Positions 1-64,000 of a stretch of 64,000 nt of DNA are shown here, piece after piece. Numbering within the stretch: position 1 is the stretch's first letter; each line of letters starts with the position of its first letter. The notes under the pieces were generated by a model that saw only the letters and a list, made by a program, of their open reading frames with translations, ran no database searches and was not told the origin of the DNA. The position numbers and the translations under genes are program-made. The DNA comes from Thermococcus nautili (GTDB lineage Archaea; Methanobacteriota_B; Thermococci; Thermococcales; Thermococcaceae): positions 434,001 to 498,000 of the forward strand of contig NZ_CP007264.1 in the NCBI RefSeq assembly GCF_000585495.1. The letters run 5' to 3'.

Positions 1-1615
1 GAGAGTATCTCAGCAGGAACTCCCTGTCCCTCGGGTCGTCGGGGTTGCCGTACTCCGGAATCCAGACGCTACCGATGTAGAGTTTGTGGAAGCGCATCAT
101 GTCTATGACGGGGTAGCCTATCAGCGCCGAGTCCATTACGTCCGGCCTCTGGACGAGGGTTGCCGAGACCAGAAGACCGCCGTTGCTCCTGCCCCACGCC
201 GCTACCCTGTATCCTTCGCCCTTCAGCTTCTCAAGGACGGCTATGAAGTCGTCGAAGACGTTCTGCTTATTTTCTCTCATCCCAGCCCTGTGCCACTCCT
301 CGCCGTACTCGCTTCCGCCGCGCAGGTTGGCCATTCCGAAGGTTCCCCCGCGCTTTATGAAGGGAATCGCCTGCGGGAAAAAGCGTGGCGTCAGCGAGAT
401 GTTGAAGCCACCGTATCCGAAGACCCAGGCTTTCTTCTCGTCCCTCTCGCCCTTAACAAGGAAGTAGTGAACCCTCGTCCCATCCTTCGAGACCGCGAAG
501 TCCTCTTCGACCCTGAAGTTCCCCTCGATTTCTTGTCCCTCGACGAGCTTGAGCTCTCCGTCGAACTCGTAGAGCCTGTAGGGAACGGTGAAGCTCTCGT
601 AGCGGAGCAAAACCTTCTTTCCGTCGGCGTCGAGCGGGTAAACGCTCCCAGGGAGGTCGAAGGTCATCTCGTCGAGCTTTTCTCCGTCGAGCGAGTAAAC
701 CTCAAGCCTGTGGCTCGCGTGCACGAGCCTGCCCGCGAGGATTTTGTCCCCAACTAAGACGGCCCACTCAAGGGGGAACTCGCCCTCGGGAATTACCTCC
801 TCGACTTTTCCGTCCTTGACCGCGATGAGCTTTCCCAATCCTTTCCCTTCCCTCGTCAGGAGGTAGAGCTTTCCGTTGATTACGTCAATCGGTTCAACCG
901 GAACGTCCGCCGAGTAAACCTTCTCCCACTTCTCGGGCTCGTCTATCGGGCCGGCGTAGATTTCCGCACTGTTCCAGCCGAAGGTAACGGTAACCATCGC
1001 CCACTTTCCGTCGGTGCTCTTCCTCAGCGAAATGAAGTAGCCGGAGCCGAGGCCCTCTCCAAAGACCATCTTCTCCCCGTTTGCATCCTTTCGGAAGAAC
1101 CTCTCGGCCGGCGCTTTAACTCCGTCAGGCGTTTCCCCGTGCCTGTAGAAGCGGGCGAAGTAGTAGCCGTCTTCAAGGAAGGTGACGTTCCACACCGACG
1201 GCCTGAACTCCTCGATTAGCTCGCCGGTTTCGAGGTCGACGATTCTCGTTATTCCCTCGTCGGCACCGCCTATCGAGAAGCTGTAGGCCAGAAACCTGCC
1301 CTTTCCGTCCGCAGTGAATCCCTGAAGGAGAACCTCATCGTTAAGCTCCTTTTCAAGCTCCTTCGAGTCAACTATATCCTCTCCGCCGAGCCACCTGATA
1401 ATTTGCCTGTCCCTCTCGCGGTACATCGCTATAACGCCCTTCTCCGTCAGCTTCGCACCTGTTAAGACTGGAATCGAGTAGTACTCCCAGACCTCGGGAA
1501 AGAGTTCGTCGCTCAGCTCTCCTATGAACTCTCTAAACCTCCTGTTCTCCTCCTCGACGAGCTTTAGAACGCGCTCGTCCTTCAGGTTCTCGGCCCAGAT
1601 GTAGGGGTCTTCCAT
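1..1615 (-). CDS. Prolyl oligopeptidase (S9A), 5' part; gene runs off the left edge
   Basis: Cytosolic serine peptidase that cleaves after proline in short peptides. Translating the minus strand from the ATG at 1615 gives MEDPYIWAENLKDERVL, the usual N-terminus of the family. It is followed by a long beta-propeller-like region and the start of the alpha/beta hydrolase domain. The nucleophile elbow GRSNGGLL, with the catalytic Ser, is visible near 180-205. The catalytic Asp and His lie beyond the window edge. GGTGA sits six bases before the ATG, and a TATA-like GATTTTTATGG lies near 1646-1656. Divergent from the riboflavin operon. The frame is open to base 1, so the C-terminus is cut only by the window. 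Confidence 0.93.
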   Translation of the reverse strand, partial: MEDPYIWAENLKDERVLKLVEEENRRFREFIGELSDELFPEVWEYYSIPVLTGAKLTEKGVIAMYRERDRQIIRWLGGEDIVDSKELEKELNDEVLLQGFTADGKGRFLAYSFSIGGADEGITRIVDLETGELIEEFRPSVWNVTFLEDGYYFARFYRHGETPDGVKAPAERFFRKDANGEKMVFGEGLGSGYFISLRKSTDGKWAMVTVTFGWNSAEIYAGPIDEPEKWEKVYSADVPVEPIDVINGKLYLLTREGKGLGKLIAVKDGKVEEVIPEGEFPLEWAVLVGDKILAGRLVHASHRLEVYSLDGEKLDEMTFDLPGSVYPLDADGKKVLLRYESFTVPYRLYEFDGELKLVEGQEIEGNFRVEEDFAVSKDGTRVHYFLVKGERDEKKAWVFGYGGFNISLTPRFFPQAIPFIKRGGTFGMANLRGGSEYGEEWHRAGMRENKQNVFDDFIAVLEKLKGEGYRVAAWGRSNGGLLVSATLVQRPDVMDSALIGYPVIDMMRFHKLYIGSVWIPEYGNPDDPRDREFLLRYS

Positions 1616-1661
1616 GAAAATCACCGTCTTAACGTTCGGCCCGGGCCATAAAAATCTTTCG

Positions 1662-1711
1662 TTGTTCCAAGTAAGGAACAAAAAATTTAAAATTTTGGAA
1701 CAAATGTCCAA
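1662..1711 (+). promoter_or_regulatory. rib operon promoter with two inverted repeats
   Basis: TTGTTCC-N6-GGAACAA (1662-1681) is a perfect inverted repeat just before an A/T-rich TATA region (about 1682-1694). A second inverted repeat, TTGGA-N7-TCCAA (1695-1711), ends three bases before the ribD ATG. TTGTTCCAA (1662-1670) reappears inverted as TTGGAACAA (1695-1703). No ribosome binding site precedes ribD, so its transcript is probably leaderless. The repeats flank the core promoter as repressor sites would. A flavin regulator such as RbkR is a candidate, but I cannot confirm its motif. Confidence 0.55.
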
Positions 1712-1713
1712 CC

Positions 1714-2796
1714 ATGAGCAGTGAAGATGAGAGATTCATGCGCTTGGCACTCGAGCTGGCGAAGCACGGTGAGGGCTGGGTCAATCCAAACCCAATGGTA
1801 GGGGCAGTTATCGTCAAGGACGGGAAGATAATAGGCGTCGGCTGGCACCGGCGCTTCGGCGAGAAGCACGCGGAGATCAATGCCATAGAGGACGCGAAGA
1901 GCAAGGGGCACGACGTGCGGGACGCAACTATGTACGTGACCCTCGAGCCCTGCTCCCACTGGGGGAAGCAGCCGCCTTGCGCCGACAGGATAATCAGGGA
2001 AGGCCTCAGGCGCGTCGTCGTCGCGATGATGGACCCCAATCCGCTCGTCTCCGGAAGGGGAATCGAGAAGATGAGAAAGGCTGGAATCGAGGTCGAGGTT
2101 GGCGTTCTCGAAGACGATGCAAGAAGGCTCAACGAGATTTTCATCAAGTATGTGACTACCAAGATGCCCTTCGTTTCAATCAAGCTCGCCCTGACCCTTG
2201 ACGGCTTCATCGCGACGGAGACAGGTTCCTCCCAGTGGATTACCGGCGAGAGGGCGAGGCTCAAAGTTCAGGAGCTCAGGAGGAGGCACATGGCGATAAT
2301 GGTCGGCGCGGGGACCGTCTTAGCTGACAACCCGAGGCTCAACTGCAGGCTGGAGAACTGCCCCGAGAAGGTCAAGGTAGTCCTCGACCGCTCTGGCAGA
2401 GTCGCTGGGGCGGTGAAATCATGGAAGAAGTTCAGACTGTTTGAGGACGGCAGGGTCATCTTCTTCACCGAGAGGCCCGAGCTCTTCGAGGGAATAGCGG
2501 AAGCCTACCCTATAACCGAGCCCGGGGAAATCCTCAGGAAGCTCGGAGAACTTGGCATCGACAGCGTCCTGATTGAGGGTGGGAGGATAGCCTGCCAGTT
2601 TTTAAGCTACGCGGACAAGTTCTACCTCTTCTACGGCCCCAAGCTCTTTGGGAGGGGAATAAAGCCCTTCGAGTGCCTGAATGTTGAGAACGCGAACGAG
2701 GTGCCGCTACTGAGGATTGACTCAATCGAGAGGCTCGGTGAGAGCTTCCTCGTAACGGCTTACCCCGGTGGTGGAGATGTTCAGCGGAATCGTTGA
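1714..2796 (+). CDS. ribD: Bifunctional diaminohydroxyphosphoribosylaminopyrimidine deaminase / reductase
   Basis: Catalyses the second and third steps of riboflavin synthesis from GTP: deamination of the pyrimidine ring, then NADPH-dependent reduction of the ribosyl side chain. The N-terminal cytidine-deaminase-like domain (about 1-145) has PNPMVGAVIV, the zinc and catalytic motif HAE, and the zinc motif EPCSHWGKQPPC. The C-terminal reductase domain (about 146-360) begins PFVSIKLALTLDGFIAT and has a GAGTVLADNPRL motif. At 360 residues it is the normal length of bacterial-type RibD. First gene of ribD-ribE-ribBA-ribH; its 3' end overlaps ribE by 20 bases, implying translational coupling. The ATG at 1714 has no Shine-Dalgarno, consistent with a leaderless transcript. 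Confidence 0.96.
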   Translation: MSSEDERFMRLALELAKHGEGWVNPNPMVGAVIVKDGKIIGVGWHRRFGEKHAEINAIEDAKSKGHDVRDATMYVTLEPCSHWGKQPPCADRIIREGLRRVVVAMMDPNPLVSGRGIEKMRKAGIEVEVGVLEDDARRLNEIFIKYVTTKMPFVSIKLALTLDGFIATETGSSQWITGERARLKVQELRRRHMAIMVGAGTVLADNPRLNCRLENCPEKVKVVLDRSGRVAGAVKSWKKFRLFEDGRVIFFTERPELFEGIAEAYPITEPGEILRKLGELGIDSVLIEGGRIACQFLSYADKFYLFYGPKLFGRGIKPFECLNVENANEVPLLRIDSIERLGESFLVTAYPGGGDVQRNR

Positions 2797-3334
2797 GGGA
2801 ACAGGCAAAGCCCGCTACTCGGCGGGAAAGCTATATGTTGAGCTCCCGTTCGAGGTCAAACCGGGCGACAGCGTCGCGGTGAACGGGGCCTGTTTAACCG
2901 TCGTCGAGTTCGATGGAAAAACGGCCGTCTTCGACGTCGGCGAGGAGACCCTGAGGAGGACCAACCTGCGCGAGGCAAAGCTAGTGAACCTCGAGAGGGC
3001 CTTAAAGCTCGGGGACAGGCTCGACGGCCACATAGTTACCGGCCACGTGGACGGGACGGTTCGCTTCATCACCGCGCGGAGGAGCGGGAACACGACCTGG
3101 ATGGCCTTCGAGATGCCCAGCGAGAGGTGGGGAATAGCTGAGAAGGGCTCGATAGCGCTCAACGGCGTTTCTCTAACCGTCGCGAGGGTCGAGGCGAACC
3201 GCTTCTGGATTCAGGTTATCCCCTACACGCTCGAGGTGACGAACCTCGGCTCCCTGAGGCCCGGAGACAGGGTGAACTACGAGATTGACGTTTTGGCAAG
3301 GTACGTAAAGCGCATCATGGAGGCGGGAGTATGA
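2777..3334 (+). CDS. ribE: Riboflavin synthase, alpha subunit type
   Basis: Dismutates two 6,7-dimethyl-8-ribityllumazine molecules to riboflavin, the last step of the pathway. Two tandem lumazine-binding barrels are visible, starting at MFSGIVEGTG and at DGHIVTGHVDG, the latter near residue 85. The chosen start is the ATG at 2777, which gives the classic MFSGIVEG N-terminus and has GGTGG just upstream (2767-2771). Two GTG codons at 2768 and 2771 are less likely. About 185 residues, normal for the bacterial-type trimeric enzyme and unlike the archaeal riboflavin synthase of methanogens. Overlaps ribD and also overlaps the start of ribBA by four bases. Confidence 0.95.
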   Translation: MFSGIVEGTGKARYSAGKLYVELPFEVKPGDSVAVNGACLTVVEFDGKTAVFDVGEETLRRTNLREAKLVNLERALKLGDRLDGHIVTGHVDGTVRFITARRSGNTTWMAFEMPSERWGIAEKGSIALNGVSLTVARVEANRFWIQVIPYTLEVTNLGSLRPGDRVNYEIDVLARYVKRIMEAGV

Positions 3335-4491
3335 ACCTTGAAGAAATCCGGAGGGCGATCCTTGAGGGAAAACCCGTCGTGCTGATAGATGACAGAAGGG
3401 AATTCGAGGCCGATTTGATTTACCCGGCCGAGATTGCCTCTGCCGAGGTTGTGAACTTCATGCTCTCGGCCAAAGGCCTCCTCTGCCTCACGATGGATAT
3501 GGATGAGGCCTCAAAGAAGGGCTTCTTCCGCCTGCCGAGCAAGGAAGGGGAGACGAACTTCCTCGTCCCCGTTGATTACCAAGAAACCTTCACGGGAATA
3601 ACCGCGGAGGAGAGGGCTTTAACAGCTAAAAAGCTCGCCGAGGGGCTGGGGGTTGAAGCCTTCCGCTACCCCGGGCATCTGCACCTCCTCGGCGGGATAG
3701 GGCTCAACAGGCGCCGCGGCCACACGGAGAGCTCGCTCGAGCTCATGGAGTTCCTTGGATTCAGGCGCTACGCCCTGATAATCGAGATTCTCGACAAGAA
3801 AGGCGACTCCCACAACCGCGAGTACGCCCTCAAGTTCGCCGAGGAGCACGGCCTGCCGGTTATCACGACAGACGACGTCTGGAAGGAGTTCGTGAAGAGG
3901 AAGCAGCTCATTAGAGTTTACGTCAACGCGAGACTGCCGACAAGGTACGGGGAGTTCAGGATAATAGCCTTCGAGAACGAGCTGGACTTCAAGGAGCATG
4001 TCGCGATAGTCAAGGAACCATACGGCGACGTTCCTCTCGTCAGGGTGCACTCGAAGTGCCTAACCGGAGACACTCTTGCTTCCCTCAAGTGCGACTGCGG
4101 CAGTCAGCTGGCCAATTCGCTGAGGATGATAGCGCAGGAGGGCGGAATACTGCTCTACATGGACCAGGAGGGTAGGGGAATTGGCTTAAAGGAGAAGATT
4201 AAGGCCTACGAGCTCCAGGATAAGGGCTTAGATACCGTTGAGGCCAACGAAGCCTTGGGCTTTAAGGCCGACGAAAGGACCTACGAGGCGGCCTTCCAGA
4301 TGCTTCGCGCCTTAGGCATTTCCAAAATCAGGCTCATAACGAACAACCCGGCGAAGGCCAAAGCCCTGGCGGAGTTCGGGGTTGAGGTGGTTGAGGTTAT
4401 CCCCGCTCCGGGGGAGGTCACCGAGCACAACAGGCCCTATCTTAGGGTCAAGGCCAAAAAGCTCGGCCACAAGCTTCCCTTCGAGGTTTAG
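3331..4491 (+). CDS. ribBA: 3,4-dihydroxy-2-butanone-4-phosphate synthase / GTP cyclohydrolase II fusion
   Basis: Supplies both precursors of riboflavin. The N-terminal RibB part (about 1-190) makes the four-carbon unit from ribulose 5-phosphate and shows [15 protein letters not shown] and RRGHTESS. The C-terminal GTP cyclohydrolase II part (about 195-386) opens the GTP ring; it has the zinc-binding cysteines in [19 protein letters not shown] and the substrate loop [10 protein letters not shown]. The two-domain fusion is typical of bacteria. The ATG overlaps the ribE stop by four bases. Ends five bases before the ribosome binding site region of ribH. Confidence 0.96.
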
Positions 4492-4502
4492 GGGGTGTGG
4501 TG

Positions 4503-4961
4503 ATGGAGGTAAGAACAGTTGAGGGCGGTTTTATCGGAACCGGCCTGAGGATGGGAATAGTGGTTGCCCGCTTCAACGATTTGCTCACGGAGGGGCTCCT
4601 GAAGGGGGCACTCGACTGCTTCGAGAGGCACGGCGTTGAGAGGGTTGACGTCGTCAGGGTTCCCGGTTCCTTTGAGATTCCGCTGGTAGCCAAGAAAATG
4701 GCCGAGAGTGGAAACTACGACGCGGTTTTAGCCCTGGGAGCTGTCGTGAGGGGAGAAACCAAGCACTTCGACCTGGTCGCCGGTGAGGTTGCCAAGGGCG
4801 TTGCGAAGGTCTCGCTCGACACGGGCGTTCCAGTCATCTTCGGCGTCATAACCGTCGAGGACGAACTCCAGGGCTTCAACAGGGCGGGAGTGAAGAGCAA
4901 CAAGGGCTTCGAGTACGCGATGGCCGCGCTCGAGATGGCGAACCTTATGAAAAAGTTATAA
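4503..4961 (+). CDS. ribH: 6,7-dimethyl-8-ribityllumazine synthase
   Basis: Condenses the pyrimidine and butanone-phosphate precursors to lumazine, which RibE converts to riboflavin. The sequence carries the family signatures [27 protein letters not shown] and [16 protein letters not shown]. The catalytic His region KHFD is present. About 152 residues, normal length. The start is placed at the ATG at 4503, with GGGGGTG at 4491-4497 as ribosome binding site; GTG codons at 4497 and 4500 are alternatives. Last gene of the rib operon; a T-rich, AT-rich stretch follows. Confidence 0.95.
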
Positions 4962-5057
4962 ACCGCTTGTTTTTCGAAATATATTCAAATTTTTTCAAAC
5001 ATTTTTAGACAAATAGAAAAATTTAAGAGTTTGAATCCGAAAAAAAACGGTGAGATA

Positions 5058-5807
5058 ATGAATTATTCCCCATTAAAGTTGTATCTTGAGGTAGTCAAGC
5101 TAGTTGCCGTTACGCTTATGTTGGGCCTAGTTGTTAAGAGGCATGAAGCTTTTACTTATTTGGTGCCCAAAAAGGTCGTGAAAAAAGCATTTTTCTTTCT
5201 TACTGTGTTTTGGCTTGGATTCGTGGCAGATGTTTCTAACGATATTTATCCCACTGAGTTTACAAAAGTTCTTGATGACATAATTATTTCTGTAGCACTC
5301 GTTTTCGGAGCATACTTAATGTGGTCAGCATCCTCACCGCTCAGAGAATCAGTTACGCCCAAGAAGCTTGGAACTCTAAATGGCGAGCCCAGAATTCAGA
5401 GGGGTGCCTATTTAGTTTATGCATCAACTTTAAAGGACGTGCTGGATATAGTTCGCGGTAGGAAAGTGCTTTTTGTTACACGACATCCAGAATTGTTGCA
5501 AGGTTCAAACTTGCCATATATATGGGTAAGCAAAATTCCGAGCAGGTACTCAGTGAATCCAACAAACTTACACATTCTCCTCCATGAAATCAGTAAGAGC
5601 GTTGACAGGAACACAGTTATTGTTTTAGATGCACTGGAATATCTGATATTAGAAAATGGCTTCAAATCAGTAATGAAATTTTTGACAACACTTAAGGACA
5701 TCGTTATTGAGAAAAACGCGACATTGTTGCTTGTTGTTGAGAAAAATGCTCTTGACGAAAAAGAGAGAGCAATGCTGGAGAGCGAGTTTCAAGTTCTAGT
5801 TCTTTAA
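5058..5807 (+). CDS. DUF835 domain membrane protein
   Basis: Function unknown. About 249 residues from the ATG at 5058, which has GGTGAG at 5049-5054; an in-frame TTG at 5031 would add nine residues and lacks a ribosome binding site. The N-terminal third has three probable membrane segments (VKLVAVTLMLGLVV, AFFFLTVFWLGFVADV, IIISVALVFGAYLMW). The C-terminal part from about residue 115 matches the archaeal DUF835 pattern as I know it: YIWVSKIPS, LHILLHEIS, VIVLDALEYLILENGF and a terminal LESEF. This family often sits next to membrane or signalling domains. The gene is visibly richer in A and T, with different codon use, than all neighbours. That suggests recent acquisition or relaxed selection. 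Confidence 0.75.
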   Translation: MNYSPLKLYLEVVKLVAVTLMLGLVVKRHEAFTYLVPKKVVKKAFFFLTVFWLGFVADVSNDIYPTEFTKVLDDIIISVALVFGAYLMWSASSPLRESVTPKKLGTLNGEPRIQRGAYLVYASTLKDVLDIVRGRKVLFVTRHPELLQGSNLPYIWVSKIPSRYSVNPTNLHILLHEISKSVDRNTVIVLDALEYLILENGFKSVMKFLTTLKDIVIEKNATLLLVVEKNALDEKERAMLESEFQVLVL

Positions 5808-5813
5808 GGTCTA

Positions 5814-6401
5814 TTAGATATTGCATAAAGCTAACTTCCACTTTTTATCGCTCATAACCCCAATGGCGAGCACCTTCTTTTCGAAGGGAAGCTCCAAAGC
5901 CTTTCTCGCGAGTTCTTCAGCACTCTCGAAAGCCGGGAACTCAAGCTCGGTGAAGCCAAGGTTGTACGTTGCCGTGACGAAGGCCTTTCCTTCCCTCAGT
6001 TCCAGCTCTCTCACCCAGAACTCCTCTTTTCCGGCGAAGCCGAGCCAGCCTTTACCGTCGGTTCCGATTATCCCGGCTATCCTTGGCGTGCTGTATTCAT
6101 CTCTCTCGTAGTCAAGGGCATCAAGAACGTGGATTAGGGCCTTCTTCGGGCTTTCCCACTCGAGGGCCTGAGCTATGAAGTCCGTCTGGAGGCCGTTCGT
6201 GATTACGGCGTATTCGCTGAGGAGCCTCACCACCGGGTAGCTCACGTAGGGGTTGTCCGTCTTCGTTAGGTTCTCGATGTAGACGGCGTTTCCCCTTACG
6301 ATTGCCCTCCTCCTCGGAAAGGAGCGGGAGCAGAGGAGGTAGAAGGCGAAGGGCTTCCCCCTCATCAGCCCGACCCCAAGGGTTCTGCCAGTGTAGGTCA
6401 C
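5814..6401 (-). CDS. purO: Archaeal IMP cyclohydrolase
   Basis: Closes the ring of FAICAR to give IMP, the last step of archaeal purine synthesis. The N-terminal MTYTGRTLGVGLMRGKPF and the Ntn-hydrolase-like layout are typical of PurO, as is TPRIAGIIGTDGKGWLGF. At 195 residues it is normal length. Its ATG (6401) overlaps the stop of purP by four bases. The gene order thiC-purC-purP-purO on the minus strand indicates one transcript. The archaeal PurP/PurO pair replaces the bacterial bifunctional PurH. Confidence 0.92.
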   Translation of the reverse strand: MTYTGRTLGVGLMRGKPFAFYLLCSRSFPRRRAIVRGNAVYIENLTKTDNPYVSYPVVRLLSEYAVITNGLQTDFIAQALEWESPKKALIHVLDALDYERDEYSTPRIAGIIGTDGKGWLGFAGKEEFWVRELELREGKAFVTATYNLGFTELEFPAFESAEELARKALELPFEKKVLAIGVMSDKKWKLALCNI

Positions 6402-7330
6402 GTTACCACCTCCCCGAGCCGGTCTTCATCGATTGCCAGCCTGATTTCCCTCGCTATCCTCCTTCCGACGCTCATGGGCTCGTTCCAGTAGAGCCTTCCG
6501 TACCAGTGGAGGGCGTTCGAACCGCCGTCGATGCGCGAGGCGAAGCCTATCGCCCTAAAGCTACCGTCGTAGGCGAAGTGGAGCGCGAAGGGGCCGATGA
6601 TTCCGGGCGGTTCGAGCTTCTTCATGGCTTCCACGAATGCCAGACCGTAGTCGTAGAGCCTCGGAAGGAGCGACTCCCTCAAAGCGACGCCAACGTTCCC
6701 CGCTATCGTGTAGGGGAGCGGTTTCACCGGCCAGCGGGCGTTTCCATCGGCGATAACTACCCTCTCGTCGACGCCGAGGAGCTCGAGCCTTCCCAGAATC
6801 GGCGAGTAGAAGAAGTGGACGTAGAGGTAAACGCCTGGGATGAACTCCTCTATCCTGTGGGGTTCCTTAAGCTCCCCTAACTTCTCATCAAGCTCCTCCC
6901 CGCGCGCTATGAAGTGCCCGCTCCCTCCTCTCGGCCCCTCAAGGCGGACGAAGTAGAGCTTCTCCGGCTCAACCTCATCGGGCTCGATGACCCGAATCCT
7001 CGGAATTCCTGCCCCGTCGAGGGCTTTATCCTGGAGTTCAAAGGTAGTTTCCCACTTGAGGAAGCGCCTGTTGCCGAAGAACTTTGCTTTAGCTCTCTCT
7101 ATCCCCTCAAGGCCGAGGTAGGCCACGAAGGAGCCGTGGGGGATTACTATTCCTTCGTCTTCGAGAATCGCGCCCATGTCTTCCGTGACGACAAGCTCGT
7201 CCGCGAGCCTCGTGGAGGCGTAGAATGCCTTCCTCTCGGGCTTCACGTAGAGTCTCGTCCTGAACACCTCGTCTTTGGCCCCGAGGAGAATCTGAAGGGA
7301 GGAATGAGACGCTATCGTCGAGATTATCAT
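6398..7330 (-). CDS. purP: FAICAR synthetase, formate-dependent (PurP)
   Basis: ATP-grasp enzyme that formylates AICAR to FAICAR using formate and ATP. The start MIISTIASHSSLQILLGAKDEVFRT contains the conserved SHSSLQIL phosphate-binding segment. The central IPHGSFVAYLG, the ATP-grasp elements, and the end GFASRIDGGSN also fit PurP. It is 310 residues, slightly shorter than many PurPs. Thermococcales often carry a second PurP-like copy elsewhere; this one adjoins purO and purC, so it is probably the working enzyme. Overlaps purC by four bases at its start and purO by four at its end. Confidence 0.93.
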   Translation of the reverse strand: MIISTIASHSSLQILLGAKDEVFRTRLYVKPERKAFYASTRLADELVVTEDMGAILEDEGIVIPHGSFVAYLGLEGIERAKAKFFGNRRFLKWETTFELQDKALDGAGIPRIRVIEPDEVEPEKLYFVRLEGPRGGSGHFIARGEELDEKLGELKEPHRIEEFIPGVYLYVHFFYSPILGRLELLGVDERVVIADGNARWPVKPLPYTIAGNVGVALRESLLPRLYDYGLAFVEAMKKLEPPGIIGPFALHFAYDGSFRAIGFASRIDGGSNALHWYGRLYWNEPMSVGRRIAREIRLAIDEDRLGEVVT

Positions 7331-7986
7331 CCAACCACCTCCGAGAGTTCCTCGAGCGTCAGAATCTTCCCGTCCCTCGCGACGCGCATGGTATCTCCGC
7401 TCAGCTCGTCTATGACGATTAGCTCGCCGTCAAGCCTGCCGAACTCCAGCTTAAAATCAACGAGCTGAAGGCCCTTCGAGGAAAAGAACTCCCGCAGGAT
7501 TCCCGCGACCTTTCTGGTGGTTTTCTTCATCGCCTCGACCTCTTCTCTGTTCGAGATTCCGAGGGCAATAACGGCTTCCTCCGCTATGAGGGGGTCGTCG
7601 AGCGAGTCGTCCTTCAGGGTGAATTCCACTATCCCGAGCCTCTGGAACGGCCTCACCCAGCCTTTGTAGCGCCGAAGGAAGCTCCCGTAGGCCAGCTCGC
7701 GGTAGATGACCTCCAGCGGAATCCTCTCTGCCTTCAGAAAACGGGCTTTTCTATCGTCAATCCTCTCCACAAAGTGCGTCTTCACGCCGTTTTCCTCAAG
7801 CAACCTGAAGAAGAACTCGGTCTGCTTCAAAACGAGGCTTCCCTTTCCTGCTTTCTCGCCGATTACCTCGTTGCCCCCGCTGTCTTCCCTGCCTTCCCTC
7901 CCGAGAACGTTGTCCTTGAAGTGGAAGACGAGATAGGGGCCGTCCTCGTAAACGTCCTTCGTCTTGCCGGAGTAGACGAGCCTCAA
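7327..7986 (-). CDS. purC: SAICAR synthetase
   Basis: Joins CAIR and aspartate to SAICAR with ATP. The family start RLVYSGKTKDVYEDGPYLVFHFKDNVLG and the motif VDFKLEFG are present, followed by VIDELSGDTMR. 219 residues, normal. The start codon is TTG at 7986, four bases after a strong GGGGTGA that lies within the thiC stop region. The thiC stop is only four bases upstream, so translation is probably coupled. AIR, the purine intermediate two steps before the PurC product, is also the substrate of ThiC, which makes this operon order meaningful. Confidence 0.94.
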   Translation of the reverse strand: MRLVYSGKTKDVYEDGPYLVFHFKDNVLGREGREDSGGNEVIGEKAGKGSLVLKQTEFFFRLLEENGVKTHFVERIDDRKARFLKAERIPLEVIYRELAYGSFLRRYKGWVRPFQRLGIVEFTLKDDSLDDPLIAEEAVIALGISNREEVEAMKKTTRKVAGILREFFSSKGLQLVDFKLEFGRLDGELIVIDELSGDTMRVARDGKILTLEELSEVVG

Positions 7987-7990
7987 GCTC

Positions 7991-9271
7991 TCACCCCTTC
8001 CTCAGCATGTCGTTGATGAGCTTTATCGCGCATAAATCACCGCACATCGAGCAGGCCTCGGTTTTCGTCGGCCTCTCCTTCCGTATCTCGATGAACTTCT
8101 CCCTGTCCTGGCTCAGCTCGTACTGCTTCGCCCAGTCGAGTTTACCGCGCGCGAGGCTCATGAGGTAGTCCTTTTTAAAGTCGGCCTCGAAGCGGGTCAA
8201 ATTGACCGCGTGGGCGGCTATCTTCGCCGCTATAACTCCCTCGCGGACGTGCTCAACAGTCGGCAGTCCGAGGTGCTCGGCTGGAGTAACGTAGCACAGG
8301 AAGTCCGCGCCGTTCAAAGCCGCTATCGCTCCCCCTATGGCAGACGTGATGTGGTCGTAGCCCGGAAAGATGTCCGTGACGATTGGGCCGAGGACGTAGA
8401 AGGGCGCGTTGTCAGTTGCAACCTTCGCGAGCTTTATCTGGGCCGGAATCTGGTCGATGGGCACGTGGCCTGGACCCTCGACCATCGTCTGGACTCCGGC
8501 TTCCCTCGCCCTCCTGACGAGCCTCCCGAGGGTGTAAAGCTCGGCTATCTGAAGCTCGTCGCCAGCATCTGGAAGGCCGCCGGGCCTAAGTCCATCGCCG
8601 AGGCTCAGAACAACGTCGTACTCCCTGGCGAGTTCAAGCAGGTAGTCGTAGTCCCTGTAGAACGGGTTCTCCTCGCCCCAGTGGAGTATCCACGCCGCGA
8701 GGAAGGTTCCTCCGCGCGAGACCATGCCAACGACTCTTTTCACCCTCTTCATCTTCTCGACGACTTCTTTAGTAACTCCGACGTGAATCGTCGTGTAGTC
8801 AACGCCGTCCCTGAAGTGCTTCTCAACGGCCTTCCACATGTCGTCCTCGGTCATCTCGATGATGGCCTTTCCCTTAGCCAGCATCTCCTCGGCGGCCTGG
8901 TAGATTGGAACTGTGCCAATGGGCACGTCAACGGCGTGCATGATGGCCTTCCTTATTGAATCGAGGTCACCCCCTGTGGAGAGGTCCATTATCGTGTCGG
9001 CGCCGTACTTGACGGCGACCTTCGCCTTCTCTATCTCCGCCTTAACGTCCACTATGTCGCGCGACGTTCCAATGTTGGCGTTGACCTTAACGCGGACGAC
9101 GTTGCCCACCGCGACCGGCTTAACCCAGTCGTGGCGGACGTTCCTGAATATCACCGTGTGCCCCTTTGCCACGCTCCTCCTGAGCTTTTCGGCGCTTATC
9201 CCCTCTCGCTCGGCGATAAACTTCATCTCCTCGGTGATTACCCCGCGCCTTGCCTCTTCCAGCTGGGTCAT
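7991..9271 (-). CDS. thiC: Phosphomethylpyrimidine synthase
   Basis: Radical SAM enzyme that rearranges AIR into HMP-phosphate, the pyrimidine half of thiamine. The sequence starts MTQLEEARRGVITEEMKFIAEREGI and shows the ANIGTS, MDLSTGGDLD and MVEGPGHVPIDQIP motifs. The 4Fe-4S cysteines near the C-terminus read CSMCGDLC, a CX2CX3C spacing shorter than the usual bacterial CX2CX4C. About 426 residues, the short archaeal form. The start is the ATG at 9271, with GGGTGA six bases upstream; the GTG at 9280 is an alternative. Divergent from thi4 across a short region with two inverted repeats. First gene of a thiamine/purine operon. Confidence 0.95.
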   Translation of the reverse strand: MTQLEEARRGVITEEMKFIAEREGISAEKLRRSVAKGHTVIFRNVRHDWVKPVAVGNVVRVKVNANIGTSRDIVDVKAEIEKAKVAVKYGADTIMDLSTGGDLDSIRKAIMHAVDVPIGTVPIYQAAEEMLAKGKAIIEMTEDDMWKAVEKHFRDGVDYTTIHVGVTKEVVEKMKRVKRVVGMVSRGGTFLAAWILHWGEENPFYRDYDYLLELAREYDVVLSLGDGLRPGGLPDAGDELQIAELYTLGRLVRRAREAGVQTMVEGPGHVPIDQIPAQIKLAKVATDNAPFYVLGPIVTDIFPGYDHITSAIGGAIAALNGADFLCYVTPAEHLGLPTVEHVREGVIAAKIAAHAVNLTRFEADFKKDYLMSLARGKLDWAKQYELSQDREKFIEIRKERPTKTEACSMCGDLCAIKLINDMLRKG

Positions 9272-9282
9272 TCCAATCACCC

Positions 9283-9334
9283 GGTTTTAAAACCTGCTTA
9301 TAACAAAGTTTTTAAATTTCAAAACTCAGTTTTG
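9283..9334. promoter_or_regulatory. Divergent thiC / thi4 promoter region with two inverted repeats
   Basis: GGTTTTAAAACC (9283-9294) is a perfect 12-base palindrome between a minus-strand TATA-like TTATAAGC (about 9297-9304) and the thiC start. On the thi4 side, CAAAAC-TCA-GTTTTG (9320-9334) lies just downstream of a plus-strand TATA-like TTTTTAAATT (about 9309-9318). Both sit where bound repressors would block transcription start. ThiR, the archaeal thiamine regulator with a ThiN sensor domain, is a possible binder. That is inference, since its site in this lineage is not known to me. Confidence 0.5.
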
Positions 9335-9365
9335 AGCGGGACTTAAAAGGTTTTGGGTGGTCGTG

Positions 9366-10118
9366 ATGCTGAGGGAGATAGAGATAAGCAGGGCGATAAT
9401 AGAGGCCTACACCGCCGAGCTTCTCGAAAGCCTGAGCCTCGACGTCGCTATTGTAGGTGCCGGCCCCTCGGGGATGGTAGCAGGCTACTACCTCGCGAAG
9501 AACGGTGCGAAGGTGGTAATCTTCGAGAAGAAGCTCTCAACCGGGGGCGGAATCTGGGGCGGTGCGATGGGCTTCAATAAAATCGTCGTTCAGGAGGAAG
9601 CTAGAGAAATTCTCGACGAGTTCGGAATAAACTACAGACCCTTCAAGAACGGCCTCTACGTTGCCGACGCCATCGAGACGGCAACGACGATAGCGAGCAG
9701 GGCCGTAAAGACCGGCGTGAGGTTCTTCAACATGGTTGAGGTTGAGGATTTGGTTCTCAAGGAGAACCGCGTCGCAGGAATCGTAATCAACTGGACGCCG
9801 GTGATGATGACGGGCCTTCACGTGGACCCGCTCACGGTCGAGGCGCGCTTTGTTGTTGATTCAACGGGTCACGGGGCGCAGGTTACGCAACACCTTGTCA
9901 GGCGCGGTCTCCTCCAGGTTCCGGGGGAGGGGCCGATGTGGGCCGAGAGAGGCGAGGAGCTCACCGTAAAGCACACGAAAGAAATCTTTCCGGGCCTCTA
10001 CGTTACGGGAATGGCCGCCAATGCCATCGCTGGAGCGCCGAGGATGGGGCCTATATTCGGCGGGATGTTCCTGAGCGGAAGGAAAGCGGCCCTCGAAATC
10101 CTTGAGAAGCTGAGGTGA
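9366..10118 (+). CDS. thi4: Sulfide-dependent thiazole synthase, Thi4 family
   Basis: Makes the thiazole half of thiamine from NAD and glycine. The N-terminal dinucleotide-binding motif VAIVGAGPSGMVAGYYLAK, then EKKLSTGGGIWGGAMGFN, and C-terminal GLYVTGMAANAIAGAPRMGPIFGGM are classic. Yeast THI4 has a sacrificial cysteine in CCMDP; here the matching segment reads GLHVDP with His (residue 152). This is the pattern of archaeal enzymes that use free sulfide and turn over repeatedly. About 250 residues. The ATG at 9366 follows GGGTGGT (9355-9361); upstream GTGs are alternatives. Four bases separate it from thiDN. Confidence 0.94.
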   Translation: MLREIEISRAIIEAYTAELLESLSLDVAIVGAGPSGMVAGYYLAKNGAKVVIFEKKLSTGGGIWGGAMGFNKIVVQEEAREILDEFGINYRPFKNGLYVADAIETATTIASRAVKTGVRFFNMVEVEDLVLKENRVAGIVINWTPVMMTGLHVDPLTVEARFVVDSTGHGAQVTQHLVRRGLLQVPGEGPMWAERGEELTVKHTKEIFPGLYVTGMAANAIAGAPRMGPIFGGMFLSGRKAALEILEKLR

Positions 10119-10122
10119 TGGG

Positions 10123-11406
10123 ATGGCCGTCCTGATTGTGGCGGGCCTCGACACTGGTGGCGGGGCCGGTTTAAAGGCCGACATCGAGACGGTCTCTGCT
10201 CTGGGCGAGCACCCGCTCCCGGTTCTGACGGCGGTAACCTACCAGAACCCCTCGGAGGTGAGGGGCTACCACACCCTTCCGCCCGAGGTTGTAAGGGAGC
10301 AGATACGGGCCGTTAAGGACGGCTTTGAGGTTAAAGCTGTCAAAATTGGGATGCTCGGGAGCGGTGGGGTCGCCCGGGTCGTGAGGGAAGAGACGGAAGG
10401 CTTTACCCGGGTTTTCGACCCGGTGATTGCCTCAAGCACCGGAAAAAAGCTCATTGACGACGGCAAAATTCTCAAGACCCTCGTTCCCGGCTCGATAGTC
10501 ACTCCCAACGTCCCGGAGGCCGAAGCGCTCACTGGAGTTAAAATTCGCTCGGTTGAGGATATGGGAAAAGCCGCGAAGGCCCTCGTGGAGGACCTCGGCG
10601 CCGAGGGTGCGGTCGTAACTGGGGGACACCTTAACCTCACCGACGTCCTCTACTGGCGCGGGAGATTCTACGAGTTCCCTGGAGAGAAGGCCGAGGGTTT
10701 CACCCACGGAACCGGCTGTGCCTTCTCCTCGGCTCTGGCGACGTTCCTCGCCAAGGGGCTTGAGCTTCCCGAGGCAGTTGAGAAAGCAAAACGCTTCGTT
10801 GAAAACTCCATCAGGTTTTCGAAGGAGGAAGCTAAGGCAGTTAATCCACTCTGGGAGCTGGAGAGGGACTTTTATCGCTGGAAAGCTGAGAAAGAGCTTG
10901 AAGGGGCCATTGAAGAGCTGGTAGCCTTTGGAGAAAGGCTCAACCCGCACGTTCCGGAGGTGGGAACAAACTTCGTCCTCGCGACGCCCTTTGGAGAAGT
11001 CTTCGCCGTCAAGGGCAGAATCGTCCGCTATGGGGAGACCGTAAAGCCCGTCGGTCCCGTTGAGCTCAACGCCAGCGACCACCTGAGAAGGGCCCTCCTC
11101 AGGATGCGCGAGTTCTATCCGGAGATTAAAGCGGTTCTGAACCTCCGCTACTCGGAGGAGCTGATAGAGAAGGCGAAGGAACTCGGCCTCGTCGTTTCGT
11201 TCTACGACCGCAGGGAAGAGCCTGAAGAGGTGAAGAGGGCAGAGAGGGGGACTATGGAGTGGGGCATCGAGAGGGCGGTGAAAAGGGCCGGAAAAAGGCC
11301 CGACGTGGTTTACCACCTCGGCGACTGGGGCAAGGAGCCGATGGTTCTGGTCTTCGGGAGGGACGCGGGGGAGGTCGTGGAGAGGGTGCGGAAGCTCTTG
11401 GGCTAA
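10123..11406 (+). CDS. thiDN: HMP-phosphate kinase / thiamine-phosphate synthase fusion (ThiDN)
   Basis: The N-terminal ThiD kinase domain (about 1-245, ribokinase fold) phosphorylates HMP-P to HMP-PP. It shows AGLDTGGGAGLKADIETVSA near the start and the anion-hole motif FTHGTGCAFSSALA. The C-terminal ThiN domain (about 260-427), with NPHVPEVGTNFVLATP and VYHLGDWGKEPM, joins HMP-PP to the thiazole phosphate. This ThiN replaces bacterial ThiE. With Thi4 and ThiC nearby, the window encodes the route to thiamine phosphate. GGTGATGG precedes the ATG at 10123. Confidence 0.95.
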   Translation: MAVLIVAGLDTGGGAGLKADIETVSALGEHPLPVLTAVTYQNPSEVRGYHTLPPEVVREQIRAVKDGFEVKAVKIGMLGSGGVARVVREETEGFTRVFDPVIASSTGKKLIDDGKILKTLVPGSIVTPNVPEAEALTGVKIRSVEDMGKAAKALVEDLGAEGAVVTGGHLNLTDVLYWRGRFYEFPGEKAEGFTHGTGCAFSSALATFLAKGLELPEAVEKAKRFVENSIRFSKEEAKAVNPLWELERDFYRWKAEKELEGAIEELVAFGERLNPHVPEVGTNFVLATPFGEVFAVKGRIVRYGETVKPVGPVELNASDHLRRALLRMREFYPEIKAVLNLRYSEELIEKAKELGLVVSFYDRREEPEEVKRAERGTMEWGIERAVKRAGKRPDVVYHLGDWGKEPMVLVFGRDAGEVVERVRKLLG

Positions 11407-11445
11407 CGTTTTAACTCCCTCTTCCCTATTTATCCCGGTGATTCT

Positions 11446-13359
11446 ATGCTCATAAGGGGAAAGGTTACGGGTAGCGAAATCCCGCGCTTCAAGCACCGCT
11501 GGTTCGGAATCCTCGAAGTTGAAGCTGATGGCGAAAAGTATCGCCTCTACATGACGGGCAACGTTGCCCAGTGGTTTCTGAACGGCGATGAGGTTGAGGT
11601 TGAAATCCTCCACAAGCCAAAGGAGAAGGACGGCGTCAAGGTTCTCGACTTCGACGATTATAGGCTGTGGAAGTTCTACGAGGGCGATAGAATTCCAGTG
11701 TGGCCCCTCTTCGAGAAGGAAGTCGAGGCCAAGCGCTACTCGCCTTTGACCGGCGAGCTCCTCTACACCTACAAAATCAGGGCGAGGGAGGCGAAATACG
11801 AGTCCGACTTCGAGGCGATAGCAGAGCTGGAGCAGTACCACTACGCGAGCCAGAAGGAGAAAGTGGCGTTATGGCGCTGTGAGAACGGCCACATCTTCGA
11901 GGCCAACACCAAGCAGAAGTGCCCAATCTGCGGGGCTGAAAGCCACATACTCGAGATAAAGGGCTCAACTCCAGCGTCGCGCTTCCTTATCTTCGAGCTC
12001 GTCGAGAGGGAAGAATACGAGCCGAGGATTCTCAGCTACGTCCGCGTTGACCCGCCGATACCGCTCATGCACCGTCGCTTGCCGAACGGCGAGGTTGAGA
12101 AGAACATCCGCGAGAAGGTCTTTCCCGAGGACTGGTTCCATCCGGCCTTCTGGCCGGAGCGCATAATGAAGGAGCTCTACGAGGAGCTGAAGAGGAAGTA
12201 CGGGAAGAGGAGAATAGCCCGCTCCTACCTCTGGGAGCAGGCCAAGTGGAAAGCTTTAGCGGAGACCAACACCGCTGGAGCGAGGATTGCGAGGGTTGTG
12301 GTTCACCCCGACTACCGCTCCGACGGGCTGGGGCAGTTGAGTGTCAAGTCGGCCCTCGAGTGGATAGCCGAGCGTAGGATTCCCGAGATGCGGAAGAGGA
12401 AGCACATAGTGGAAACCATAGCGCAGATGGCCCGTTACAACCCGTTCTTCGAGAAAGTTGGCTTCAAGTTCCTCTGGGAGACCGCGAGCGGAAGGCCGGT
12501 CCTCTTCTACCCTCTGACCGAGGAGGCAAAAGAGTACATCGAGCGCTTTTTGAATGAAGACCCCTATGCTCCAAAGGACGGAAGGCTCTGGAAGCCGAGC
12601 TACGGAAAGGTTGAGCCCTTAGCCGGGCCGATAGTCTTCAAGAACGTCAGCAAGGTCTTCGAGAGCGAGCTCGACATCAAGGGCCTGCCCGAGGAGATTC
12701 AGGAACTGCTCAAGGCCTTTGGAGTGAGACACCGCGTTATCCAGAGGCCCGTTTTACGGAATTTGAACTTCGAAATCCAGCCGGGCGAGCTCATAGCTGT
12801 TGTCGGCGCGAGCGGGGCGGGGAAGACGACACTGCTGAGGCTCATCCTCGGCTCTGCCAACGGCTGGTGGGAGGAGCGCTTCAGGCCGACGGAGGGTGAG
12901 ATTGAGGTTCCGGACAACGCCAAGGTCTCGGTGATGATTCCCGGTGAGTTCGAGCCGACCTTTGGAACCGAGAGCATCTTGGAGCACGTTTACAGGAAGA
13001 TAGGCGACCTCAACGCCGCCGTGGAGATACTCAACAAGGCGGGTTTGAGCGACGCCGTCCTCTACAGGGCGAAGTACGGCGAGCTGAGCACGGGCCAGAA
13101 GGAGAGGGCGAGGATAGCGTCCCTTTTGGCAGAGAAGCCCAACCTGCTCCTCATTGACGAGTTCGCGGCTCACCTCGACACGCTGACGGCGATGCGCGTC
13201 GCCAAGAAGGTCGCCCAGATAATCCGCGAGGCGGGGATAACGGCCCTGATAATTACCCACAGGCCCGAAGTGCTGAAGGCCCTCGACCCAGACAGGGTGC
13301 TCTTCGTGGGCTACGGAACGGCGAGGCTAAAGAACGCAAAGGATGTCGAAAAACGCTGA
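11446..13359 (+). CDS. ABC-type ATPase fused to GNAT acetyltransferase domain (COG2401)
   Basis: Function not established. 637 residues. The N-terminal part is uncharacterised. A zinc ribbon CENGH...CPIC lies near residues 145-165. A GNAT-like segment ARIARVVVHPDYRSDGLG follows near 280-300. The C-terminal half is a soluble ABC ATPase with Walker A VGASGAGKTTLLRL, signature LSTGQKERARIA and Walker B LLLIDEF. There are no membrane segments, so it is not a transporter; an RNA- or protein-modifying role driven by ATP is possible. GGTGAT precedes the ATG at 11446, and an AT-rich TATA-like stretch lies just after thiDN. Its 3' end overlaps the convergent CPBP gene by 33 bases. Confidence 0.85.
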   Translation: MLIRGKVTGSEIPRFKHRWFGILEVEADGEKYRLYMTGNVAQWFLNGDEVEVEILHKPKEKDGVKVLDFDDYRLWKFYEGDRIPVWPLFEKEVEAKRYSPLTGELLYTYKIRAREAKYESDFEAIAELEQYHYASQKEKVALWRCENGHIFEANTKQKCPICGAESHILEIKGSTPASRFLIFELVEREEYEPRILSYVRVDPPIPLMHRRLPNGEVEKNIREKVFPEDWFHPAFWPERIMKELYEELKRKYGKRRIARSYLWEQAKWKALAETNTAGARIARVVVHPDYRSDGLGQLSVKSALEWIAERRIPEMRKRKHIVETIAQMARYNPFFEKVGFKFLWETASGRPVLFYPLTEEAKEYIERFLNEDPYAPKDGRLWKPSYGKVEPLAGPIVFKNVSKVFESELDIKGLPEEIQELLKAFGVRHRVIQRPVLRNLNFEIQPGELIAVVGASGAGKTTLLRLILGSANGWWEERFRPTEGEIEVPDNAKVSVMIPGEFEPTFGTESILEHVYRKIGDLNAAVEILNKAGLSDAVLYRAKYGELSTGQKERARIASLLAEKPNLLLIDEFAAHLDTLTAMRVAKKVAQIIREAGITALIITHRPEVLKALDPDRVLFVGYGTARLKNAKDVEKR

Positions 13360-13917
13360 GCCGAGCCAGTGAAGGAGGAAGCTTGGGGCAAAGCTCTCCC
13401 CTTCCAAATCCATTTTTGCAAAGATGATTCCGGCCACCAACGCGTAGGGCACCTCTATTCCGGGCTTCCCTATGTGAACGAGCGTGTAGGGGATGTCCTG
13501 GAGGACTATTGCCAGCCACTCGTTCTTTCTGGCGAGGGGGAAGAGGAGGAAGCCCCTGTAAAAGGCCTCGTGGGCGAGCATTATCAACCCCATGCCGAGC
13601 TCCCCGAGGAGGAAGCTTCCCGGGCCGGAGTAGGGAAAGACCGGGTAGTAGTTTCGCATCGAGGGAATCGTAGCCCCGTAGAGGCTGAGCGGAATTGAGA
13701 GGGCGAAGAGCAGGAGGAACAGCTTGACGCCCTTACGGTTTGGGGGTTTGAGTCCCAGCTCCTCCGGCCTGAAGCCGAGGGCCATCGAGATTGCCAGGGG
13801 AACGAGCAGGTAGGCAACGAGAACAATCAGAACGTGCCCCCAGAAAGAGGCAGGGATTAGCCAGGGGACGAAGCTCAGGGGAAAGAGAAGGACGTAAAGA
13901 AGCGAAGCTCTGTCCAT
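13327..13917 (-). CDS. CPBP-family intramembrane metalloprotease
   Basis: Membrane protein of 196 residues with about six hydrophobic segments, related to CAAX prenyl proteases/Abi proteins. Motif 1 reads HEAFYRG where the family usually has EExxxRG, so the first Glu is replaced by His. Motif 2 appears as YTLVH and motif 3 as LLHWLGS. The substitution may change metal binding or may be tolerated. The ATG at 13917 follows GGTGTGA within the stop region of the upstream gene (four bases apart), so the two form an operon. Substrate unknown. Confidence 0.78.
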   Translation of the reverse strand: MDRASLLYVLLFPLSFVPWLIPASFWGHVLIVLVAYLLVPLAISMALGFRPEELGLKPPNRKGVKLFLLLFALSIPLSLYGATIPSMRNYYPVFPYSGPGSFLLGELGMGLIMLAHEAFYRGFLLFPLARKNEWLAIVLQDIPYTLVHIGKPGIEVPYALVAGIIFAKMDLEGESFAPSFLLHWLGSAFFDILCVL

Positions 13918-13920
13918 TCT

Positions 13921-14823
13921 TCACACCATAAAGCTTATCTGGACGGTGTTGGCATAGCGCCTGACCTCGATTCCGCGGTTTGTGAAGGCTATGCCTATCT
14001 CAAGGGGCCTCTTGGGGTTCGCCCTCCTGATGACGCGGATTCCGACCTCGTCGCCGATTCTGTCCTTGTTGAGCCTGTTGATGTGGTCGTAGAGCAGTCT
14101 AAGGAAGTTCCGGTAATCCTGCATCTCCTCCAGGAACTCCCTCTGTTCCGGGTTTAGTTTGGGGTATAGGTAGCGGTGGAAGAACCAGTCGAAGGAGCTG
14201 TAGGTCTCGGAGGCGTGGGCGAAGAGGAGCTTGTAAAAGTCTATGTTCTTGTTGCCGAATGCAGAGTCCATGTACTCAATGGCCTTGCCGAGGTAGTTCG
14301 CGGCCTCGCTGAGCTTCATCCTTATGAGCCTCACGTCAAGGTCGTTGCCCCTGAGGAGGAGCTGGATGTACCTTCCTCCACCGTAGTCCATGTAAATCGT
14401 GTTGTAGAACAGCACGAGCCTTGACGGGCGAACCGTCATGTACTGGGCGAGCCTCCGTATGACGTCCGAGAGCCTGTTAAGCCCACGCGGGTCCCCGATT
14501 AGGAGGGCCTCCATTCCGTAGAGGTTTTCCTGGATGACCACGTCGTTGTCGAGCCAGAACTCCACTTCCCTCCTCCAGCCCGGCATGTTGTAGCGGTTCA
14601 GGATTCTGAGGTCGAGTATCGAAACGGGAACCTCCTTCTGAACCCTGCCAAAGCGCTTCTTGAAGATGACGACGGGATGATAACCGCTTGAGGGGTTGAG
14701 GTACGATACTGGAATCTCCATAACGCGCCTGAGGGCTAAAAGGGCATCCTTAATCTTGGGTATGTCATCCTGAGTGAACCTGCTTCCCAAGTCCTGAAGG
14801 AGAATTTCAAAGCGACTCGCCAT
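13921..14823 (-). CDS. Conserved hypothetical protein, about 300 residues
   Basis: I do not recognise a named family. The sequence is soluble-looking, with mixed helix and strand and many aromatic residues, and without membrane segments or metal motifs. It contains DVVIQENLYGMEALLIGDPRG near the middle and a charged C-terminal half (LNPEQREFLEEMQDYRNFLRLLYDH). The start is placed at the ATG at 14823, with GGGGGTG immediately upstream (14827-14833); a GTG at 14829 would add two residues. It forms a two-gene unit with the CPBP protease, which hints at a joint role. Confidence 0.7.
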   Translation of the reverse strand: MASRFEILLQDLGSRFTQDDIPKIKDALLALRRVMEIPVSYLNPSSGYHPVVIFKKRFGRVQKEVPVSILDLRILNRYNMPGWRREVEFWLDNDVVIQENLYGMEALLIGDPRGLNRLSDVIRRLAQYMTVRPSRLVLFYNTIYMDYGGGRYIQLLLRGNDLDVRLIRMKLSEAANYLGKAIEYMDSAFGNKNIDFYKLLFAHASETYSSFDWFFHRYLYPKLNPEQREFLEEMQDYRNFLRLLYDHINRLNKDRIGDEVGIRVIRRANPKRPLEIGIAFTNRGIEVRRYANTVQISFMV

Positions 14824-14867
14824 GCGCACCCCCTAAGAAAAAAGATGAGAGTTGGGGGTTAAAAACT

Positions 14868-15902
14868 TCACTCAGACTTCTCTTCCTTCTCCTCTGCGGC
14901 CTTGGTCTTCTTCTTGCTGGTGGTCTTCTTGGTGGTCGTTCTCCTGGTCTTCCTGCCCTTAGTGCTCTTCCTGGTTCTCTTCTTGGGCTTCTCTTCCTCC
15001 TCGGCCTTCCCGGCTTCTTCCTTTGGCTCCTCAGTCTCATTAGTTTCCTCGTCCTCTGCCTTCTCCTCGGCAGGCTTCTCCTCCTGAGTGGTCTCGGTGG
15101 TCTCCTCGGTGGCTTCGGCAGTCTCAGCAGGCTCGGCCTCTTCAACCTTTTCCTCAATGACCTCTTCCTCGGCTTCGGCCTCTTCCTCCGGAGGCTTGAG
15201 GAGCTCCTCCACGTTCGGCTTGAAGGTTATCTCCTCGTAGCCAAGGAACTTGAGGTCGCTCTCAAGGAGTATCTCACCGAGGGCAAGGGTTCCCCTGTCA
15301 ACCTCGTCGAGAACCGGGGTGAAGTCAACTACGACGTCCTTCTCTCCGACCTCGATGATGACCTTGTTGGCGTCGACCCTTGGAAGGCGGAGCTCAATCA
15401 TGCCCTTGACCTTCTCTATTGGGTCCTCGACCTTCTCGACTATCTCGACCTCATAGATAAGGTGCTTGCCGGCGTAGGGGTGGTTGAAGTCGACCCTGAC
15501 GCGACCTCCGCTGACGGTGAGGACCCTTCCCTTTAGCTTCCTTCCGCCCTCGGTCTCAATCTCGACCGGCATTCCTGGGAACGGGATTATGCCCTGCCTC
15601 CTGAACTGGCCGAGGGTGAAGGTCTTGATGAGCTTCCTGTCGCGCTTTCCAAAGCCCTTCTCGGGCGGAATCTCAATCTCGTACTTCTTACCGACCTCAA
15701 GGCCCTCAAGGGCTTCGTCGAGACCCTGAAGGACGTGGCCTGCCCCAACCGCTATCGGAACGGGGCCATAAACGCCGTTTTCCTTGTAAATACCAGCCTG
15801 CTTGGCTATCTCCTCATCGGTAGTGTCGAAAATCTCGCCGGTTTCCTTAATCTTTCCGGTGTAGCGGAGCTTTATGACGTCTCCCTTCTCAACCTTGACC
15901 AT
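14868..15902 (-). CDS. FKBP-type peptidyl-prolyl isomerase with long charged C-terminal tail
   Basis: Protein-folding catalyst and chaperone. Residues 1-about 150 are the archaeal FKBP with flap insert: KGDVIKLRYTGKIKETGEIFDTT, AVGAGHVLQGLDEAL, PPEKGFG. Residues about 150-225 are the extra archaeal domain. The remainder is unusual: an acidic Glu/Thr/Ala-rich stretch (about 226-295), then a strongly basic Lys/Arg/Thr stretch (KKRTRKSTKGRKTRRTTTKK onward), then a short acidic end. At 344 residues it is much longer than ordinary archaeal FKBPs. The basic block resembles histone-H1-like tails and could bind nucleic acid. GGGGG precedes the ATG. Confidence 0.9.
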   Translation of the reverse strand: MVKVEKGDVIKLRYTGKIKETGEIFDTTDEEIAKQAGIYKENGVYGPVPIAVGAGHVLQGLDEALEGLEVGKKYEIEIPPEKGFGKRDRKLIKTFTLGQFRRQGIIPFPGMPVEIETEGGRKLKGRVLTVSGGRVRVDFNHPYAGKHLIYEVEIVEKVEDPIEKVKGMIELRLPRVDANKVIIEVGEKDVVVDFTPVLDEVDRGTLALGEILLESDLKFLGYEEITFKPNVEELLKPPEEEAEAEEEVIEEKVEEAEPAETAEATEETTETTQEEKPAEEKAEDEETNETEEPKEEAGKAEEEEKPKKRTRKSTKGRKTRRTTTKKTTSKKKTKAAEEKEEKSE

Positions 15903-16013
15903 CTTTACAACCCCCTTTTTCAGGCTCTAACCGGAGTTGTGGAGTTGGTTTTTAAGCTTTCCCGCAACGATAAGCTAATAAAAAGGCCCTCCCAAAAGGC
16001 CCCGGTGGTGGGA

Positions 16014-17444
16014 ATGGCGATTAGGATATACAACACCCTCACGAGGCAGAAGGAGGAGTTCAAGCCCCTTCGCGAAGGCGAGGTTAGAATGTACGTCTGC
16101 GGTCCGACGGTTTACGATTACCCGCACCTCGGCCACGCGAGGACTTACATTGCCTTCGACGTCATAAGGCGCTACTTCGAGCACAGGGGTTACACCGTTC
16201 TCATGGTGATGAACTTCACCGACATAGACGACAAAATCATCAAGCGTGCCAACGAGACCGGCGAGGACCCGAAGGAACTGGCGGAGCGCTTTTTGAGGAT
16301 TTTCCTTGAGGACATGAAGGCCCTGAAGGTCAAGCCGGCCGACGTCTACCCGCGCGTCACCGAGCACATGGAGGACATAATTAACTTCGTGAAGAAGCTC
16401 CAGGAGAAGGGCTACGCCTACGAAGGTAGCGACGGCGTTTACTTTGAGGTCAGAAAGTTCAAGGACTACGGAAAGCTGAGCAAGATAAAGCTCGAGGACC
16501 TCGTTAAAGGCGCGCGCGTCGAGCCCGGTGAAGGCAAGAGGAACCCCGAGGACTTCGCGCTCTGGAAGAAGGCGAAACCCGGCGAACCGAAGTGGGAAAG
16601 TCCCTGGGGCGAGGGAAGGCCCGGCTGGCACATAGAGTGCTCCACGATGAGCAGTAAGTACCTCGGTGAGAGCTTCGACATCCACGGCGGAGGAAACGAC
16701 CTCATCTTCCCGCACCACGAGAACGAGATAGCCCAGAGCGAGGCCTGCTTCGGCCACGAGTGGGTTCACTACTGGATGCACACGGGTTTTCTGATGGTGA
16801 ACGGCGAGAAGATGAGCAAGAGCCTCGGCAACTTCGTAACCGTTAGAGAGCTCCTCAAGCGCTACGACCCGGAGGTTATAAGGCTCTTCGTCCTCCAGAG
16901 GCACTACCGCTCGCCCCTCGACTACAGCGAAGAGGGCATAGAGCACGCCAAGAACAACCTCGAGAGGCTCTACAACACCCTTGAGAACATCCGCGTGGCG
17001 ATGGAGAGGGCGGAGATTTCCTTCCGCTGGGACGAGCCCGAGTTCAGGGCCTACGAAGCCATAAGGGATGCGAGGAGAAAGTTCTACGAGGCCATGGACG
17101 ACGACTTCAACACGGCCGAGGCCTTGAAGGCGGTCTTCGAGGTCAGCAACGCTATCAATAGATACCTCACCGAGGTGGAAAAGCCGAAGGAGAGCATCCT
17201 CAGGAAGGCCTGGGAGTTCTTCAAGGACGTCGGCGAGGTCTTCGGCCTGTTTGAGGACTACTTCAAGGAGCAGAAGGCCGGAAACGAGGAGGAACTCATA
17301 AACCTGCTCGTTGAGGTAAGGAGCCAGCTCAGGAAGGAGAGGAAGTTCGATTTGGCCGACAAAATCAGGGACGAGCTGAGAAAGCTTGGAATCCAGCTGG
17401 AGGACACACCGCAGGGAACGGTCTGGAAGAGAATTAAGGTTTGA
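16014..17444 (+). CDS. cysS: Cysteinyl-tRNA synthetase
   Basis: Class I synthetase charging tRNA-Cys. The start MAIRIYNTLTRQKEEF is followed by the HIGH-type motif PHLGHAR, zinc ligands around CGPTVYDYP and HIECS, and the KMSKS motif EKMSKSLGNF. 476 residues, normal. An open frame extends upstream to 15735, but that part overlaps the divergent FKBP gene. The ATG at 16014 is preceded by GGTGGTGGG and by an AT-rich TATA-like GGTTTTTAAGC (about 15949-15959), so the shorter start is correct. Confidence 0.96.
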   Translation: MAIRIYNTLTRQKEEFKPLREGEVRMYVCGPTVYDYPHLGHARTYIAFDVIRRYFEHRGYTVLMVMNFTDIDDKIIKRANETGEDPKELAERFLRIFLEDMKALKVKPADVYPRVTEHMEDIINFVKKLQEKGYAYEGSDGVYFEVRKFKDYGKLSKIKLEDLVKGARVEPGEGKRNPEDFALWKKAKPGEPKWESPWGEGRPGWHIECSTMSSKYLGESFDIHGGGNDLIFPHHENEIAQSEACFGHEWVHYWMHTGFLMVNGEKMSKSLGNFVTVRELLKRYDPEVIRLFVLQRHYRSPLDYSEEGIEHAKNNLERLYNTLENIRVAMERAEISFRWDEPEFRAYEAIRDARRKFYEAMDDDFNTAEALKAVFEVSNAINRYLTEVEKPKESILRKAWEFFKDVGEVFGLFEDYFKEQKAGNEEELINLLVEVRSQLRKERKFDLADKIRDELRKLGIQLEDTPQGTVWKRIKV

Positions 17445-17467
17445 GGGTTCCTTCTCCTTGAATGTCC

Positions 17468-17476
17468 TATTTTTTG
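17468..17476 (+). terminator. Probable cysS terminator (T-run)
   Basis: The stretch CTATTTTTTG lies 25 bases after the cysS stop and before the CRISPR array. Archaeal RNA polymerase stops at such T-runs without a hairpin. It would keep cysS transcription out of the array, which is read from the other strand. Confidence 0.45.
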
Positions 17477-17505
17477 TTCTGAGAACCCTTTGGTCTTATT
17501 GTAGC
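17476..17505 (-). repeat. Decayed terminal CRISPR repeat
   Basis: GTCTTATTG (17493-17501), followed by TAGC, matches the outer end of the repeat (GTCTTATTG-CAAC); the rest has diverged. It starts 66 bases before the first intact repeat, exactly one repeat-plus-spacer unit, leaving a 36-base 'spacer' (17506-17541). In crRNA orientation the 5' part of this repeat is kept and the 3' part is degraded. That is usual for the leader-distal end of an array. Confidence 0.65.
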
Positions 17506-17541
17506 GTTTAACTTGATACCGCAAGCGAGGAATTCAAACTT

Positions 17542-20500
17542 CTTTCAATTCTCTTCGAGTCTTATTGCAACGTGAGCGCCATGGGTACAGGAGCCAGCCT
17601 GGTAATAGCTTTCAATTCTCTTCGAGTCTTATTGCAACCTTCTATTTACCGGCACCACCAAGACCAAGACAGAAACTTTCAATTCTCTTCGAGTCTTATT
17701 GCAACGCTCCTCTCTTAGCCAAGTGCTCTATCCTGCTCCTCCACTTTCAATTCTCTTCGAGTCTTATTGCAACTATAGGACGACGGTAACACTATCAGAG
17801 GTCCACGTGCTTTCAATTCTCTTCGAGTCTTATTGCAACTTCCCTGGCGGACGTGGCCATCGAGCTTGAGCTTCTCTTTCAATTCTCTTCGAGTCTTATT
17901 GCAACATACACGCCAACAAGTGTTGATACAACTTCAAACACTCTTTCAATTCTCTTCGAGTCTTATTGCAACGCTGGCGACAGGCTCTGAGGACGTTGAG
18001 AAGGTTTCTTTCAATTCTCTTCGAGTCTTATTGCAACAAGAAAAGTGGGGTCGTGAAGGGTAAGGAGTGGCTTACTTTCAATTCTCTTCGAGTCTTATTG
18101 CAACCCAGCTGTGGAGCTTCGCCCTCCAACCGCCTTTCTTGCTTTCAATTCTCTTCGAGTCTTATTGCAACGCGGACAACGCGCCTTCCAAGGCGCGCCT
18201 TGAGATACCTTTCAATTCTCTTCGAGTCTTATTGCAACAAAGGCGAGGTCTGGCTGGCTGAGCGTTTAGGCCCTGCTTTCAATTCTCTTCGAGTCTTATT
18301 GCAACCTATTTTCTTTGATTCTCCACCCTTGAGGTAGATGCCTTTCAATTCTCTTCGAGTCTTATTGCAACTTGTTCGCCGGGCATCCGCCTGACACTGA
18401 CGGGACGACTTTCAATTCTCTTCGAGTCTTATTGCAACACTCAGTTCTGTTTTTATAGTATCCCTTCTCGACGACTCTTTCAATTCTCTTCGAGTCTTAT
18501 TGCAACGTTATTTCAAGGACTTCGCCATGAACTTGCCCTACATTCCTTTCAATTCTCTTCGAGTCTTATTGCAACAGGCACATGTTTCGGTATTTTGTGA
18601 AGGCTCAACAACCTTTCAATTCTCTTCGAGTCTTATTGCAACACGCCACCACCATAACCGTAACTCTCTCAGATAACGACTTTCAATTCTCTTCGAGTCT
18701 TATTGCAACATAGCTCCCTCACCCGAGTAGGACCATCAGCACCTGCTTTCAATTCTCTTCGAGTCTTATTGCAACCTCTTTCAAGAAGTCAAGGACTGGG
18801 GAGCGGATCCCCCTTTCAATTCTCTTCGAGTCTTATTGCAACACCTCGGGAGGCTTCATAGACCTTAAGAAGTATTTCGCTTTCAATTCTCTTCGAGTCT
18901 TATTGCAACCCTCGACCGCGAGGCGCGAGAGATTGTTGATAAGGTGCTTTCAATTCTCTTCGAGTCTTATTGCAACGGATGGCCACCGCTCCCATGCCCA
19001 GAGCATCCTCCGCTTTCAATTCTCTTCGAGTCTTATTGCAACTCTGCATTGTGAGCGCTGATAGTGCTCCAGGTTTTTGCTTTCAATTCTCTTCGAGTCT
19101 TATTGCAACCTGTATGAGGGTGCTCATACACTCACTTTCGAGAAAAGCTTTCAATTCTCTTCGAGTCTTATTGCAACCCAGAGACTTAGAGCGGATCCTG
19201 ATAATGTAGCTCCCTTTCAATTCTCTTCGAGTCTTATTGCAACTGGGTTTTGCTGGGTTCTCCTACGTGGACAGAAAAACCTTTCAATTCTCTTCGAGTC
19301 TTATTGCAACGTGGAGTGGCTGGTGGATATATAGGTGGAGCGATCCTCTTTCAATTCTCTTCGAGTCTTATTGCAACCATCACAATACGCTCGTTCGGCA
19401 AAACTGAGACCTTCTTTCAATTCTCTTCGAGTCTTATTGCAACCAGAGAAGGCCGTTCCAATTGGGTGAACATCATCAGCTTTCAATTCTCTTCGAGTCT
19501 TATTGCAACGCACAGCTGAAAGAGAAGCTGAGGAGTCAGCAGGACATCTTTCAATTCTCTTCGAGTCTTATTGCAACCTACTGAAGTCATTGCGTCGCTG
19601 AAATGGAAAATGCAGCTTTCAATTCTCTTCGAGTCTTATTGCAACTTTACGAGCCGAAGCAGAGGGTCATCATCTGGTTCAACTTTCAATTCTCTTCGAG
19701 TCTTATTGCAACTGCAATAAGCCCGTACTCTAATAACACCCGCTCTGCCACTTTCAATTCTCTTCGAGTCTTATTGCAACCGCGGTAATCAGCTTCCTGT
19801 TCAGTTTTGCTTTAGGGAGCTTTCAATTCTCTTCGAGTCTTATTGCAACATTTTCTCATTCAGCCCCTCCACAATCGTTTGAATATCTTTCAATTCTCTT
19901 CGAGTCTTATTGCAACCACTTTCAGCGCAGGGTATGCTTCGGCCTGGAGCCTCTTTCAATTCTCTTCGAGTCTTATTGCAACTTTTTCTCCCACTCGTAG
20001 CCGAAGCGTTCAAGCTCGTCTTTCAATTCTCTTCGAGTCTTATTGCAACCTCATTGATGAGGTTCAGAACCTCCTCCAGCACCCCGACTTTCAATTCTCT
20101 TCGAGTCTTATTGCAACACGCATGGCGTTGGAGATAGAAGGGGAAGCGAAACGCCTTTCAATTCTCTTCGAGTCTTATTGCAACAATCAACCGTGTAATA
20201 CCTCAATCCCACGAAATGGACTTTCAATTCTCTTCGAGTCTTATTGCAACCAGGCCAAGGGACGAAAGCCTTGGGGTGAGTTCGTTCTTTCAATTCTCTT
20301 CGAGTCTTATTGCAACCCAGTTCTCGCTCTATGACGTTGACTCAGTCATCTTCCTTTCAATTCTCTTCGAGTCTTATTGCAACTCGAAGTCATCAACTTC
20401 ATACAGGGCAGAGCAGAACGCTTTCAATTCTCTTCGAGTCTTATTGCAACTGGTCTCGTTAAAGAGAGTCGCCACGTTGCCGCTACTTTCAATTCTCTTC

Positions 20501-21179
20501 GAGTCTTATTGCAACTCTCCACATTGAGGCAAAGAAGTTAGATAATACGCCTTTCAATTCTCTTCGAGTCTTATTGCAACACGAACCTTCCTACTCCTGG
20601 CCTCCTGATAATAGAAGCTTTCAATTCTCTTCGAGTCTTATTGCAACAAAGGTTAAGGCCCTGGTCGAAAAGGGCCTCTTAATCCTTTCAATTCTCTTCG
20701 AGTCTTATTGCAACGGTAGCAATATTGCATTTTTCACTGCAAATGAGCACTTTCAATTCTCTTCGAGTCTTATTGCAACGCGGTTAAGGTGGGGTTGAGA
20801 TGGGCGACATAACGCTTTCAATTCTCTTCGAGTCTTATTGCAACGAGGTTAAGGTAGGCTCGATGAGTCAGGAGAACATGACTTTCAATTCTCTTCGAGT
20901 CTTATTGCAACACGGGTCAGGGACGAGATGAAGGCTTTTTGCGTTGCTCTTTCAATTCTCTTCGAGTCTTATTGCAACTATTAGAATTTCCTTATCCTGT
21001 GCTGTGGCGTTGAACCTTTCAATTCTCTTCGAGTCTTATTGCAACGAGCGTTAAGGAGCTGGAGATAAACAGGGAACTAAACCTTTCAATTCTCTTCGAG
21101 TCTTATTGCAACAGGGGGTGGTTTGTTTGGTTAAGGTGCGTAACATCTTCTTTCAATTCTCTTCGAGTCTTATTGCAAC
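17542..21179 (-). CRISPR. CRISPR array, 55 repeats of 30 bp and 54 spacers
   Basis: On the plus strand the repeat reads CTTTCAATTCTCTTC then GAGTCTTATTGCAAC. All 55 copies I located look identical, starting at 17542, 17609, 17676 and so on to 21150-21179. Spacers are 35-39 bases, mostly 36-37. The reverse complement begins GTTGCAATAAGAC and ends ATTGAAAG, closely like the Pyrococcus furiosus repeat whose ATTGAAAG becomes the crRNA 5' tag. Transcription is therefore on the minus strand, from about 21200 leftward. The leader side (right) has a promoter and the left end has a decayed repeat, which agrees. No cas genes lie in the window, so the array must be served by Cas proteins encoded elsewhere. 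Confidence 0.98.
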
Positions 21180-21640
21180 AGGGCGCAAAACTCGTCCTTC
21201 CGCCCAACGAAGAGAAGAGAACACCAGAACATTTAAGCCTTTCTGGAAACCTGCGTTTACCCGGGGTCGGTCGTGCTGACCGTCACGTTGTCTCTCGCGG
21301 GGATTGGGTATCGTTCTCATGCCTGGCCCGGGGCACCGGTGGGATTTCTAGACTCACGAGAGCGTTTTAATGTCGGTTTTGAGGCAGTTTTGGTTTTGTC
21401 TGGCGGAATAATCGAACCTCATCAGGGTTCCAGTGGAAAGCTCCCCGCTCGTATCCAATCTGTTCGCTTCGAAAAAAACTTCGTAACATTCCACCTGGAA
21501 TCTGGAACACTATGTCGCATTTAAGGATTTGTAAAATCCGATTTCCAACCGCCTCTTCCGCCCGCTTGTTTTGAATTTTCCTCTCTACCGGGGCCCTTCT
21601 GGTCTCGGCCCTTTCTCACCGTGATACTCCCCTGAGAAAA
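21180..21640 (-). promoter_or_regulatory. CRISPR leader with minus-strand promoter
   Basis: About 460 bases with no credible gene. Reading the minus strand, AAAGGCTTAAATG (about 21228-21240) is TATA-like and lies roughly 50 bases before the first repeat. Transcription would thus start about 25-30 bases before it, as in Pyrococcus leaders. Further out are two inverted repeats: ATTCCA-CC-TGGAAT (21488-21501) and GGATTT-GTA-AAATCC (21525-21539). They may be protein-binding sites for spacer acquisition or transcription. The open frames over this region are chance frames. Confidence 0.6.
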
Positions 21641-21758
21641 GTGCCGGCTGATTTTATATCAAACCATGCATATTTAGTGGACAACTTAATAACCCACCGT
21701 AATGTTTAAAACCCGCAGGTCTTATAAGCGCCAGAAACAACGGCCAACGGTGGTTGAA

Positions 21759-23978
21759 ATGGTGCGCTACATGGTAACCTCGGCACTCCCTTACGCGAAC
21801 GGGCCGATTCACGCGGGCCACCTGGCGGGAGCGTATCTCCCGGCAGATATATTCGTTCGCTATCTCAGACTGAAGGGCGAGGAAGTGCTCTTCATCTGCG
21901 GAACCGACGAGCACGGGACGCCGATAACCTTCCGCGCGCTCAAGGAAGGCAGAAGCCCGAGGGAAATCGTCGACGAGTTCCACGAGCACATAAAAACGAC
22001 CTTCGAGAGGGCTAAAATCAGCTTCGACTACTTCGGGAGAACAGAGCTACCGGTGCACTACAGGATAAGTCAGGAGTTCTTCCTCAAGGCCCTTGAAAAC
22101 GGCCACCTCGTCAAGAAGGTCACCAAGCAGGCCTACTGCGAGCACGACAAGATGTTTCTGCCGGACCGCTACGTCATCGGAACCTGCCCCTACTGTGGCG
22201 CCGAAAACCAGCGCGGAGACCAGTGTGAGGTCTGCGGGAGGCCCTTAACTCCGGAAATCCTAATCAACCCGCGCTGTAACATCTGCGGAAACCCGATAAC
22301 ATTCAAGGATTCAGCTCATTACTACATCAAAATGCAGGACTTCGAGGAGAGGCTCAAGAAGTGGGTCGAAAGCCAGCACTGGAAGCCCAACGTCAAGAAC
22401 ACCGTCCTCGGCTGGATTAACGAGGGCCTGGAGGAGAGAGCCATAACGCGCGACCTCGACTGGGGAATCCCGGTTCCGCTCGACGACGAGGACGTCAAGG
22501 GCAAGGTCCTCTACGTCTGGTTTGAGGCACCGATAGGCTACATCTCCATCACCATCGAGGCCCTCAAGCGCGCCGGAAAGGAGAAGGAGTGGAAGAAGTT
22601 CTGGCTCAACCTCGACGGCGAGACGAAGGTTATACACTTCATCGGCAAGGACAACATACCCTTCCACGCGATATTCTGGCCGGCGTTCCTGATGGCCTAC
22701 GGCAAGTATAAGGACGAAGAAGTCGAAGCCGAGTGGAACCTCCCATATGACATTCCCGCCAACGAGTACCTCAATCTGGAAGGCAAGAAGTTCTCCACCA
22801 GCAGGAACTGGGCCATCTGGGTTCACGAGTTCTTAGATGCATTCCCGGCCGACTACCTGAGGTATTACCTCACCGCGATAATGCCCGAAACTCGCGACAG
22901 CGACTTCAGCTTCGCCGACTTCAAGGTGAAGATAAACGAGGAGCTGGTGAACAACCTCGGCAACTTCGTTCACCGCGCGCTTACCTTCGTGAACCGCTAC
23001 TTCGATGGAATTGTCCCTGAGAGGGGCGAGCTAAACGAGCTGGACAAGGAAGCCTTTGAGGAAATCCAGAAGGCCTTCGAGGAGGTCGGCGAGCTTATAA
23101 GCCAGTACCGCTTCAAGGACGCGCTCAGAAGGGTAATGGAGCTGGCCATCTTCGGCAACCGCTACTTCGACCACCAGAGGCCCTGGAAGACGGCAAAGAC
23201 CGACCGCGAGAGGACAGCCACCACTGTAAACGTCTCGCTCCAGATAGTCAAGGCCCTTGGAATCCTCCTTGAGCCGTTCTTACCGGATGCCAGCGAGAAG
23301 ATATGGCACCTGCTCAACCTCGAGGAGCTCAAGCGCTGGGAGTTCACCGAGATTCCAGCTGGCCATCGCGTCAGGAAAGCAACGCCGATGTTCAGGAAGG
23401 TCACCGACGAGGACATCATCTACTTCATCCTCAACTACATCGCCAGAGGAAACCCGGAGAGCGCGAGGGTGCTCCTCGACAAGTACTACAAGCGCGACGA
23501 TGTTGTGAAGGTCGCCCTGGAGCGCTTCAAGAACAAAGAGGAGGCGAGGGCAATACTTAAGAGCGTCTACGGCGAGGAACTCGAGGTCAAGTCCGAAAAG
23601 CCTGGAAAGGCCTCGAAGAAGGAGAAGGTGAAGAAAAAGGAGGGTGGAAAGATGGACTACGTCAGCTTTGACGACTTCGCGAAGCTCGACCTCCGCGTTG
23701 GAAAGATAATCGAGGTCAAGGACCACCCGAACGCCGACAGGCTCTACGTGGTCAAGGTTGATTTGGGCGACGAGGTCAGACAGCTGGTGGCTGGCCTTAA
23801 GAAGTACTACAAGCCGGAAGAGCTCCTCAACAAGACCGTCGTCATCATAGCGAACCTCGAGCCCAAGAAGCTCCGCGGTGTCGAGAGCCAGGGAATGCTT
23901 CTGGCCGCTGATGACGGAGAGAACGTCGCCCTGCTCATGCCCGACAAGGAGGTAAAGCTCGGCGCGAGGATTAGGTGA
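21759..23978 (+). CDS. metG: Methionyl-tRNA synthetase with C-terminal tRNA-binding domain
   Basis: Charges initiator and elongator tRNA-Met. Start MVRYMVTSALPYANGPIHAGHL, with the HIGH motif HAGH. Two zinc knuckles are visible (CPYCGAENQRGDQCEVCGRP and CNICGNPI). The KMSKS motif is the variant KFSTSRN. The C-terminal EMAP-II-like domain begins near MDYVSFDDFAKLDLRVGKI and follows a Lys/Glu-rich linker. 739 residues. The ATG at 21759 has GGTGGT four bases upstream. An open frame from 21702 is unlikely, because TATA-like TTTAAA and CTTATAAGC (21705-21729) lie inside it. Confidence 0.96.
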   Translation: MVRYMVTSALPYANGPIHAGHLAGAYLPADIFVRYLRLKGEEVLFICGTDEHGTPITFRALKEGRSPREIVDEFHEHIKTTFERAKISFDYFGRTELPVHYRISQEFFLKALENGHLVKKVTKQAYCEHDKMFLPDRYVIGTCPYCGAENQRGDQCEVCGRPLTPEILINPRCNICGNPITFKDSAHYYIKMQDFEERLKKWVESQHWKPNVKNTVLGWINEGLEERAITRDLDWGIPVPLDDEDVKGKVLYVWFEAPIGYISITIEALKRAGKEKEWKKFWLNLDGETKVIHFIGKDNIPFHAIFWPAFLMAYGKYKDEEVEAEWNLPYDIPANEYLNLEGKKFSTSRNWAIWVHEFLDAFPADYLRYYLTAIMPETRDSDFSFADFKVKINEELVNNLGNFVHRALTFVNRYFDGIVPERGELNELDKEAFEEIQKAFEEVGELISQYRFKDALRRVMELAIFGNRYFDHQRPWKTAKTDRERTATTVNVSLQIVKALGILLEPFLPDASEKIWHLLNLEELKRWEFTEIPAGHRVRKATPMFRKVTDEDIIYFILNYIARGNPESARVLLDKYYKRDDVVKVALERFKNKEEARAILKSVYGEELEVKSEKPGKASKKEKVKKKEGGKMDYVSFDDFAKLDLRVGKIIEVKDHPNADRLYVVKVDLGDEVRQLVAGLKKYYKPEELLNKTVVIIANLEPKKLRGVESQGMLLAADDGENVALLMPDKEVKLGARIR

Positions 23979-24094
23979 GGCCCTTTTCGAAACCCTTTTC
24001 TCTTCCTCCGTTCCTGTACGTGGGGCGTGGTGTTCCCTAAGGGAAGAAAAGCCAAAGAGGTTTCTCTCCAGACTCGGTCGAGAGACTAAGGGAG

Positions 24095-25447
24095 CTATAG
24101 GGCGAACAGGTCATCGAGTTCAAAGACTAAGAAACCATCCTCCCTGAGCTTTTCCGCGTTTTCCACTCTTTTACCAACGAGACCCAGCTTAATCTCTTCC
24201 GCCTTGAGCTTAACGAGGCCGCTCTTCCGCTCCAGCTCGGCCAGTATCCTCTCGGCGTCGCGTTTCCTCAAATCGCTCCACTTGACCTCGAAGAAGTATG
24301 CCCTGCCCCTTTTCAGCCCCACGAAGTCTATCTCTTCGCTCTTACTCCACCACCTCCCGCCCCTCTCGAAGGCAAACTTCCTCCAGAGAAAATCGGCAAC
24401 GGCCCTCTCAAAGACCCGCCCCATGTGGTGGTCGAAGTTTGCTTTGACCTCCTCAAGAACCTCGCCGTAGAGCTCCCGCTCAATCCTCTCCCTGTTCGGA
24501 TAGACGAAGCGGAACCAGAAGCGGAAGTAGTTATCGGCGAACTCGTAGCGGGTGTTTCTCCTCTTCTCTGGCTCAAAGGCTGGGTGAACCTTGGCTATCA
24601 CCCTTATCCTCGCGAGGTTGTCGAGGTAGCGCGAGACGGTTCCCCTGTCGAAGCCGGTGAAGTTCACTATCTCCCCGAAGCTCGTCTTCCCGAAGGCTAT
24701 CGCCTTTAGTATCGCGAAGTAGCGCGCCGGCTCCCGGAATTCCTGCCTGAGAAGGAACTCCGCCTCGGTGTAGAGGGGGCTCTCCTTCCGAAGGAAGAGC
24801 CTTTCAACGTTCTCCCAGAATGATAACTTTCCATCAAACTGCCTCAGATATGCCGGAATCCCGTCGGCCACTCCATAGACCCTCAGCCAGTCCTCCGGAG
24901 AGTAGCCCGGAAGGAACTCCCTAACGTGCCAATACATCAGCGGCTTCACGTCGAGCTGCATAGTTCTTCTCCCGTAGAGCGGGCTCTTATGACCAAGGAG
25001 TCTCTCCATCATGCCTATCGATGAACCCACGAGCACGAGCTTGACCTTTGAGTTCTGAATGTGTAAATCCCAGGCCTTCTGCAGGAGCGAGGGAAATGCT
25101 GGGTTCGAGGAGACAAGATAGGGAAGCTCGTCAATCGTTACGACGACTTTTTCTCCCCTCCTGGCTATGTACTCAAAGAGCTCGACCCAGCCGAGGTCGG
25201 AGCGGGCGAGGGGGAAGTCATCGAAGAACTCCCCGACCTTTCGTCTGAACTCCGCGAGGTTCTCCCGCTCGCTCCTCTCGTCGGCGAGGAAGTAAATCAG
25301 GGGAACGTTTTGGAATGCCTTAAGAACGAGTGCTGTTTTCCCAACTCTTCTCCTCCCATAAACTACTATCAACTCCGCTTTCTCACTCTCAAAGGCTCCC
25401 TTCAACGCCTCAATCTCGTGCTCCCTGTTCACAAATTGTTGTATCAT
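24095..25447 (-). CDS. Archaeal AAA ATPase with DUF234 (COG1672)
   Basis: Member of the archaeal ATPase family of STAND-like P-loop proteins; cellular role unknown. Walker A GRRRVGKTAL (residues 31-40), Walker B VVVTIDELPYL (about 112-121), a winged-helix segment (FGEIVNFTGFDRGTVSRYLDNL) and the C-terminal DUF234, which looks nuclease-like (EEIDFVGLKRGRAYFFEVKW, with D and ExK spacing). About 450 residues. The ATG at 25447 sits inside the palindrome TGATTAG-A-CTAATCA (25447-25461), and a TATA-like TTAAATAG lies just upstream, so the transcript is probably leaderless. A GTG at 25462 is an alternative. A paralogue lies at 36124-37506 and a remnant at 25586-25868. Confidence 0.88.
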   Translation of the reverse strand: MIQQFVNREHEIEALKGAFESEKAELIVVYGRRRVGKTALVLKAFQNVPLIYFLADERSERENLAEFRRKVGEFFDDFPLARSDLGWVELFEYIARRGEKVVVTIDELPYLVSSNPAFPSLLQKAWDLHIQNSKVKLVLVGSSIGMMERLLGHKSPLYGRRTMQLDVKPLMYWHVREFLPGYSPEDWLRVYGVADGIPAYLRQFDGKLSFWENVERLFLRKESPLYTEAEFLLRQEFREPARYFAILKAIAFGKTSFGEIVNFTGFDRGTVSRYLDNLARIRVIAKVHPAFEPEKRRNTRYEFADNYFRFWFRFVYPNRERIERELYGEVLEEVKANFDHHMGRVFERAVADFLWRKFAFERGGRWWSKSEEIDFVGLKRGRAYFFEVKWSDLRKRDAERILAELERKSGLVKLKAEEIKLGLVGKRVENAEKLREDGFLVFELDDLFAL

Positions 25448-25461
25448 GATTAGACTAATCA
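25447..25461. promoter_or_regulatory. Palindrome over the ATPase start
   Basis: TGATTAG-A-CTAATCA is a perfect inverted repeat with 7-base arms. It overlaps the ATG and lies about 25 bases downstream of a TATA-like TTAAATAG. A protein bound here would block transcription start. The encoded ATPase contains a winged helix, so autoregulation is possible (inference). Confidence 0.45.
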
Positions 25462-25585
25462 CGTTGCAACTATTTAAGAGTTTCGATGGGTTGTCCCGTT
25501 TGCGGGGTCAGGTTTGTCAGAAAGTCGGCTCAAGCGCCGTTGAGAGTGAATGTCAATTAAGGAGAAGTTCTCACTATCTCGTCCA

Positions 25586-25705
25586 CTATGTACTAGAACT
25601 CTCTGAGAACCTTTTATCCGACTGAATAAGGCAGGGAAACTCGTCTATCATAACAACGACCTTTCCCTTCTCGGCAAGATACCTGAAAACATCGGAAAAG
25701 CTTGA
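25586..25705 (-). pseudogene. Remnant of a DUF234-type ATPase, Walker B region
   Basis: Reading the minus strand from about 25705 gives SSFSDVFRYLAEKGKVV then VMIDEFPCLIQSDKRF before a stop at 25586-25588. This matches the Walker B region of the neighbouring ATPase (FEYIARRGEKVVVTIDELPYLV). There is no P-loop upstream and no continuation. It abuts a C-terminal fragment of the same family on the opposite strand (25689-25868). Confidence 0.72.
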
Positions 25706-25868
25706 GAAAGAAGCCTCGCTGAGGAAAGCCGGGCTTGTGGGTCTTGACAGCTGGGGGAAGAGTTACGGCCTCATCGCCAAGAGTGTTAATGGAAAAGAAG
25801 GGCTGAGAAACGAGGGTTGCCTCGTCTGGGACTTGAGAGACTTCAATATCCCAACTAAGGGCCTCTAA
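25689..25868 (+). pseudogene. Remnant of a DUF234-type ATPase, C-terminus
   Basis: The plus-strand frame from about 25689 reads KLEKEASLRKAGLVGLDSWG then KSYGLIAKSVNGKEGLRNEG and ends at 25868. This resembles the C-terminus of the intact family member at 36124-37506 (LMGLDGWEFHFGIIARKVESKGKL and onward). It has no start or upstream domains. It lies head to head with the Walker B remnant on the minus strand, so an inversion or deletion has broken an ancestral gene. Confidence 0.7.
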
Positions 25869-26854
25869 AACACCAGCTCCACCCAGTTCTCCTTTCCCCT
25901 CTTATAGACACGCACGAGTCCCTTCTCCTCAAGGCGCTTGAACATCCTCCAGGCGGTCGTCTTCGGAATCCCGAGGGCTTTCCTGACGTCGGCCTGCTTG
26001 GCCCTTCCGCCCTGGTCGTAGACGTAGAGGAGCGCGTTGATTTCCTCGTCGGTGAGACCCATCGCTTCAAGCTTTTCCTTGAATTCCTCCCTTGAGAGGG
26101 GCAGGTTCCCAGGGTTTCCTCTCTTCTTGGCCCAGTATGCGACTGCTGGGATGCCAATGACCGCCAGAATGCCGAGTATGGGGAACAAGTCTCTCCCGCC
26201 GGACGCTGCTGAGGTGCCCGGTTCCTGGGGTGAGGTGTTTTCAGGGATTGTTGCCGGGGAAGTTGACGTGGATGCGGTTGAAACCGTGCTGGATGTTGTG
26301 GACTGCGTGTTTGAGATTGAGGTTGTCGTAGTGGAAGTTGTGGTGGTTGAGGGGGGCGAAGTAGTGGTGGTTGGGAGGGGCAGGATGTAGGAAACGCTCT
26401 GGTTTCCCGGCGGCATGGTTATCGTGTCGGAGGTTATTTTGAGGGGAACGTCGCTCAAATCAACGACCACCGCTCCGGGGGGGAGCTTTATCGTCACGGG
26501 GTATGGGAAGCTGTAGGTTAGGTTCCAGACTTCCCCTTCCTTTGATGTCAACGAAGCCGTAAAGTACGTGACAGTGATTTTAGTCGTCGAATTGAGGACG
26601 TAAACAGTTAGAACGCTCCCGTTCTTCTCGAAGAGGAGAGGGTTTCCGTTCTCGTCAAGCACAGCGAGGCCGGTGATGTCTTCGCTCAAAAGGGGAATTT
26701 CAACTGCCACTGAGTAGTTCGAGGGAACCACTACCTCAGTCACCTTAACGTATCCGCTGCCGTAAACTTCGACCGAGACGCTCTCAAAGGTACCCTGACC
26801 GAGGATTGGGGGTAGGGTTAAGAGCAGGAGCACTACTGCCAGGGCTTTTTTCAC
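25865..26854 (-). CDS. Membrane-anchored winged-helix regulator with extracellular domain (copy 1)
   Basis: Unnamed family; layout read from sequence. Signal peptide MKKALAVVLLLLTLPPILGQ, then a strand-rich extracellular domain (about 20-160) ending in the motif MPPGNQSVSYI. A Thr/Ser/Pro-rich linker (about 161-215) follows, then one membrane helix (about LFPILGILAVIGIPAVAYW), a basic stop-transfer KKR, and a cytoplasmic winged helix (about 250-329) with ADVRKALGIPKTTAWRMFKR. GTG start. Its winged helix is nearly identical to that of the gene at 27908-28741. It probably senses something outside the cell and binds DNA inside. It is paired with the secreted helical protein just upstream, 17 bases away. 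Ligand and targets unknown. Confidence 0.8.
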   Translation of the reverse strand: MKKALAVVLLLLTLPPILGQGTFESVSVEVYGSGYVKVTEVVVPSNYSVAVEIPLLSEDITGLAVLDENGNPLLFEKNGSVLTVYVLNSTTKITVTYFTASLTSKEGEVWNLTYSFPYPVTIKLPPGAVVVDLSDVPLKITSDTITMPPGNQSVSYILPLPTTTTSPPSTTTTSTTTTSISNTQSTTSSTVSTASTSTSPATIPENTSPQEPGTSAASGGRDLFPILGILAVIGIPAVAYWAKKRGNPGNLPLSREEFKEKLEAMGLTDEEINALLYVYDQGGRAKQADVRKALGIPKTTAWRMFKRLEEKGLVRVYKRGKENWVELVF

Positions 26855-26871
26855 GGCTCTCCCTCCGGAGT

Positions 26872-27774
26872 TTATCTTTTATCCCCTGAGCCCTCTCCTG
26901 GAGTCTTCTTTGGGGGTGTACTTGGAGAGCCTTCAGTGGAACTTCCGGGGAACGAGGGATGTCCAGGGGTTGTGTGGGTGATTCCCCGTATCTTGCCCCT
27001 TCTTTCCAGTTCCACCAGAATCCTGGGAATTTCTTTGAGCAGTCTAAGAACCTCCTCGCTGTTTCCGCTCTTGATGGCGTTCTCAAGTTCTGCCCTTATG
27101 GTAAGGAGTTCGGTTGCGTTGGCCCCGCCTTTGATGAGCGCATCAATTCTGCGGAGCTGGGCCTGCCCCATAAGTCTAGCCTTCATCGTAACCGAGTTAC
27201 GAACCGCCAAGTTCAGGGCCTCCTCAAGCTTCAGCCTAGATGTCTGGAGGAACGCCACCTTGTGAACTATGTCCTGGGTATCGTTCTCCTCAAGGGATTT
27301 TTTCAGTCCCTCGTAGACCCATAGCGTTTGGTTGTACTCGGCTTCGAGCTCCCTCAGCTCCTCTCCGCTCAGCTCGCCCGATTCAATTAGCTTCCTAGCA
27401 TATTCCAGAACGTTCCCAGCGATGGCCACTTCTGTTTTGGCAATTGAAATCCAGTCGGTTTTCTCCGTCAATTCTTCCCCTCCAAACCGGCAGAACGTTA
27501 TGGCCGAGTGATAAAGGTTCATCGCCTTTAGGGCCTCCTTAACGCTCTCGTTGTATTTTCCGTCCCTGTACAGCCCCCAGGCCTTTTCGCGAAGGGCGTC
27601 AGCCTGCTCGGAGGTGCAGTTGACGGAATGGGTGTAGTTGGCAAGCCTGTCCAGTGCAAGGAGCAGTCCGTTTGCTCTCGTTGACGCAGAGACGGTCTCG
27701 GAACTAACCCCGCCGACTGCCGGAACAAGTGAGACGAGGAGTATCCCGATAATCATGAACGCGATTTCCCTCAC
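26872..27774 (-). CDS. Secreted or membrane-tethered helical protein (copy 1)
   Basis: Function unknown. N-terminal hydrophobic signal (REIAFMIIGILLVSLVPAVGG) followed by a long, mostly alpha-helical charged region of repeated helix-turn units (for example LREKAWGLYRDGKYNESVKE, which looks TPR-like), with a few cysteines. It ends in a Pro/Ser/Thr/Gly-rich tail. Paralogous in layout to the gene at 28766-29917. The start is placed at GTG 27774 with GGTGAT five bases upstream; GTG 27783 is possible. It precedes the membrane winged-helix gene by 17 bases, so the two are probably made together and may act as sensor partner and transducer. Confidence 0.72.
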   Translation of the reverse strand: MREIAFMIIGILLVSLVPAVGGVSSETVSASTRANGLLLALDRLANYTHSVNCTSEQADALREKAWGLYRDGKYNESVKEALKAMNLYHSAITFCRFGGEELTEKTDWISIAKTEVAIAGNVLEYARKLIESGELSGEELRELEAEYNQTLWVYEGLKKSLEENDTQDIVHKVAFLQTSRLKLEEALNLAVRNSVTMKARLMGQAQLRRIDALIKGGANATELLTIRAELENAIKSGNSEEVLRLLKEIPRILVELERRGKIRGITHTTPGHPSFPGSSTEGSPSTPPKKTPGEGSGDKR

Positions 27775-27810
27775 GGTTATCACCGCTTTAAGTTACGGCT
27801 CATCCCTAAT

Positions 27811-27827
27811 TAGGGAAGCGGTGGAAC
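27811..27827 (-). promoter_or_regulatory. Element shared with the sister cassette, copy 1
   Basis: On the plus strand AGGG-AA-GCGGTGGAAC lies 40-55 bases upstream of the start at 27774. The same AGGG-N2-GCGGTGGAAC occurs upstream of the sister cassette (29949-29964). A minus-strand TATA-like GTTTTAAG lies at about 27834-27842. Candidate binding site for the membrane winged-helix proteins. Confidence 0.45.
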
Positions 27828-27907
27828 AAAGGACTTAAAACGTTTCCGCAAGTTCCTTTCGATTTCAGGCGGATAGAATTAGGGGCGAGGGGGATATAAC
27901 GTTTTCT

Positions 27908-28741
27908 CTAACGCTTCAACTCCACCCAGTTCTCTTTCCTCCCCCGGATGATTCTCACGAGTCCCTTCTCCTCAAGGCGCTTGAACATCCTCCACGCGGT
28001 CGTCTTCGGAATGCCAAGCGCGTCCCTTATCTCGGCCTGACTGGCCCGTCCGCCGTGCTCCAGCAGGTATTTCAGCGCAAGCTTTTCCTCCTCCCTCAGC
28101 TCGTCGCTTTTAAGGGCATCTTCAATGGGGTCAGCTTTGGTCTCACCGCCATCGTTTCCGGACCGTTTCCTCCACCATATGAAAAACACTCCTCCGACGA
28201 GAACAGCCCCGCCAAAGGCCAGGAGAACTTCAAGGGCACCGCTTTTCTGGTTCTTGCCCGTTGGGGGGTTTTCAATGATGTATGAGACGCTCTGGTTGCC
28301 CGGAGGCATCGTTATGGAGGTTCCGTTTATTCGAAGGGGGATATCGCTCAAATCAACGATGACGGCACCATCGGGGAGGACAACCTCAAAGGGGACCTCG
28401 GAGGAGAAGTTAACCGTCCAGACTATTCCCCTCTTGGAGGTGAGGTCGGGGGTGTAGTAGGAAATCCTAACGAGCTCGGCGCTTCCGGGGTAAATCAAGA
28501 GAGACCCGTTGGTTTCCTGGAAATCGATGGGGTTTCCCCGGGAGTCCTCAACGATGATGTCTTGGGCGTGTTCGGTAACCGGCACGATTAGCGGTTCGGT
28601 GTAGTTATCGGGCACTATCGAAATTTCCACCTTGACGTAACCGTCCTCGTAAACGAAGAGCTTTACTGTCTCCTGGGCGAGGACCGGGGAAGCCAGCAGA
28701 AGCAGTGCAAAGACGAGCGCCGTGCATCGGAGCCTTCTCAT
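27908..28741 (-). CDS. Membrane-anchored winged-helix regulator with extracellular domain (copy 2)
   Basis: Paralogue of 25865-26854. Signal peptide (about 1-22, CTALVFALLLLASPVLAQ), extracellular strand-rich domain with the shared motifs VVDLSD-like and MPPGNQSVSYI, and one membrane helix (VLLAFGGAVLVGGVFFIWW). A cytoplasmic winged helix follows, with AEIRDALGIPKTTAWRMFKR and ending KENWVELKR. At 277 residues it is shorter than copy 1 because it lacks the long Thr/Ser-rich linker. GGAGGTGGAGG precedes the ATG at 28741. It follows its secreted helical partner by 24 bases. DNA identity with copy 1 is very high in the winged-helix region. Confidence 0.8.
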   Translation of the reverse strand: MRRLRCTALVFALLLLASPVLAQETVKLFVYEDGYVKVEISIVPDNYTEPLIVPVTEHAQDIIVEDSRGNPIDFQETNGSLLIYPGSAELVRISYYTPDLTSKRGIVWTVNFSSEVPFEVVLPDGAVIVDLSDIPLRINGTSITMPPGNQSVSYIIENPPTGKNQKSGALEVLLAFGGAVLVGGVFFIWWRKRSGNDGGETKADPIEDALKSDELREEEKLALKYLLEHGGRASQAEIRDALGIPKTTAWRMFKRLEEKGLVRIIRGRKENWVELKR

Positions 28742-28765
28742 TCCTCCACCTCCAAAATGAAAGGG

Positions 28766-29917
28766 TCAGGAGTGCGCGTTGATGAAGGCCTCCACCTCCT
28801 TCAGGAGGGTGACGGCGGCCTCGAAGTGTTCTTTCGCCTTCTCAGGCTGTCCGGTGCGGAGCAGGCGGATTCCGAGCTTGTATTCGTTCATGGCGCTCTT
28901 AAGCTGGACTTCCGCCTTCGAGACGTCAACGCCCTCGCGCTTGAGCTTCATGAGCTCCCTGCCGTCGCGGACTATTCTCTCGCGGAGCTCCTTGAGCTTC
29001 TCGAAGTTTCCGTCCCACTTGAAGTGGCCCCTTGCCATGGTCCTTCCCCTTGTGAGCGTCATCTGGAACTCCTTGACCACGTCCCTCTTCTCGATTATGA
29101 GGTTAAGGGCTTCGTCCCACTTGCCCTCGTCCGCGAGGGTCTTGACGCTCGTGTAGAGCTCAAGGAACGCGGTGTAGGTCTCGTTCAGCTCCGGGTTCGG
29201 GTTCTCGCTCAGGGTCCTGTTGGCGAGCTGGATTGCCCTCTCGCCCTTTGCAAGGAAGCGCTCAACCACTTGCTCCGCATTCTGGTGGAGCATCTGGAGC
29301 CTCAGTTCCTTCAACGCGGAGTCGAGCTCGGCCTTCTTCTGGAGGGCAACCTCGTAGTCCCCCCTTGCCTTCGTCATGTTTCCAGAGCGTACGTCCTCCA
29401 TCACGAGCTTGAACGCCTCAAGGGTCTCGTTGTAGAGTTCCCTCGCTTCGGTGACGTTTAGTCCCTTCTCACCGGCAACGTTGATGAGCCTCTCAGCGTA
29501 GCGCAGGTAGGCCCTGGTTCTCTCAACCTGTGCCCTGAACTGGGCTTCCACGTTGGCACCGGCTCCCTTCATCGGTGCCCTAATCTCCGACAGCACGAGC
29601 CGGTAGTAGTGCATCGCCATCAGCGCGTCCACCATGGAGGCGTTGTAGTTCCCCTCCTGGAACTCGCTCAGGGCTTTGTTGTAGTGTTCCTCAGCTAAGG
29701 CGAGGTACGTCGAGTTCGTCATGTTCTCAGGAACCTTCGCCTCGGTGAACTCGGCGAGCCTCTTGAGGTTGTCTATCAGCTTTTCAGCAACTACCTTCTC
29801 CTGCGGAACCTCGTTTGTCCCGGTGGAGTTCTCTGACCCGCTCGCGAGGGCGAAGGGCACCAAGCTCCCCACGAGCAGGGCCGTCAATATTACCACGAGC
29901 AACTTCCTCACGGCCAT
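28766..29917 (-). CDS. Secreted or membrane-tethered helical protein (copy 2)
   Basis: About 383 residues from the ATG at 29917. N-terminal signal AVRKLLVVILTALLVGSLVPFALA, then almost entirely alpha-helical, charged sequence with repeating helical pairs (YNKALSEFQEGNYNASMVDA, LRTGQPEKAKEHFEAAVTLL) that look TPR- or coiled-coil-like. No cysteines or enzyme motifs seen. An upstream TTG at 29941 is less likely, as it would place the start in the AT-rich promoter. Partner of the membrane regulator at 27908-28741. Its upstream region shares the AGGG-N2-GCGGTGGAAC element with copy 1. Confidence 0.75.
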   Translation of the reverse strand: MAVRKLLVVILTALLVGSLVPFALASGSENSTGTNEVPQEKVVAEKLIDNLKRLAEFTEAKVPENMTNSTYLALAEEHYNKALSEFQEGNYNASMVDALMAMHYYRLVLSEIRAPMKGAGANVEAQFRAQVERTRAYLRYAERLINVAGEKGLNVTEARELYNETLEAFKLVMEDVRSGNMTKARGDYEVALQKKAELDSALKELRLQMLHQNAEQVVERFLAKGERAIQLANRTLSENPNPELNETYTAFLELYTSVKTLADEGKWDEALNLIIEKRDVVKEFQMTLTRGRTMARGHFKWDGNFEKLKELRERIVRDGRELMKLKREGVDVSKAEVQLKSAMNEYKLGIRLLRTGQPEKAKEHFEAAVTLLKEVEAFINAHS

Positions 29918-29948
29918 CACCGTTCCCCTCTTGGGGCCCAAATATTTT

Positions 29949-29964
29949 AGGGTCGCGGTGGAAC
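29949..29964 (-). promoter_or_regulatory. Element shared with the sister cassette, copy 2
   Basis: On the plus strand AGGG-TC-GCGGTGGAAC lies 32-47 bases upstream of the ATG at 29917, next to the minus-strand TATA-like CTAAAATATT (about 29940-29950). It matches copy 1 in 14 of 16 positions. Surrounding bases differ, so the element stands out as conserved. Confidence 0.45.
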
Positions 29965-29971
29965 GCGCGTT

Positions 29972-30244
29972 TCAAATCGTTCCTTTTTCCTCAAGCTCCT
30001 TAGCCAGGAGCGCAACTGTCAAGATGCCCTCAAAGATGCTCCCAAAGTTCGGGACCTCCCCGAACTGGGCAAAGAGAGTTCCGTAGCGCGGGTGCCACGC
30101 ATCGACCTGCTTCCTGTTTTTGGCGGTTATGATGTAGACAACCCACTCCCTCTCCTCGAGCCACTCAACGAGCTTCCAAGCGTCGGCCATGTCTTTGACC
30201 TCAAGGCCAAACTTCTCGCGGACCTTCCCGGTGAGCTCCTCCAT
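29972..30244 (-). CDS. Small conserved hypothetical protein
   Basis: About 90 residues, unrecognised. Sequence MEELTGKVREKFGLEVKDM then ADAWKLVEWLEEREWVVYII, with a mixed alpha/beta look and no membrane segment or metal motif. The ATG at 30244 has GGTGGA just upstream; a GTG at 30253 is possible. It ends eight bases before the conserved element of the neighbouring cassette. It may be transcribed separately. Confidence 0.65.
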   Translation of the reverse strand: MEELTGKVREKFGLEVKDMADAWKLVEWLEEREWVVYIITAKNRKQVDAWHPRYGTLFAQFGEVPNFGSIFEGILTVALLAKELEEKGTI

Positions 30245-30285
30245 AGTCTCCACCGATTGAGCTTTGCATTGTGATTAATAAACCT

Positions 30286-31017
30286 TCACAGGAGCATCTT
30301 GAGCGCGACGAGGATTAAAACCCCAGCAAATGCCCTTCTAAGGGTCTCTGGATGGGCCCTGTGGGCCGCTAAAGCGCCGAGCCTGCCGCCGATTATGAGC
30401 CCCGGAGCAAGGAGGAGGGCCATGTGTAAATCAACCTGCCCAAGGCGGTAGTGCTCGAAGGCTCCAGCCAAGGCCGTGAAAAAGAGGGCAAAGCTCGAGG
30501 TTCCAACGGCGTACCTCATAGGTATGCCCACGAAGGTGTGAAAGAGCGGGACGTTGAGAACGCCGCCGCTTATGCCCAAAAGCCCGCTCACGAGGCCCGA
30601 GAGGATGCCCACAAGGGGAACGCGGGAGTAGTGGACGGTGCCGTCTTCGTCGTGCGGGTTGCCCTTTCCGCTCGCCATCGTGTAGGCAAGGTAAAAGAGG
30701 AGCAGCGCAAAGGCCAGTTTGAGTTCCTTTCCAGGGAGTTTAGAAGATAAGTAGGCGCCGATAACTGCGAATGGGACGGAAAAGACCTCCTTCAGGAGAA
30801 CGACGCGGTAAAGGACCGCCCCCCTTCGAATGTGGGTCAGCGAGGCGGAGAGCGAGCTGAGGACTATGCATGTCAAACTCGTGCCGATGGCGAGGTGTAT
30901 CGGCTCTCCGAGGAGGACGAGGGTCGGCACTATCAGAAAACCGCCGCCGACACCGAGGAGGCCCGCTATAAACCCAATGCCGAGGCCGATGATGAAGTCG
31001 AGGAGATACTGAAGCAT
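30286..31017 (-). CDS. TSUP-family (TauE/SafE) membrane permease
   Basis: Integral membrane protein of 243 residues with about eight hydrophobic segments in two homologous halves, each with a GLLGVGGG / GLLGISGG signature (IGFIAGLLGVGGGFLIVPTL; GLVSGLLGISGGVLNVPLF). The family exports or imports small sulfur-containing or organic anions such as sulfite or sulfoacetate. The substrate here cannot be told. A second paralogue lies at 31555-32319, with a small membrane protein on the opposite strand between them. Confidence 0.88.
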   Translation of the reverse strand: MLQYLLDFIIGLGIGFIAGLLGVGGGFLIVPTLVLLGEPIHLAIGTSLTCIVLSSLSASLTHIRRGAVLYRVVLLKEVFSVPFAVIGAYLSSKLPGKELKLAFALLLFYLAYTMASGKGNPHDEDGTVHYSRVPLVGILSGLVSGLLGISGGVLNVPLFHTFVGIPMRYAVGTSSFALFFTALAGAFEHYRLGQVDLHMALLLAPGLIIGGRLGALAAHRAHPETLRRAFAGVLILVALKMLL

Positions 31018-31061
31018 GGAAACCCTTTTTAGGAGTCCGTTAAAAACCCTGTGGTGGTTTC

Positions 31062-31583
31062 GTGAAGACGTCGGAGTTGAAGTTCCTGCTCCTCGTACTT
31101 CTTGTACCCATCGTGACGTTCCCTGGCTCCATAACGTTTGCCAACTGGGACGCTCCCTACGGTTTTTACAAGGACGTATCTGCTTGGCTCGGCTCTATAG
31201 TGGGGGGCTGGCTTTTTCTCATCGTTTATGGAGCGTGGAACTGGAGAAAGGGGAGAATACGGGCGCTATGTCCTGTTGTCCTGGCCCTCCTCATCGTTGC
31301 GGCCTCAATTGTCGGCTACCGGGCGGAGCTCTCACTCCATGGAGAGAAAGGGTTTGGAAGCGAAAGCATTGTCAGTTACGTAGCGGGTGGAATCCTCGGC
31401 TTCCTCCTGTCTCTGATGCTTTTGCCTTCAATTGTCCACGTAATAGCGGGGGACATCTATCCCTACGATAGACCCCTGCTCTTTGTCTGGCTGGCAATGA
31501 TAGTTGCAACGCTCCTCCTTGGGGCGGTGTATATGAAGGAAAGAAGAAAAGGGCTCAAGGAACCGCGAAGCCGAGGCCCTTGA
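31062..31583 (+). CDS. Hypothetical membrane protein
   Basis: 173 residues with four or five hydrophobic segments (LKFLLLVLLVPIVTF, WLGSIVGGWLFLIVYGAW, ALCPVVLALLIVAASIVGY, GILGFLLSLMLLPSIVHVI, LLFVWLAMIVATLLLGAVY) and a basic tail. No family recognised. GTG start with GGTGG eight bases upstream. Divergent from one TSUP gene and convergent with the other, overlapping the second by 29 bases. Confidence 0.65.
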   Translation: MKTSELKFLLLVLLVPIVTFPGSITFANWDAPYGFYKDVSAWLGSIVGGWLFLIVYGAWNWRKGRIRALCPVVLALLIVAASIVGYRAELSLHGEKGFGSESIVSYVAGGILGFLLSLMLLPSIVHVIAGDIYPYDRPLLFVWLAMIVATLLLGAVYMKERRKGLKEPRSRGP

Positions 31584-32319
31584 GAATCATTCTCAGGGCC
31601 AGGAGGAACATCACAACGGCGAATGCCTTTTTCAGGGAGGAAGCCTTAGTTCTCTTGGCTATTCTGGCCCCCATCTGCGCCCCCAGTATGAGGCCCGGCA
31701 CGAGGAGAACGAGCCACTGCGTTTCCACGTTTCCCATCATGTAGTGCTTGAGCGCTCCGGCCGTTGCGGTGAAGACTATGGCAAAGCTTGAGGTTGCGAC
31801 AGCGTAATGAATCGGCAGTCCAAGGTAGGTCAGGAAGGGCACGTTGATGATTCCTCCGCCGACGCCGAGCAGACCGCTCGCGATTCCCGCGAAGAAGCCG
31901 CCGACCGGGACGAGCTTGTAGTTCACCTTAACGTCCTCAAGCCTGACCTCGCCCGGCTCTGCCGTTTTCTTTCTGTATATCCTCACTGCAACGACGATTA
32001 GCGCCAACCCGAAGATGACCTTCAGTCCGGAGGCGCTGATGAACGATGTGAGCCATGCCCCTATGTAGGCGCCTATAACGGCAGTTGAGGCCAGCAGAAG
32101 TCCGACCCTGTAGTGTATCCTCCTCTGCCTTGAGTAGGCTATCGCCGAGCTGAGCGACGTGAAAACCACAGCGGCGCTCGAAGTTCCGACCGCGTGGTGC
32201 ATCTCGACGCCGAGTAAATTGAGGACGGGCACTATCAGGAAGCCTCCTCCGAGGCCAAACAGTGCCGCGAGGACTCCGATGAAGACACCGACCGCGAAGT
32301 AGCCGAGGTATTTCAGCAT
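31555..32319 (-). CDS. TSUP-family (TauE/SafE) membrane permease, paralogue
   Basis: 254 residues, the same two-half architecture as 30286-31017: VLAALFGLGGGFLIVPVLNL and GIASGLLGVGGGIINVPFL. The two differ most in the central cytoplasmic loop (RKKTAEPGEVRLEDVKVNYK here). Its ATG at 32319 abuts the stop of the PIN-domain gene, so it may be transcribed downstream of the toxin-antitoxin pair. Substrate unknown. Confidence 0.88.
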   Translation of the reverse strand: MLKYLGYFAVGVFIGVLAALFGLGGGFLIVPVLNLLGVEMHHAVGTSSAAVVFTSLSSAIAYSRQRRIHYRVGLLLASTAVIGAYIGAWLTSFISASGLKVIFGLALIVVAVRIYRKKTAEPGEVRLEDVKVNYKLVPVGGFFAGIASGLLGVGGGIINVPFLTYLGLPIHYAVATSSFAIVFTATAGALKHYMMGNVETQWLVLLVPGLILGAQMGARIAKRTKASSLKKAFAVVMFLLALRMILKGLGFAVP

Positions 32320-32750
32320 TAATCATCCCTCAAAATGCGTCGTATGGCGTCGCTTATGCTCCATACTTCAATAATACCCGCACGGGAAACCTTCTCAAAG
32401 TGCCTGTCGTTGGTCACGAGGATTGCCCCGCTTTTCAGGCACGTCGCCGCGTGGACGGCATCCGCAAGCTGGGTTTCAGGGAAATACGGAAGAACGCGGA
32501 GCACTTCCTCCCTGCTTGGGTTCACAATCGTAACCCTCCTTCTAATGAACTCATAGAAGTCCAGCGCGTTGAGCTTTTCGGCGTATTTTCGGTATTCGGC
32601 CATCAAGACGTCGTTTGCCACCAGAACGTAGCGTTTGCTGGTTAAAAAATAGAGTAAAAGCTCGGTAGTGTCAGTCCAGCCCCGTTTAACCGCCGCTATG
32701 AAGACGTTCGTGTCGAGCAGAAATTTACAGTCTGTAGAGCTCCTTCGCAA
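32319..32750 (-). CDS. vapC: PIN-domain protein, probable VapC toxin
   Basis: Likely RNase of a type II toxin-antitoxin pair. The core starts CKFLLDTNVFIAAVKRGW with the first catalytic Asp. A mid acidic residue in MAEYRKY, then QLADAVHAATCLKSGAILVTNDRHF, supply the remaining acidic residues. No ATG is available; TTG at 32750 with GAGGGG upstream is the best start, and TTG at 32783 is possible. It overlaps the AbrB-type gene upstream by 26 bases, the usual antitoxin-toxin arrangement. Confidence 0.82.
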   Translation of the reverse strand: MRRSSTDCKFLLDTNVFIAAVKRGWTDTTELLLYFLTSKRYVLVANDVLMAEYRKYAEKLNALDFYEFIRRRVTIVNPSREEVLRVLPYFPETQLADAVHAATCLKSGAILVTNDRHFEKVSRAGIIEVWSISDAIRRILRDD

Positions 32751-32997
32751 CTCTGTTCCCCTCTTCCCTGGTTTCAGCCTCAAGCTCCTCTAAATTCACT
32801 TCTCTTGAGTTCCTGACGAGTTTTTCGAGCATTTTCTTGACGTTGAAGCGCCTCAAGACTATCGTATCGCCGTCTATCTCCGTAACGAGGAACTCTTCAC
32901 CGGGCTTGATGTTAAGCTTTCTCCGAACGTCCTTTGGGATTACGACCCTGCCTTTGGAGTCTATCTTCGTTACTCCCACTTTTCCCACCATTCCCAT
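32725..32997 (-). CDS. vapB: AbrB/SpoVT-type antitoxin (VapB-like)
   Basis: 90 residues. The N-terminal swapped-hairpin DNA-binding domain is clear: GVTKIDSKGRVVIPKDVRRK then LNIKPGEEFLVTE. The charged C-terminal half would hold the PIN toxin. The ATG at 32997 sits about 20 bases after a TATA-like TTTAAATA (about 33011-33018), so the transcript is nearly leaderless. Such antitoxins commonly repress their own operon. Confidence 0.85.
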   Translation of the reverse strand: MGMVGKVGVTKIDSKGRVVIPKDVRRKLNIKPGEEFLVTEIDGDTIVLRRFNVKKMLEKLVRNSREVNLEELEAETREEGNRVAKELYRL

Positions 32998-33021
32998 GTT
33001 AAGCCGACGGTATTTAAAGGT

Positions 33022-33480
33022 TTACCACTCGAAGGCAACGGCCTCCACGAGCTTTACCAGGGCCTCAAAGTCCTCCTCCGTGAAGTCCTTCGGAAGGCCA
33101 AGCCCTTCCCCCTCTCCCCGCTGATACCTGAGTCCGTTGCGCTCCGCTATCTTCACGACCTTTTCGGGAACGTCCCCGATTACCGGCCCCTCTCCAGGTC
33201 TTCCGTCGAAGAGGCGGAGCCTGATGAGCGTTCCCTCAAAGTCCGGCCCGAAGCCGAAGGCAAAGACGTTTCTCCCCGGGACGTCGTGGTCGGTTAAATC
33301 GGCTATCGCTTTTACCGCAACTTCCACTAATGGCCACTCCTCGGGCTCCTCGATGACGAAGGAAAGCCTGTCAGAGAAGTCCCCCTCGTCATCGCCGAAC
33401 TCGAAGATTAACCTCTTCCCGGTCTCAATAACTTCGCCGTAAGGTTCGAGAAGGCCCTTCAGCCTTTCCCTCCACTCCAT
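33022..33480 (-). CDS. Conserved hypothetical protein
   Basis: 152 residues, soluble and acidic. Begins MEWRERLKGLLEPYGEVIET and contains RNVFAFGFGPDFEGTLIRLR, with a helical C-terminus (PKDFTEEDFEALVKLVEAVAF). No catalytic motif or known family recognised. Ten bases downstream of the dehydrogenase gene, so they are probably co-transcribed. Confidence 0.68.
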   Translation of the reverse strand: MEWRERLKGLLEPYGEVIETGKRLIFEFGDDEGDFSDRLSFVIEEPEEWPLVEVAVKAIADLTDHDVPGRNVFAFGFGPDFEGTLIRLRLFDGRPGEGPVIGDVPEKVVKIAERNGLRYQRGEGEGLGLPKDFTEEDFEALVKLVEAVAFEW

Positions 33481-33490
33481 TCAAACCACC

Positions 33491-34492
33491 TCAGAGCATC
33501 TTTACCTCCTCGGGCGGACGAACCTTAAGGACTTCGCGGTTCACAAGCGTCTCCGGAACCTCACCGCGCAGAACTGCTAAGAGGTTTCTAACCGCCTGAA
33601 AGCCCATGTCCTCCATAGCCTCCTTTGAGAGGCCGGCGTAGTGGGGCGTTAAAACAGTCTCCCACTCGTAGTCGAAAAGCTCGTGCTCCTGAACCGGCTC
33701 GTTCTCGAAGACGTCGCTCGCGTAGCCCTTCAGTTTATCCTCTTTGAGGGCTTTAACGAGGGCCTCTTCATCGACAAGGGTTCCGCGTCCGATGTTGACT
33801 AAATATTTGCCCTCAAGGAGCTTCAATCGCTCTTCGTTGATGATGTGATAGGTTTCCCTCGTCGCCGGGAGGGCGAGGATTACGATGTCGCTCTCCCTCA
33901 GCACGTCGTCGAGGGGAAGGTACCTCGCGCCAACTTCCTCCTCGATATCGGGCTTCCGCGAGCGAGACCAGTAGAGTATCTCCGTCCCCATCGCCTTCAT
34001 TCTCCGCGCTATTGCCTTTCCTATCGCCCCCATGCCGAGGATTCCAACCTTTTTGCCGTAAACCGTCTCGATGCCCTTGAAACCGCTCCAGACCGTCCTG
34101 TGGGAGTCCCACTTTCCAGAGCGAATGAACCTGTCGGCGTAGGCGATTTTTCTCAGAAGAGCTACCGTTAAGCCGACGGCGAACTCCGCCACCGCCTCGC
34201 TGAGAACGCCTGCCACTTTGGTGACGTAGATTCCCTTCTTGGTTGCGGTCTCGATGTCAACGTGGTCGTAGCCTGCTGAATGACAGCTTATAACCTTCAG
34301 CCTTTCAGCTTTCTCAAGGACTTCACCTGAAACCGGATTGAGAGGGGAAACTATCAGCCCGTCGTACTTCCCGATGACCTCTTTAAGCTCCTCAACGCTC
34401 GGATAGAGGATAACGTCAACGTCCGCCCATTTCTTGAGTTCCTCAAGGGGTTTGCTCTTCATCTTGAAGAGGACGGCCACCTTCGGTCTCAT
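33491..34492 (-). CDS. D-isomer-specific 2-hydroxyacid dehydrogenase
   Basis: NAD(P)-dependent oxidoreductase interconverting 2-oxoacids and D-2-hydroxyacids. The nucleotide-binding motif GILGMGAIGKAIARRMKAMG is present. The catalytic residues appear as Arg in LVNIGRGTLVDE, Glu in VFENEPV and His in VLTPHYAG. 333 residues, normal. It differs from the well-known Thermococcus glyoxylate reductase at its N-terminus (RPKVAVLFKMKSKPLEELKK), so the substrate could be glyoxylate, hydroxypyruvate or another 2-oxoacid. Confidence 0.9.
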   Translation of the reverse strand: MRPKVAVLFKMKSKPLEELKKWADVDVILYPSVEELKEVIGKYDGLIVSPLNPVSGEVLEKAERLKVISCHSAGYDHVDIETATKKGIYVTKVAGVLSEAVAEFAVGLTVALLRKIAYADRFIRSGKWDSHRTVWSGFKGIETVYGKKVGILGMGAIGKAIARRMKAMGTEILYWSRSRKPDIEEEVGARYLPLDDVLRESDIVILALPATRETYHIINEERLKLLEGKYLVNIGRGTLVDEEALVKALKEDKLKGYASDVFENEPVQEHELFDYEWETVLTPHYAGLSKEAMEDMGFQAVRNLLAVLRGEVPETLVNREVLKVRPPEEVKML

Positions 34493-34609
34493 GCTACCAC
34501 CTTAAGACCCCTATCGAAACGAACCTAATAAGGTTTCTCCCGACGAAGTGGCGAATCTCACCTGAGAAAGCTTAAAAACTCCTTCCAGTTCTCCCTTTAG
34601 GTGGTGCAG

Positions 34610-36061
34610 ATGGGGAAGGTAAAGCGTGAGAAGTGGAGCAACGAGTTCAGCGAGTGGTACAACGAACTCCTCGAAACGGCTGGAATTATCGACAAGCGCT
34701 ACCCGGTCAAGGGAATGAACGTCTGGCTTCCGTACGGGCTGAAAATCATGCGCAACATCGAGGCCTTCATAAGGGCCGAGATGGACAGGACCGGTCACGA
34801 GGAAGTTCTGTTTCCGGCGCTCATCCCTGAAACCGAGTTCCAGAAGGAGGCCGAACACATAAAGGGCTTTGAGGACGAGGTTTACTGGGTAACGCATGCA
34901 GGTCTCGACCCCCTCGACGTCAGGCTCATTCTGAGGCCCACGAGCGAAACTGCCATGTATTCCATGTTCTCCCTCTGGATTCGCTCCCACGCGGATTTAC
35001 CCTTCAAGGTCTACCAGATAGTCAACGTCTACCGCTACGAAACCAAGCACACGAGGCCCCTCATTCGCGTTAGGGAAATCAGCAGGTTCTTCGAGGCCCA
35101 CACGGCTCATGCCGACTTCGAAGATGCCGAGAGGCAGATAAAGGAGGACCTTGAGATATTCGACCGCCTCGCGAAGTTCTTAGCTTTGCCCTACATAATC
35201 TCAAAGAGACCCGATTGGGACAAGTTCCCCGGCGCCTTTTACTCGCTCGGCGCCGAGATAATGATGCCCGACGGGAGGACGCTCCAGATAGGCACGATGC
35301 ACAACTACAAGCAGAACTTCGCCAAGGCCTACAACATCCAGTACGAGACCGAGACGGGCGACCACGAGTTCGTTCACCAGACGACCTTTGGAATGAGCGA
35401 GCGCCTTTTAGCGGCGGTAATAGCGGTTCACGGCGACGACAGCGGAATGGTTCTCCCGCCGACGATAGCGCCGATTCAGGTCGTTATCGTGCCCATTCCG
35501 AAGAAAGACGCAAACGTTGACGTCTTCGCCTACGCGAGGGAGATAGCCGAGGAGCTGAGGAAGGCCGGCTTCAGGGTGCATGTGGACGAGCGCGACATAA
35601 GGCCGGGCAGGAAGTACTACGACTGGGAGCTGAAGGGCGTTCCCCTCCGCATAGAGGTCGGCCCGAGGGACGTCGAAGGAAGGAAAGCCGTCCTCGCGAG
35701 GCGCGACACCTTCGAGAAGGTAACCGTCGAGCGCGATGCCATCGTCGAGGAGGTGAAGAAGACCCTCGACGCGATTCACGAAAACCTCTACAACCGCGCC
35801 AAGGAGTTCCTTGAGAGCCACATCAAGCGCGTTGACACGATTGAGGAAGCCAAGGCCGTCTTCGAGGACAGACGTGGCATAGTCGAGATTCCCTGGTGCG
35901 GTGACGAGGAGTGCGGGCTTAAAATGGAAGAGGAGCTTGACGCGAAGATGCTCGGAACGCCCTACCCGGAGGAGAAGGCCAGAGAGGGCATCGAAGGCAA
36001 GAAGTGCCCGGTCTGCGGCAGGGAGGCGAAGTTCGTGGCGAGGTTTGCGAGGACCTACTGA
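34610..36061 (+). CDS. proS: Prolyl-tRNA synthetase, archaeal/eukaryal type
   Basis: Class IIa synthetase charging tRNA-Pro. Start [20 protein letters not shown]; class II motifs include [10 protein letters not shown] and [12 protein letters not shown], and an archaeal C-terminal zinc-binding domain has CGDEECG...CPVCGREA. 483 residues, lacking the bacterial editing insertion, as expected. ATG at 34610 with AGGTGGT upstream; GTGs at 34601 and 34604 are less likely. A TATA-like CTTAAAAAC lies at about 34571-34579. Confidence 0.96.
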
Positions 36062-36090
36062 TTCTTTTTCCCTCCGCTATCCTTTTAAAC

Positions 36091-36110
36091 AATTTACTGC
36101 AAAGTAAATT
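36091..36110. promoter_or_regulatory. Inverted repeat in promoter of second DUF234 ATPase
   Basis: AATTTACT-GCAA-AGTAAATT has perfect 8-base arms and lies between a TATA-like CTTTTAAAC (about 36081-36089) and the predicted start at 36124. This is the position of an archaeal repressor site. The sequence differs from the palindrome at the other ATPase gene. Confidence 0.5.
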
Positions 36111-36123
36111 ACTGGTGGGTAAA

Positions 36124-37506
36124 TTGTCTCACAGGTTCATAGACAGGGAGCGGGAAATCGGGCTCCTTGAGAAGAGGCTTGAGAGCGGGAGTACGGAGTT
36201 CGTGGTAATCTACGGAAGGAGAAGGGTCGGGAAGACCGCCTTAATAACTGAGTTTTTAAGGAGACACGGGGGGATATACCTCCTTGCGAGGGAAACGAGC
36301 GAGCTTGAGAACCTCAGGCGGTTCTCGGAGAGGATTGCCTCTTACTTCAGGGACGACGTCCTTCTCAAAAATCCCTTCCGCAACTGGGATGCCCTATTTG
36401 AGTACCTCCATCAAAAAAGCAGGAAAGAAAGGCTAATCGTGGCAATAGACGAGTTCCCATACCTCGTCCTTTCGAACAAAAGCCTTCCATCTGTTCTTCA
36501 GGACTACTGGGATACCAAGTTCTCGGAGGGAAAGCTTTACCTTATAATAAGCGGCTCAAGCGTTTCGATGATGGAAGGCCTTTTAGGATACAAGAGCCCG
36601 CTTTACGGCAGGAGAACCGGCCAGCTGAGGGTAAAACCCCTCGACTTCTTCAGCGCGAGGGACTTCCTCCCCCGTTTTTCGATGGAGGACTTTGTGAGAG
36701 TTTATTCCATTCTCGGCGGGACCCCCGCGTACCTTCTTGAGTTCGACGACGGGCTCAGCGTTGAGGAGAACCTCACCGAGAACTACTTCAGACAGGACAG
36801 TCTCCTCTACGGAGATGCTGAGTTCGTCCTGAGGGAGGAGCTTGAGAGGCCAAGGCTCTACTTTGCCGTTCTTGAAGCGATTGCGCGGGGAAGAACGACC
36901 CTTGGCGAGATAATGAACGAGACCGGCCTCGAGAGGGGAACCGTCGGGAAGTACCTGTCGGTTCTTATGAACCTCGGAATAGTGAGGCGGGAAATTCCGG
37001 TAACGGAGAGCAAAAAGAGCAGAAAGGGACGGTACTACATCGACGACCCCTACTTTTCGTTCTGGTTCAGGTACGTTCACCCCAACGCCGATTTAATCGA
37101 GACCGGAAACGGCGGCATGCTCACGAGGCTCGTTATGAAGGATTTGGACGAACACGTCGGGAGGATTTTTGAAGACGTTGCCAGACAGTTTCTGCTGAAA
37201 ATTAAGGACAAACTTCCGCTGAAGCCGACGAGGGTTGGCAGGTGGTGGCGGAAGGGCGAGGAGATTGACCTCGTTGCGATGGATGAGGTTGAGAAGAAGG
37301 TCCTCCTGATAGAGGTTAAATGGAGAGACCTGAGTGAGAGGGACGCCAGAAAGGTCTTTGATGGGCTCGATAGGAAGTCAAAGCTTATGGGCCTGGACGG
37401 ATGGGAGTTCCACTTCGGGATAATCGCCAGGAAAGTGGAATCCAAAGGGAAGTTGAGGGAACTCGGCTTTGTATGGGACCTTGAGGATATGGAGGTGCTA
37501 AAATGA
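36124..37506 (+). CDS. Archaeal AAA ATPase with DUF234 (COG1672), paralogue
   Basis: About 460 residues with Walker A GRRRVGKTALI, Walker B LIVAIDEFPYLV, a winged helix (LGEIMNETGLERGTVGKYLS) and C-terminal DUF234 (KGEEIDLVAMDEVEKKVLLI then EVKWRDL) of nuclease-like appearance. It resembles 24095-25447 throughout. The best start is TTG at 36124 with GGTGGG five bases upstream; GTG at 36115 is possible. An open frame from 36004 overlaps proS and is not real. It overlaps the carbamoyltransferase start by four bases, so the two are translationally coupled. Role unknown; such genes are mobile and numerous in Thermococcales. Confidence 0.88.
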   Translation: MSHRFIDREREIGLLEKRLESGSTEFVVIYGRRRVGKTALITEFLRRHGGIYLLARETSELENLRRFSERIASYFRDDVLLKNPFRNWDALFEYLHQKSRKERLIVAIDEFPYLVLSNKSLPSVLQDYWDTKFSEGKLYLIISGSSVSMMEGLLGYKSPLYGRRTGQLRVKPLDFFSARDFLPRFSMEDFVRVYSILGGTPAYLLEFDDGLSVEENLTENYFRQDSLLYGDAEFVLREELERPRLYFAVLEAIARGRTTLGEIMNETGLERGTVGKYLSVLMNLGIVRREIPVTESKKSRKGRYYIDDPYFSFWFRYVHPNADLIETGNGGMLTRLVMKDLDEHVGRIFEDVARQFLLKIKDKLPLKPTRVGRWWRKGEEIDLVAMDEVEKKVLLIEVKWRDLSERDARKVFDGLDRKSKLMGLDGWEFHFGIIARKVESKGKLRELGFVWDLEDMEVLK

Positions 37507-39113
37507 TTCTTGGAGTCCACGACGGCCACGACGCCGGGGCCGTTCTGATAGACGGCGAGAGGATTTTCGCGGTGAATGAGGAGCGCTTGAACCGGGTCAA
37601 GAAGTACAGGGGCTTCCCCGAGCTGAGCATCAAGGCCGTTCTCGAGATGGCAAACGCTGACCCGGAGGACGTTGAGGTGATAGCCGTCGCCGGGATTTTC
37701 AGAAAGCAGAAGCGCCTCATCGAGCTTGAAAGAAGGTTGAAGGCCATCTTCGGCCCGGAGTTCAAGAGGAAGGTCCTCTTCGTCGAGCACCACTTAGCGC
37801 ACTCGGCGAGCGCCTACTACACCTCGGGCTGGCGCGAGGCTTTAGCTGTTAGCATAGATGCGGCGGGAGACGGCCTGAGTTCCTCGATTTACGTGGCGAG
37901 GGACGGCGAGATGATTAGGATGGCGCAGAGCACCTACATTGACTCCCTCGGCGACTTCTACGCCTCGGTTACGGAGCTTTTAGGATTTAAGCCAATGCGC
38001 CACGAGGGAAAGGTGATGAGCCTCGCCTCATACGGACGGCCGACCTACGATTTGAGCGCGATAATCGAGCTCAGCGGGCTGACCTTTGACAACCACCTCA
38101 AGGTCATCGGCGTCGAGGCGACCAAGAAGCTGGCCGAGTTCTTTGGTTACCCCCTCTCAAAGGCGAAAGAAATTGCCAACCAGATGAAGCGCGGAAAGCT
38201 CGACGGCGAGCTCCAGAGGAAGGCCATCGAGATAGCGGCGAGCGCTCAGAGACACCTTGAAAAGCTCCTCGAGGAGCTCGGCGTTAAGCTGAGTTCGAAG
38301 GGCCTTCCCTTGGCCTACGCCGGTGGTGTGGCTCAGAACGTCAAGGCCAACGCGGTTTTGAGAAAAATCTTCGGGGACGACAATCTCTGGGTCTTCCCCG
38401 CGATGGACGACGGGGGGCTGGCCTTTGGTGCGGCAATCTTTGTAAAGGCCCAGCTCGAGAGGCTCGACGGAAGATGGAAGCCCTTCAAGCTCGAGCACGT
38501 CTACCTCGGCCCGTCCTACGGGAGGGCTTACGTTGAGGAGTTCCTGAGAAAAGAGGGGCTCGAGTTTGAGGAAGTCAACGAAAAGTTCGTTGCCGATATT
38601 CTTAGCGAGGGGAAGCTCGTCGGCTTCTTCCAGGGGGCGATGGAGTTCGGACCGAGGGCCCTTGGCAACCGCTCGATTCTGGCCAACCCCTCCGACGAGA
38701 ATGTTAAGGGGAGGCTCAACTTAGCGCTCAAAAGGGACGTCTTCCAGCCCTTCGCGCCCTCCCTCCTCTGGGAGAAGGCCGGGGAATACCTTGAAGACCT
38801 TGAAGGCAGGCCGAACGAGTTCATGACGATGAGCTACACCGCGAGCGAAGAGTTCCAAAAGCTCGCTCCGGCGGTCGTTCACGTGGACGGCACGACGAGG
38901 CCTCAAGCAGTGAGGAAAGAGGTGAACCCGAGCTACTACGAAGTCATTAAGGCCTTCGAGAGGAGAACCGGCATCGGGGCCGTTCTGAACACGAGCTTCA
39001 ACATGCACGGCGAACCGATAGTCTGCTCACCGGAGGACGCGTTGAGGACATTTAGAAAGGCCGGACTGGACGTTCTGGTAGTTGAGGGGTTCGCAGTGTG
39101 GAAAAAAGAATGA
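37503..39113 (+). CDS. Carbamoyltransferase, NodU/TobZ family (COG2192)
   Basis: Enzyme that transfers a carbamoyl group, probably through carbamoyl-adenylate. The N-terminal Kae1-like domain has ILGVHDGHDAGAVLIDGERI and the metal-binding EHHLAHSASAYYTSG. The C-terminal YrdC-like catalytic part has GFFQGAMEFGPRALGNRSIL and VLNTSFNMHGEPIVCSPEDA. 536 residues, normal. The acceptor in archaea is not known; bacterial relatives modify antibiotics or Nod factors. Start overlaps the ATPase gene by four bases, an unexpected pairing. Confidence 0.9.
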   Translation: MILGVHDGHDAGAVLIDGERIFAVNEERLNRVKKYRGFPELSIKAVLEMANADPEDVEVIAVAGIFRKQKRLIELERRLKAIFGPEFKRKVLFVEHHLAHSASAYYTSGWREALAVSIDAAGDGLSSSIYVARDGEMIRMAQSTYIDSLGDFYASVTELLGFKPMRHEGKVMSLASYGRPTYDLSAIIELSGLTFDNHLKVIGVEATKKLAEFFGYPLSKAKEIANQMKRGKLDGELQRKAIEIAASAQRHLEKLLEELGVKLSSKGLPLAYAGGVAQNVKANAVLRKIFGDDNLWVFPAMDDGGLAFGAAIFVKAQLERLDGRWKPFKLEHVYLGPSYGRAYVEEFLRKEGLEFEEVNEKFVADILSEGKLVGFFQGAMEFGPRALGNRSILANPSDENVKGRLNLALKRDVFQPFAPSLLWEKAGEYLEDLEGRPNEFMTMSYTASEEFQKLAPAVVHVDGTTRPQAVRKEVNPSYYEVIKAFERRTGIGAVLNTSFNMHGEPIVCSPEDALRTFRKAGLDVLVVEGFAVWKKE

Positions 39114-39115
39114 AA

Positions 39116-39796
39116 TCACCCGCTCGCTACATCTATCAGCTTCCGCATATGGATTTCAACGGTGTCAAAGACTTCCGCCTTAACGTCGCCAGGCTTTATT
39201 ATGAGGGGAAGCTCGGTGCAGCCGAGGATTACGCCCTCAATTCCTTCCATTTCTATGTAGCGGTTGATTAGCTCGACCACCCAGTCCCTGCTGGCGAAGT
39301 TCTCGAACATGAGCTCCTCCTTGATAATCCTGTCGAGCTCGTTCATCTCGTCCTCGCTCGGAGTGACCACGTCAAAGCCCGCCTCGCGGAGGGCGTTCTT
39401 GTAGAAGTCCGCGGTCATGGTTGTCTTCGTTCCGAGGAGGAGAACCTTCTTAACTCCCCTCTTCCTCATCTCCTCGATGAGGGCGTCTATTATGCTGACC
39501 ATTGGGACGTTTACCGCTTTCTGGACGTCGGGAAAGACTATGTGGGGAGTGTTTGCCGTCAGGGCTATTATCTCCGCCCCGGCCCGCTCAAGGGCCTTCG
39601 CCGCTTTTATGAGTATCTCCTTTCTCCCCTCCCAGCCGTTCGGGTTGTGGATGAACTCCTTGAAGTTTATCGAGTAGATTATCAGCTCCGGGTAAACATA
39701 GGGTTCGAACTTTTCGCGGCTTATCTCAAGGTATTTCTTGTAGTAGTAGAGCGTTGATTCCGGGCTCGTTCCGCCGACGAGGCCTATCCTCCTCAT
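39116..39796 (-). CDS. Aspartate/glutamate racemase family protein with one catalytic Cys replaced
   Basis: Cofactor-independent amino-acid racemase fold, about 226 residues. Start RRIGLVGGTSPESTLYYYKK. The second catalytic Cys is present (VILGCTELPLI). The first position reads ALTANTPH where canonical Asp racemases have PCNTAH, so the first Cys is Ala here. Enzymes with a single Cys exist (for example the E. coli YgeA type), so it may act on another substrate. The canonical paralogue at 53166-53873 retains both Cys. ATG 39796 follows GGTGAT; convergent with the carbamoyltransferase, two bases apart. Confidence 0.82.
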   Translation of the reverse strand: MRRIGLVGGTSPESTLYYYKKYLEISREKFEPYVYPELIIYSINFKEFIHNPNGWEGRKEILIKAAKALERAGAEIIALTANTPHIVFPDVQKAVNVPMVSIIDALIEEMRKRGVKKVLLLGTKTTMTADFYKNALREAGFDVVTPSEDEMNELDRIIKEELMFENFASRDWVVELINRYIEMEGIEGVILGCTELPLIIKPGDVKAEVFDTVEIHMRKLIDVASG

Positions 39797-39909
39797 GGCA
39801 ATCACCGGGTGTAGTAGGTCGGCCCCGCTATCAACCTTTTGGTTAAAAACGAAAGGTTAGTGAAAGAAAAAGTTTACAAAAACGTGGAAAACGGGTGAGA
39901 ACCCGAAAA

Positions 39910-40716
39910 TCATTCGTTCTTCAGGTGGACGTCGAGCTGCGGGAACGGAATCTCTATGCCCTCCCGGGTGTAGAGCTCGTAGATTCCCCTCGTGAGGTCG
40001 CCCTTGACGGCCCAGTAGTCCTCGGTCTTCGCCCATGCCCTGAGCTGGAGGTTTATAGAGGAGTCCGCGAGGGCCGTTATGACGACGCTCGGTTCCGGCT
40101 CATTGAGAACCTTCGGGTGGCCCCTCATGAGGTCCATCGCGAGCTTTATAGCCCTGTCAAGGTCGGTTCCGTAGGCGACGCCTATGTCAACGTCCACCCT
40201 CCTCGTGGGCATCCGTGTGTAGTTGGTTATGACACTTCCCCAGACGAGCTTGTTGGGAATCGTTATCAGCTTGTTGTCCGGCATTAGGAGTTCGGTTCCC
40301 ATCAGGCCGATGTTGTTTACTTTGCCCGTTTTGCCCGCGACTTCCACTACCTCTCCTATATCAACGGGCCTCAGCGCGGCGAGCCAGACGCCGGCCGCGA
40401 GGTTCGTAAGCGTGTCCTGCAGGCCGAAGCCGAGGATTAGGCCTACCACCGCCGACAGGCCGAGGATTACCGGCGACACCGAGATTCCAACGGCCCCAAG
40501 GGCCACGATGAGGACTATCAGGTAGAGGCCAATGGCCAGAAACCTGCCGAGGAACTCGACGACCAGCGGCGGGAGCTTGGTCTTTCTGAGGGCCCGTTTG
40601 AAGGCCCCAACGACGGCTCTCGCAATGACGTAACCCACGATGAGAATTGCGAGGGCAGAAATCAGCTGAAACGGCGTCACCCCAACGTAGGGGAGCGCCT
40701 GGTTTAGGTTCACCAT
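39910..40716 (-). CDS. mscS: MscS-family small-conductance mechanosensitive channel
   Basis: 268 residues. Membrane helices include FQLISALAILIVGYVIARAV and FLAIGLYLIVLIVALGAVG. The pore-lining helix has the Gly/Ala pattern VILGLSAVVGLILGFGLQDT. The cytoplasmic beta domain (VEVAGKTGKVNNIGLMGTEL) and C-terminal cage follow. It releases solutes on hypo-osmotic shock. The ATG at 40716 has GGAGGT seven bases upstream; the frame is open to 40920, but that part overlaps the promoter region and the end of coaBC. Confidence 0.92.
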   Translation of the reverse strand: MVNLNQALPYVGVTPFQLISALAILIVGYVIARAVVGAFKRALRKTKLPPLVVEFLGRFLAIGLYLIVLIVALGAVGISVSPVILGLSAVVGLILGFGLQDTLTNLAAGVWLAALRPVDIGEVVEVAGKTGKVNNIGLMGTELLMPDNKLITIPNKLVWGSVITNYTRMPTRRVDVDIGVAYGTDLDRAIKLAMDLMRGHPKVLNEPEPSVVITALADSSINLQLRAWAKTEDYWAVKGDLTRGIYELYTREGIEIPFPQLDVHLKNE

Positions 40717-40780
40717 ACCAACAACCTCCATACGAAGTTTTATCAAGAAAGGTGGGAAAAAGGACTTAAAAAGGTTCGGG

Positions 40781-41986
40781 TTAGATAAGGCGCTCAACCT
40801 CGTCCCAGAGCCGCTCAGCAAGCTCGCGCTTGTCCATTCTCGGGAGCTTCTTAACACCATCGCGGGTGACGAGAAATACCTCATTCTCCTCGCTTCCGAA
40901 CGCTTTGAGGGTGTTGGCAACGACTAAATCACTTCCCGCGCGCTCAATCTGCTTCCTGGCCTCCTCGATGAGCTTATCCTCGCTCGTCTCGGCCTTGAAG
41001 CCCACGAGGAAAACCTCCGGTTGGAGTTCCTTAACGCGGTCTATTACCTTCGGCGTCGGCTCGAGTTCGAGGGTTAAACTCCTACCGCTCTTGATTTTTT
41101 CGCTCGCCCTGTTCTTGACGCGGAAATCGCTTACGGCGGCGGCCAAGACGACAACGTCGTATTTCTTCGCCTTCAGCTCGTTTTCTATCGCCTCCATCAT
41201 CTCCTCAACGGTTTCCACCTCAATCTGGTTCTCGACGAAGCTCGGGACGCTTCCCTTCGTCCTGATGAGCGTAACCTCCGCCCCCCTGAAGTCCGCCTCT
41301 TCGGCTATGGCAACTCCCATTCTGCCGCTGCTCGCGTTGGTGATGTAGCGAATCGGGTCTATGTACTCCCTCGTCGCGCCTGCCGTAACTAAAACGCGCT
41401 TCCCCGCGAGGCTCTTGGGGTGGAGCTTCCTGATGACGCGGTAGACTATCTCGTCTATCGAAGCTACCTTCGCTTTGCCCTCCTCGAAGCGGGGGCCGAT
41501 AAACTCGACGCCCAGCTTTTTGAGCTTCTCGATGTTCTCAACGACTATCGGATGCTCGTACATGCTGGAGTGCATTGCGGGGGCTATCATAATCGGTGTG
41601 TGGGCAAAGGCTGTGGTAACAACGGTCGTGACGGGTGTGTCGTCTATGCCGCAGGCTATCTTGCCTATGGTGTTCGCAGTTGCCGGACAGACGAGAATCA
41701 GGTCGGCCTTGTTCTCGTGGTCTCCGGCCAGCTCGACGTGCTCTATGAATCCCGTAATCTCGGTCACGACAGGGTTCCCGGTGGCGAACTCCATCGCGTA
41801 GGGGTGGATTATTTTTTGAGCGTTCTCGCTCATCACCGCGTGAACCTCGGCGCCGTGCCTTATGAGCTCCCTTGCCAGCTTGACGCACTCGACAGCGGCT
41901 ATGCTCCCGGGAATCGCGAGAACGATTTTCTTGCCGACGAGCTTCCGGCTCTTCGTGGCGTAAATCAGCTTGACGTGGTGAAGCAT
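40781..41986 (-). CDS. coaBC: Phosphopantothenoylcysteine decarboxylase / phosphopantothenate-cysteine ligase
   Basis: Bifunctional coenzyme A enzyme. The N-terminal flavin-dependent decarboxylase (about 1-190) has KIVLAIPGSIAAVECVKLAR, the catalytic His region and AMHSSMYEHP. The C-terminal ligase (about 200-400) has RVLVTAGATREYIDPIRYIT then NASSGRMG and AAAVSDFRVK. About 401 residues, normal. ATG 41986 with GGTGGT upstream. Single gene. Confidence 0.95.
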   Translation of the reverse strand: MLHHVKLIYATKSRKLVGKKIVLAIPGSIAAVECVKLARELIRHGAEVHAVMSENAQKIIHPYAMEFATGNPVVTEITGFIEHVELAGDHENKADLILVCPATANTIGKIACGIDDTPVTTVVTTAFAHTPIMIAPAMHSSMYEHPIVVENIEKLKKLGVEFIGPRFEEGKAKVASIDEIVYRVIRKLHPKSLAGKRVLVTAGATREYIDPIRYITNASSGRMGVAIAEEADFRGAEVTLIRTKGSVPSFVENQIEVETVEEMMEAIENELKAKKYDVVVLAAAVSDFRVKNRASEKIKSGRSLTLELEPTPKVIDRVKELQPEVFLVGFKAETSEDKLIEEARKQIERAGSDLVVANTLKAFGSEENEVFLVTRDGVKKLPRMDKRELAERLWDEVERLI

Positions 41987-42045
41987 CGAGACCACCGAGA
42001 ATAGTTGGAGAGAGGGGTTAAGAAGCTTCTGACTTAACCAATGGC

Positions 42046-42564
42046 TCAGACAAGGACTATCTCTTTGTCGGAGGTGCTGGGAACGTTTGCCCTGAGCTGG
42101 ATGAAGAGCCCACCATCAACGATTGAGCTCCTAACCTTCTCGGTTTCAAGGAGGTTGACCTTACCGATTGTCAATTTAAGCACGGTGTCAACGAGTTCCT
42201 GAGGGGCGTCGGAGGAGGTGCCGACTATTATCGTATCCGGGTAAAACTTGCTGACGTTGTAGAGGAGCAGTATGACCACGGGATAAGAGCCCTCTGAAAC
42301 GTCCACCCTGAGGAGAAATGCCTCATGGATTGCCCTGCCCGTTTCTCGCTCATCCACTATTGTGACTTCCACTGGCACATCCACAGCGGAGGCTAACCTC
42401 AGCAGGAACGTCTGAAGGGCGTTCTTTGATACCGTCGTCCGGACGACGACGCTCTGCGTATCCTCGCGGTAGTAGACCCACTGGAGCTTGGAGTCCTCCC
42501 TAAGTATGACGCCCATAACGTTGTTGAGCCTCTTCACGGGGACCTCGAACTCCAGCGACATCAT
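42046..42564 (-). CDS. Conserved hypothetical protein
   Basis: 172 residues, soluble, mixed alpha/beta. Begins MMSLEFEVPVKRLNNVMGVI and has FLLRVDVSEGSYPVVILLLY in the middle. No motif or family recognised. GGGGAT precedes the first ATG; a second ATG follows directly. Lies 87 bases downstream of the DUF190 gene on the same strand, so it could be the last gene of the fluoride-linked operon. Confidence 0.65.
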   Translation of the reverse strand: MMSLEFEVPVKRLNNVMGVILREDSKLQWVYYREDTQSVVVRTTVSKNALQTFLLRLASAVDVPVEVTIVDERETGRAIHEAFLLRVDVSEGSYPVVILLLYNVSKFYPDTIIVGTSSDAPQELVDTVLKLTIGKVNLLETEKVRSSIVDGGLFIQLRANVPSTSDKEIVLV

Positions 42565-42651
42565 AGTTAATCCCCTCGCAGGGGTAAGTGTAACTTTAGT
42601 TTGTGGGTGAGTCGTTTTGAGCCCTTATTAAGTTATTGGATGTCGGCCTGA

Positions 42652-43408
<757 letters not shown>

Positions 43409-43475
43409 TCCATCACCCCTGCCCTTTGCCTGTTAAATGTCTTCTTCAGCGAGAAAAACGTTCATCCCCAGGCGA

Positions 43476-43937
43476 TTAGGAACCTTTAAAATCTTTTGGT
43501 TTTCGTCCAGGGCCATTCTTGTTCCCAAAGGCATAGGAGAGGTAGTAGTGTATCAGCTCCTCCACCTTCGAGAAGTCCCGCTCCTCAAGGCCCAGCATCT
43601 TCCTGAGGCGCCTGTTCTCGGCTATCAGCCCTGAAAGGGTTATGGCAAGGTTCTGGTTGTCCAGGGCGGAGTAGTACGTCCTGAACTTCAGGGGAGACCA
43701 GTGCCCCTCAAGTTCGTAAAGCCTCTCTTCGAGCCCCTTTATCTCCTCCTCCAGTCTCGCAAGTTCTTCCTCGTCAACTTCCTCATCAAGGTAGCCGTCA
43801 AGGAGTATTATCCTAAGGGCCTCCTCCGCTCGGAAACCGTTCCTCCTGCAGGTCTCCTCGATTCTCTTCCAAAGCTCGTCGGGGACGTTGAAATGAACCT
43901 TCCTCCACCTGCCCTTGGCCCATACCGTGACCTTCAT
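43476..43937 (-). CDS. Small protein with RHH-like N-terminus and coiled coil
   Basis: 153 residues, no named family. The N-terminal KVTVWAKGRWRKVHFNVPDE then LWKRIEETCRRNGFRAEEAL looks like a ribbon-helix-helix DNA-binding motif. Residues about 55-80 (EEELARLEEEIKGLEERLYE) form a coiled coil. Its ATG overlaps the stop of the coiled-coil gene upstream by four bases. Last gene before crcB in the riboswitch-led operon; it could be a local regulator (inference). Confidence 0.68.
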   Translation of the reverse strand: MKVTVWAKGRWRKVHFNVPDELWKRIEETCRRNGFRAEEALRIILLDGYLDEEVDEEELARLEEEIKGLEERLYELEGHWSPLKFRTYYSALDNQNLAITLSGLIAENRRLRKMLGLEERDFSKVEELIHYYLSYAFGNKNGPGRKPKDFKGS

Positions 43938-44239
43938 CGCATATCCCCCAGGCGCTTTCTGAGCTCCGCGTTTTCCCTGCTCAGCTCGCTTCTCAGCTCA
44001 AGCATGTAACTCCGGTCCTCTTTCGCCTTCTTCTCGAACTCAACGAGTTCCCTGTAGTTGGTTTCCATCTCTTCAAGCTTCCTGAGCAGTCTTTCCCTCC
44101 TCTCGAGGAGGAGCCTGAGCTTTAGGGCCTTCAGTGTTCTTTCAAGGCCTTCTACATCCCTCAGCCTCTCTTCAATCTCCTTCCGGTTTCGCCTGATTCT
44201 ATCAAGTTCTTCACCACTCACCTCAATCTCAACGGCCAA
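43934..44239 (-). CDS. Small coiled-coil protein
   Basis: 101 residues, almost entirely charged helix with heptad spacing (LERTLKALKLRLLLERRERL, LLRKLEEMETNYRELVEFEK). No enzyme motif. It overlaps both neighbours: 22 bases with the DUF6062 gene and four with the RHH-like gene. Probably a structural partner of those proteins. Confidence 0.68.
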   Translation of the reverse strand: MAVEIEVSGEELDRIRRNRKEIEERLRDVEGLERTLKALKLRLLLERRERLLRKLEEMETNYRELVEFEKKAKEDRSYMLELRSELSRENAELRKRLGDMR

Positions 44240-44889
44240 CGTTTCTCCCTCCTCTCCCTCCGCCCGCGTTCTGGGCCGACTTCCCTACCTGCAAGGAATT
44301 CCACTGCTTCAAGTATCGCCTTCCTCTCTGCCTCCGTGGGTTTTCTTCCGGCCCGGTAGTCAAAGCTCTTTATGAGTCCTTCAAGCCTCTTCCTCAGCCC
44401 TTCGAGCTTTCTCTTCTGAACCTCTGAGAACCTTCTCCTCAGGCTTTCGTCGGTAATCTCCCTTAGAACTTCCCCGTAATGTCTCCTGCAGAGGATTGCG
44501 GGCGAGTTCTCGTAAGCCTCGATGAGATTTGGAAGCCTGTCGGCGAGGGATTCGATTAGGATTCGCTCCTTCTCTGCCGTGAGCCTGCAGAGGAGACACT
44601 CCTCGGTTTCATTCTCCCCGCGCAGGTAGCTCTCAAGAACGTCCTCGTAAATGACGGAAACCCCGTGGGGGCCAAGAAGGGGATTGGAGAGGGCCAGCCG
44701 GAGGACCTTCCAGGCGTGCCTCCTGCAGAGGCCCCCGCTCCTTCGAAAGGCCCTCCTGACGGCCGGGTCATTGGGGTGCTCGTAGAGTATGGTCTCAATC
44801 TCTTCATCCTCGAACTTCTCGACTAACCTGCAGACCGGACAGCCCGGTTCTTCCATTGCCCTTCGGAGTTCGGCCTCTATAACGTCCAT
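44218..44889 (-). CDS. DUF6062-like protein with Cys-X2-Cys and Cys-Arg-Arg-His motifs
   Basis: About 223 residues. Two CxxC pairs (GCPVCRL, ECLLCRL), each followed some 45 residues later by a CRRH segment (GLCRRHAWKVLRLA, ILCRRHYGEVLRE). This gives two similar metal-binding half-modules, probably zinc or iron. The C-terminus is very basic (RGRRERREKRWPLRLR). Start placed at ATG 44889; GTG 44898, overlapping the upstream stop, is possible. Function unknown. Part of the fluoride-riboswitch operon. Confidence 0.72.
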   Translation of the reverse strand: MDVIEAELRRAMEEPGCPVCRLVEKFEDEEIETILYEHPNDPAVRRAFRRSGGLCRRHAWKVLRLALSNPLLGPHGVSVIYEDVLESYLRGENETEECLLCRLTAEKERILIESLADRLPNLIEAYENSPAILCRRHYGEVLREITDESLRRRFSEVQKRKLEGLRKRLEGLIKSFDYRAGRKPTEAERKAILEAVEFLAGREVGPERGRRERREKRWPLRLR

Positions 44890-44897
44890 AGGCTCCA

Positions 44898-45764
44898 CTA
44901 AAGGTAACGCATCATCGAGTCAACGACCGCCAGCGCGCGGTAGGTGTTCTGGAAGTTGGATATTCCCAGTTCAAGGCTCCTCCTGAAGCCGCCGTTGGGG
45001 TTCTGGAGCTGGCGGATGAACCAGACGTGCCTCCTCGGACAGGTGGGGGTCTCGTTCTGAAGCTCAAGGCCTCTCGTTGCGTAGAACGTCGGCTCAAGGT
45101 ACGGTGGAAGGCTGTAAGGCACCTCGGTGAACCCACCCCAGTCACCGCAGAGCTCACAGTTCCTGAAGTGGGGGCTCTTGGGCGGGCGGTAGCCGAGGGT
45201 GTAGAGCGTGAAGAGGGCCTGGTAGGTCATGGTCGTGGTTGGTTGCTTGACGCCGTAGCCGTTTCCGTTGCGGAACTTCATCACGAAGGCCCTAATCGCG
45301 TCCTTTTCTGTGGAATCGAACTTTAAGCCAATCTGGTTGAAGGCTTTGGTGACCCAGTAGGTGGCTTCGAGCGGTGTCGCCGTTCCGAACTCCTCGCTTC
45401 CTCCGAGTCCGACCGCGAACTTGCCTTCCGCGGGGTTGTACTTAGTGAAAACGATGTCGCTCTTCTCCCTTGCGACGTCCTTGGCCCCGAGCAGGGCGAG
45501 GCCTTCGAGCGCCATCGCTATTGCCACGACTGCAGTCTGGGGCTGGATGGCGTTGCTCAGGAACTCAATGGTTTTCTCAGGCTCGGGGAACTCAATGCCG
45601 AGGAGGTTGTAGATTTTAATCGCGTAGTAGGTATCGTTCACGTTGGTATCGTCGAGAACGCTAACGAAGCAGTAACCTCCATCTTCGTGTCGCCTGTCCG
45701 TGACGTATCGCAGGACGGCATCAACGTCAACGTAACGTCCGATTTCGTAAAGCTTCGAGCCCAT
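44898..45764 (-). CDS. Terpenoid-cyclase / prenyltransferase-like alpha-alpha toroid protein
   Basis: 288 residues made of repeats like those of protein prenyltransferase beta subunits and squalene cyclases: RHEDGGYCFVSVLDDTNVND, WVTKAFNQIGLKFDSTE, QNPNGGFRRSLELGISNFQN. A CELCGDWGGF cysteine pair may bind metal. Which reaction, if any, it catalyses is unknown, and the cyclase DxDD motif is not seen. It is the first gene after the fluoride riboswitch, with GGGAGGTGAG ahead of its ATG, and overlaps the next gene by stop/start. Confidence 0.75.
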   Translation of the reverse strand: MGSKLYEIGRYVDVDAVLRYVTDRRHEDGGYCFVSVLDDTNVNDTYYAIKIYNLLGIEFPEPEKTIEFLSNAIQPQTAVVAIAMALEGLALLGAKDVAREKSDIVFTKYNPAEGKFAVGLGGSEEFGTATPLEATYWVTKAFNQIGLKFDSTEKDAIRAFVMKFRNGNGYGVKQPTTTMTYQALFTLYTLGYRPPKSPHFRNCELCGDWGGFTEVPYSLPPYLEPTFYATRGLELQNETPTCPRRHVWFIRQLQNPNGGFRRSLELGISNFQNTYRALAVVDSMMRYL

Positions 45765-45780
45765 TCTCTCACCTCCCGTG

Positions 45781-45847
45781 GAGAACAGGCGTCATCAGCC
45801 CCTTTCGGGCGGTTCGGGCTCGAAGCCCCGGGCGGACGCCATCGCCC
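45781..45847 (-). ncRNA. Fluoride riboswitch (crcB RNA motif)
   Basis: On the minus strand the RNA reads GGGCGATGGCGTCCGCCC, an extra hairpin GGGCT-TCG-AGCCC, then GAACCGCCC-GAAA-GGGG and CTGATGACGCC. All conserved parts of the crcB motif are present: the GGGCG/CGCCC stem, GATGG, AACCGCC, and GGCTGATG. The diagnostic pseudoknot is perfect, GGCGTC (loop) pairing with GACGCC (3' side). The short third hairpin is a tolerated variation. It starts about 20-25 bases after a TATA box, so it forms the very 5' end of the mRNA. It ends a few bases before the GGGAGGTGAG ribosome binding site of the toroid-protein gene. Confidence 0.92.
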
Positions 45848-45865
45848 GTATTCACTCGGAGTGGT

Positions 45866-45877
45866 GCCTTAAAAGCG
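45866..45877 (-). promoter_or_regulatory. Promoter (TATA box) of the fluoride-riboswitch operon
   Basis: Minus-strand CGCTTTTAAGGC is a good TATA box. Transcription starting about 25 bases on would begin at or just before the first G of the riboswitch (45847). A separate TATA-like CTTATAAATCC (about 45902-45912) serves the divergent archaemetzincin gene. Confidence 0.7.
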
Positions 45878-45944
45878 TCGTGGTTCAACGCTCTAAAGAA
45901 CGCTTATAAATCCAACCCTCCCTAGGTCTGAGCGAGGGTAGAAT

Positions 45945-46643
45945 ATGGAGTTCATAGGCTTCACCTACGTCACCAACTTCCTTGAAAACACCCTGAAGGA
46001 CGCGATGTTCGAGGTCGTTGACGAGGCCAACAGGCTCTTCGCGGACTGGGGCCTGCGGGTGAGGTTCATCTACCTCGACAGCCTGACCCTCGAGCCGGGC
46101 TACCTGATAAACGTCAAAACCCCAGAGGGCACGGTAAGGCTTTACCCGCTCGAAGTCCTCGTTGATTTCCTCGACTACCGCCTCAAGGTTGAACTTGAGA
46201 AGGATGATGAAATCGCCATGAACAAAATCCTCGGCCTGATAAGCTTCCCGCTCGCGTCGAGGAACCGCTACTTCGACTTCTACGAGAGCTTCTTGGGATT
46301 CCAGGCAGAGAGACTCGGCAGGAGGATAATGGTGCTCTCCATGAGGCCCTTCGAGTCGGACGTTCTGAGAATGACTCTGAGAACCCTTGAGAACCCCCAC
46401 GTGGAGGAGGAAGTTAAGCGTCTCGCAAGGAGAATTCTCTCGCGCGAGCTCGAGACCTTCAAGGGGCGCCTCCTCAAGGGCATCCTTCACGAGGTCGGTC
46501 ACGCCTTCGGCCTTGAACACTGCTCCAACCCCTGCGTCATGAATCCTCCGGCAACGATGGAGGAGTGGGACTCCCGGCCGGCGGTCTTCTGTGATTCCTG
46601 CATGGAAAAACTGAACGAGAGCTTGGGGAGCTTCACCCTTTGA
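45945..46643 (+). CDS. amzA: Archaemetzincin metalloprotease
   Basis: Zinc peptidase of the metzincin clan, 232 residues. The extended motif HEVGHAFGLEHCSNPCVM (from about residue 182) supplies three zinc His residues and the catalytic Glu, then CxM. A downstream CDSC pair provides a second structural zinc. This is the archaemetzincin signature. Aminopeptidase-like activity is known for human relatives; the archaeal substrate is unknown. Its 3' end overlaps the convergent peroxiredoxin gene by 11 bases. Confidence 0.93.
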   Translation: MEFIGFTYVTNFLENTLKDAMFEVVDEANRLFADWGLRVRFIYLDSLTLEPGYLINVKTPEGTVRLYPLEVLVDFLDYRLKVELEKDDEIAMNKILGLISFPLASRNRYFDFYESFLGFQAERLGRRIMVLSMRPFESDVLRMTLRTLENPHVEEEVKRLARRILSRELETFKGRLLKGILHEVGHAFGLEHCSNPCVMNPPATMEEWDSRPAVFCDSCMEKLNESLGSFTL

Positions 46644-47088
46644 GTTCCCTGACAACCTTGAGAACCCTTCCTGCGTGTCCCTTTGCCCGGACGTTGCGCT
46701 TTTCCCACACGATTTCGCCCTCGGGGTTTATGATGAACGTGCTCCTTATGACGCCCTCGTACTCCTTTCCGTAGCGCTTCTTCTTGCCCCACGCGCCGAG
46801 GGCCTTGATGAGCCGAACCTCCGGGTCGCTCAGGAGCTTTACCTTTAGCCCGTGCTTCTCCTTAAACCTGCGGTGGCTCTCCACCGAGTCCTTGGAGACC
46901 CCAATCACCTGAAAGCCGAGCTTCTCGAATTCAGGAAGCAACTCGGTGAACTCCTTTGCCTCGGTCGTACAGCCCGGCGTGTTGTCCTTTGGGTAAACGT
47001 AGAGAACCGTCCACCTGCCCTTTACGATGTCCCCGAGCCTGACCTTCCGGCCCCCTTCGTCGTAAACCTCAACCTCAAGGAACCCCAT
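46633..47088 (-). CDS. Peroxiredoxin, PrxQ/Bcp type with a single cysteine
   Basis: Thiol peroxidase reducing H2O2 and organic peroxides. The active-site motif YPKDNTPGCTTEAKEF carries the peroxidatic Cys. No other Cys exists in its 151 residues, so the usual PrxQ resolving Cys five residues later is missing and it must rely on an outside thiol. FIINPEGEIVWE and the C-terminal helix are normal. A perfect palindrome lies in its promoter (47105-47118). Confidence 0.92.
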   Translation of the reverse strand: MGFLEVEVYDEGGRKVRLGDIVKGRWTVLYVYPKDNTPGCTTEAKEFTELLPEFEKLGFQVIGVSKDSVESHRRFKEKHGLKVKLLSDPEVRLIKALGAWGKKKRYGKEYEGVIRSTFIINPEGEIVWEKRNVRAKGHAGRVLKVVRELKG

Positions 47089-47104
47089 GAAACCACCGGG
47101 GCTT

Positions 47105-47118
47105 TTAGGGCGCCCTAA
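47105..47118. promoter_or_regulatory. Palindrome in the peroxiredoxin promoter
   Basis: TTAGGGCGCCCTAA is a perfect 14-base palindrome. On the minus strand it follows directly after a TATA-like CTTTATTAAT (about 47118-47128) and lies 17-30 bases before the peroxiredoxin ATG. It is placed to block transcription start. It does not match the SurR redox-regulator pattern I know. Confidence 0.5.
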
Positions 47119-47182
47119 TTAATAAAGCTTCCGCGGGAAACGTTTTTTAGCGGGAGCGCGTAGTCCCTTCTTAGGTGGTAGC

Positions 47183-48619
47183 ATGAGACTTCCGGGGCAG
47201 AAGACGAAGATTATAGCAACTCTCGGCCCGGCTTCGCTCAAGGAGAAAACGGTTTCTGCGATGGTCCGCGCTGGCATGAGCGTCGCGAGGCTCAACTTCG
47301 CCCACGGCGACCTCAAACAGCATGAGAGGGCGGTAAAGCTCGTCAGGAAGATTTCAGAGAAGCTCGACAGGCCCGTCGCGATACTCGGCGACCTCCCCGG
47401 CGTCAAGATTCGCGTTGGGGAGATAGAAGGTGGTTCCGTCAACCTGAGGCGCTGGCAGACGATAACGCTGACCACGAGGGACGTCGTTGGGAACGAAGCG
47501 GTAATCCCCGTCGAGTTCAAGGACTTCCCGAGGATGGTCTCCAAGGGCGACGTGATTTACCTCAGCGACGGCTTCATAGCGCTCCGCGTTGAGGAAGTCC
47601 GGGGTCAGGACGTTATCTGTAAGGTTCTCGTTGGAGGTACGCTGTTCTCCCACAAGGGCATAAACGTCCCGAAGGCGAGGCTGGCGATAGATGCCGTGAC
47701 CGAGAAGGACTTGGAGTTCGTGGAGTTCTCCCTTGAGGTCGGCATCGATGCCGTAGGAATAAGCTTCGTGGGCTCGGCCTACGACGTCCTCAAGGTCAGG
47801 CGCTTCGTTGACTCCCACCACGGAAAGCTGTTCCTCATCGCGAAGATAGAGCGCCCCGACGCGGTCAGGAACTTCGACGAAATTCTCAACGCCTCCGACG
47901 GCGTGATGATAGCAAGGGGCGACCTTGGAGTCGAGATGCCCATTGAAAAGCTCCCGATACTCCAGAAGAAGCTAATTAAGAAGGCCAACTGCGCCGGCAA
48001 GCCCGTTGTGACGGCCACCCAGATGCTCGAAAGCATGACGCACGAGAAGCTTCCTACCAGAGCAGAGGTCACCGACGTTGCCAACGCAATCCTCGACGGA
48101 ACCGACGCCGTTATGCTCTCCGAGGAAACTGCGGTTGGAAAATACCCGGTTGAAGCCGTCAAGATGATGGCGAGGATTGCCAAGACCACCGAGGCCTACC
48201 GCGACAGCCTCTGGACGAGCAGAACGGTCGAGTGGAAGATGAACGAGTGGAAGGGACGCGGACCGACGAAGGGAACGATAAAGGACGCGATAGCGAGGAG
48301 CATCATAGAGGCCCTCAACTCGATTGACATCAAGTACATACTGACGCCCACCAGAACCGGCCAGACCGCGAGGCTCATAGCGAGGTTCAAGCCGAAGCAG
48401 TGGATTCTGGCCTTCGTCACCAACGAGTGGGTCGCCAACACGCTGATGTTCTCCTACGGAGTCTACCCGTTCAAGGTGGAAGAAACGAGCGAAAGGGAGA
48501 TAATCCGCCTCATAACGGGCCTCGGGCTCGTGAGCGAGGGCGACACCGTTCTGCTGACCAAGGGAACGCCGATAGGGAGGACCGCGGGAACGAACACAAT
48601 AAGGATTTTCAACGTCTGA
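47183..48619 (+). CDS. pyk: Pyruvate kinase
   Basis: Converts PEP and ADP to pyruvate and ATP at the end of glycolysis. Start RLPGQKTKIIATLGPASLKE; catalytic-site motif near GKLFLIAKIERPDAVRNFDE then VMIARGDLGVEMP; TATQMLESM and the C-terminal domain with GTNTIRIFNV. 478 residues, normal. AGGTGGTAGC precedes the ATG. I found no Thermococcales glycolytic motif (TATCAC-N5-GTGATA) upstream. Confidence 0.96.
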   Translation: MRLPGQKTKIIATLGPASLKEKTVSAMVRAGMSVARLNFAHGDLKQHERAVKLVRKISEKLDRPVAILGDLPGVKIRVGEIEGGSVNLRRWQTITLTTRDVVGNEAVIPVEFKDFPRMVSKGDVIYLSDGFIALRVEEVRGQDVICKVLVGGTLFSHKGINVPKARLAIDAVTEKDLEFVEFSLEVGIDAVGISFVGSAYDVLKVRRFVDSHHGKLFLIAKIERPDAVRNFDEILNASDGVMIARGDLGVEMPIEKLPILQKKLIKKANCAGKPVVTATQMLESMTHEKLPTRAEVTDVANAILDGTDAVMLSEETAVGKYPVEAVKMMARIAKTTEAYRDSLWTSRTVEWKMNEWKGRGPTKGTIKDAIARSIIEALNSIDIKYILTPTRTGQTARLIARFKPKQWILAFVTNEWVANTLMFSYGVYPFKVEETSEREIIRLITGLGLVSEGDTVLLTKGTPIGRTAGTNTIRIFNV

Positions 48620-48636
48620 CCCTTTCTTTTTTGCCT

Positions 48637-49434
48637 TCAGTACCTCAGCCTCGGGTTGTACTCGAGGAGCATGAGCCCGTTCTTAAAAATCCTTATCGTC
48701 CCGCTCTCCGAGAGGCTAATGGCCATCGCCTTCGTCAGCTTGGTTATTCCAGCGGCCGCGATGTGCCTGCTCCCCAGGCCCGGTGGAAGCATTAAATCGA
48801 TGACCTTTGGCTCGACCTCGAGGTATCTCCCTGCTGACACTATCCGCCCATCCTCCCTTATGACGAACGCACCGTCGAGCTGGGCGAACTCCTTTATTAT
48901 CTCCTTGCTGTCCCTGTCAAGAACGTTTATCCGGTGTCCCTTGAAGGGGTTTGGAATCAGCTGGTGCGAGTGCTTTAGAACCCTCCTCGTGTCGCCGATG
49001 ACGAATATCGTTCCGACCGGCGTTCCTTCCCTGCCCTCTATGCTGAGCTCTATGGCAATCTCAAGCATTCTCTGAAGGACGCTCTGGTTCTGGGCGAAGA
49101 AGCTCTTCATCGCCGAGATTCCCTTCTTGACGGTCTTGATGCCTATCGCGTCCTCGGTGACGTAGACGAAGGAATCACCCTCGCTGACGATGTTGTGCTC
49201 CATGAGAAACGCAGAGAGAAGGTTGAGCACGTTGTTGAGGTCGAGGTTCTGGGGGATGGATACCTTCTTGACCTTCTCATCCTCAACGTCAAAAGACGAA
49301 CCGACGAGGACAACGGGCAGGTCTGTGTCGGGTATCTTCTCTTCTTCTACTTCCTCCATTATCACGAGGGCTTTGGCACCGAGTCTCTTGGCTATCTCAA
49401 GGGCGCTCTCAATGAGAACGGGATGTATCTTCAT
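48637..49434 (-). CDS. dacZ: Diadenylate cyclase DacZ
   Basis: Makes the second messenger c-di-AMP from two ATP. The C-terminal DisA_N-type domain has the DGA motif (LDGAFVIREDGRIVSAGRYL) and the RHR-type motif as GLGSRHIAAAGITKL, then SGTIRIFKNG. The N-terminal half is the archaeal DacZ-specific pyruvate-kinase-like domain. 265 residues. The frame is open to 49866, but ATG 49434 is right: a TATA-like CTTTTTATACC lies at about 49463-49473 and the upstream part overlaps ubiX. Convergent with pyk. Confidence 0.92.
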   Translation of the reverse strand: MKIHPVLIESALEIAKRLGAKALVIMEEVEEEKIPDTDLPVVLVGSSFDVEDEKVKKVSIPQNLDLNNVLNLLSAFLMEHNIVSEGDSFVYVTEDAIGIKTVKKGISAMKSFFAQNQSVLQRMLEIAIELSIEGREGTPVGTIFVIGDTRRVLKHSHQLIPNPFKGHRINVLDRDSKEIIKEFAQLDGAFVIREDGRIVSAGRYLEVEPKVIDLMLPPGLGSRHIAAAGITKLTKAMAISLSESGTIRIFKNGLMLLEYNPRLRY

Positions 49435-49500
49435 GGCACTTCGATGTTTTTCGGCCAAAAAGGTATAAAAAGATAGCGGGGAAGCGATAGCGGTGATGTC

Positions 49501-50052
49501 ATGAGGGTAGTGGTTGCAATAACCGGTGCGAGTGGGGCAGTGTATGGAATAAGGCTCGTTGAGGTTCTTCGAGAACTCGGCCATGAAGTCATTCTTCTTG
49601 CGACGGAGACCGGGATAAAGGTTGCCCGCCACGAGCTCGGCGTTGAACTCAAGCCGGATTACCCGGAAGACAATCTCTTCGCCCCAACCGCCTCGGGTTC
49701 TTACCCGTTTGACGCGATGGTAATCGCTCCCTGCTCGATGAAGACCCTCTCGGCGATAGCCAACGGTTACGCCGACAACCTGATAACCAGAACTGCGGAC
49801 GTCGCTCTGAAGGAAAGACGAAAGCTCGTGCTCCTTATACGGGAAACTCCTCTCAACGCCATCCATATCGAGAACATGCTTCGCGTGACTCGCGCGGGAG
49901 CGATTGTAATGCCCGCCTCGCCTGGATTTTACACAAAGCCGAAAACTGTGGATGATATAATAAACTTTATAATCGGCAAAATCTTAGATATTCTGGAAAT
50001 TAACAACGATATTTACCAGCGCTGGGGGATTCCCCATGGTACAGTTGGATGA
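49501..50052 (+). CDS. ubiX: Flavin prenyltransferase, UbiX family
   Basis: Attaches a dimethylallyl group to FMN to make prenylated FMN, the cofactor of UbiD decarboxylases. [20 protein letters not shown] and [20 protein letters not shown] are diagnostic, as is the C-terminal VMPASPGFY. 183 residues, normal. GGTGATGTC precedes the ATG. Its 3' end overlaps the Lrp-family gene by 17 bases; no UbiD partner lies in the window. Confidence 0.94.
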
Positions 50053-50518
50053 CCTTGATAGGGCTATACTCAGACTCCTCAAGGAGGACGCTCGCCTGAC
50101 CATCTCCGAGATAGCGGAGAGGTTAAATCGGCCGGAATCAACGATACACTTTAGAATCAAGAAGCTCCTGGAACGGGGTGTAATCGAGCGGTACACGATT
50201 ATTCTGGGTGATTCACTTCGTCCCAAGGCGGTTGCGCTGATTTACATTCAGGCCGAGACGCCAATCATCGAGGACTTCCTTGAGAAGTACATCAGCTACA
50301 TCATGAAGACCCTCTCTATTCTCCCCAACGTTCTCGCGGTCGCGAGAAGCGGTAAGGACAGCGTCGTTGCCCTCGTCGGCGAGGAGAGCGAGGACAAGCT
50401 CAACAAGTTCATTGACGAGACGATAAAGGTATTACCAACGCTGAAGCGCGTGGAAGTGATTCCCCTCCAGGACTTCGTCAAGGGCGAGGACCTCGTGGGC
50501 TTCCTCGTGAGGGTCTGA
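50036..50518 (+). CDS. Lrp/AsnC-family transcriptional regulator
   Basis: 160 residues. The N-terminal winged helix is clear ([20 protein letters not shown] then [20 protein letters not shown]). The C-terminal RAM-type ligand domain is present but divergent ([20 protein letters not shown]). Such proteins bind amino acids and regulate metabolism. It overlaps ubiX and is followed two bases later by the CYTH gene, so the three form one operon; targets are unknown. Confidence 0.9.
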
Positions 50519-50519
50519 C

Positions 50520-51053
50520 ATGGAGGTTGAAGTGAAGTTCAGGGTTGATTTTGAGGAAACGAGGCGGAAAATCGAGTCCCTTGGGGCCCTCTTCGTCAGG
50601 GAGGAGCTCCAGGAGGACGTTTATTTCTCCCTACCCCTCCCAAAGCTCCTCCGCGTGAGGAAGCTCGACAACCTCGGGAAAGCTTTTCTGACCTACAAGG
50701 AAATCAAGGATTTGGGCAGGAACGAGGAGTTCGATGAGTTTGAAGTTGAGGTCTCGGACTTCGAGGCAACCGTCGAGATTCTCAAGCGCCTCGGCTTTGA
50801 GGAAGACGTTGTGGTTAGGAAGAGGAGGCTCGTCTACCGCCTGGGCGATGTCACCTTCGAACTCAACGACGTTGAAGGCCTCGGCGGTTTCCTCGACATA
50901 GAGGTCATCTCAGATGACGTTGAGAAAGCGAAGAAGAAAATCTGGGATGTTGCAAAGCTCCTCGGCCTGAGCGAAGACGATGTGGAGCCGAGGCTTTACC
51001 AGGAGCTCATAAGAGAAGCTATGAGAAACGAGAAGAAGGATGAAAAAAGCTGA
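50520..51053 (+). CDS. cyaB: CYTH-domain protein (class IV adenylate cyclase / triphosphatase type)
   Basis: 177 residues. The signature EVEVKFRVD at the N-terminus provides the metal-binding Glu residues. Further acidic and basic residues along the beta barrel (RVRKLDNLGKAFLTYKE, ELNDVEGLGGFLDIEVIS) fit the CyaB/CYTH tunnel fold. Archaeal members may make cAMP or hydrolyse triphosphates; activity cannot be decided. The ATG overlaps the TGA of the preceding gene region closely. Confidence 0.88.
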   Translation: MEVEVKFRVDFEETRRKIESLGALFVREELQEDVYFSLPLPKLLRVRKLDNLGKAFLTYKEIKDLGRNEEFDEFEVEVSDFEATVEILKRLGFEEDVVVRKRRLVYRLGDVTFELNDVEGLGGFLDIEVISDDVEKAKKKIWDVAKLLGLSEDDVEPRLYQELIREAMRNEKKDEKS

Positions 51054-51068
51054 CCTAGGGCCCGTTTC

Positions 51069-52262
51069 TCACTTGGCCGTCGCGACTATCTTGATTATGT
51101 CGTTGAACTGAAGCTCGTAGTCCTCCCCGACGCGCCTCTTCGTTCTGGCGTTTACCGCGTAGAGGAACGTCTTTCCGAGGTCGGTGTGGACCTTATACGC
51201 TAAATCCCTTGGCGTCGAGCCCTTCGGGAGCAGGTAGACGTGCGGTAGGACGTTGCCGAACTGGTCGGTGAGCTTGTTCTCGTCCTGAACCGGGTAAACC
51301 GGAATGAGGTTAAGCAACTCGAAGACCGCTCTGTTTATGACCTCCTGAACGCCGGTCGAGCCAAAGCGGTCGAGGACTTTCTCCTTAATCAGCTGAAGGG
51401 CCTTCTCCTGCTTGGGGTTCATCTTCTTGACGATTTTGAAGTCGCTCGAGCCCGGAATGTATTCGATGAAGCCCGCCTTTGCCGCCTTCCTGAGGGTCAG
51501 CTCCGCGGCCGCCGAAGTTGGAACGACGAGGTAGCCCCTCTTCTTTCCCTCCTCGATGAGCCTCTTGATTTGCTCGTCTGTGGCGACATCTGCCTTGTTT
51601 GCGGCTATTATTATCGGCTTGTTGATTTTTCTCAGCTCGCGGACGAAGGCGAGCAAATCCTCGTCGCTCCACTTGGTGGGGTCGCCCGGAAGGCCCACCT
51701 TGTGAATCGCTTCCCAGACGTCCTCCTCGGTTACACCAATTCCGGAGAGGTGGTCGGCTATTGCCTGCTCTAATTTCATGTGCTGGAGTTTAATCCTCTT
51801 CGCAAACTTCTCCCAGCCCTTCTTGAGGATTCCGTAAATCCAGTAGTCTATCTCCCTCTCAAGGAACTCGATGTCCTCAACGGGGTCGTGGTAATCCGTC
51901 GGCTGACCCTCGGCGTCGGTCTTTCCGGTGGCGTCTATGACGTGGATTAAGGCAGAGGCCATCCTCAGGTCGTCGAGGAACTTGTTGCCCAGACCGCGCC
52001 CCTCATGAGCTCCGGGAACGAGACCGGCAACGTCAATCATCTTTATCGGAATCAGGGCCTTCCCCTCGCGGTACTCGTAGTTCTGGGGGTTCGGCTTACA
52101 GCCGAGCTCCTTGCAGGGGTGCTCCGCTATGGCATAGCTCACGCCGACGTTGGCATCGATGGTGGTGAAGGGGTAGTTCGCTATATCAACGTCAACGAGC
52201 GTCGCCGCTGAGAAGAAAGTTGACTTTCCGACGTTTGGCTTTCCCACAACGCCTATCTCCAT
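51069..52262 (-). CDS. YchF/Obg-family GTPase (archaeal, COG0012-like)
   Basis: 397 residues, translation-associated P-loop NTPase. G1 [16 protein letters not shown]3 [21 protein letters not shown]4 [15 protein letters not shown] and a C-terminal TGS-like domain ([20 protein letters not shown]). The G4 motif NKAD matches GTP use rather than the NMxE of ATP-binding YchF. The ATG at 52262 has GGTGGG upstream; the open frame to 52412 overlaps the divergent promoter. Single gene. Confidence 0.92.
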
Positions 52263-52302
52263 TCCTCCCACCGGCCTAAATTGGGGAGAGGGTTTTAAGG
52301 GG

Positions 52303-52314
52303 TTTCGGCCGAAA
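52303..52314. promoter_or_regulatory. Palindrome in divergent promoter region
   Basis: TTTCGGCCGAAA is a perfect 12-base palindrome between the divergent YchF-like GTPase and MBL hydrolase genes. TATA-like stretches on either side (GTTTTAAGG near 52292-52300; GGCATAAACG near 52315-52324) suggest a shared operator. No regulator is identified. Confidence 0.35.
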
Positions 52315-52354
52315 GGCATAAACGCTCCAGTGCCCATTATACCCGGTGGTTCCC

Positions 52355-53179
52355 TTGAGGGTTTACGTCCTAGTCGAGGACTACTCGGGCTATGAAAGCC
52401 CGTTCTTTGCACAGCACGGCGTCAGCTTCCTCATCGAGGCCGATGGAAAGAGAATTCTCTTCGATGCAGGTCAGAGCGCCGAGCCAGTGCTCCACAACAT
52501 GAAGCTCCTCAGAATCGGGCCGGACTCGATAGACCACGTCTTCCTGAGCCACTGCCACTACGACCACACCGGCGGGCTCTTGGGGATTTTACAGGCCATC
52601 GGAAGGCGCGTTCCGGTTGTAGCGCACCCCTCGATTTTCAGAAGGCACTTCATCACGAGGCCATACCTCCGCGATGTTGGCATTCCCTTTGGACGGAAGA
52701 AAGTTGAAGAGCTCGCTGACCTCTACCTCACCGCCGACCCGCTTCCAATAACGGAGAACGTCCTCTCAACCGGCGAAATAACCGCGAGGGAGGACTTTGA
52801 AAGGGCCGAGCTTGAAGTTTACACCATCGAGAACGGAAAGGTCGTGAGGGACGAACTGAGGGACGACATGAGCCTCGTTGCCAAAACGCCGGAGGGTCTC
52901 GTTGTTGTGAGCGGTTGCAGTCACGCGGGGATAGTGAGCATAGTGAAGCACGCGGTACGGCTGACGGGGGAGGAGCGCGTCAGGGCAGTCATCGGGGGCT
53001 TTCACCTGATTGAAGCGAGCGATGAGAGGATAAAGAAAACCGTCGAAGAGTTTCAGAGGCTCGGCGTTGAGGAGGTCTACACCGGGCACTGCACCGGCCT
53101 GAGGGCGGAGGCAGAGTTCCTGAAGGCCTACGGGGGGCGCTTCCACAAGCTCCACTCGGGGATGGTCATCGAGCTCTGA
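52355..53179 (+). CDS. Metallo-beta-lactamase-fold hydrolase
   Basis: About 274 residues. Metal motif [10 protein letters not shown], further His in [16 protein letters not shown] and the C-terminal [10 protein letters not shown]. This is the pattern of the MBL subfamily that includes methanopterin-linked and phosphodiesterase-like proteins; the reaction is unknown. Start TTG 52355 has GGTGGT four bases upstream; GTG 52346 would lie inside that binding site. Convergent with the Asp racemase, overlapping by 14 bases. Confidence 0.86.
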
Positions 53180-53873
53180 GCTCCTCAAGTCCGAAGGCAA
53201 GCCTTACGGACTTTTCGGCTATGACGTCCATAGGGTCAATCAGGGGAACGCCCAGGTCGTCAGGCTTGAGCGCAACGCTGACTTCGGTACAGCCGGCTAT
53301 TATTCCGTCCACTCTCTTTTCGAGCTTCTTCGCGACCCGTAGGAGGAGCTCCCGCCCGTAGGCAACGTTTCCGGCTTTGACTCCCTTGTATATCCCCTCC
53401 ATTACGAGCTCCTGCCCCGTCCTGTCCGGCGTCGCGATGGCTATTCCCCTCCTAAGGAGCGCGCGGTGGTAGACGAGGCCCTTTATCGTTCCGTCAGTTG
53501 CGAGAAGGCCCACCTTCCTGAGGCCCATCTCCTTCACGCGTTCTGCAGTTTCTTCGACCATGCTGACGAGCGGAATCCGTATGGCCTTCTGAATGTCCTC
53601 GGCGAAGAAGTGAGCCGTGTTGCAGGGCATTATGATAAAATCAGCGCCCCAGCTCTCGAGCTTTCTAGCGCTATTTATGAGCTCGGGCCTCGGGTCCTCG
53701 CCCCTGCCGAGGATGTAGGCTGTTCTGTCGGGGATTTTCGGGTTGTTGTAGATGATGATTCGCGGGTGCTCCTGGTCCTTTTTAGCCGGGGTTTTCTCAA
53801 CTATCCTCCGGAAGAGCTCTGCCGTCGCGAGCGGGCCCATTCCGCCGAGGATTCCGATGACCCTCTCGGCCAT
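53166..53873 (-). CDS. Aspartate racemase
   Basis: Cofactor-independent interconversion of L- and D-aspartate. Both catalytic cysteines are visible: [11 protein letters not shown] and [12 protein letters not shown]. Start [20 protein letters not shown]. 235 residues, normal. ATG 53873 follows GGAGGAGTGA within the end of the cupin gene, two bases after its stop, so the two are co-transcribed. Paralogue of 39116-39796, which lacks the first Cys. Confidence 0.93.
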
Positions 53874-53875
53874 CT

Positions 53876-54220
53876 TCACTCCTCCAGCCACACCGAGTCG
53901 TCGCCTTTGTAGTTGAGCTTCACAACGAAGAGCCTGAAGGGCTCGTCCTTCTCGTTGATTACCCAGTGAACGGTCTTCGGCTTGACGAGGAAGATATCAC
54001 CCGGCCTCGCGAGGTACTCGGTCTCGCCGATGCCCAGCCGGGCTTCACCGCTCATTATGTAGAACAGCTCGTACTGGTGGAGGTGGTAGTGCTTCTTAAC
54101 CGCCTGTCCCGGCTTGACCTCGACTATCTGGGCGTATGAACCTTCAGGGAGTTCGCCCTCGAAGAGAGGTAGTTTCCTGTAGGTGCCCCTGTCTATGAGG
54201 TTCTTGATTTCGGCCTTCAC
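53876..54220 (-). CDS. Cupin-domain protein
   Basis: 114 residues, single cupin barrel: motif 1 [20 protein letters not shown] supplies metal-binding His and Glu, motif 2 [20 protein letters not shown] the last His. It could be a small isomerase, dioxygenase or sugar-binding protein; the metal and substrate are unknown. Co-transcribed with the Asp racemase, which may point to amino-acid metabolism. Confidence 0.88.
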
Positions 54221-54305
54221 CCTCTCACCCCACTAAAATTCGCTCAGGGGTCTGAAAAAGGTTTTCCTTTCGACCCTCATCGAAAGGCTCAAAAGACTTT
54301 TATAG

Positions 54306-54332
54306 TTGTCCATCCCACAATGGATTGGACAA
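54306..54332 (+). promoter_or_regulatory. Inverted repeat upstream of tldD
   Basis: TTGTCCA-TCC ... TGGATTGGACAA forms an inverted repeat with one bulge around a CCACAA centre. It lies just downstream of the TATA-like CTTTTATAG (about 54296-54304) and upstream of the tldD ATG. It could be a DNA operator or a stem in the 5' UTR. A frame opens through it from 54306 but has no ribosome binding site. Confidence 0.4.
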
Positions 54333-54350
54333 ACGTCAACGGTGGTGGAC

Positions 54351-55718
54351 ATGGAGGCACTTGAAAGGGCCCTTAAGTGGGCTGAAGAAAACCTGAAGGC
54401 TGAGTACATCGAGCTGCGCTACGAGGACCTCAGGAAGACCACGCTCGGCCTCAAGGATGGCGTCTTCACGAGCTTCACGGGGAAGCTCCACAGGGGCGTT
54501 GCCATAAGGGTTCTGGCCGATGGCGCGTGGGGCTTTGCCTCGACGAGCGAGCTTGAGAACCTTGAGAAGAAGATTGAAGAGGCCTACAAGCTCGCCAGAG
54601 CGGCCGCTCAGACGAAGAAGGAGAAAATCCAGCTGGCCGAGATAAAGCCGGTCGAGGACTTCGTGGAGAGCAAGATGCGCGTCAAGCCAAGGGAAGTGGA
54701 CATCGAGGAGAAGGTTTCCCATCTCAGGGAGCTTGAGAAGCTCCTCAAGGAGGACAAGGCCGTAAAGAGCGTTCAGATTCGCTACGAGGACGGCGGTGGA
54801 AGGAAAATCCTCCTCACCAACGAGGGAACGAGGATAGAGTGGGACTACAACTACCTCTACCAGGGAACATACGTCACCGGTAAGGCCGACGGAAAGCTCG
54901 CGATGGCGAGGGACAGCATTGGAGCCGTTGACTACGGCTGGGAGCTCATGACCGAGATAGAGCCGAACGAGAAGGTGAAGGATAGACTCCTCAGGAAGAT
55001 GCACAGCCAGCTGAAAGGAGTAGCCCCGAAGCGCGGTGAGTGGCCGATTGTGGCCGGCCCGATAGTCGTCGGAATCATCGCCCACGAGGCTTTGGGCCAC
55101 CTCGCGGAGGCAGACCTCACGATAAACTCGCCCTTCAAGGACCTCATAGGCAAGCAGATTGCACCGGAGTACGTCACGATGAGCGAGCGCTACGTTGAGG
55201 GTGGCTTCGGAAACGACAAGTACGACGACGAGGGCGTTCCGGTCAAGGACATTCACATCATCGAGAACGGAATCCTGAAGGAGATAATGCTCAACCGCGA
55301 GTACGCCCACAAGTGGGGCATGGAGCCGAATGGCCACGCGAGGGCCGAGAGCTACCGCTACCCGCCGATAATCAGGATGCGCAACACGGTCTTCGAGCCC
55401 GGCGACCACTCCTTCGAGGAGCTCATCGAGGACATCAAGTTCGGCTACTACGTCGTCGACTTCCGCGGCGGGCAGGCCCAGCTCAACAGCGCCTTCCAAG
55501 TCGGAATCCAGGAGGGCTACGTCATCAGGAACGGAGAGATAGCCGAGCCGATAAGGGACACCTCGATTACCGGCGTCGCGATAGAGGCCCTCAAGAAGAT
55601 AAGCGCCGTCGGCAAGGACTTCGGCCTCGAGGTTGGCTTCTGCGGAAAGGGACAGACCGCCTTCGTCAGCTCCGGTGGCCCGCACATGAGGTTTGACGGG
55701 GGAATTCTCATCGGGTGA
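54351..55718 (+). CDS. tldD: TldD-family metalloprotease
   Basis: Catalytic subunit of the TldD/TldE heterodimer that degrades unfolded or flexible peptides inside a closed cavity. The zinc motif HEALGH...E is at about residue 244 (IIAHEALGHLAEADLTINSP). C-terminal VGFCGKGQTAFVSSGGPHMR fits the family. 455 residues. ATG 54351 with GGTGGT just upstream. Eleven bases before tldE, so they are expressed together. In bacteria the pair matures microcins; archaeal homologues are general peptidases. Confidence 0.94.
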   Translation: MEALERALKWAEENLKAEYIELRYEDLRKTTLGLKDGVFTSFTGKLHRGVAIRVLADGAWGFASTSELENLEKKIEEAYKLARAAAQTKKEKIQLAEIKPVEDFVESKMRVKPREVDIEEKVSHLRELEKLLKEDKAVKSVQIRYEDGGGRKILLTNEGTRIEWDYNYLYQGTYVTGKADGKLAMARDSIGAVDYGWELMTEIEPNEKVKDRLLRKMHSQLKGVAPKRGEWPIVAGPIVVGIIAHEALGHLAEADLTINSPFKDLIGKQIAPEYVTMSERYVEGGFGNDKYDDEGVPVKDIHIIENGILKEIMLNREYAHKWGMEPNGHARAESYRYPPIIRMRNTVFEPGDHSFEELIEDIKFGYYVVDFRGGQAQLNSAFQVGIQEGYVIRNGEIAEPIRDTSITGVAIEALKKISAVGKDFGLEVGFCGKGQTAFVSSGGPHMRFDGGILIG

Positions 55719-55728
55719 GGTGGTGACG

Positions 55729-57054
55729 ATGGAGAACCTCATACGCTACGCTGAGAAGCTCTTCGATGAGGTTGAGATTGCAGTTTACCGCTCGAGGGAG
55801 GTCAGCGCTAGCGTCGAGCTGAACGAGATTTCGATGGCCTCGACGAGGAGTGGTGCCGTAACGATAATCCGCGGAATCAAGGACAAGCGCCTCGGCCTGG
55901 CCATAGTGGACAGCGACGAGGAGAAGCGCGTTAAGGAGGCGATAGAGCAGGCCGCGAAGATGGCGAAGCTCAACAGCAGGGACGAGAGGTGGGTCTCCCT
56001 GCCGGAGCCGGGGAAATACCGGGAGAAGCCCAGGCCCAACCACGAGCTGAAGGAAACATCTCCAGACGTCCTCGTTGAGATGCTCGTCAAGGCAATTAAG
56101 CTCGCCCGCGAGAGGGACGAGCACGTTGTGGTTGCGGGCGGGGAAGGTGGCGTCAGCTGGGAGGAGAGGCACATAGTGAACTCCCACGGGATTGACGTCT
56201 TCCAGGAGGGCGGCGCGGCGTTCTTCTTCGTTGAGCTGGTGGGCAGGAAGGGCGACGTTGTAACGCCGGGCATCTTCGACTTTGACGCGAAGCGTGACCT
56301 AAACCTCGACGTTGAAGGGGTTGTCGAGAGGGCCGTCCAGAAGGTCAAGTGGGCCTACAGCGTCAAGCCGAGCAGGAACGAGGAGGTTCCGATAATCCTC
56401 GGTCCATGGGCGATTGCAGGCCTCTTCAGCTACGCGCTCCTTCCGGCCTTCAGCGGTGAAAGGCTCGTCAAAGAAACCACACCCTTGGCCGGCAAGGTGG
56501 GCGAGAAGATTGCGAGCGACGTGATAACGCTCTACGACGACCCCTTCCACGAGCTGTCGCTTGAGCCCGTCATAGCGGACGGCGAGGGCGTCCCGACGAG
56601 GAAGAACGTCCTAATCGAGGGCGGAACCTTCAAGGGCTTCGTCTGGGACAACTACTGGGCGAAGGTTTACGGAACCGAGAGCACCGGAAACGGGAAGAGG
56701 GATTTAAGGAGCGGCGGAATCAACATCGGCTTCCACAACGTCGTGATTGAGAGTGGCAAGCGCTCCCTTGAGGACATGATAGCCGAAATTGAGAGGGGCT
56801 ACTTCGTGGACGGCTTCCAGGGCGCGCACTCCAGCAACCCGGACAACGGAAACTTCGCCGTAACTGCCAACCCCGCCTTCCTCATCGAGGACGGCGAGGT
56901 CGTCGGCTCGAGCGTCTTCCTTATCGCCGGCAACGTCTACGAGCTCCTCAGGCAGGCGAGCGAGGTAAGCAGGGAGCAGACCGTGATGCCCTTCATGAAC
57001 ACCATAACGACGCCCTTCATAAGGTTCGAGAACGTGAAGATAGCGGGGAAGTGA
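55729..57054 (+). CDS. tldE: TldE/PmbA-family partner protein
   Basis: Non-catalytic partner of TldD, 441 residues. Start ENLIRYAEKLFDEVEIAVYR. The zinc motif is absent: the aligned segment reads GPWAIAGLFSYALLPAFS, as expected for TldE. The C-terminal segments GNVYELLRQASEVSREQTVM and TTPFIRFENVKIAGK fit PmbA/TldE. GAGGTGGTGA precedes the ATG at 55729; an upstream frame from 55693 overlaps tldD. A T-rich stretch follows within 40 bases of the stop. Confidence 0.93.
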   Translation: MENLIRYAEKLFDEVEIAVYRSREVSASVELNEISMASTRSGAVTIIRGIKDKRLGLAIVDSDEEKRVKEAIEQAAKMAKLNSRDERWVSLPEPGKYREKPRPNHELKETSPDVLVEMLVKAIKLARERDEHVVVAGGEGGVSWEERHIVNSHGIDVFQEGGAAFFFVELVGRKGDVVTPGIFDFDAKRDLNLDVEGVVERAVQKVKWAYSVKPSRNEEVPIILGPWAIAGLFSYALLPAFSGERLVKETTPLAGKVGEKIASDVITLYDDPFHELSLEPVIADGEGVPTRKNVLIEGGTFKGFVWDNYWAKVYGTESTGNGKRDLRSGGINIGFHNVVIESGKRSLEDMIAEIERGYFVDGFQGAHSSNPDNGNFAVTANPAFLIEDGEVVGSSVFLIAGNVYELLRQASEVSREQTVMPFMNTITTPFIRFENVKIAGK

Positions 57055-57083
57055 ACCGGCCCTTCTGTCATTTTCAATCTTTC

Positions 57084-57097
57084 CGTTTTTCTAACCT
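57084..57097 (+). terminator. Probable tldDE terminator
   Basis: TTTCCGTTTTTCTAA about 30-45 bases after the tldE stop is a T-rich stretch of the kind that stops archaeal transcription. The convergent trm5 gene ends 45 bases further on. Confidence 0.35.
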
Positions 57098-57140
57098 TAA
57101 GGGTGTTTTATCGGAAAAACATCCGCTTTTAAAGTCCCCA

Positions 57141-58136
57141 TCACTTCAAAACCCGGAAGTCAATCGCGATGTTGAACTGCCTCGGAGCGTAGGGGCGGAC
57201 TTTCCTCCGCTCAAGGAACTCGACCGAGAAGCCCAGCTCCCGCGCGACGGCCTTAATCCTCGCCTCGTGCTCCGAGTAGAGGTCCTCCTCCGGACCGAAT
57301 CCGTAGTAGTGAACAACACCCCCGTTCCTAACGCTCAGCATGGCCTCCTTCAAAAAGCGGTCAGCGAACTTGGGCAGGTTCATTACAACGCGGTCGGCTC
57401 TGAGCTTTCCGGCAACTTTTCTCACGTCTCCGAGGATGGGAACGACGTTGCTGGCTTTGTTCAGCCTGATGTTCTCCTCGAGGTAGCGAACCGCCCATGG
57501 GTTCAGGTCACAGGCAAAGACGAGCTTCGCCTTCCTCGCGAGGAGGATTGAGTAGGGCCCGACACCGGTGAACATGTCGAAGACGACTTCCCCAGACTTC
57601 GCTTTCTTAAAAATTCTCATTCTCTCGGTGGCGAGGCGGGGTGAGAAGTAGACTTTAGCAACGTCGAGCCTGAGCCTTATCCCGTTCTCGCGGTGGAGGG
57701 TTTCAGTTCTCTTCTCCCCTGCGAGGTGTATCAGCTCCCTAACTCGGTATTCGCCCTCGACTTTACTCCCCTTGGCGAAGACTGCTTTGATGTGCCGGTG
57801 GACTTTGAGAATTGCCTCGCCGATTGCATTGCCGTAGGGTATCAGTTCGTCGGGGAGCTCGATTATCGCGATGTCGCCGATTATGTCGAAGGAGCTTGGA
57901 AGGAGCGGTCTAACATCATCGGGGACGTCAACTACCTCGCGATAGCTGTGGGGTCGCTTCTCAAGCCTTTCAAACTCGGCCTCGACCAGCTCGAGGCCCT
58001 CAACCTCTCTCGTGATGGGAAACAGAACGAACTCACCCTCCCGCCTGACGGCGTATCCTTTCGCCAGAACGCCGAGCTCGATGAGCTTCCTCCGCACTTT
58101 CTCGGCCTCTCTCTTGGGAACTTTGACGGCGAGCAT
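57141..58136 (-). CDS. trm5: tRNA (guanine37-N1)-methyltransferase, Trm5 family
   Basis: Class I SAM enzyme that methylates G37 next to the anticodon to keep reading frame. 331 residues: N-terminal D1 domain (LAVKVPKREAEKVRRKLIEL), then FSPRLATERMRI, the SAM site VVFDMFTGVGPYSILLARKA and the catalytic-loop motif NLPKFADRFL where the family has NxPx. Ends with PRQFNIAIDFRV. GGTGA precedes the ATG by six bases. Thermococcales may have a second Trm5/Taw22-like paralogue, so the exact subtype is uncertain. Confidence 0.9.
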   Translation of the reverse strand: MLAVKVPKREAEKVRRKLIELGVLAKGYAVRREGEFVLFPITREVEGLELVEAEFERLEKRPHSYREVVDVPDDVRPLLPSSFDIIGDIAIIELPDELIPYGNAIGEAILKVHRHIKAVFAKGSKVEGEYRVRELIHLAGEKRTETLHRENGIRLRLDVAKVYFSPRLATERMRIFKKAKSGEVVFDMFTGVGPYSILLARKAKLVFACDLNPWAVRYLEENIRLNKASNVVPILGDVRKVAGKLRADRVVMNLPKFADRFLKEAMLSVRNGGVVHYYGFGPEEDLYSEHEARIKAVARELGFSVEFLERRKVRPYAPRQFNIAIDFRVLK

Positions 58137-58255
58137 GACGGTTCACCATGATGGAGTTCAACACGAACATAGTCTTAGCTTCAAAAAAACTTTCCGCTGG
58201 TTCTCAAAGTTTGTGATTCTTCTCGGGCTTCTCTGCAATGGGATTTCAAAATCGG

Positions 58256-58475
58256 GGCAACTGTTGAAGGTTTGAATTTCCTGAGGTTGGAGTTTTTACG
58301 CGCGGGTTCTACTTAAACCGCGCTCCAAAGGAGCGCCTAAAAGCTTGAACCCCTTTAAAAGACGCTTTCAAAGGAATTCACTCCTCAAAGGAGCAACTCA
58401 AAAAGAAATCCACTTAAAAACTGCTCCTCAAAAGGGAATCACGAATTTTGATGAAACTTTGCCCAGCAAAGTTTC
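58256..58475. repeat. Cluster of short hairpins beside tRNA-Glu
   Basis: This gene-free stretch contains several inverted repeats: CGCGG...CCGCG (about 58300-58321), GCGCTCC-AAA-GGAGCGC (about 58319-58335), CTCC-TCAAA-GGAG (about 58381-58393) and a 10-base hairpin GAAACTTTGC-CCA-GCAAAGTTTC (58453-58475) directly after the tRNA 3' end. The core CTCC-(T)CAAA-GGAG recurs. They could be processing or termination signals for the tRNA transcript, a small RNA, or a decayed repeat element. Open frames here are not credible. Confidence 0.45.
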
Positions 58476-58477
58476 GA

Positions 58478-58555
58478 TGGTGCCCCGGCCGGGATTTGAA
58501 CCCGGGGCGCGGGCTCGAAAGGCCCGCATGTTTGACCGGGCTACACCACCGGGGC
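58478..58555 (-). tRNA. tRNA-Glu (anticodon UUC), CCA encoded
   Basis: Minus-strand sequence starts GCCCCGG and ends CCGGGGC-A-CCA. Acceptor stem 7 bp, D arm GTGT/ACAT, anticodon stem CGGGC/GCCCG with loop CTTTCGA (anticodon TTC), T arm CCGGG-TTCAAAT-CCCGG. No intron. A TATA-like GATTTTTAAACG lies upstream at about 58578-58590. A 10-base hairpin follows the 3' end immediately. The plus-strand frame across it is a known type of false gene. Confidence 0.97.
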
Positions 58556-58639
58556 TCGATATTAGGGAAGGGTGAGCGTTTAAAAATCTTTCGTCAGGTC
58601 TCGGCAAACCTTTTTAAACCTCCCCCCGAGCCTCAACCG

Positions 58640-59755
58640 ATGGCCATGAAGACCCTCGCGGACGTTTTCAGGGATGCATTGAGGGAGAGGGGTATAGAGA
58701 GCATCGGAACGCTCTCGAAGCGCTTCCGAAAGTCCAAAAACAAACTCCAGGACATCGCGGTTGAGATAGTCCACGGAAAGGGCGCAATCTTCCGCGTCCC
58801 CGAGAAGACGGCAGTTGCATGGGACCTGAACGGGAACCGCGTTGAAGGCTCTTACTACGCCTACGCCCCACTCTGCATGGCGGACAAGTTTGAAATGATT
58901 CTCTCCCCGGAGGAGCTCCGCTCAAAACTTCCGGAGTGGCCCTACTTCATAATCGACCTCCAGCTCTGGGACAAGCACACCCAAAAGGAGAAGGGCAAGG
59001 TCTGCCTCCAGGTTAACCAGAGCTACGGCCTTCTGCGCGACTACTTTACCGGAGGAGAGCTGGCGGTAACGTGGGCCAACGAGGAGTTTCAAGAGATGTT
59101 CCACGGCCCTCTCGACAGGATTATAGCCTATGATGGCCCAACGGCCGAGTTTTTGAAGGAGAAGGAGATATCCGAGGTCGTTCTCCTCGACCCCTGGGCG
59201 GATGAGGTTTTAAGCGAAAAAGACTTCGGCGTTAAGGCCTTTGTAATCGGCGGAATCGTAGATACCGGTCACGACAAAAAGCTGACGCCGAAAATAGGCG
59301 AGGAGCTCAAAAATGCTGGAATCCGGGTCAGACGAAGGAAAATAGTCCTCAGGGGCGACGTTACCGGCGTTCCTGATAGAATAAACAGAATCCTCGGCAT
59401 AATCCTCAAGATGATGGTGGAAGGAAAGCCAATGGACGAGGCCGTTTACGAGTTCCAGGAACCGCTTCACGCGCGCTGGAGACTCAGAAAGGAGCTTCCG
59501 AAGAGGGCAACCCGCTACATGGTGGACGGGAAGACCTACCGCGTCGTCGAAAAGGAGCTGTTCGACGAGTACTCGAAGTGGCTCAAAATCCGCTGGGAGG
59601 ACTTCGTTAAAGTTCTCAGGGAGCTTGACTTGGTCGCGCTCGATAGAAAGAGGATTCACCACCTTAACAAGATTTCGAACGCGAGGCTCATTCGCGGAAA
59701 GCTCTACCGTGTGATTCTGCTCAAAAAGGCCGCGATGCTCTGCTACAACTGCTGA
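58640..59755 (+). CDS. trm10: tRNA (purine9-N1)-methyltransferase, archaeal Trm10
   Basis: SPOUT-class SAM enzyme; the T. kodakarensis homologue methylates both A9 and G9 of tRNA. 371 residues. N-terminal region with SIGTLSKRFRKSKNKLQDIA, then the SPOUT domain with YFIIDLQLWDKHTQKEKGKV, RIIAYDGPTAEFLKEK, the knot residues in AFVIGGIVDTGHDKK and RKIVLRGDVTGVPDRINRIL. Start ATG 58640 lies about 25 bases after a TATA-like CTTTTTAAACC, so the mRNA is leaderless. The frame is open upstream to 58448 only because it reads antisense to tRNA-Glu. Confidence 0.92.
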   Translation: MAMKTLADVFRDALRERGIESIGTLSKRFRKSKNKLQDIAVEIVHGKGAIFRVPEKTAVAWDLNGNRVEGSYYAYAPLCMADKFEMILSPEELRSKLPEWPYFIIDLQLWDKHTQKEKGKVCLQVNQSYGLLRDYFTGGELAVTWANEEFQEMFHGPLDRIIAYDGPTAEFLKEKEISEVVLLDPWADEVLSEKDFGVKAFVIGGIVDTGHDKKLTPKIGEELKNAGIRVRRRKIVLRGDVTGVPDRINRILGIILKMMVEGKPMDEAVYEFQEPLHARWRLRKELPKRATRYMVDGKTYRVVEKELFDEYSKWLKIRWEDFVKVLRELDLVALDRKRIHHLNKISNARLIRGKLYRVILLKKAAMLCYNC

Positions 59756-59819
59756 AATCGTTAGATGAATGAACCAGATGGCATTTAAACCCTGTCTTCA
59801 ACTTTCTTCGGGGGTTGAC

Positions 59820-60200
59820 ATGGGAGTAAGCGCGCTGATTCTCTTCCGGAATTACAACATTGGAACCCAGCAGGTTATGGGCGGCTCTCCGTGTGAGGTC
59901 ATACCAAGAATTTACTCCAAGTTTAGAAAGGCTCACTGCCCGGAGCAGGCGATTCTGAACATAATAAAGGAGAACGGCAACGTTGTCTTCGGCGAAGGGG
60001 ACAACAAGATGTTTACAGGCTACGACTTTGTCTACAAGGTGTGGTACACGGGAAAGACGCTCTTCATCGAGAACGAAGACCTGCTTGAGGATGATATGAT
60101 TCAGGAAGTCCTTGATGAACTGAGGAAGGAGTTCGGAGAGATAAGGGTTGAGGTAATAAAGGAGAGAGACGCGACGCTCTTTGAGATTCAGCTCAGATAA
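59820..60200 (+). CDS. Conserved hypothetical protein
   Basis: 126 residues: MGVSALILFRNYNIGTQQVM, then SKFRKAHCPEQAILNIIKEN and a charged C-terminus (IRVEVIKERDATLFEIQLR). Mixed alpha/beta and soluble; no family recognised. GGGGTTGAC precedes ATG 59820, with a TATA-like CATTTAAACC at about 59781-59790; an earlier ATG at 59769 lies before that TATA box. Its 3' end lies next to a gene disrupted by an IS element. Confidence 0.68.
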   Translation: MGVSALILFRNYNIGTQQVMGGSPCEVIPRIYSKFRKAHCPEQAILNIIKENGNVVFGEGDNKMFTGYDFVYKVWYTGKTLFIENEDLLEDDMIQEVLDELRKEFGEIRVEVIKERDATLFEIQLR

Positions 60201-60204
60201 TCCG

Positions 60205-60312
60205 CTATCTTATGTATCCCCTCAGTATACCCGCCATCAGGAGCAACCCGAATAGGCCAACGCGTATCGCGAACTTTGTCTCGGGGGGCGTCTCAGGGAG
60301 GTCGATTCCGAA
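60205..60312 (-). pseudogene. 3' part of an IS-interrupted small membrane-protein gene
   Basis: From the IS boundary at 60312 the minus strand reads FGIDLPETPPETKFAIRVGL then FGLLLMAGILRGYIR and stops at 60205-60207 (TAG). This is the C-terminal 35 codons, containing a likely membrane helix. It joins in frame to the 5' part at 61779-61802 when the element (60313-61778) is removed. Confidence 0.78.
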
Positions 60313-60450
60313 CTGACCTCCTCCCCGTTCTGAAGGGCGAGGGTTCAGCTCAACCCCTCGCCAACGGCGGGGAGGTTTGAGGGGTTCTCATTAAGGAACC
60401 CGTTGGAACGGGTTCTTCGAACCCCTCTGGCCGGGCCTTCGGCCAATTAC
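60313..60450 (-). ncRNA. Predicted omega/reRNA region at the tnpB 3' end
   Basis: By analogy with characterised TnpB elements, a guide RNA overlaps the tnpB 3' end and right end of the element and continues into host DNA. Here the right-end palindrome (60322-60341) would be the last scaffold hairpin. The guide would start at host base 60312 with TTCGGAATCGACC. The 5' limit is a guess. Confidence 0.4.
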
Positions 60451-61663
60451 CCCTCCTCTGAGCGTAAAGCCCGCTCAGATTCGGGGTTATGGTTTTTACA
60501 GCCCTCTTCAAAATATTAAACGCTCCAACCAAGTCCGCATTAAAAACAAGCCCCGTCGCGGGACACTTAAACAAACCTCTGACAAACCTCGCCCTTTCGT
60601 GGAGCTTCCCGCAAACGGGACAGGTCTTAGAAGTGAAAGCCTCATTAACAAGCTCAACCTGAATACCATACTCCTCTGCAACCTCAGTCAAGCGTTTGAT
60701 AACGTAATTAAACCGCCAGACGTGAGAGAGGATAAAATTCTGCTTTTTGCCCCGGTCAGAGTTCCTCGCAATTCCCTTTGGATAACCAACGACAATCTTA
60801 GAAACGCCCAACTCGTAAAGTTTCCTCACGGTTTGCCTTACCGCCGTGTTAAGGTAGTGTTTCGCCTGAAGTTTGGACCTCCTATGCATTCTCCTGAGTT
60901 TTCTACTCGTTTTGGCTCCACTCTTATTGAGTTTAGACTGGTAATCGGCAATTTTTCTCCTCCAATAAAAATCAATACTCTTCAAAGGCCTTCCATTCAC
61001 GAGGAAGCTTTCCCCGTTTTCCACGTAAACGGCCATGAGATTGTTCACTCCCAAGTCAATTCCTGCTGAAAGGCTTCCCTTTGGAGTTCTCGGGAGTTTA
61101 ACCCACTCACCACCCTCAAGCTTTTCCTCGACGGTAAAGCTCAAGTGGGCATACCACTTCCTCCTAACCGGGTCATAAGTGATTTCTAAGCGTCCCTGCT
61201 TGCCCTTCAGGTGAATTCTGCCTTTGAACTGAATTTCTAAGCGTTTGAATTTGCCAATGCCTTTTAGAATGAGTTTATTACCCTCAATTTTGTATTGGTC
61301 GTTTCTGAGGACGATTAAGGGTTTTCTCCTCCCGTTTTCTTTGAGGTAGTTTGGTGGTTTAGGCTTAAGCCAGTTGGGAAGTTCTCCATTTCTCTTCTTC
61401 CGGAGGAGTGAGAAGAAACTCCTCCAGCTTTCAGCGTTCTTCCTCGCTATTTGTTGAACGGTTGCAGAGCCAATTTCCCGTTTAAACTCTTCATAAACGG
61501 TTTTTTCGGTCGAATTGAAGTCCACGATTTTGCCCTCGAAGAACTGTTGTCTTCGCAGGTAGTTTACGCGGTTCCAGACTTTGGTTCCAGTATCGGCTAA
61601 TTCGAAGAGGATTTTCGCTTGCTCTTTTGAAGGTTGGAGTTTAACCATTACTGTTCGCTTCAT
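60350..61663 (-). CDS. tnpB: TnpB, RNA-guided nuclease of IS605 family
   Basis: 437 residues, ancestor-type of Cas12. N-terminal helical domain (MKRTVMVKLQPSKEQAKILF) then WED-like and RuvC parts. RuvC-I Asp is D203 (SAGIDLGVNNLMAVY) and RuvC-III Asp D377 (VFNADLVGAFNIL). The RuvC-II position reads KIVVGYPKGI without the usual Glu; a Glu instead precedes the zinc ribbon (VNEAFTSKTCPVCG, E341). The zinc ribbon keeps C348, C351 and C367, but the fourth Cys is replaced (KCPATG). Otherwise intact and in frame. ATG at 61663. Confidence 0.92.
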   Translation of the reverse strand: MKRTVMVKLQPSKEQAKILFELADTGTKVWNRVNYLRRQQFFEGKIVDFNSTEKTVYEEFKREIGSATVQQIARKNAESWRSFFSLLRKKRNGELPNWLKPKPPNYLKENGRRKPLIVLRNDQYKIEGNKLILKGIGKFKRLEIQFKGRIHLKGKQGRLEITYDPVRRKWYAHLSFTVEEKLEGGEWVKLPRTPKGSLSAGIDLGVNNLMAVYVENGESFLVNGRPLKSIDFYWRRKIADYQSKLNKSGAKTSRKLRRMHRRSKLQAKHYLNTAVRQTVRKLYELGVSKIVVGYPKGIARNSDRGKKQNFILSHVWRFNYVIKRLTEVAEEYGIQVELVNEAFTSKTCPVCGKLHERARFVRGLFKCPATGLVFNADLVGAFNILKRAVKTITPNLSGLYAQRRGNWPKARPEGFEEPVPTGSLMRTPQTSPPLARG

Positions 61664-61778
61664 TTTAAAGTATGGTATGAATTTTAAGCTTTAAAAGAGT
61701 ATCGCTTTCCTAATTGAAGGGCCGTTGAGCAGTTTACTGCATCCCCGCCCTAAAGGGCGAGACTTTCAAAAGAAAAAT

Positions 61779-61802
61779 GTAATACACTACCCACTTTGCC
61801 AT
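61779..61802 (-). pseudogene. 5' part of an IS-interrupted small membrane-protein gene
   Basis: ATG at 61802 with GGTGGT upstream starts MAKWVVYY and ends at TTAC, the IS insertion point (61779). Joined to 60312-60205 it restores one open frame of 43 codons. As it stands, the frame runs into the element and stops after 22 codons. A TATA-like CTTTTTAATCC lies upstream (about 61816-61827). Confidence 0.75.
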
Positions 61803-61893
61803 TGCACCACCGGAGGGATTAAAAAGTCATGCCTTAAAAGAATTACGACATGATGTATTACAAAGAGGACCCGGAAGGAGAGAAAGAAAGAAC

Positions 61894-64000
61894 TCAGAAG
61901 AACACTATAACCGCGTCCCCAACTACTGCCGTCTCGACCTCTTCCCCTTCGCTGAACACCGCCTTCCTGATGACGACGTCGTCCTTGCTCAGTTCGACCT
62001 TTTCTCCATCGACCTCGAACTCGACCTGTCCGGTCTCCTTGAGCGCCTTGGCAACCTCATCGGCGTGCTCCTTGAGGTAGGCGGTAATCTTCGGAACGAG
62101 CTTTCCGTAGCGCGGCCCGACTGTCCTGAAGTTGGGCTTTATCTCGGTTATGCGCTCCTCTAAAGCCGGCTCGCCCCTGATGACCTCAAGCCTCTCGATG
62201 TTCATCGTTCCGGCTATGTCCCTCTCGATGGCCTTGAGCTTCTCGTAGGAGTCTGTTGCGTAGATGGCCACGTGCTTGAGCTTGGCGTTGAGGGCGAGGC
62301 CGTGGGAGTTCTTGTAGCGCCTTATCGCGCCGACTATTTCCCTCGCCAGCTCACCGAGCTTCTCGGCCTCTTCGTCAAGTCTGTCCTCCCTGAACTTCGG
62401 CCAGTCGAGGAGGTGGACGCTTTTAGCGCCAACCCGCTCGCGGAAGAGGTTCTGGTAGAGCTCCTCGGTGATGTGCGGGACGAAGGGCGCCATCAGGAGC
62501 ATCAGGTTGTAGAGGAGCTCGTAGAGCGCCGTCTTAGCCTTCAGCTTGCTCTCCTCGTCGTCGCCGTAGAGGCGGTACTTAATCATCTCGATGTAGTCAT
62601 CTGCCACCTCGTGCCAGACGAAGGTTATCAGCTCGCGCGTGAGCAGGTTGAAGCGGTAGCGCTCCATCTCCTCCGTGGCGAACTTGATGAGCCTGTGGAG
62701 CCTGCTGAGAATCCAGCGGTCGAGTGGTTCGAGCTCCTCGGGCGCTTTGGCCGGGTCGAAGTCGGCCAAATGGCGCTCGGCGAAGCGGTAGATGTTCCAG
62801 ACCTTCTGCAGGAAGCGGAAGTTGTAGTCAACGGTCTCCCACTTGAACGGGTGGTCCTCTCCGGGCGGGGCGAGGGCCGTCCAGAGCCTCAGAGCGTCGG
62901 CGCCGTACTTCGGAATGACCTCGTCAGGGGCAACGACGTTGCCGTAGCTCTTGCTCATCTTCCTTCCATCGGGTCCGGCGACCATTCCGTTAATGAGGAC
63001 GTCGCGCCAGGGCTTCTGGCCGGTGAGCATGTAGGTCCTGAATATCGTGTAGAATGCCCACGTCCTTATGATGTCGGTTCCCTGGGGCCTGAGCGCGGTC
63101 GGGAAGTTGTGCTCGAACCAGCGCTTCGCTTCCTCGTCGCCCTTAATCGCGTCGTGCCACCTGCTTATTATCAGCGGGGTTATGCTCGAGTCGACCCAGC
63201 AGTCGAGAACATCAGTTACCGGCTTCGGCTCGCTTCCGTCGGAGCACTTCCTCGGAGGCTTGTCAAAGCGCGGGTCAACCGGAAGCTCCTCCTCGTCGGG
63301 CAGTATTATCTCGCCGTTATCGCAGACCCAGAAGGGAATCGGCGTTCCAAAGACCCTCTGCCTGCTTATGACCCAGTCCCAGTCCATGCTCTCGGCCCAG
63401 TCCTTGAGGCGAAGGAACATGTCCTCGGGATACCAGTTGATTTCCTTCGCGACCTTGACTATCTCGTCCGTGAAGTCCTTGACCTTGATGAACCACTGCT
63501 TCTTGGGGAGTAACTCAATCGGGGCCATACAGGAGCTCCTCTCGGTGTGTCTGAGAACGCGGTGCCTTATCTTCTCCTTCTTGTACAAGAGCCCCATCTT
63601 CTCAAGGTCTTCCGCAATCTTCTTCCTCGCTTCCTCGGTCTTGAGGCCGGCGTAAGGCCCGGCGTTCTCGTTCATGGTTCCGTCCTCGTTGATTGCTATG
63701 ATGACCGGCAGGTTGTAGCGCTTCTGCCAGACGACGTCCTGCTCGTCGCCGTAGGTACAGTTGTAGACCGCTCCGGTTCCAAAGCTCGGGTCAACGTCCT
63801 CGTCAGCCAGAACTGGCACTTCCCTCTCGAATATCGGGAGCTTGACCTTCTTGCCGACGACGTCTTTGTAGCGCTCGTCCTCCGGGTGGACGAAGACGGC
63901 AACACAAGCGGGCATCAGCTCGGGCCTCGTCGTCGCTATCGGGACGTAACCGGAACCATCGGCAAGCGGGAGCTTGATGTAGTAGAGGAAGCCGTCTTCT
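61894..64000 (-). CDS. valS: Valyl-tRNA synthetase, 3' part; gene runs off the right edge
   Basis: Class I synthetase. Visible are part of the editing domain (VPIATTRPELMPACVAVFVH), the catalytic core after it, the KMSKS motif (GRKMSKSYGNVVAPDE), the tRNA-binding helical domain (PLDRWILSRLHRLIKFATEE) and the C-terminal region to the stop at 61894. The HIGH motif lies beyond the window. The frame is open from 63915 to the edge, so the ATG at 63915 is internal. Confidence 0.95.
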   Translation of the reverse strand, partial: EDGFLYYIKLPLADGSGYVPIATTRPELMPACVAVFVHPEDERYKDVVGKKVKLPIFEREVPVLADEDVDPSFGTGAVYNCTYGDEQDVVWQKRYNLPVIIAINEDGTMNENAGPYAGLKTEEARKKIAEDLEKMGLLYKKEKIRHRVLRHTERSSCMAPIELLPKKQWFIKVKDFTDEIVKVAKEINWYPEDMFLRLKDWAESMDWDWVISRQRVFGTPIPFWVCDNGEIILPDEEELPVDPRFDKPPRKCSDGSEPKPVTDVLDCWVDSSITPLIISRWHDAIKGDEEAKRWFEHNFPTALRPQGTDIIRTWAFYTIFRTYMLTGQKPWRDVLINGMVAGPDGRKMSKSYGNVVAPDEVIPKYGADALRLWTALAPPGEDHPFKWETVDYNFRFLQKVWNIYRFAERHLADFDPAKAPEELEPLDRWILSRLHRLIKFATEEMERYRFNLLTRELITFVWHEVADDYIEMIKYRLYGDDEESKLKAKTALYELLYNLMLLMAPFVPHITEELYQNLFRERVGAKSVHLLDWPKFREDRLDEEAEKLGELAREIVGAIRRYKNSHGLALNAKLKHVAIYATDSYEKLKAIERDIAGTMNIERLEVIRGEPALEERITEIKPNFRTVGPRYGKLVPKITAYLKEHADEVAKALKETGQVEFEVDGEKVELSKDDVVIRKAVFSEGEEVETAVVGDAVIVFF

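Follow-up and report, generated by a model that had tools for sequence, protein, structure and literature searches.

A fluoride riboswitch of Thermococcus nautili with an aptamer partly complementary to the opening codons of the adjoining gene

The occurrence of crcB RNAs in archaea was described by Weinberg et al. 2010 (PMC2864571), also before formate hydrogenlyase genes, among others. In T. kodakarensis (PMC4247193), an 86-nt crcB RNA lies upstream of TK0513 "rather than" crcB, and the start site of crcB itself (TK0514) is located between TK0513 and TK0514. Two papers (PMC8241225, PMC11077080) cite Speed et al. 2018 for having validated the fluoride riboswitch of Thermococcus by experiment, and one of them (PMC11077080), seemingly with reference to the same work, describes the switch in use in archaeal hyperthermophiles as translational. 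Validated riboswitches are very few in archaea; the Thermococcus one serves as a genetic tool. In bacteria, the terminator-based fluoride switches of B. cereus and T. petrophila (PMC11077080) are ON switches, in which ligand binding favours the pseudoknotted aptamer over a helix that competes with it.

In this work, we analysed a window of 64,000 nucleotides of T. nautili (contig NZ_CP007264.1, positions 434,001 to 498,000), which carries one such element. The locus shares with the Rfam family of fluoride riboswitches (RF01734) the consensus, stems P1 and P3, the six-base pseudoknot, the position in a 5' leader and a crcB gene further down; it differs in having an insert hairpin whose loop can pair with the coding sequence, and a toroid protein as the product of the first gene. 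With the TK0513 leader (PMC4247193) it has in common the RNA family, the archaeal group and the placement before a gene other than crcB, so that this placement is true but already published. The mode of action proposed below would resemble that of the bacterial terminator switches, except that the competing strand would be the start site and codons of the mRNA instead of a terminator. The proposed codon-pairing platform appears to be new and is well supported by comparison of relatives: no description was found in the literature searched, the accessible text of PMC4247193 included, while Speed et al. 2018 lay outside that search and may contain one.

The aptamer, its promoter and the genes behind it

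The covariance-model search gave a minus-strand match to the full RF01734 model (1-64), with E-values of 1.2e-11 against all Rfam and 8.7e-14 in the whole-genome search, and it was the single copy in the 1.98-Mb genome (Table 1). The sequence-only reading had placed a complete crcB-type aptamer at 45781-45847, near this match; every element that it named was found, the six-base pseudoknot was perfect as it had described, and the covariance score was significant. In the ON structure (P1, P3, pseudoknot and insert hairpin), six pairs covaried across 75 distinct relatives, with 20 cells of the comparison changed on both sides, a level reached by none of 500 shuffles. The pseudoknot was paired in 100% of cells, a U-A to C-G compensation included. 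From these sequence comparisons, it is near certain that the element is a genuine fluoride riboswitch of the known archaeal family.

Table 1. Features of the riboswitch locus (positions in the window)
Feature	Position	Strand	Evidence or remark
Fluoride riboswitch aptamer (RF01734)	45779..45855	-	52.3 bits, gathering cut-off 34; ON-structure covariation
P1	45847-45843 with 45834-45830	-	aptamer stem
P3	45810-45807 with 45801-45798	-	aptamer stem
Pseudoknot 5' strand GGCGUC	45835..45840	-	partner 45788-45793; perfect
Pseudoknot 3' strand GACGCC	45788..45793	-	partner 45835-45840; perfect
Insert hairpin GGGGCUUCGAGCCCG	45815..45829	-	insertion in cmscan alignment, outside Rfam consensus; loop complementary to toroid codons 2-5
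AACCGCCC, ligand-core joining strand and P3 5' strand	45807..45814	-	in most relatives complementary to the spacer GGCGGU between Shine-Dalgarno and start codon
Shine-Dalgarno GGAGGUGA of toroid gene	45769..45776	-	sequence
GGGCUCGAAGC, last start-codon base and codons 2-5 of toroid gene	45752..45762	-	complementary to insert loop 45816-45826
TATA box TTTTAA	45869..45874	-	predicted transcription start ~45856; BRE/TATA placement conserved relative to aptamer, 88 leaders
Gene A, alpha-alpha toroid protein, 288 aa	44898..45764	-	PF00432 40.1 bits; AlphaFold; Foldseek; synteny
Gene B, DUF6062	44218..44898	-	PF19538 53.6 bits
Gene C, short protein, probably coiled-coil	43934..44239	-	no family above cut-off
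Gene D	43476..43937	-	no family above cut-off
Gene E, CrcB/Fluc fluoride channel	43037..43408	-	PF02537 105.3 bits; TIGR00494 94.9 bits, cut-off 80.45
Gene F, DUF190	42652..43032	-	PF02641 132.3 bits; 4 bases after crcB

As had also been proposed from the letters, the aptamer begins where the TATA box predicts the start of transcription. Family-wide, the BRE/TATA elements occupy a fixed place, at roughly -34 to -22 relative to the GGCG core (88 leaders). With the TATA box placed for a start at the aptamer, the latter is an element of the 5' leader, and CrcB is the product of the fifth gene of the putative unit. The divergent gene adjoining the riboswitch promoter (45945-46643, plus strand) encodes a Peptidase M54 (archaemetzincin-like), which is found beside the riboswitch in many relatives.

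Behind the aptamer, six genes follow each other on the same strand, nearly gapless, with 67 nt (43409-43475) left before crcB. Since the fifth encodes CrcB and the sixth DUF190, the run looks like a fluoride operon. The sequence-only reading had spoken of an operon whose first gene is not a fluoride gene; this was literally right, and the product is indeed an alpha-alpha toroid protein (PF00432) and not a transporter, but CrcB and DUF190 had been missed. The AlphaFold model of the gene A protein is a confident toroid (pLDDT 90.7), whose nearest Foldseek neighbors are protein prenyltransferase beta subunits (best E 2e-6, TM by query mostly 0.57-0.73). The fold is common to these and to squalene cyclases, at a low sequence identity of ~9-18%. 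With regard to the zinc-binding Asp-x-Cys ... His set, the family has just one invariant Cys (C32) and an invariant H246. By its predicted fold the protein is an alpha-alpha toroid, and our claim stops at the fold.

Complementarity between the leader and the start of the toroid gene

The comparison comprised 94 genomes of the window's family (Thermococcus and other Thermococci). RF01734 was above cut-off in 86 of them, and 103 riboswitch loci were read, 88 with gene A immediately next and 15 with a NuoH-like gene behind. In the window, codons 2-5 of the toroid gene (GGC-UCG-AAG-C) have their complement in the loop of the insert hairpin (GCUUCGAGCCC), and in 75 of the 88 leaders a helix of 11-16 bp can join the insert with codons 1-5. 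Codon 2 was GGC in 83 of 83 leaders (usage 35%). Codon 3 was TCG in 80 of 84 (95%), and this cannot be explained by amino-acid constraint, because gene A uses TCG for only 11.5% of its serines. Among 162 conserved codons, codons 3 and 2 ranked first and second for abnormal conservation. Furthermore, where K4E substitutions occurred (AAG to GAG), pairing was retained through G-U. A null model of synonymous recoding gave ~2% per locus, a value bounded by the three codons involved, and more weight therefore lies on the codon test across the family.

In most relatives there is a second helix, between ACCGCC of the aptamer core and the spacer GGCGGU that separates the Shine-Dalgarno sequence from the start codon. 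It is kept in 94% of cells, and one locus (L051) presents a double compensation within it. Taken together, codon and spacer helices are paired in 95.3% of cells, compared with 29-49% when the columns are slid by one to three. In the predicted ensembles of the 88 leaders, codons 2-4 were paired with the aptamer at a mean probability of about 0.7-0.9 at 37 and 85 °C, and the duplex of each aptamer with its own start site was of -34 to -46 kcal/mol against ~-18 with start sites of other archaea, in energy models that leave out the pseudoknot, Mg and fluoride. Covariation of the helices proposed for the OFF state was not significant (codon helix: one double change; 237 of 500 shuffles as high), because they hardly vary. 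Judged by these comparisons, the complementarity appears to be conserved at the nucleotide level, beyond what the protein requires.

Natural losses of the insert point in the same direction. When the insert was intact the codons were intact as well (75/75 leaders; L091, in which the script flagged an AG inside GGGGCAGCTTCGAGCCCG, was counted as intact by eye, since the full complement is retained). In the 13 leaders with an altered or missing insert, the codons were changed in seven and kept in six, and the seven are spread over at least five gene-tree branches. In three of them (G022, G045 and G065), the aptamer most closely resembles the genome's own second riboswitch, which has no insert, as if it had been replaced through gene conversion. 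The N-termini encoded there are MVSKF, MRTDL and MTSKL, in place of the usual MGSKL; this drift indicates that the toroid protein does not need the MGSKL residues.

Proposed mode of control and alternative explanations

The match between part of the sensor and the opening codons suggests that translation is blocked until fluoride binds. We infer that the leader is a translational ON-type fluoride riboswitch with the aptamer-codon pairing as its expression platform, and we give this reading a probability of roughly 0.7. Without fluoride, the insert loop would pair with toroid codons 2-5 and, in most relatives, ACCGCC of the ligand core and P3 would simultaneously pair with the spacer before the start codon. 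In this OFF fold the start site would be buried and, as the spacer helix would break P3 and the ligand core, the aptamer core would be disrupted. Fluoride would stabilise the aptamer (P1, P3, pseudoknot and closed insert hairpin), which could then reclaim its strands; the Shine-Dalgarno sequence and AUG would be freed and the toroid gene translated, perhaps with the genes behind it. It should be noted that the codon helix alone is compatible with the aptamer core, and that exclusion comes only from the spacer helix, of which the window has lost a part. Should the codon pairing hold, the turn-on mode is directly testable, expression vectors without the native first codons would behave differently, and the family would offer a clear case of riboswitch folding that constrains a protein sequence.

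Another aspect to consider is the target of the switch. The unstudied toroid protein is its constant partner across the whole archaeal family, and among 115 genomes of the phylum gene A was confined to this family, with none in the 21 further genomes. In 72 of the 88 loci, crcB followed gene A no further than 6 kb downstream. In eight genomes of one genus (g3, probably Pyrococcus), crcB was not within 6 kb (it was elsewhere, not found, or present as a fragment only), while riboswitch and gene A stayed together. One g3 genome (G012) had no crcB match and an intact gene A, and of the aptamer only the 3' end GATGGCGCCTATTCT was left (L159, 731-900); this is a riboswitch caught after its loss. It could be argued that the toroid gene is a passenger and that the switch is kept for the downstream crcB, a view that concerns the target and is compatible with a translational ON mechanism. 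It would agree with G080, where the riboswitch is absent, gene A is a pseudogene and the adjoining crcB is intact, and with the stops or frameshifts in gene A of G068, G069 and G076. However, the g3 arrangement argues against it, T. kodakarensis crcB has a start site of its own (PMC4247193), and it is with gene A, not with crcB, that the codon pairing links the switch, all of which makes the passenger view doubtful to us. The opposite and broader proposal, namely that in Thermococcales the coding sequence is the expression platform, that selection on RNA folding dictates the N-terminal codons and with them MGSKL, and that the toroid protein is the main target and an undescribed fluoride-response protein, CrcB being secondary, can be offered only tentatively.

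The window is not the cleanest example of the family, given that its spacer pairing has shrunk and a hairpin has been added. In its clade the spacer reads GGUGAGAGA and the spacer helix is reduced to 4 of 6 bp; in the predicted minimum-energy fold of the window's leader, the codon helix persists and is joined by a start-site hairpin, UGUUCUCC/GAGAAUG, at the Shine-Dalgarno sequence and AUG. In this small clade, the OFF state would probably consist of the codon helix plus the hairpin of UGUUCUC with GAGAAUG. The presence of this hairpin, and of its counterpart helix in 97.3% of cells family-wide, would also suit an ordinary riboswitch controlling translation through the local start-site hairpin only, the codon complementarity being then a side effect of conservation in MGSKL and in a hairpin. 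We regard this as unlikely: TCG stands in 95% of leaders against 11% of gene A serines, the N-terminus varies freely once the insert is lost, and the 5' strand of the hairpin, UGUUCU, is conserved even in second copies lacking a partner strand. Very improbable is transcription attenuation, in which fluoride would prevent premature termination of the leader as in bacterial fluoride switches; the mechanism is known in Bacillus cereus (PMC11077080), and the 86-nt T. kodakarensis RNA (PMC4247193) could be a terminated leader, but between aptamer and start codon there is no long T-run in the window or its relatives, nor was an intrinsic terminator overlapping the pseudoknot, as in bacterial-type fluoride switches, found in the leader, and the start codon of gene A lies just 12-44 nt past the aptamer match (88 leaders; in three loci the script chose an in-frame upstream ATG).

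A second leader type, other archaea and neighboring elements

The 15 remaining loci (L054, L078, L088, L092-L098, L100, L101, L104, L106 and L121), none of them in the window, carry a second fluoride riboswitch before the NuoH-like gene (PF00146; membrane subunit of a hydrogenase or similar complex). Their spacer is in all 15 GGAGGU-GACGCC followed by UUG or GUG, and GACGCC repeats the 3' strand of the pseudoknot. From its sequence, this spacer could capture GGCGUC, which would make it a related platform.

Extension of the mechanism to all archaea was rejected, as the swap test on 15 other families gave no overall signal (KS p = 0.17 versus swapped partners). Single families looked similar: spacer GGUGUC against GACACC in f68 (L203), spacer GACGCC in f53 (L192), CCUAUCUC with GAGAUAGG in f76 (L186/L199), and in f3 (L175) a minimum-energy fold that joins the start region to the aptamer.

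Loci of genus g3 bear a stable stem-loop directly before the aptamer, within ~60 nt upstream (L077, L080, L082, L085, L087, L089, L090 and L091), with the conserved loop GAUGARCCGAAACCGGYAACGGRAGUAGG and compensating stems; it gave no Rfam match. Further genomes of the family carry loop variants in many copies, G059 as many as 13, and some of these lie at contig ends, a copy pattern as expected of a mobile repeat. Elsewhere in the window, a CRISPR array on the minus strand (17542-21179) contains 55 repeats, all matching CRISPR-DR6 (RF01319) with equal score.
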